Below are positions 1 through 16,494 of a stretch of 16,494 nucleotides of DNA, in pieces. The stretch lies in contig JAISRU010000167.1 of NCBI GenBank assembly GCA_031273515.1, positions 1-16,494 on the forward strand, in the 5' to 3' direction. The notes below the pieces were generated by a model. That model was not told the origin of the DNA. It saw only the letters and a list, made by a program, of their open reading frames with translations, and ran no database searches. The position numbers and the translations under genes were made by a program. This DNA comes from Bacteroidales bacterium. GTDB lineage: Bacteria; Bacteroidota; Bacteroidia; Bacteroidales; WCHB1-69. Within the stretch, counting starts at the first letter, position 1, and the number at the start of each line of letters is the position of its first letter.

Positions 1-51
1 AAACGCATGAACACCATAAAAACAAATCCCCATAGGGGATTCATATCAATA
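1..51 (+). repeat. Partial hairpin-bearing dispersed repeat at the window edge
   Basis: This stretch matches 3976-4018 almost base for base: an AAACGCATGAACACCA lead, then a hairpin, then CATATCAATA as also seen after 3962. The hairpin is AATCCCC (25-31), loop ATA, GGGGATT (35-41). The element is cut by the window start. It belongs to the covarying hairpin family described under 3872-4014. Confidence 0.7.
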
Positions 52-131
52 AAAAAAGAGGAAAAAAGCAAACATGTAACTATCTGAAAACAGGACGATT
101 ATTTTTACGTCATTGTAAGGAGCGCAGCGAC

Positions 132-217
132 GTGGCAACCGACGCAGCGAGTGAGCGCAGAGGCAAACTTGTTTGACTATGCCGAACCGCAAGGAGGAAG
201 GCAAAGCCAATCCAGAA
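132..217 (+). repeat. 86-bp dispersed repeat, copy A1
   Basis: This runs from GTGGCAACCGACGCAGCG to CCAATCCAGAA. Copies at 1823-1908 and 3606-3691 have the same length (86 bp) with only a few substitutions. Just upstream (about 111-131) is a CATTGTAAGGAGCGCAGCGACG segment that recurs inverted near 9009-9032. No coding role is seen. It is followed directly by a 27-bp AATGGTTAATG repeat. Confidence 0.85.
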
Positions 218-243
218 ATGGTTAATGATTAATGGTTAATGCC
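217..243 (+). repeat. 27-bp AATGGTTAATG repeat, copy 1
   Basis: Two AATGGTTAATG units followed by CC. The same 27 bases, with one mismatch, occur at 1707-1733, where they overlap the last codons and stop of the DUF6261-like gene. Confidence 0.75.
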
Positions 244-320
244 ATTCGGATGACGGGCAGGTTATTTGCGTCGCTTGCGATCTTGTCCACTAATAATCAT
301 GTCAATCATTTAATCAGATA

Positions 321-399
321 AATCGACGCACGAAGCGAGAGCAGAGGCAAACTTGTTTGACTATGCCGAGCAAGAAGGAGAAAGGCAAAGCCAATCAGA
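321..399 (+). repeat. 79-bp dispersed repeat, copy B1
   Basis: This runs from AATCGACGCACGAAGCGAGAG to CCAATCAGA. A copy of the same length lies at 10834-10912, a degenerate one at 11101-11172 and an inverted 3' part at 14871-14913. It shares the core GCAAACTTGTTTGACTATGCCGA with the 86-bp family, so the two families are related. It is preceded by an AATCATGTCAATCATTTAATCAGAT segment that recurs near 2138 and, with changes, near 10808. Confidence 0.85.
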
Positions 400-534
400 T
401 AAATCACAGTTCAGACAATTTTTTTACTACGGTAGATGACACTAATACAACGGATTATATTTGAATGTTCTCTGTTTTCAATGCTTCATGCTAAATTATT
501 TTTTCTTTTTGTTGTTTTGTATTGTTTTTTTATA

Positions 535-542
535 TACTTTTG
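535..542 (+). promoter_or_regulatory. Candidate Bacteroidota -7 promoter element
   Basis: TACTTTTG fits the Bacteroidota -7 consensus TAnnTTTG. Candidate -33 TTTG motifs lie at 508-511 and 516-519, with spacing that is not ideal. If used, it would give the DUF6261-like gene at 990 a leader of roughly 440 nt that includes the 42-bp tandem repeat. The motif is short, so this is tentative. Confidence 0.45.
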
Positions 543-673
543 CAGTCGGAATTTGTTTGTAGTAATAAATGTATTAGAAACTAAATAAAATGTATTAGTA
601 ATGAATCAGTTAATAGATATTTCTTCTTGGGTAAGACGAACATAGATTTTTTTATAAAGAACCAATGCTTGAG

Positions 674-690
674 CGAACATTTTATGTTCG
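674..690 (+). other. Perfect small hairpin in the leader
   Basis: CGAACAT (674-680), loop TTT, ATGTTCG (684-690): a 7-bp perfect stem. It lies in the leader upstream of the tandem repeat. It has no T-tract, so it is not a simple terminator. Confidence 0.5.
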
Positions 691-956
691 TCAAAACATT
701 GACAATCCCAAAATATGAACATGTTTTCACCATCACAACCGAGATGGTATCAGAAAACAGTTTTTTTACCCTCATCCCGACAAAGATGGTATTAGAAAAC
801 AGTTTTTCTACCCTCATCTCGACAAAGATGCCTCTAAAAAACAATTTTTCTACTACCATCACAAAATTGACGCTACAAAAAAACAAATATAACATGATTT
901 TATCACGAAAAATACCCTTAAAATATAAATCAGCCATTATATCGGCATATAAATAG
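684..956 (+). CDS. Possible small repeat-containing ORF (doubtful)
   Basis: An ATG-initiated frame of 90 codons (a longer version starts at TTG 627) ends 33 nt before the DUF6261-like gene. Its middle consists of three 14-residue repeats (738-863) of the form TKMVxENSFSTLIx, followed by a lysine-rich tail. I recognise no family. The same DNA is also open on the minus strand (581-1009), as expected of a tandem repeat whose unit is a multiple of three and has no stops. Differences between units change amino acids about as freely as expected by chance, so coding selection is not evident. It may be non-coding leader. Confidence 0.2.
   Translation: MFVKTLTIPKYEHVFTITTEMVSENSFFTLIPTKMVLENSFSTLISTKMPLKNNFSTTITKLTLQKNKYNMILSRKIPLKYKSAIISAYK
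738..863 (+). repeat. Three-copy 42-bp tandem repeat
   Basis: Units lie at 738-779, 780-821 and 822-863. Units 1 and 2 are nearly identical (core GATGGTATTAGAAAACAG, then a T-rich run and ACCCTCATC). Unit 3 is diverged. The period is exactly 42 bp (14 codons). Confidence 0.85.
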
Positions 957-989
957 AAATTAAAACAGTAAAAATTAAAACACAAACAA

Positions 990-1715
990 ATGAAAGCAAT
1001 ACAAAGCATTTATCTTTCCCAGTTACATCACGGAGAAGCAGCAGCGTTTCATCGTGATTCTCTTGAACAGTTGGAAAAAGCAGATCCCGCACATCTGGGA
1101 GTGCAGGAACAGGTTAAAGAATACGATTCTTCCTGCGAAGAAATACAACTTTCTATTGATGTTTTTTCAGCAAGTCCACTTTCGCCGGAAATCCTTCAGG
1201 TGGATAATCGTCGTGAGCGTGACTATTCTGCCTTGAAAGCATATACAAAAGTAAATCTCAATGACGATGACGAAGCAAAGGTAGAAGCGGCAGAACGTAT
1301 CATTGCTGTTATCCGGAAATCGGCACAGGAAGTCGGTAATCCGCTGACACTTGGAATGACTAAAAAAACAACGGCGCTTCTGAGCCTTTTGCGTAATTTA
1401 GAACCGCTCTCCGACGACATTCGCCAAATAGGAGCAGAAAGCAGATTAAGAAAACTTGTAGAGGATAATCAGGCTTTTATCGATCTCCAATTCGAGCGCT
1501 ATATAGAAAAAAGCAACAAACATTCCGGCGATGTAAAAGCTGCCTGTTCTGTAGCCAATGCTATTTACAAACAGATTATCGAACGCATTAATGCGCGCGT
1601 ATTGTTAGAAGGAGAAACTGCATTTCTTCCATACATCAAAGCGCAAAATGAAGTGATAGATAAATATAAAAACCTGATTGCTCAACGTAAAGAACGTAAT
1701 AAAATTAATGGTTAA
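990..1715 (+). CDS. DUF6261-like protein of unknown function
   Basis: A 241-residue, mostly helical, charged protein with no signal peptide, membrane segment or cysteine-rich motif, so probably cytoplasmic. The N-terminus (MKAIQSIYLSQLHHGEAAAF) and the C-terminal LPYIKAQNEVIDKYKNL segment resemble the DUF6261 family of Bacteroidota. That assignment is from memory and was not checked by search. No enzymatic residues stand out and no function is known to me. The ATG at 990 is the first good start after the leader, in an A-rich context without a clear Shine-Dalgarno. It stands alone between repeat islands. The last codons (K-I-N-G-stop) lie in the 27-bp AATGGTTAATG repeat, so the present stop was probably supplied by repeat insertion. 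Confidence 0.7.
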   Translation: MKAIQSIYLSQLHHGEAAAFHRDSLEQLEKADPAHLGVQEQVKEYDSSCEEIQLSIDVFSASPLSPEILQVDNRRERDYSALKAYTKVNLNDDDEAKVEAAERIIAVIRKSAQEVGNPLTLGMTKKTTALLSLLRNLEPLSDDIRQIGAESRLRKLVEDNQAFIDLQFERYIEKSNKHSGDVKAACSVANAIYKQIIERINARVLLEGETAFLPYIKAQNEVIDKYKNLIAQRKERNKING

Positions 1716-1733
1716 TGATAAATGGTTAATGCC
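1707..1733 (+). repeat. 27-bp AATGGTTAATG repeat, copy 2, overlapping the gene end
   Basis: It matches 217-243 with one mismatch. It overlaps the last three codons, including the TAA stop, of the DUF6261-like gene (ends 1715). Confidence 0.7.
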
Positions 1734-1756
1734 TGCGGACGCAAATATCCCACGCC

Positions 1757-1908
1757 GTCATTGCGAACTCCGGTCATTGAGACGGTAGTTGAGCTTGTCG
1801 AAACTGTCGAAATGAGCGGAGTGTGGCAACCGACGCAGCGAGTGAGCGCAGAGGCAAACTTGTTTGTCTCTGCCGAACCGCAAGGAGGAAGGCGCAGCCA
1901 ACCCAGAA
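1757..1908 (+). repeat. 86-bp dispersed repeat copy A2 with extended 5' flank
   Basis: The 86-bp core is 1823-1908. Upstream, TCATTGCGAACTCCGGTCATTGAG and GTCGAAATGAGCGGA are shared with the copy at 3606-3691, but here the flank holds a short duplication around GTCGAAACTGTCGAAA. A 63-codon open frame (1722-1913) falls wholly in repeat DNA and is not called as a gene. Confidence 0.85.
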
Positions 1909-1947
1909 ATTAGCTGAATCAAGATTAAACAAATGCAAATAAACGCT

Positions 1948-2046
1948 CTGCGAAACTCTGCGGGAAAATATTTCCCCGCAGAACCTGCAGAATAACCGCA
2001 GAGAAAATCTGTGTTCATCTGTATAATCTGCGTCATCTGTGTGCTA
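1948..2046 (+). repeat. 10-bp CTGCG/CTGTG array with 24-bp palindrome
   Basis: CTGCGAAACT and CTGCGGGAAA are consecutive 10-bp units. They run into a near-perfect palindrome at 1958-1981 (CTGCGGG ... CCCGCAG, one mismatched pair). After this come inverted units (GCAGAACCTGCAG, CCGCAGAG) and further CTGTG/CTGCG units to about 2046. It is related to the 10-bp arrays at 4141-4190, 11043-11062 and 14921-14970. Confidence 0.65.
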
Positions 2047-2182
2047 ATAATAGTAGACAAGTGAGATTACAGACGAGGACTCTGGATTGCCACATTGTTC
2101 GTGCCTCACAATTCGCAATGACGGCGCAGACGAAAATCATGTCAATCAGTTAATCAGATAAATCAGAGTTCAAGACAGAAGC

Positions 2183-2246
2183 GTCCGCAGGTAATATCAA
2201 TTATCAATTATCAATTATCAATTGTCAATTGTCAATTGTCAATTAA
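2183..2246 (+). repeat. GTCCGCAGG-tagged heptamer array, copy C1
   Basis: The GTCCGCAGG tag at 2183-2191 is followed by a run of 7-bp units (ATCAATT, then GTCAATT). The array ends nine bases before the -7 box at 2254. The same tag-plus-array module occurs at 4253, 9050, 10928 and 11209. Confidence 0.8.
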
Positions 2247-2253
2247 TTTATGC

Positions 2254-2262
2254 TATCTTTGC
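2254..2262 (+). promoter_or_regulatory. Bacteroidota -7 promoter box upstream of the RhuM-family gene
   Basis: TATCTTTGC matches the TAnnTTTG consensus and is identical to the box at 9093-9101. The -33 region falls inside the heptamer array, so it has no clean TTTG. Transcription would start about 2270 and cover the 20-codon ORF at 2288 and the RhuM-family gene at 2428. Confidence 0.65.
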
Positions 2263-2287
2263 AATTGAATTTTTAAAAGTATAGTTC

Positions 2288-2350
2288 ATGGATAATAAAA
2301 TTTCATTTTCGTTGTACAAAGCCAGAAAATCGGAAGAAAGAATCCATTGA
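2288..2350 (+). CDS. 20-codon ORF in the RhuM-gene leader
   Basis: ATG at 2288, stop TGA at 2348-2350, encoding a basic peptide that begins MDNKISFSLYKARKSEERIH. It sits about 26 bp after the TATCTTTGC box, the natural position for a first gene. It could be a leader peptide, or the start of a gene whose body was lost. I see no continuation in other frames up to the RhuM-family start. The peptide matches no family I recognise. Confidence 0.3.
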   Translation: MDNKISFSLYKARKSEERIH

Positions 2351-2427
2351 GACGTAGATTTCAAATAAAATATAGATGTGGAAAATGTCTAACGTTAATC
2401 TTTATGAATATAAAAAAATAATAAACG

Positions 2428-3438
2428 ATGCAGAACAGTGAAATAATCATTTATCAATCCGACGGAAACATCAAAATAGACGTTCGATTAGAAGAAGAAA
2501 CCGTTTGGCTGACACAGTCGCAAATGGCACAATTGTTTGGAAAGGATAAACGAACGATTTCCGAACATATCGGTAATATTTTCAAAGAAGGCGAATTAAA
2601 CGAAGAAGTGGTTGTCCGGAAATTCCGGATAACCACTCAACACGGCGCTATTGAAGGAAAAACACAGGAAGTAGAAGTTAATGGTTATAATCTTGACGTT
2701 ATCATTTCCGTCGGTTATCGCGTAAAATCGCAACAAGGCACGCAGTTCCGTATCTGGGCGACCCAACGACTGAAAGAATACATTATCAAAGGATTTACTC
2801 TAAACGATGACCGTTTTAAATCGGGCAATTCGATGAACTATTTCAACGAATTACAGGAACGTATTCGCGAAATACGTCTGTCGGAACGGTTTTTCTACCA
2901 GAAGATCAAAGATATTTATACCACAAGCATTGATTATAATCCGCAGGATAAAAAAACGATTCTCTTTTTCAAAATCGTGCAAAACAAATTGTTGTGGGCA
3001 ATCAGTCAACAAACCGCCGCCGAACTGATTTACCGTCGATCGGATGCAAGTCTGCCTTTAATGGGAATGTCGTCTTATGATAAGAAAAATACGGTCGCCG
3101 TTAAAAAATCGGACGCAGGCATTGCGAAAAATTATCTGACCGAAGATGAAATGAGATTGCTCGGATTGTTAGTGGAACAATATCTGGCTTTTGCCGAAAC
3201 TATGGCGCAGCAACATGTACCCATGTATATGAAAGACTGGATAGAACGATTGGATATTATCCTGCAGCTCAACGGAAGGGAACTGTTGCACCATGCAGGA
3301 AAAATCAGTCACGAACTTGCTTTGGAAAAGGTAAATATTGAATTTGACAAGTATCATCAAACACAACGCTCCATCGAAAAAGAAAACAGTCTGAAAGAAA
3401 TAGAGGAAGATATTAAACGTTTAAACAAACAAGAATAG
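2428..3438 (+). CDS. RhuM-family (virulence RhuM) protein
   Basis: A 336-residue cytoplasmic protein of the RhuM family, at its usual length of about 330-345 residues. Family signatures are a short beta N-terminus (EIIIYQSDGNIKIDVRLEEET), then a helix-turn-helix-like segment at about 25-52 (VWLTQSQMAQLF, KRTISEHI), then the conserved stretch DVIISVGYRVKSQQGTQFRIWATQRLKEYIIKGF split over about residues 89-123. The rest is helical and ends in a charged tail. RhuM was named from a Salmonella pathogenicity island. The biochemical role is unsettled; the N-terminus suggests DNA binding, and homologues often sit in mobile or defence-type regions. Here it is a single gene flanked by repeats, with a promoter at 2254 and a leader of about 160 nt. 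The ATG at 2428 is the first in frame. Family assignment is firm; function is not known. Confidence 0.88.
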   Translation: MQNSEIIIYQSDGNIKIDVRLEEETVWLTQSQMAQLFGKDKRTISEHIGNIFKEGELNEEVVVRKFRITTQHGAIEGKTQEVEVNGYNLDVIISVGYRVKSQQGTQFRIWATQRLKEYIIKGFTLNDDRFKSGNSMNYFNELQERIREIRLSERFFYQKIKDIYTTSIDYNPQDKKTILFFKIVQNKLLWAISQQTAAELIYRRSDASLPLMGMSSYDKKNTVAVKKSDAGIAKNYLTEDEMRLLGLLVEQYLAFAETMAQQHVPMYMKDWIERLDIILQLNGRELLHHAGKISHELALEKVNIEFDKYHQTQRSIEKENSLKEIEEDIKRLNKQE

Positions 3439-3491
3439 AAACACCCATGACAAAATAAATTTAGACATACAAGGGGATGATTATTTTTTTA

Positions 3492-3531
3492 GTGAACAAG
3501 TGAACGAGTGGACAAGTGACCGAGTGAACAA
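3492..3531 (+). repeat. Five-copy 8-bp repeat (GTGAACRA)
   Basis: Units GTGAACAA, GTGAACGA, GTGGACAA, GTGACCGA, GTGAACAA run without gaps from 3492 to 3531. Single diverged copies occur near 14798-14810 and 2052-2062. It lies just downstream of the RhuM-family gene. Confidence 0.8.
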
Positions 3532-3559
3532 GAACGCAAAACGACGCCAATCCCCACGT

Positions 3560-3691
3560 CGTCATTGCGAACTCCGGTCATTGAGCCTGTCGAAATGAGC
3601 GGAGTGTGGCAACCGACGCAGCGAGTGAGCGCAGAGGCAAACTTGTTTGTCTCTGCCGAACCGCAAGGAGGAAGGCGTAGCCAATCCAGAA
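3560..3691 (+). repeat. 86-bp dispersed repeat copy A3 with 5' flank
   Basis: The 86-bp core is 3606-3691. The upstream flank (GTCATTGCGAACTCCGGTCATTGAG, then CTGTCGAAATGAGCGGA) matches copy A2 but is shorter. It is followed by two heptamer units (about 3709-3726). Confidence 0.85.
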
Positions 3692-3757
3692 TACTCATGC
3701 GCAAGCCTGATTCTCAATTCTCAATTGAAATATAGCTTTCTCAATAACTGTTAGTGT

Positions 3758-3791
3758 GGCTGTCCCTTTTTTCGGGGGCAGCCTTTTTTTT
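3758..3791 (+). terminator. Rho-independent terminator, plus strand
   Basis: GGCTGTCCC (3758-3766) pairs with GGGGCAGCC (3775-3783): nine pairs with one G-T, loop TTTTTTCG, followed by eight T. It is a textbook intrinsic terminator. It is about 320 bp past the RhuM-family stop, so it may end that transcript after it runs through the repeats. On the minus strand there is no following T-run. Confidence 0.75.
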
Positions 3792-3871
3792 CCACCCTGC
3801 TGCCGTGTCGTCAGGGAAAAAAGGAGGATGACGTGGGATGATTTCCCTTTGGAGAGGTCGTTGCAGGTGAA

Positions 3872-4014
3872 TGTCCTACGGACAATATGGTTTGGGGGGG
3901 GAATCGCATTTTCTATTGATATGTATCCCCTAACGGGGAAACTCAAATGTCCGTAGGACATTCATATCAATAGAAACGCATGAACACCACAGAAACAAAT
4001 CCCCGTAGGGGATT
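3872..4014 (+). repeat. Cluster of four covarying hairpins
   Basis: Four short perfect hairpins: TGTCC-TAC-GGACA (3872-3884), TCCCC-TAAC-GGGGA (3926-3939), AATGTCC-GTA-GGACATT (3946-3962) and AATCCCC-GTA-GGGGATT (3998-4014). The linker CATATCAATAGAAACGCATGAACACCA between the last two recurs at the window start. A run of eight G lies at 3894-3901. The arms differ but always pair, while loops stay GTA/TAC/TAAC. No gene is seen here. Confidence 0.8.
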
Positions 4015-4035
4015 CATAATTCTTGCGTAAGCCTG

Positions 4036-4058
4036 ATTCTCAATTCTCAATTCTCAAT
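4036..4058 (+). repeat. Heptamer array (TCAATTC units)
   Basis: About three consecutive TTCTCAA-type 7-bp units. It lies between the hairpin cluster and the twin-hairpin element. No GTCCGCAGG tag adjoins it. Confidence 0.6.
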
Positions 4059-4062
4059 GGAC

Positions 4063-4147
4063 GCATACCTGACGGCATGCAGTGTTGGTTGTTGTCGTTT
4101 ATTGCTACCGAGCGTCACATCCCTAACGGGATGCGTTGTTCTGCGGA
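4063..4147 (+). repeat. Twin-hairpin dispersed element, copy 1
   Basis: The first hairpin is GCATACC-TGAC-GGCATGC (4063-4080, one A-C mismatch). The spacer is CAGTGTTGGTT ... CTACCGAGCG, and the second hairpin is CATCCC-TAAC-GGGATG (4118-4133). It ends in GTTGTTCTGCGGA. A copy of nearly the same length lies at 10964-11049. It runs directly into the 10-bp array. Confidence 0.8.
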
Positions 4148-4190
4148 ACTTTGCGGAACTTTGCGGAAATTTGCGGAAATCTGCGGGAAA
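4141..4190 (+). repeat. Five-copy 10-bp array (TTGCGGAACT)
   Basis: Units CTGCGGAACT, TTGCGGAACT, TTGCGGAAAT, TTGCGGAAAT, CTGCGGGAAA are exactly 10 bp each. The closing CTGCGGGAAA is shared with the arrays at 1958, 11053 and (as TTGCGGGAAA) 14961. Confidence 0.85.
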
Positions 4191-4209
4191 AATAAGCGTT
4201 CGTATGGCA

Positions 4210-4288
4210 TTATCAATTATCCATTGTCAATTATCCATTGTCAATTTATTAAGTCCGCAGGCAATTTTCAATTCTCAATTCTCAATTT
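4210..4288 (+). repeat. Heptamer arrays and GTCCGCAGG tag (copy C2) entering the tatC 3' end
   Basis: TCAATTATCCATTGTCAATT-type repeats at about 4210-4246, then the GTCCGCAGG tag at 4253-4261, then TCAATTC units to about 4286. The last part overlaps the end of tatC, whose stop is at 4268-4270. Confidence 0.8.
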
Positions 4289-5089
4289 CTTCTTTGTCCT
4301 TTTGACAATAAGGATACTCAGTTCGTAGAGGGCGTAAATGGGGATGAAGACCAACAACAGCGTGAAGACGTCCGCAGTGGGCGTGATGACCGCCGACAAA
4401 ATCAGAATGACGACAATGGCATGTTTGCGGTATTTTCTCATAAAGACGTCCGTGAGCAGTCCTAATTTGGCGAAAAGCCATGAGATAATCGGCAATTCCG
4501 ACATAATCCCCAACATCAACGACAACATCAGAAAAGTGTCAATATAAGACGAAAGATTGATCGTGTTTTGTATCTCCGGACTCACCTGATAGGTTGCCAA
4601 AAATCGAAAGGAAAGCGGAAAGACAAGCACATAATTCAACAAAACTCCCACCCCAAAAAGCAATGACGAATAGACCATCACCCATATCGTATATTTGCGT
4701 TCATGTTCGTACAAAGCAGGAGATATAAATCGAAAAATAGAAAAAACAATATAGGGAAAAGCAATCAAAATGCCTGAATAAAAAGCTGTCTTCATGTGGA
4801 TAAGAAACTGCGACGCCAACTGCGTGTTGATTAAAACCGTCTGAAAATCTTCGGGACATAGCGCAGGAAATGACACCGCATCAGCAACCCAACATAAAAA
4901 ACGATATAACATAAAATCGGACTTCTGCGGAGCAAGTACTATCCCGAAAAGCAAATCCTTATTCAGAAATGCTACCGCCATGAAGACAATCACCACTATG
5001 ATTATTCGAAAGAGAATTTTACGCAAATCGTCTAAATGATCCCAAAAAGTAATTTCCTCTTTCGATCCCCTGTTTATTTTTCTTTCCAC
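4268..5089 (-). CDS. tatC: Sec-independent protein translocase subunit TatC
   Basis: A 273-residue inner-membrane protein with six predicted membrane spans, of normal TatC length. TatC binds the twin-arginine signal and, with TatA, moves folded proteins across the membrane. Hallmarks are the cytoplasmic N-terminus FWDHLDDLR, the first periplasmic loop and second span ending FRFISPALYEHERK (compare E. coli APALYKHERR), SELPIISWLFAKLG, and ITPTADVFTLLLVFIPIYALYEL near the C-terminus. It is the last gene of the cluster. Its ATG overlaps the end of tatA by 16 nt, which suggests translational coupling. The last residues, L-R-I-E-N, and the TGA are read from the heptamer array, so the tail is repeat-derived. 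The array-encoded tail follows the last span and is unlikely to affect the core. Confidence 0.96.
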   Translation of the reverse strand: MERKINRGSKEEITFWDHLDDLRKILFRIIIVVIVFMAVAFLNKDLLFGIVLAPQKSDFMLYRFLCWVADAVSFPALCPEDFQTVLINTQLASQFLIHMKTAFYSGILIAFPYIVFSIFRFISPALYEHERKYTIWVMVYSSLLFGVGVLLNYVLVFPLSFRFLATYQVSPEIQNTINLSSYIDTFLMLSLMLGIMSELPIISWLFAKLGLLTDVFMRKYRKHAIVVILILSAVITPTADVFTLLLVFIPIYALYELSILIVKRTKKKLRIEN

Positions 5090-5298
5090 TCCGAATTAGA
5101 ATTCTTTTTTTGCTCTTTGTCTTCTTTGTCTTCTTTGTCGTCGATCATTCCGTTCATGCCTTCTTTGAAACTTTTTACTCCTTTTCCCAATCCGCGCATC
5201 ATTTCAGGAATTTTTCGTCCGCCGAAAAACAACAACACTACCAACGCTATCAATAAAATCTCCTGAGCGCCTAATCCTAAAAATAATAATATTCCCAT
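5074..5298 (-). CDS. tatA: Twin-arginine translocase TatA/TatE family subunit
   Basis: A 74-residue protein with one N-terminal membrane span (about residues 8-24, ILLIALVVLLFFG), the diagnostic FGGRKIPEMMRGLGKG hinge and amphipathic helix, then a charged tail. TatA forms the pore of the Tat translocase at the inner membrane. No separate TatB is present in the window, so this looks like a minimal TatA-TatC system with a bifunctional TatA, as known in many bacteria. The tail contains DKEDKEDKE, encoded by a 9-bp tandem repeat (5114-5140) that could vary in copy number without shifting the frame. The gene lies 18 nt after the polyferredoxin gene and overlaps tatC. Confidence 0.95.
   Translation of the reverse strand: MGILLFLGLGAQEILLIALVVLLFFGGRKIPEMMRGLGKGVKSFKEGMNGMIDDKEDKEDKEQKKNSNSEWKEK
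5114..5140 (-). repeat. Three-copy 9-bp in-frame tandem repeat in tatA
   Basis: Plus-strand units TCTTTGTCT, TCTTTGTCT, TCTTTGTCG encode the repeated D-K-E tail of TatA. The period is a multiple of three, so copy changes keep the frame. Confidence 0.75.
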
Positions 5299-5316
5299 TT
5301 CTTTTTTATTTATGTA

Positions 5317-6852
5317 TTAAAATCCAAAATCCGTTACTTCTGTTTCTTCTTTTTGCTCGTGCGTGAAAGCCTTCGCCCGCTCCTGTACACGATTGCCTTC
5401 CACATGGATGGCGCGATGCGGACGAGCAGGACAAATAAATTCGCATCCTCCGCATCCCACGCATATATCCTGATCGATAAAAGGGATTGTCAGTCCGTCT
5501 TTGTAGGGCAACATTTTTACTGCCTGCGTCGGACAATGTTCGGAACATGCGCCGCAATTAGTCCCTTCTTTATAGACAACGCACAAACTCTCAATAAAAA
5601 TCACTTTTCCTACCTGCGTCAAATGTTTTTCTTCCTTTGTCAATGGTTTCAACGCCTTCGATGGACAAACCGAAGAACAAACCGTACAGTCGAAATTGCA
5701 GAACCCTTTCTCGAAATACATCAACGGCTGCATCATGCCCCCGACGCCATATTCCATGAAGGCAGGCTTCAACACTTTGGACGGACATTTGCTGATACAC
5801 AAATGACAGGACGTGCAATGACGCAACAAATGTTCCGTACTGATTGCACCCGGCGGACTAATGGCTGTCTGACGAACCAAAGATTTTTCTCTCAACTCTC
5901 CCGACGCCAATTTCGTCTTTTCCTGTGCCAAAAGAGAGGGCAAAGTCAAAATACCGGTTAATCCGGTGAGCAGAAACTGTCTTTTGTGTGTATTGACTGT
6001 GGCTTCCGTTCTTTCTGGCGACTGTTCTTTTCGACGAAAGTCAAAGGATATAGCCTGTTGATGACAATGATCCAAACAGTTGAAACAATCGACGCAACGA
6101 CTGTAATCAATCCTCGCCTCCTGAGCGTTGATGCAGGAAGATTTGCATTTAGCGGCGCATAATCCGCAATGATTGCATTTAGAGGCGTCTATCCGCACTT
6201 TAAAAAACGAAAACTTGGCGATAAATCCAAGAACAGTTCCCACAGGACAGATTGTATTACAGTAAAGTCGTCCGTATTTCCATGCCAGAAAAGCAATCAA
6301 CAAAAAAGTAAGCAGTCCGATTACAAAAGCGGAAACACTTAACATGAGTATCTCTGTGCGATAAAATGTATAATTGCCGAAACTGTTGAAAATATAAGCC
6401 AGCAAATTGTTTCCCAACAAATAAATCGGCTTAAAAAGATGTACCGTTATTCTTCCGTATGCGCTGTAAGGATCAATTATATCGACCAACAGGCTGAAGC
6501 CCAAAAAGAACAAAACAACAACGCTCGTAACAACAAGCCATCGCAACAGATGATTTATTTTTCGGTATCCGTATTTCTTTTTTTTCTGAAAAGTATGCCT
6601 CGCAATATGGCTGATTATATCCTGAAAAATACCCAGCGGACAAACAGATGAACAATAAATTCGTCCCGCTAACAAGGTTATCCCCGTCAGCGCAAGCATC
6701 ACGCCGATATTCAGCGCCAGCAATGCCGGAATAAACTGTATCAGCGTCAGATTATAGAGTTTATCGGGTAATATTCCTGCGAAATCGAGAAAATAACAAG
6801 TCAGCAGAACGAAAATTACAAGAGATGTGCCTGTGCGTATTTTTTTCAGCAT
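5317..6852 (-). CDS. NapH-NapG-like fused membrane polyferredoxin
   Basis: A 511-residue protein from ATG 6852 (a GTG at 6858 adds two residues). Residues 1-220 resemble NapH: four or so membrane spans (about 8-25, 40-62, 105-125, 168-191) and two CxxxCP motifs, GRIYCSSVCPLG (64-74) and GRLYCNTICPVG (195-205). Two cytoplasmic-type [4Fe-4S] motifs follow: C226/229/232/236 and C253/256/259/263. Residues 289-310 read HKRQFL plus a hydrophobic stretch ending LPSLLAQ, like a Tat signal. The rest carries four more cysteine sets (346-356, 385-396, 424-440, 464-474) spaced as in NapG. NapGH passes electrons from menaquinol to periplasmic acceptors; a similar role is inferred here. It starts 9 nt after the DUF362 stop and precedes tatA. 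No nitrate reductase is seen nearby, so the electron acceptor is unknown. Confidence 0.85.
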   Translation of the reverse strand: MLKKIRTGTSLVIFVLLTCYFLDFAGILPDKLYNLTLIQFIPALLALNIGVMLALTGITLLAGRIYCSSVCPLGIFQDIISHIARHTFQKKKKYGYRKINHLLRWLVVTSVVVLFFLGFSLLVDIIDPYSAYGRITVHLFKPIYLLGNNLLAYIFNSFGNYTFYRTEILMLSVSAFVIGLLTFLLIAFLAWKYGRLYCNTICPVGTVLGFIAKFSFFKVRIDASKCNHCGLCAAKCKSSCINAQEARIDYSRCVDCFNCLDHCHQQAISFDFRRKEQSPERTEATVNTHKRQFLLTGLTGILTLPSLLAQEKTKLASGELREKSLVRQTAISPPGAISTEHLLRHCTSCHLCISKCPSKVLKPAFMEYGVGGMMQPLMYFEKGFCNFDCTVCSSVCPSKALKPLTKEEKHLTQVGKVIFIESLCVVYKEGTNCGACSEHCPTQAVKMLPYKDGLTIPFIDQDICVGCGGCEFICPARPHRAIHVEGNRVQERAKAFTHEQKEETEVTDFGF

Positions 6853-6861
6853 AATCACGTC

Positions 6862-7800
6862 TTACATTTTTATTCTTTTGATAGTCAAACGATCGATGTC
6901 CATAGTTCCGAGTTTCAGATTTTGTCCGTTTGCCAGATGTTTTACATTCTCCAAAGGCATATCCCGCAACTGATTGAAAAATTTTGCCGCTGCCGTATCC
7001 ACCGCAACAATGTCCTGAGAAAGAAAAAGTCCTTTGGGATTGACCACATCTGCCGCCGATTTTCCGCGAGGACCATTGGTTTTAAGTACTCTGTATGCAT
7101 CTACCACATTCAATATCGGTTTTTTGCTCAGCGTACACATATCCGCAATACACTGCTGCAGATCACGAATGTGAAATATCCTTCTGTCCCAGACAATTCC
7201 CATCAGGTTTTTCATGGAAATGGTCAGATTTGCGCCTCCGTGATGCTTTAACACAGGAACATTAATCCATACATCGCTGTCCAGAATGGCTTTGTGTACT
7301 TTTATTTCCTTCAACTTTTTTCCTTGCGGCAAAGAAACGCTGCGGTAATACGACTCCTCATTTCCCGGTATCACTTTGGCTCCCGCCTCTTTTGCGGCAG
7401 CTTCTATACCGCTGTTTTTGTAACATTTTATCCAGTCGTCGCAGGTATGGTCGAAAACCACAACCTCTTTTGCGCCCGCACTTATACAATGACGCACAAC
7501 TTCCGCAACCAATTTCGGATTGGTATTGCCCGAAAGTTCAGGCGTTTTATCCCATCCGATATTAGGCTTTACTACAACTTTAAATCCGCTTTTCACAAAT
7601 CTGCCCATTCCGCCTGCTTCGGCAATCGCTCTGCGGAACATTGCATCGGGTTCTCCCCCCATAACAGCAATCAGGTCGGCAGGCGTTCCTGTTTGTGCAT
7701 CTTTCATTGTCTGGGCAAGAATGTCCATTCCCCCGTTCATCTTGAGCGTAAATGCAGCGCCCGTTACAGCCAATGTCTTTAAAAAATCCCGTCTGTCCAT
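6862..7800 (-). CDS. Tat-exported DUF362 domain protein
   Basis: A 312-residue protein starting MDRRDFLKTLAVTGAAF, a canonical twin-arginine signal (R3-R4, F6-L7-K8) followed by a hydrophobic region to about residue 20 and a possible processing site near ILAQ (27-30). The mature part is a DUF362 domain: DLIAVMGGEPDAMFRRAI, FKVVVKPNIGWDKTPE, CISAGAKEVVVFDHT, VWINVPVLKHHGGANLTISMKN and LMGIVWDRR are characteristic. The function of DUF362 is not established. Some relatives carry ferredoxin motifs, but this one does not, although it sits immediately before a polyferredoxin gene. That neighbour suggests it receives or handles electrons or a redox cofactor at the outer face of the membrane; this is inference. 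It is probably a substrate of the TatAC pair at the end of the same cluster. Confidence 0.9.
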   Translation of the reverse strand: MDRRDFLKTLAVTGAAFTLKMNGGMDILAQTMKDAQTGTPADLIAVMGGEPDAMFRRAIAEAGGMGRFVKSGFKVVVKPNIGWDKTPELSGNTNPKLVAEVVRHCISAGAKEVVVFDHTCDDWIKCYKNSGIEAAAKEAGAKVIPGNEESYYRSVSLPQGKKLKEIKVHKAILDSDVWINVPVLKHHGGANLTISMKNLMGIVWDRRIFHIRDLQQCIADMCTLSKKPILNVVDAYRVLKTNGPRGKSAADVVNPKGLFLSQDIVAVDTAAAKFFNQLRDMPLENVKHLANGQNLKLGTMDIDRLTIKRIKM

Positions 7801-7833
7801 CGTTCTTATTTTTACAAAATCAATATTACAGTA

Positions 7834-8232
7834 TTATATTATCCAAAAAAATCTAAAACAATCTTCATCATACAAAGCATAATCCGCCTTTCCGTTGACG
7901 GCAAAAGTCTTTATCTGTTTGGCTCCCTGCAACAAATCGACGGCAAAACGAAGCGTCGCTCCTGTTTTTACACGGTCGTCTACCAAGAGAATGGTTTTGT
8001 CTTTGCAGTCGAACCCAACAGAAGATAACAATTGCGGAGTATCATATTTCGGATTTTGATATTCGTCCCGCAGACCAATTCGCAACAATTGTATCTCGAT
8101 ATTCAACTTCTGATTGAGTATGCCCGCAGGAACAAGTCCTCCGTTGGCAATGGCGACAATCATATCGAAGTCTTCGGCAAAAACAACATTGCGAAAACGA
8201 TCCATCATTTCTTCAAACGTCTTACCGAGCAT
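7834..8232 (-). CDS. Type I phosphoribosyltransferase family protein
   Basis: A 132-residue cytoplasmic protein. Residues 25-43 (IVAIANGGLVPAGILNQKL) form the GG loop region, and 81-94 (ILLVDDRVKTGATL) are the PRPP-binding signature with the two acidic residues and T-G-x-T. Such enzymes transfer ribose phosphate from PRPP to a base or related amine. It is short for a complete hypoxanthine or xanthine enzyme (usually 150-190 residues) and lacks an obvious hood domain, so the substrate cannot be told. It starts 3 nt after the S-component gene and ends 33 nt before the DUF362 gene. Tight linkage to a transporter suggests it traps the imported compound as a nucleotide, but this is inference. Some members of the family are regulatory only. 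Confidence 0.8.
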   Translation of the reverse strand: MLGKTFEEMMDRFRNVVFAEDFDMIVAIANGGLVPAGILNQKLNIEIQLLRIGLRDEYQNPKYDTPQLLSSVGFDCKDKTILLVDDRVKTGATLRFAVDLLQGAKQIKTFAVNGKADYALYDEDCFRFFWII

Positions 8233-8235
8233 AGT

Positions 8236-8757
8236 CTACAGTTTAGCAATTGCTTTCAGGAGAAAATATCCTCCGAATATCTGCATCAACATGCCTGCCC
8301 ATCCTTTGGTGAAGTCTTTAACAGCCGTCAGAAAACTTCCTTCAATCAGCCATTCTACAGCAGTTCCGACAAGTTGATATGCCAACACAACGACAATAAT
8401 TCCCCAGAGAGAAATCTTCCCCAGACGATGCGCCATATATGCTCCCGCCACTGCCAGCAAAACGGATTTTACAAGAATGATCGGCAAACTGCCCACAGGA
8501 GGCATTCCAAACAACAGACTGTTTATCAAAGGCGAACAGACTGCGGTAAGCAATCCAACGCCTATGCCGTATTTGTAGGCGGCAATCAGTGTAAAAAAAT
8601 AGATTGGCAGGAATATCAGACCGCCTTGCGGTATAAGGTGACTTATCTGCGGCAAAATAATATTGCCTCCAATAAACAACAAGGCAAACAAATAGGTTTT
8701 TAATTCACTGAATGATAAAGAATAAAGGTTTACAATTTTTCCTACGGTTTTTTCCAT
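8236..8757 (-). CDS. ECF-type transporter S component, substrate unknown
   Basis: A 173-residue hydrophobic protein with about five or six membrane spans: about 22-40, 42-62, 64-85, 88-110, 117-140 and a C-terminal one. The size, GxxxGLLTAVCSPLINSLLFG-type glycine/proline helix breaks and a PIILVKSVLLAVAGAYMAHR segment fit the substrate-binding S subunits of energy-coupling factor transporters. These work with a shared EcfT/EcfA/EcfA' module, none of which is encoded in this window, so it would be a group II S component. The substrate is probably a vitamin or base. It is the first gene of the minus-strand cluster and is followed 3 nt later by a phosphoribosyltransferase. No riboswitch is recognisable in the upstream 8758-8900 stretch, and no exact -7 box was found. 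Confidence 0.7.
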   Translation of the reverse strand: MEKTVGKIVNLYSLSFSELKTYLFALLFIGGNIILPQISHLIPQGGLIFLPIYFFTLIAAYKYGIGVGLLTAVCSPLINSLLFGMPPVGSLPIILVKSVLLAVAGAYMAHRLGKISLWGIIVVVLAYQLVGTAVEWLIEGSFLTAVKDFTKGWAGMLMQIFGGYFLLKAIAKL

Positions 8758-9049
8758 TTCTAATAATTTTTATAAAGGTGATGAGATAAAATCAAGTATT
8801 TTCTTTCGACTGTACTAACGCAAGTCGTATTGTTTAAATTGCGTCATATAATTGAAAATTGAAAATTAAAAATTGAAAATGACAATTCGACACAAATAAT
8901 CCTCCCGTCATGATTGTCTGAACCGCTGATTCTAATGATTAACTATGATTATTTTCACCTGTCATTGCGCAGGATTAACACCGTAGGTGTTGTTTTTTTT
9001 GGATTGATTCTTCGCTGACGCTCCTTACAATGATGGATAGCTTATTTAC
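8758..9049. other. Intergenic gap with repeats between divergent genes
   Basis: No gene is seen between the minus-strand cluster and the AAA gene. It holds a heptamer array read as ATTGAAA units (about 8851-8879) and the hairpin with T-tract at 8977-9000. An inverted copy of the segment seen at 111-131 lies near 9009-9032 (TTCGCTGACGCTCCTTACAATG). A promoter for the minus-strand cluster must lie here; I found no exact TAnnTTTG box for it. Confidence 0.6.
8977..9000 (+). terminator. Terminator-like hairpin of the GTA-loop family
   Basis: AACACC (8977-8982), loop GTA, GGTGTT (8986-8991), then G and eight T. Structurally it is an intrinsic terminator on the plus strand, but no plus-strand gene lies upstream of it. 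Its CCGTAGG centre is the same as in the dispersed hairpin family (3946, 3998), so it may be a repeat that happens to look like a terminator. Confidence 0.45.
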
Positions 9050-9084
9050 GTCCGCAGGCAATTTTCAATTTTCAATTCTCAATT
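9050..9084 (+). repeat. GTCCGCAGG-tagged heptamer array, copy C3
   Basis: The tag at 9050-9058 is followed by TTTTCAA/TTCTCAA-type 7-bp units to 9084. The array ends eight bases before the TATCTTTGC box at 9093. Confidence 0.8.
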
Positions 9085-9092
9085 AATTATGT

Positions 9093-9101
9093 TATCTTTG
9101 C
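9093..9101 (+). promoter_or_regulatory. Bacteroidota -7 promoter box for the AAA/PD-(D/E)XK gene
   Basis: TATCTTTGC, identical to 2254-2262 and matching TAnnTTTG. Transcription would start near 9109, about 27 nt before the ATG at 9136. The -33 position lies in the heptamer array. Confidence 0.7.
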
Positions 9102-9135
9102 ATGAAATTATAAACACCTGAAAACAGAATGAATT

Positions 9136-10704
9136 ATGCGATATTTTAACGTATCAGGACCTTGTAACAAGGCAAAACATTATATGATAGAGGCGTCTAC
9201 CCGTTTGCAGGGGGTAAAACAATTGATAGACATGGAGCAGTATTTTGTTATTCATGCGGCACGCCAAAGCGGTAAAACGACTTATCTGAAAGATTTAACC
9301 GAACGACTTAATGCCGAAGGAAAATATTATGCCTTGTATTGTTCGTTAGAAAGTGTGCAATACTATATTGAACCGAACGAAGGTATTCCTGCAATTTTAG
9401 ACCGTATCGTTCTTGCTTTGCAAAAATCGTCAATCCCTTTCACCTATAACGAACGTTATGAACAGGATAAAAAAAACAGACCTTCCGTACTGTTGATACT
9501 GTTTCTGATGGATCTGGTCGAAACCTTAGACAAACCATTGGTGATTTTATTTGATGAAGCAGATTGTTTGAGTGAAGGGACTTTGATTTCGTTTTTATGT
9601 CAATTGAGGGACGGATATAGCAGTCGCAGTAGCAGTAGCACTCCCTTTGTTCATTCCATTGCTTTGGTTGGCATGCGCAATATCCGTGACTATAAAGCGC
9701 AGATACGTTCCGACAGTCAGAGTTTAAGAAGCGCAAGTCCGTTTAATATTGTAAAGGCGTCATTATCTTTGCGTAATTTCACACAAGGAGAAATAGCCGG
9801 ATTATATGCTCAACATACCAACGATACCGGACAAATATTTGAAGAGAAGGCTGTTGAATTGGTATGGGAACAGACGCAGGGACAACCATGGTTGGTAAAC
9901 GCCATTGCCTGCGAAATAATTGAACAAATATTACAGTCGGACTATACTCAATCGATTACTGCCGACATTGTGGAACAAGCCATACAAACGATTATCTTAC
10001 GTCGGGACACGCACATAGACAGTCTGCTCGAACGTTTGAAAGAAGACCGTGTGCGGAAAATAATTCAACCGCTAATCATCGGTGAAAAAGGAGATGTAGA
10101 CAAACTGTCAGATGACTATTCCTTTGTTCGTGACATGGGTTTGATACGCGACATTCCTGGTGGTTTTCTTCCTGCCAATCCGATTTATTCAGAAGTGATT
10201 GTTCGTACCTTGAGTTTTAATGTACAGGACGACCTGCTTGATAAAAAATATCCCTACCAAATACTTCGCTACCTCAAAAACGGACGCATAGACATGGATT
10301 TCCTGATGTGCGATTTCCAGCAGTTCTGGCGTGAAAACAGCGAGATATGGATCAAAAAGTTTGATTATGGAGAAGCAGCTCCTCATTTGATACTGATGGC
10401 ATTTTTGCAACGAGTCATCAACGGTGGCGGACAGATTATTTGCGAAATGGCTGCAGGTACGGGTCGTCTTGACCTCTGCCTGATTTACGAGAACCATAAA
10501 TACCCCATAGAACTTAAAATACGTTATGGAACAAAATACGTAGAACAGGGTATCGAACAAACCGCCCGTTATATGGATACACTCGGTTGCAAAGAAGGAT
10601 GGCTCGCTGTCTTCGATCGTCGTAAAACAGTGAAATGGGACGATAAACTGTTTATGAAAAAAGAAACTGTCAACGGAAAAACAATTACCGTCGTGGGACT
10701 TTAA
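9136..10704 (+). CDS. AAA-type ATPase with C-terminal PD-(D/E)XK nuclease-like domain
   Basis: A 522-residue cytoplasmic protein. The N-terminal part is a P-loop ATPase: Walker A at 41-49 (AARQSGKTT) and Walker B at 136-143 (VILFDEAD), with a helical lid region to about 320. The C-terminal part ends in a PD-(D/E)XK-like core: D446 in GRLDL, then E459 and K461 in YPIELKI, and a helix with Q and Y residues (VEQGIEQTARYMDTLG). All three catalytic-type residues are present, so it may cut DNA; that is not shown. Proteins of this layout are abundant and multicopy in some Bacteroidales, often beside repeats, and are usually labelled ATP-binding or AAA-like proteins; their role is unknown. The ATG at 9136 is chosen because the overlapping ATG at 9129 hits a stop after six codons. 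The gene is monocistronic with its own promoter at 9093. Confidence 0.85.
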   Translation: MRYFNVSGPCNKAKHYMIEASTRLQGVKQLIDMEQYFVIHAARQSGKTTYLKDLTERLNAEGKYYALYCSLESVQYYIEPNEGIPAILDRIVLALQKSSIPFTYNERYEQDKKNRPSVLLILFLMDLVETLDKPLVILFDEADCLSEGTLISFLCQLRDGYSSRSSSSTPFVHSIALVGMRNIRDYKAQIRSDSQSLRSASPFNIVKASLSLRNFTQGEIAGLYAQHTNDTGQIFEEKAVELVWEQTQGQPWLVNAIACEIIEQILQSDYTQSITADIVEQAIQTIILRRDTHIDSLLERLKEDRVRKIIQPLIIGEKGDVDKLSDDYSFVRDMGLIRDIPGGFLPANPIYSEVIVRTLSFNVQDDLLDKKYPYQILRYLKNGRIDMDFLMCDFQQFWRENSEIWIKKFDYGEAAPHLILMAFLQRVINGGGQIICEMAAGTGRLDLCLIYENHKYPIELKIRYGTKYVEQGIEQTARYMDTLGCKEGWLAVFDRRKTVKWDDKLFMKKETVNGKTITVVGL

Positions 10705-10706
10705 AC

Positions 10707-10739
10707 AATTGAAAATTGAAAATTGAAAATTGAAAATTA
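10707..10739 (+). repeat. Heptamer array after the AAA gene
   Basis: ATTGAAA units repeat about four times, directly after the TAA of the AAA/PD-(D/E)XK gene. This orientation is inverse to the tagged arrays. There is no tag. Confidence 0.75.
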
Positions 10740-10833
10740 GGCTTGCGCAAAAGTAGGTTATCCGTCGCAATGACGTGAGAATAAGCGCAATGTCATCACA
10801 ATTAAATAATCATGTTAATCATTTAATCACATA

Positions 10834-10912
10834 AATCGACGCACGAAGCGAGAGCAGAGGCAAACTTGTTTGACTATGCCGAGCAAGAAGGAGAAAGGCA
10901 AAGCCAATCAGA
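10834..10912 (+). repeat. 79-bp dispersed repeat, copy B2
   Basis: Nearly identical to 321-399 and of the same length. It is preceded, as there, by a TTAATCATTTAATCA-type segment (10813-10833) and followed by GAGTTCAGACAATAATC and the tagged array at 10928. Confidence 0.85.
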
Positions 10913-10927
10913 GTTCAGACAATAATC

Positions 10928-10955
10928 GTCCGCAGGCAATTTTCAATTTTCAATT
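10928..10955 (+). repeat. GTCCGCAGG-tagged heptamer array, copy C4
   Basis: The tag at 10928-10936 is followed by two to three TTTTCAA units. It leads directly into the twin-hairpin element. No promoter box follows. Confidence 0.75.
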
Positions 10956-10963
10956 ATTTGGTT

Positions 10964-11049
10964 GCATACCTGACGGCATGCAGTGTTGGTTCTTTCTCGT
11001 TTGTTTCTACCGAGCGATGCATCCCTAACGGGATGCGTTGTTCTGCGGA
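10964..11049 (+). repeat. Twin-hairpin dispersed element, copy 2
   Basis: Hairpin GCATACC-TGAC-GGCATGC (10964-10981) and hairpin GCATCCC-TAAC-GGGATGC (11019-11036), with spacer and end sequence shared with 4063-4147. A two-unit 10-bp array, CTGCGGAACA and CTGCGGGAAA, overlaps the end at 11043-11062. Confidence 0.8.
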
Positions 11050-11100
11050 ACACTGCGGGAAATAATAATCACCCGAATAGCAATCATATTTAATCAGGTA

Positions 11101-11172
11101 AATCGACGCACGAAGCGAGAGCAAAGGCAGCTTGCGGACTATGCCGAGCAAGATGGAGAGAAGCAAAGCCAA
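11101..11172 (+). repeat. 79-bp dispersed repeat, degenerate copy B3
   Basis: It begins AATCGACGCACGAAGCGAGAGC like B1 and B2 but carries substitutions and small deletions (GCTTGCGGACT in place of ACTTGTTTGACT). It ends AGCAAAGCCAAT and runs directly into a heptamer array. Confidence 0.8.
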
Positions 11173-11250
11173 TTGTCAATTTTCAATTGTCAATTGTCAA
11201 TTATTTGTGTCCGCAGGCAATTTTCAATTTTCAATTTTCAATTTTCAATT
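11170..11250 (+). repeat. Double heptamer array around a GTCCGCAGG tag, copy C5
   Basis: GTCAATT/TTCAATT units from 11170 to about 11202, the tag at 11209-11217, then TTTTCAA units to 11250. Nine bases later is CATCTTAT, a degraded version of the TATCTTTG box found at the same distance at 2254. The 11317 gene follows. Confidence 0.75.
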
Positions 11251-11316
11251 AAAATGCAACATCTTATTTTATTTTCCGTTATAAGTCGGAAATGAAGTCT
11301 TTTTAATTCAGAGATA

Positions 11317-14300
11317 TTGAAAACCAAATTATTGTTTGTTTTTCTGTGTATATTGTTTTTCGGATTTGACGATGCTAATGGACAATCCGTATCCAATCGT
11401 CATACGCGGGAGTTGATATTAGACGCAGATACGATTGTTCTGGATACGTTATCGCTTGTTCGGGGAAGTCTTGCGTTGCAGGGTATCGACTCAAACGATT
11501 ATACGACAGATTATATCAACGGTCGTATCATGCTGCTCAATCCGTCGGTGAAAGGGAAGACGGTACAAGTTACCTATCGAACCTATCCCTTTCGTCTGAA
11601 CAGAACATGGGAAAATAAACCCCTCTCCCTGATCGAAAAAAGATTATACGATCCTGTTAATCCGTTTTCGATTCCGGAGCCTTCCTCCCCTATGGACGAT
11701 CTGTTTTCGGACGCAGGACTTACTACTTATGGAAGTATCTCCAGAGGAATTTCAATCGGAAATGCGCAGGATATGGTTGTCAATTCCAATCTGAATTTGC
11801 AGTTGTCGGGCAAGTTGGACGAAAATATTGAAATCCTCGCAAGCATCACCGACCAGAATATTCCCGTTCAGCCCGAAGGAAATACGGCTCAACTGAAGGA
11901 ATTTGACAAGATATTCATTCTGCTCAAATACAAAAACAGCGCAACGGTTCAGGCGGGCGACATCGAAACACAGTCAGCAAACACTTATTTTATGCGCTTT
12001 GGCAAACAGGGACAGGGCTTGCAGGGAAACGTTGTCTTTCCCCATGCAGATAAACGACAGGATACCACCCTCTATAAAGTGGGACTAAGCGGCTCGATGG
12101 CAAAAGGAATATTTCGTCGTCAGGATATTGTTGCGATTGAAAGCGTACAGGGACCTTATCAGTTGCGCGGCGTCAACGGAGAAAGCTACATCATGGTGCT
12201 GGCAGGAAGCGAACGTGTCTATCTCAATTCGGTACTGCTCAAACGCGGAGAAGACGCCGACTATACCATCAACTACAATTCGGGAGAAATCACCTTTACC
12301 TCGCGCAGGATGATCACCAAAGACAAACGTATTCAGGTCGAATTTGAGTATTCCGACCGTACTTATGCCCGTTCTGTTCTGCATCTCAATACGGAGGTCA
12401 GTCGGAGGAAGTCGGCGTTTCGGTTTAATTTCTACAACGAACAGGATATGAAAAATCAGCCTAATCAATTAAATCTGACCGAAGCTCAAAAGCTGTATCT
12501 AAGTTCGGCGGGCAATGACGTCCGCAATGCATACGTTCCTCATATCGACAGCGTGGGGTGGCATGCCAACGAAATATTGTATAAATTGACCGATACAGTC
12601 GTGAATGGCGTCCGCTATGATACGATTTTTGTTCACAGCGTTCATCCCGACAGTGCGGTGTATCGTCTGGGGTTTACTCGGACAGAACAGGGTCAGGGAG
12701 ATTATGTGCTGACTCAAAATGCGGTCAATGGCAGAGTCTATAGTTGGGTTGCGCCTGTAAACGGAATTTCTCAGGGAGATTATGCTCCCGTTATTTTGCT
12801 CGTTGCTCCCAAAAGGACGCAAATGTATAGTCTGGGAGTGGACTATCTGCCTTGGAAAAACACTTTCTTTTCGGTGGAAGGCGCTCTTTCCAATAACGAT
12901 CCCAATACGTTTTCGTCTATCGGGAACAGGGACAACGTCGGATTTGGTCTAAAAGCAACGGCAAGACATACGTTGCTGTTTTCCAACAAAAAACATACGG
13001 CGGATACAGGTTGGCGGATGACTTCCGAAGGATATTACGAAGTAAAAAACGAACGGTTTCGTTATATCGAAGACTATCGGGAAGTGTCTTTTGCACGGGA
13101 TTACAATCTTAACGATACGATGCGTTTAGACAGGGAACATTTTTTCGGTTTAGATATTCGGATAAATAAAGACGTCCATGCGCAGTTTGGCGTCAATGCT
13201 GCTTTTCTGCTTATTCCGACCCACAATTATTGGGCAAACAACAATCATCTGACCGCCTTTGTCTACAAAAAAGGATACAAACTACAGTTCGATACCAAAT
13301 TATTAACCAATCGACAATCGGAATATAAAACGTTCTTTGTTCAGAATAAAGAACTGATAAGTAAAACCTTTCGTTTTATCGAAACAGGCGTAAGCAACGA
13401 AATGGAAGTAAATCTGTATCGACATCTAACCAACGACAGCATTGCGGCACAGAGTTTTGCTTTCAACGAGGTTTCGGTATTTATTCGCAACAGCGATACG
13501 CTTGCTTCTTCTTTTCGCTACGGACTCAGCTACAGCAATCGTTTGGAGGCTGTTGTTCGCACCGGGATTTTGTCTACAGACGCCATGGCGCATACGCTTG
13601 CCGCTCATTTCGGTTTGCTCAAATACACCGCTCATCAGTTGGAATTTAACGCCTCCTACCGTTATCTGACCTACAACGACAGCACGGGAGAAAATACCCT
13701 GCTTGCTGGACTGAATTATCAAAGTCGTTTTTTGAAAGGGGCTGTCCAGCTGAGTACTTATTATGAGGTCGGTTCGGGATTGGAACAGAAGAACGAATAT
13801 GCCTACCTCCGAACAACCGACGGTCAGGGGACTTATCAATGGATCGATTACAACAACAACGACGTGGAAGAACTCAATGAATTTGAGGTTGCCGTTTACA
13901 AGGATCAGGCAAATTATATTCGGATTTGGTTGCCGTCGAACAGTTACATCAAGACATACAACAATCAGTGGACGCAGAGTATTACGCTTCGACCTGCTGC
14001 GGTCTGGCGAAATGTGTCCGGGGTTCGGAAGTTCATCGCTCGTTTCGACAATCTCGCTACATTTCGGACGCAACAGAAAAACACGTTGGCGACGTTGGCG
14101 GGGATGCTCAATCCGTTTGCGTTCGCCACAGACGACACGGCTTTGGTTGCTTCTTCGGACATGTTTCGCAATAGTTTGTCGTTCAATCGGACGAGTCGTA
14201 TTTTTGGATTGGAAGCTATCTATCATCACGCTCGAAACAAGACCCTGAACATAAGCGGTTTTGAGCGAAGCAATGTTTCTTCGTGGATTATTTCGGGCAG

Positions 14301-14790
14301 ATACACCATCAAGAATGCCTTCACCCTGAAAAGCGAATACCAAAACGGATGGATTACCAAAAGTTCGGAATATCTTCAAAATCGCAATTATCAGCTATAT
14401 TACAACAGCATAGAGGGCGGCATCGATTATCAGCAGACGAAACTCAGACTGACCCTGCTTGCTAAATATGCACAGAAGATCAACAAACAGGGCGATGAAC
14501 AATCGTATGCATATAATGTCGGATTTGAATTTTCGTACAACATGCCCAAACGCGGGACGGTCTTACTGAAAACGACCTATTATTACATTTTGTTCGAGGG
14601 AATAAGTTCTTCATCGGCGGCGTATGAGATGCTTGAAGCGTTGAGTCCGGGCAGCAACGGGATCGTGAATTTCATCTACCAGACCCGCTTATGGGACAAT
14701 CTCCAGTTGAACCTCGTCTACGAAGGACGCATATCCGAAAGCGTCAAAATGCGTCATACGGGCAGCATCGAACTAAGAGCTTATTTTTAG
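11317..14790 (+). CDS. Large outer-membrane beta-barrel-type protein, unknown function
   Basis: A 1,157-residue protein. Residues 1-23 are a signal peptide (KTK, then LLFVFLCILFFGF, ending near ANGQ). Around 139-148 (GSISRGISIG), then NSNLNLQLSGKL and ITDQNIPVQPEGNT (about 178-190) is a conserved region I associate with a Bacteroidota family of about 1,100 residues, distantly reminiscent of SprA/Sov but less than half their length. The rest alternates polar and hydrophobic residues with many aromatics, as in transmembrane beta strands, and it ends RAYF, a barrel-type C-terminal aromatic. It is probably in the outer membrane, role unknown. The only usable start is TTG at 11317: an in-frame stop lies at 11293 and the first in-frame ATG is about 70 codons in, beyond the signal peptide. 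No conserved neighbour is present. Confidence 0.8.
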   Translation: MKTKLLFVFLCILFFGFDDANGQSVSNRHTRELILDADTIVLDTLSLVRGSLALQGIDSNDYTTDYINGRIMLLNPSVKGKTVQVTYRTYPFRLNRTWENKPLSLIEKRLYDPVNPFSIPEPSSPMDDLFSDAGLTTYGSISRGISIGNAQDMVVNSNLNLQLSGKLDENIEILASITDQNIPVQPEGNTAQLKEFDKIFILLKYKNSATVQAGDIETQSANTYFMRFGKQGQGLQGNVVFPHADKRQDTTLYKVGLSGSMAKGIFRRQDIVAIESVQGPYQLRGVNGESYIMVLAGSERVYLNSVLLKRGEDADYTINYNSGEITFTSRRMITKDKRIQVEFEYSDRTYARSVLHLNTEVSRRKSAFRFNFYNEQDMKNQPNQLNLTEAQKLYLSSAGNDVRNAYVPHIDSVGWHANEILYKLTDTVVNGVRYDTIFVHSVHPDSAVYRLGFTRTEQGQGDYVLTQNAVNGRVYSWVAPVNGISQGDYAPVILLVAPKRTQMYSLGVDYLPWKNTFFSVEGALSNNDPNTFSSIGNRDNVGFGLKATARHTLLFSNKKHTADTGWRMTSEGYYEVKNERFRYIEDYREVSFARDYNLNDTMRLDREHFFGLDIRINKDVHAQFGVNAAFLLIPTHNYWANNNHLTAFVYKKGYKLQFDTKLLTNRQSEYKTFFVQNKELISKTFRFIETGVSNEMEVNLYRHLTNDSIAAQSFAFNEVSVFIRNSDTLASSFRYGLSYSNRLEAVVRTGILSTDAMAHTLAAHFGLLKYTAHQLEFNASYRYLTYNDSTGENTLLAGLNYQSRFLKGAVQLSTYYEVGSGLEQKNEYAYLRTTDGQGTYQWIDYNNNDVEELNEFEVAVYKDQANYIRIWLPSNSYIKTYNNQWTQSITLRPAAVWRNVSGVRKFIARFDNLATFRTQQKNTLATLAGMLNPFAFATDDTALVASSDMFRNSLSFNRTSRIFGLEAIYHHARNKTLNISGFERSNVSSWIISGRYTIKNAFTLKSEYQNGWITKSSEYLQNRNYQLYYNSIEGGIDYQQTKLRLTLLAKYAQKINKQGDEQSYAYNVGFEFSYNMPKRGTVLLKTTYYYILFEGISSSSAAYEMLEALSPGSNGIVNFIYQTRLWDNLQLNLVYEGRISESVKMRHTGSIELRAYF

Positions 14791-14815
14791 TACAGTAGAC
14801 GAGTGAACAAGCGTA

Positions 14816-15016
14816 AATAAATTGAAAATTGAGAATGAGCCTTCGGACGTAAATAATTGACAATTGACAATTGGCTTCGCTTCTCTCCATCTTGCTCGGC
14901 ATAGCCAAACAAGTATTTCTCTGTGTAACTTTGTGTAATTCTGCGTTGTTCTGCGTAAATTTGCGGGAAATAATTTCTCGTCGCTTTGCGCAATTTTCAA
15001 TTCTCAATTCTCAATT
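14816..15016. repeat. Repeat mosaic in a convergent gap
   Basis: ATTGAAA/ATTGAGA heptamers (14821-14835) and TTGACAA units (14857-14872). An inverted partial 79-bp repeat follows (14871-14913: GGCTTCGCTTCTCTCCATC ... GCATAGCCAAACAAG). Then a five-unit 10-bp array at 14921-14970 (CTGTGTAACT, TTGTGTAATT, CTGCGTTGTT, CTGCGTAAAT, TTGCGGGAAA), and heptamers up to the permease stop (14993-15016). No gene or clear terminator is seen. Confidence 0.75.
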
Positions 15017-15019
15017 AAT

Positions 15020-16237
15020 TTACTCTTTCACATCGAGGACGTCTCTAAGGATATTGCCTGTGAGCATAAAACAAAGTACCAATAGCATAATAGATACTCC
15101 CGGAATAATGGCAAGATAGGCATAATCAAGAATAATATATCCATAATTTTCTTTTATCATTGTTCCCCATGACGGCATAGGCGGCTGGACTCCTATCCCC
15201 AGAAAACTCAGACTTGCTTCGGTCAGAATGGCAGAAGCAAAATTTGCGGCGCAGACAACTATGATAGTCCCTGTTATATTCGGAATAATATGTTTGAAGA
15301 TAATTGTCAGACTTCCAAATCCTAATGCTTTGGATGCTTCAACAAATTCTTTTTCACGCAGACTGATAATTTGTCCTCGAACCACGCGCGCAATATCCAC
15401 CCACATGGTAAGTCCGATTGCGACAAAGAGTTGCCAGAAGCCCGTCCCCAGAACAAAACTGATGGCAATGACCAACAATAACGTCGGAACTGACCATACA
15501 ACATTGATAAACCACATAATGACGTCATCGATTATCCCGCGAAAATAACCGGCGACAGCTCCCAGAAACATCCCAATAATCAACGCAATGAAAACAGAAA
15601 CAAATCCTACCGACAAACTGACTCTTGCTCCAATAATAAGCTGACTCAATACATCCCGTCCGTAACGGTCTGTGCCGAGATAATAGGTTTTCGTTCTGAT
15701 TTGTTGCCTGACTTCCGTTTGCAGTTTCTCCACAGAATACGTTTTCAATGCAGCGTTTTTGTCGAAAAACGAACACGTTTGTCCGTCAAATGAAACAGGA
15801 CTGTTCACCTCATGCGGATACACAACATCAACAAGATTGTACGATACTATATTATAAGGAGGAGCTTCATGCAATAAACAGACAATGACGGTATCGGCGA
15901 CAAAACGATAATCCGAAACAGGTATCGACACAAAATAAGCGGGCTGTCCATAGAACATCTTTTGGATGATATTACGCTTCTCTGCCGACTGTTTGTTTGT
16001 CAGCTGCAAAAAAGTTACTTTCGACATTGGTTTTTGCAACCGAATTTCCAATATCTGTTCATTTGCACAGGGCGTGCTGTCGGGCGTTATCAAATATCCC
16101 AACACAGCAACAACTGTTATTAATCCCAGCAAACAAAGTAAAAACATACCCTGCCTGTTTTTGCGAAACTTTCCCCATGCAATCGCTTGTAACGATTGCG
16201 CCTTGTATTCCTTTTTTCCTTGAAAAAATAAACTCAT
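15020..16237 (-). CDS. ABC transporter permease, DppC/OppC family
   Basis: A 405-residue inner-membrane subunit of a peptide- or nickel-type ABC importer. The N-terminal part has the OppC_N pattern KAQSLQAIAWGKFRKNRQG followed by membrane span 1 (about 30-50, ending LGYLITPD). A large periplasmic segment of about 140 residues follows, then YYLGTDRYGRDVLSQL, the family signature, and five more spans. The EAA coupling loop is EFVEASKALGFGSLTIIFKHIIPN, split at about 305-328, and the end carries LSFLGIGVQPPMPSWG. Partner DppB, ATPases and binding protein are not in the window. The frame is open to GTG 16291 and has ATGs at 16270 and 16237. I chose 16237 because the alignable family region begins just after it and a strong hairpin covers the two upstream starts. 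ATG 16270 is the main alternative. Confidence 0.88.
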   Translation of the reverse strand: MSLFFQGKKEYKAQSLQAIAWGKFRKNRQGMFLLCLLGLITVVAVLGYLITPDSTPCANEQILEIRLQKPMSKVTFLQLTNKQSAEKRNIIQKMFYGQPAYFVSIPVSDYRFVADTVIVCLLHEAPPYNIVSYNLVDVVYPHEVNSPVSFDGQTCSFFDKNAALKTYSVEKLQTEVRQQIRTKTYYLGTDRYGRDVLSQLIIGARVSLSVGFVSVFIALIIGMFLGAVAGYFRGIIDDVIMWFINVVWSVPTLLLVIAISFVLGTGFWQLFVAIGLTMWVDIARVVRGQIISLREKEFVEASKALGFGSLTIIFKHIIPNITGTIIVVCAANFASAILTEASLSFLGIGVQPPMPSWGTMIKENYGYIILDYAYLAIIPGVSIMLLVLCFMLTGNILRDVLDVKE

Positions 16238-16253
16238 GCAGATCGTATTTAAA

Positions 16254-16290
16254 TGCGAAAAGGAAGACATATACACATCTTCCTTTCGCA
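16254..16290 (-). promoter_or_regulatory. Strong leader hairpin upstream of the permease gene
   Basis: Plus-strand TGCGAAA (16254-16260), bulged A, GGAAGA (16262-16267), a 10-nt loop, then TCTTCC and TTTCGCA (16278-16290): a 13-bp stem with one bulge. On the transcribed strand the stem contains AAGGAAG, a Shine-Dalgarno-like motif, and the loop holds ATG 16270. It is followed by TTTAAAT, a weak U-run. It could be an attenuator or the terminator of the gene upstream. Confidence 0.55.
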
Positions 16291-16372
16291 CAAATTATCA
16301 TGAATATTTTTGTATAAATATATACTATTTATTGAAAATCAGTTTCTTCTCCGTTGTATTGACCGTATAAGT

Positions 16373-16494
16373 TCAAAATTCTTCCTCGAAGGTTTTGCTG
16401 CCAATAATGATAGCTTCCTTTTGTTCTTTCACGACTGTTATCTCTACATTTTCCAATACGTCATCCCCGATTTGCAGGGTGTTGAGATAAACAA
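16373..16494 (-). CDS. 3' end of an unidentified gene (possible aspartyl-protease fold)
   Basis: A 39-codon open end running in from beyond the window and stopping at TGA 16373-16375. It reads L-N-T-L-Q-I-G-D-D-V-L-E-N-V-E-I-T-V-V, a charged turn, then A-I-I-I-G-S-K-T-F-E-E-E-F. The order beta strand, 'NV' strand, then 'IIIG' plus a terminal helix resembles the C-terminus of retropepsin-like clan AA aspartyl proteases (usually L-L-I-G-x-x-F-L). That is a weak resemblance over a short fragment. It lies 135 nt upstream of the permease start on the same strand. Confidence 0.5.
   Translation of the reverse strand, partial: VYLNTLQIGDDVLENVEITVVKEQKEAIIIGSKTFEEEF

Follow-up and report, generated by a model that had tools for sequence, protein, structure and literature searches.

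The window analyzed here, that is, the whole 16,494-nt stretch of DNA, encodes a polyferredoxin (PFD) that very probably belongs to a Bacteroidota branch of polytopic NapH-NapG fusion PFDs with a dual Sec-Tat route. In the mechanism that we propose, Sec would insert spans 1-4, as can be inferred from Tooke et al. 2017 (PMC5449189), and the short, weakly hydrophobic fifth segment would escape Sec and be read by TatC via [KR]RxFL, the folded four-cluster NapG-like half then being carried to the periplasm. Signal peptidase I would probably cut after A309 to yield a quinol-side NapH-like subunit and a separate NapG-like periplasmic ferredoxin that would stay together, and electrons would pass to or from the neighbouring Tat-signal DUF362 protein. 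Tat dependence of the window PFD is predicted with high confidence; the direction of electron flow and the role of DUF362 are proposed with low confidence. The general design is already known, and what seems novel is the lysine variant of the signal together with its likely cut site.

Locus and fusion architecture

The PFD gene lies at the position given in the preliminary description and, as also claimed there, directly before tatA and tatC (Table 1). The strand, which that description did not state, is minus; the plus-strand reading of the same interval is interrupted by stops. The most likely start is the ATG at 6852, as MLKK/MLRK or similar opens most aligned homologues; a GTG lies at 6858, and numbering in the profile searches, counted from that GTG, equals ATG numbering plus 2. 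Only 9 bases separate the DUF362 gene from the PFD gene and 18 bases the latter from tatA, while tatA and tatC overlap, and these short distances make it likely that the four genes form an operon. Across the order, tatA was found directly 3' of the PFD gene in 2 of 138 loci among the matches listed, some of which end at contig ends, and tatC directly before it in 2 further loci of the same set; both adjacencies were counted by single-sequence search, by which a divergent TatA could be missed. Elsewhere, the window carries a RhuM family gene (2428-3438), an AAA ATPase gene with a PD-(D/E)XK match under its cut-off (9136-10704) and A/T-rich stretches with mutually similar letters or translations (FSIFNFQFSI-like) at 4268-4328, 8850-8890, 11038-11295 and 14744-15119, perhaps a dispersed repeat.

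Table 1. Features of the PFD locus in the window, with residues in ATG numbering
Feature	Coordinates	Strand	Remarks
ECF-like gene	8236-8757	minus	match under its cut-off
phosphoribosyltransferase gene	7834-8232	minus	
DUF362 protein	6862..7800	minus	N-terminal Tat signal (MDRRDFLK); upstream partner of PFD
NapH-NapG fusion polyferredoxin (PFD)	5317..6852	minus	511 aa; ATG start at 6852
NapH-like half	6043..6852	minus	residues 1 to about 270; two CxxxCP, two ferredoxin sites and probably four membrane spans
internal Tat-type signal	5923..5994	minus	residues 287-310; K290-R291-x-F-L, short hydrophobic region, P305, A309/Q310
twin pair K290-R291	5980..5985	minus	
proposed signal peptidase I site A309/Q310	5923..5928	minus	inferred
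NapG-like half	5320..5925	minus	starts at Q310; four [4Fe-4S] sites; periplasmic location proposed
tatA	5074..5298	minus	74 aa; Pfam TatA_B_E 53 bits, E 1.8e-14
tatC	4268..5089	minus	sole TatC match over family cut-off in genome bin (71.5% complete)

The joining of a NapH-like to a NapG-like half, already proposed on first reading, is borne out by the matches of both profiles within one ORF, unlike NapGH, where two polypeptides come from two genes. In GTG numbering, TIGR02163 (NapH) scores 82 bits at 155-273 against a curated cut-off of 213, and PRK09476 (NapG) 64 bits at 286-489 against one of 269; in ATG numbering, NapH-type profile matches end at about residue 277 and NapG-type ones begin at about 284, all of them below cut-off. 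With both scores so far under their curated cut-offs, the PFD is strictly neither NapH nor NapG. The two CxxxCP motifs fall at C67/C71 and C198/C202, and the cysteine columns that build these motifs, the two ferredoxin sites on the N-terminal side of the junction and the four on its C-terminal side do not vary in any of the 30 aligned proteins (window included), in agreement with the cluster count first given for the two halves. An AlphaFold model built with 87 sequences (mean pLDDT 72, pTM 0.58) has long helices in the NapH half, where 18 of the first 23 ten-residue blocks exceed 80, and a low-confidence junction (pLDDT 40-57 at residues 281-320), which favours neither cleavage nor its absence. 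Foldseek returned no match of this model to the PDB at E ≤ 0.001, and a PDB sequence search with the PFD matched other polyferredoxin or ferredoxin chains only. A single-sequence scan of genome contigs retrieved 2 relatives. One contig of the window genome (C285) carries, at L089:273-3227, a second PFD paralogue with RR at its junction; next to it comes the gene for an aldo/keto reductase that has a Tat signal and 4Fe-4S motifs.

Conservation of the junction and its link to Tat

The HKRQFLL stretch recognized earlier at the junction occupies residues 289-295, with the twin-motif position and second arginine as in the known PFD and lysine as the first residue of the pair. Among the best 120 of 7998 scored homologues, window protein included, the aligned pair is KR in 109, RR in 10 and QR in 1, the R291 column being arginine in all 120. 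By the names attached to its closest homologues, the window genome is assigned to the phylum Bacteroidota and to a Bacteroidales setting. We also surveyed 295 genomes of the order, 135 of which have a PFD (E ≤ 1e-60). Merging same-gene rows and omitting 9 partial ones reduced 150 rows among the matches listed to 140 loci; L070 and L173 lack a full ORF, leaving 138 proteins from 128 genomes among the matches listed, both copies of the window genome included. By aligned column, the rule behind all figures for the order, the pair in these listed proteins is RR in 97, KR in 38, RK in 2, LR in 1 and KK in none; a nearest-pair rule, the only one applied outside the order, gives RR 102, KR 29, KK 2, RK 3, LR 1 and one RR unplaced. 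The preliminary description had held that homologues without [KR]RxFL would speak against its reading; [KR]R turned out to be kept in 119 of the best 120 homologues and in 135 of the 138 proteins among the matches listed, the latter having the second arginine in 136 cases and R or K at position 290 in 137. F293 is conserved in 100% of the best 120 of 7998 homologues and in 76% of the proteins of the order (among the matches listed). The top residue of linker columns 276-289 reaches at most 57% in the order, versus 99% for R291 (among the matches listed); near-invariance of R291 and position 290 next to such variable columns means that conservation of the pair is not due to chance.

Outside the order, the 32 junctions collected from a second phylum, to which a Syntrophales record belongs (148 genomes), namely those of the 30 best-ranked loci and 2 from a separate search, are all RR, and the best-listed 120 homologues of one PFD of this phylum comprise 118 RR and 2 KR, whereas 20 PFDs from other members of the phylum of the window split into 12 KR and 8 RR. 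Lysine at the first position is thus mainly a habit of the phylum of the window. FastTree places 8 of the 32 second-phylum PFDs on the side of the window. The nearest tree neighbour of the window PFD, at 67% identity, is L175/L003 (bin titled Candidatus Fibrimonas termitidis), a closeness that reflects either horizontal transfer or bin contamination.

On a simplified hydrophobicity scale, the fifth segment of the window PFD scores 2.67 and spans 1-4 from -2.43 to 0.12, that is, the fifth is far less hydrophobic; medians for the 138 proteins among the matches listed are 3.13 and -0.85 to -1.82, respectively. Residues 310-330, which follow this segment, include 5 K/R and 3 D/E.

PFD co-occurs with TatC. 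The latter (E ≤ 1e-8) was detected in 244 of the 295 genomes of the order, specifically in 130 of 135 with a PFD versus 114 of 160 without it (Fisher p 2.8e-9, kinship ignored). The search found no TatC in 5 PFD genomes, four of them less than 90% complete and the remaining one (G098) 93%. In the 71.5%-complete bin of the window, PF10518 gave three matches above its cut-off to N-terminal Tat signals, i.e., those of DUF362, of an aldo/keto reductase-ferredoxin beside the second PFD (C285) and of an FMN-reductase-family protein (C113); two of the three signals thus adjoin a PFD module in this incomplete bin. Pfam assigns the C113 protein (L246) to the NADPH-dependent FMN reductase family.

Of ten partial-match loci inspected (L234-L243), two hold the PFD as two genes. 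Here, the NapH half stops at the start of the linker and the NapG half opens with a separate ATG shortly ahead of the twin arginine, the second ORFs beginning with MMKNENRREFF and MDKSRREAIKK and having several Fer4 matches each; the two genes overlap by ATGA in one case and by 8 bases in the other, and DUF362 lies upstream in both. In these split relatives, the junction segment stands as an apparent N-terminal Tat-like signal. They form a fully supported pair inside the fused DUF362-linked clade (FastTree fork supports 82 and 91), a placement that suggests secondary fission. Of the other partial matches, L235, L236 and L241 are fused but divergent or unusual in the linker, L238, L240 and L242 stop at a contig end, and L237 and L243 look truncated or broken; L235 and L236 are PFD variants with a longer linker from the NapH half to the twin-arginine motif. 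Together, motif conservation, TatC co-occurrence and two natural splits with an N-terminal twin arginine support the earlier reading of the junction as an internal Tat-like signal.

The genes next to PFD fit this picture. DUF362 is encoded directly upstream of the PFD in 86 of 138 loci of the order among the matches listed, and its signal pair, as read from the sequence rows (L041 ends at a contig end), is RR in 84 of these 86, RK in one (L147) and never KR, versus KR in 36 of the PFDs of the same listed loci. In the sister clade, an aldo/keto reductase-Fer4 homologue, identified by Pfam on the copy of the window genome, follows 44 of 52 PFDs (44 of 138 overall, among the matches listed); a script scored 36 of these 44 partners as RR and 39 as having a lipobox-like cysteine. 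Two changes between the DUF362 and aldo/keto reductase contexts are needed on the FastTree tree. A PDB sequence search with the DUF362 protein returned no solved relative. What the two contexts share, we infer, is that PFD acts as a Sec-Tat conduit for electrons on behalf of a partner exported by Tat.

Tethering to the membrane would concentrate the signal locally at TatC, so that the weaker KR would suffice in PFD, while the untethered DUF362 keeps RR. The natural alternation of KR and RR offers a set of variants in which to examine if a tethered protein can make do with a weaker Tat signal.

Fate of the internal signal

The putative signal ends in residues resembling a signal peptidase I site. 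In the window PFD, L307 (-3), A309 (-1) and Q310 (+1) fit the preference for small or aliphatic residues at -3/-1 and the Q rule. Among the best 120 of 7998 homologues, -1 is A/S/G in 117, -3 is V/A/L/T/I in all 120 and +1 is Q in 103; P305 (-5), A at -1 and Q at +1 reach 99, 93 and 86%, respectively, versus 32% at positions 306, 308 and 311 (-4, -2 and +2). An [AGS]Q pair 14-32 residues past the twin pair occurs in 95 of the 138 proteins of the order among the matches listed, compared with 38 ± 4.8 when these stretches were shuffled 2000 times (maximum 55). As this ending matches the Q rule of Bacteroidetes, the internal signal may be cleaved so that a single gene gives NapH and NapG as distinct proteins, an outcome to which we assign roughly even chances, held at that level because the tested MLMS-1 relative remained uncut in E. 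coli (PMC5449189). The fuller reading, i.e., a one-gene polyprotein whose first half is taken by Sec and whose folded second half is taken by Tat, with a cut at A/Q and cyclisation of the new N-terminal glutamine, falls slightly short of even. The alanine-glutamine pattern may also reflect a helix-end preference. A Peptidase_S26 search of the 71.5%-complete bin returned no match, and conservation of the hydrophobic region, compared between sets of homologues as a test of anchor against signal, gave too weak a contrast to carry weight (percentiles 28 vs 36 in the two sets of 120, and 14 vs 32 in the wider sets).

The same dual Sec-Tat route could instead leave the fifth segment anchored permanently, the situation in the tested MLMS-1 PFD, with A-Q being incidental, and we regard this as a serious contender, if somewhat less than an even one. 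The fusion described in PMC5449189 was found near full mass and in membranes only, TMD5 is treated there as a span, and a signal peptidase site was engineered to free AmiA. [AGS]Q is present in only 46 of 86 DUF362-linked PFDs, versus 49 of the 52 others, and in 19 of 84 Tat signals of DUF362 itself (all among the matches listed); the Q-rule reading therefore does not fit all cases. Against incidental A-Q stands the alternation of strongly and weakly conserved positions around the proposed site, which is a cleavage-site pattern, and [AGS]Q is rarer outside the phylum (8 of 32 junctions of the second phylum and 6 of its 120 best-listed homologues).

Two further readings dispense with Tat, at present or in the making, and both strike us as improbable. 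The junction could be a Sec-dependent span or a cytoplasmic linker, with both cluster sets in the cytoplasm and [KR]R acting as positive-inside charge, and a lysine rather than an arginine at the first position would suit this; we give it very little credence. A charge rule would allow KK or RK, yet by aligned column the order has RK in 2 of 138 and no KK (among the matches listed), and the near-invariant second arginine with F at +3 amid a variable linker, TatC co-occurrence, the N-terminal twin arginine that opens split relatives and the Tat signals of partner proteins all argue against it. Slightly less credible still is that lysine marks a signal losing its use of Tat. KR does prevail in 109 of the best 120 of 7998 homologues, at least 17 K/R changes are needed among the rows of the order on a single FastTree tree whose forks are often weak (67 of its 194 inner branches), and lysine for arginine slowed SufI transport (PMC1182353). 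However, KR was tolerated in SufI and TorA mutants and in the native TtrB signal according to the same report, R291 and F293 are kept, and tatA-tatC lie within the operon.

Comparison with known systems

Polytopic NapH-NapG fusion PFDs were defined by Tooke et al. 2017 (PMC5449189), whose list of relatives includes members of Chloroflexi, Nitrospirae and Euryarchaeota and who describe NapG as a Tat substrate in its own right. Export of MLMS-1 PFD fusions depended on Tat and the twin arginines, unlike membrane insertion, and the fusion was uncut in E. coli, a cut site being engineered for the AmiA fusion only. The sole mention of Bacteroidetes in the main text of that article concerns the YkuE family. 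Searches of a collection of open-access papers listed nothing on PFDs of Bacteroidota or on cleavage of an internal Tat signal, and a term search of the accessible text of PMC10653852 gave no mention of Tat.

Compared by description only, PFD Q1NSB0 of the delta proteobacterium MLMS-1 shares with the window PFD the NapH-NapG fusion, an internal motif of the twin-arginine type that directly precedes a fifth segment of low hydrophobicity, four clusters past this segment and positive charges after it. Q1NSB0 differs in having RR, no cut in E. coli and seven stated clusters (PMC5449189), whereas the window PFD has K-R as its pair, ferredoxin-type sites numbering two plus four, Q at +1 of what is likely a signal peptidase I site, and an operon with DUF362 and tatA-tatC. 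No MLMS-1 name appears in the best 120 of 3687 homologues; profile A1 matches Desulfobacterota-type relatives of the same build. The preliminary description had drawn its parallel with the actinobacterial Rieske protein Sco2149, and likeness of the internal Tat signal after Sec-inserted spans stands, but the domains are unrelated and the spans three (as cited in PMC5449189), and the closer precedent, PFD, was missed. So were the likely signal peptidase I site and the prospect that the exported half may not stay attached. The NapG and NapH proteins of periplasmic nitrate reductase, each matching one half by profile, are encoded by separate genes.

Glutamine follows the cut in a mean of 71% of predicted Bacteroidetes signal peptidase I substrates (PMC5837995), close to the 69% of PFD junctions (95 of 138, among the matches listed), although those substrates have predicted N-terminal signals and that of PFD is internal (residues 287-310). 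Pyroglutamate at inner-membrane proteins is stated as untested in PMC5837995, and PFD, if cut, would offer a Tat case of such Q-rule processing. Cleavage would also imply that a dual Sec-Tat protein does not have to remain a multi-span product and that a single gene can supply matched membrane and periplasmic subunits. The Bradyrhizobium fbcH cytochrome b/c1 polyprotein is likewise encoded by one gene and cleaved at an internal signal into two electron-transfer subunits, as proposed for PFD, but its signal is of the Sec type and the proteins are unrelated.
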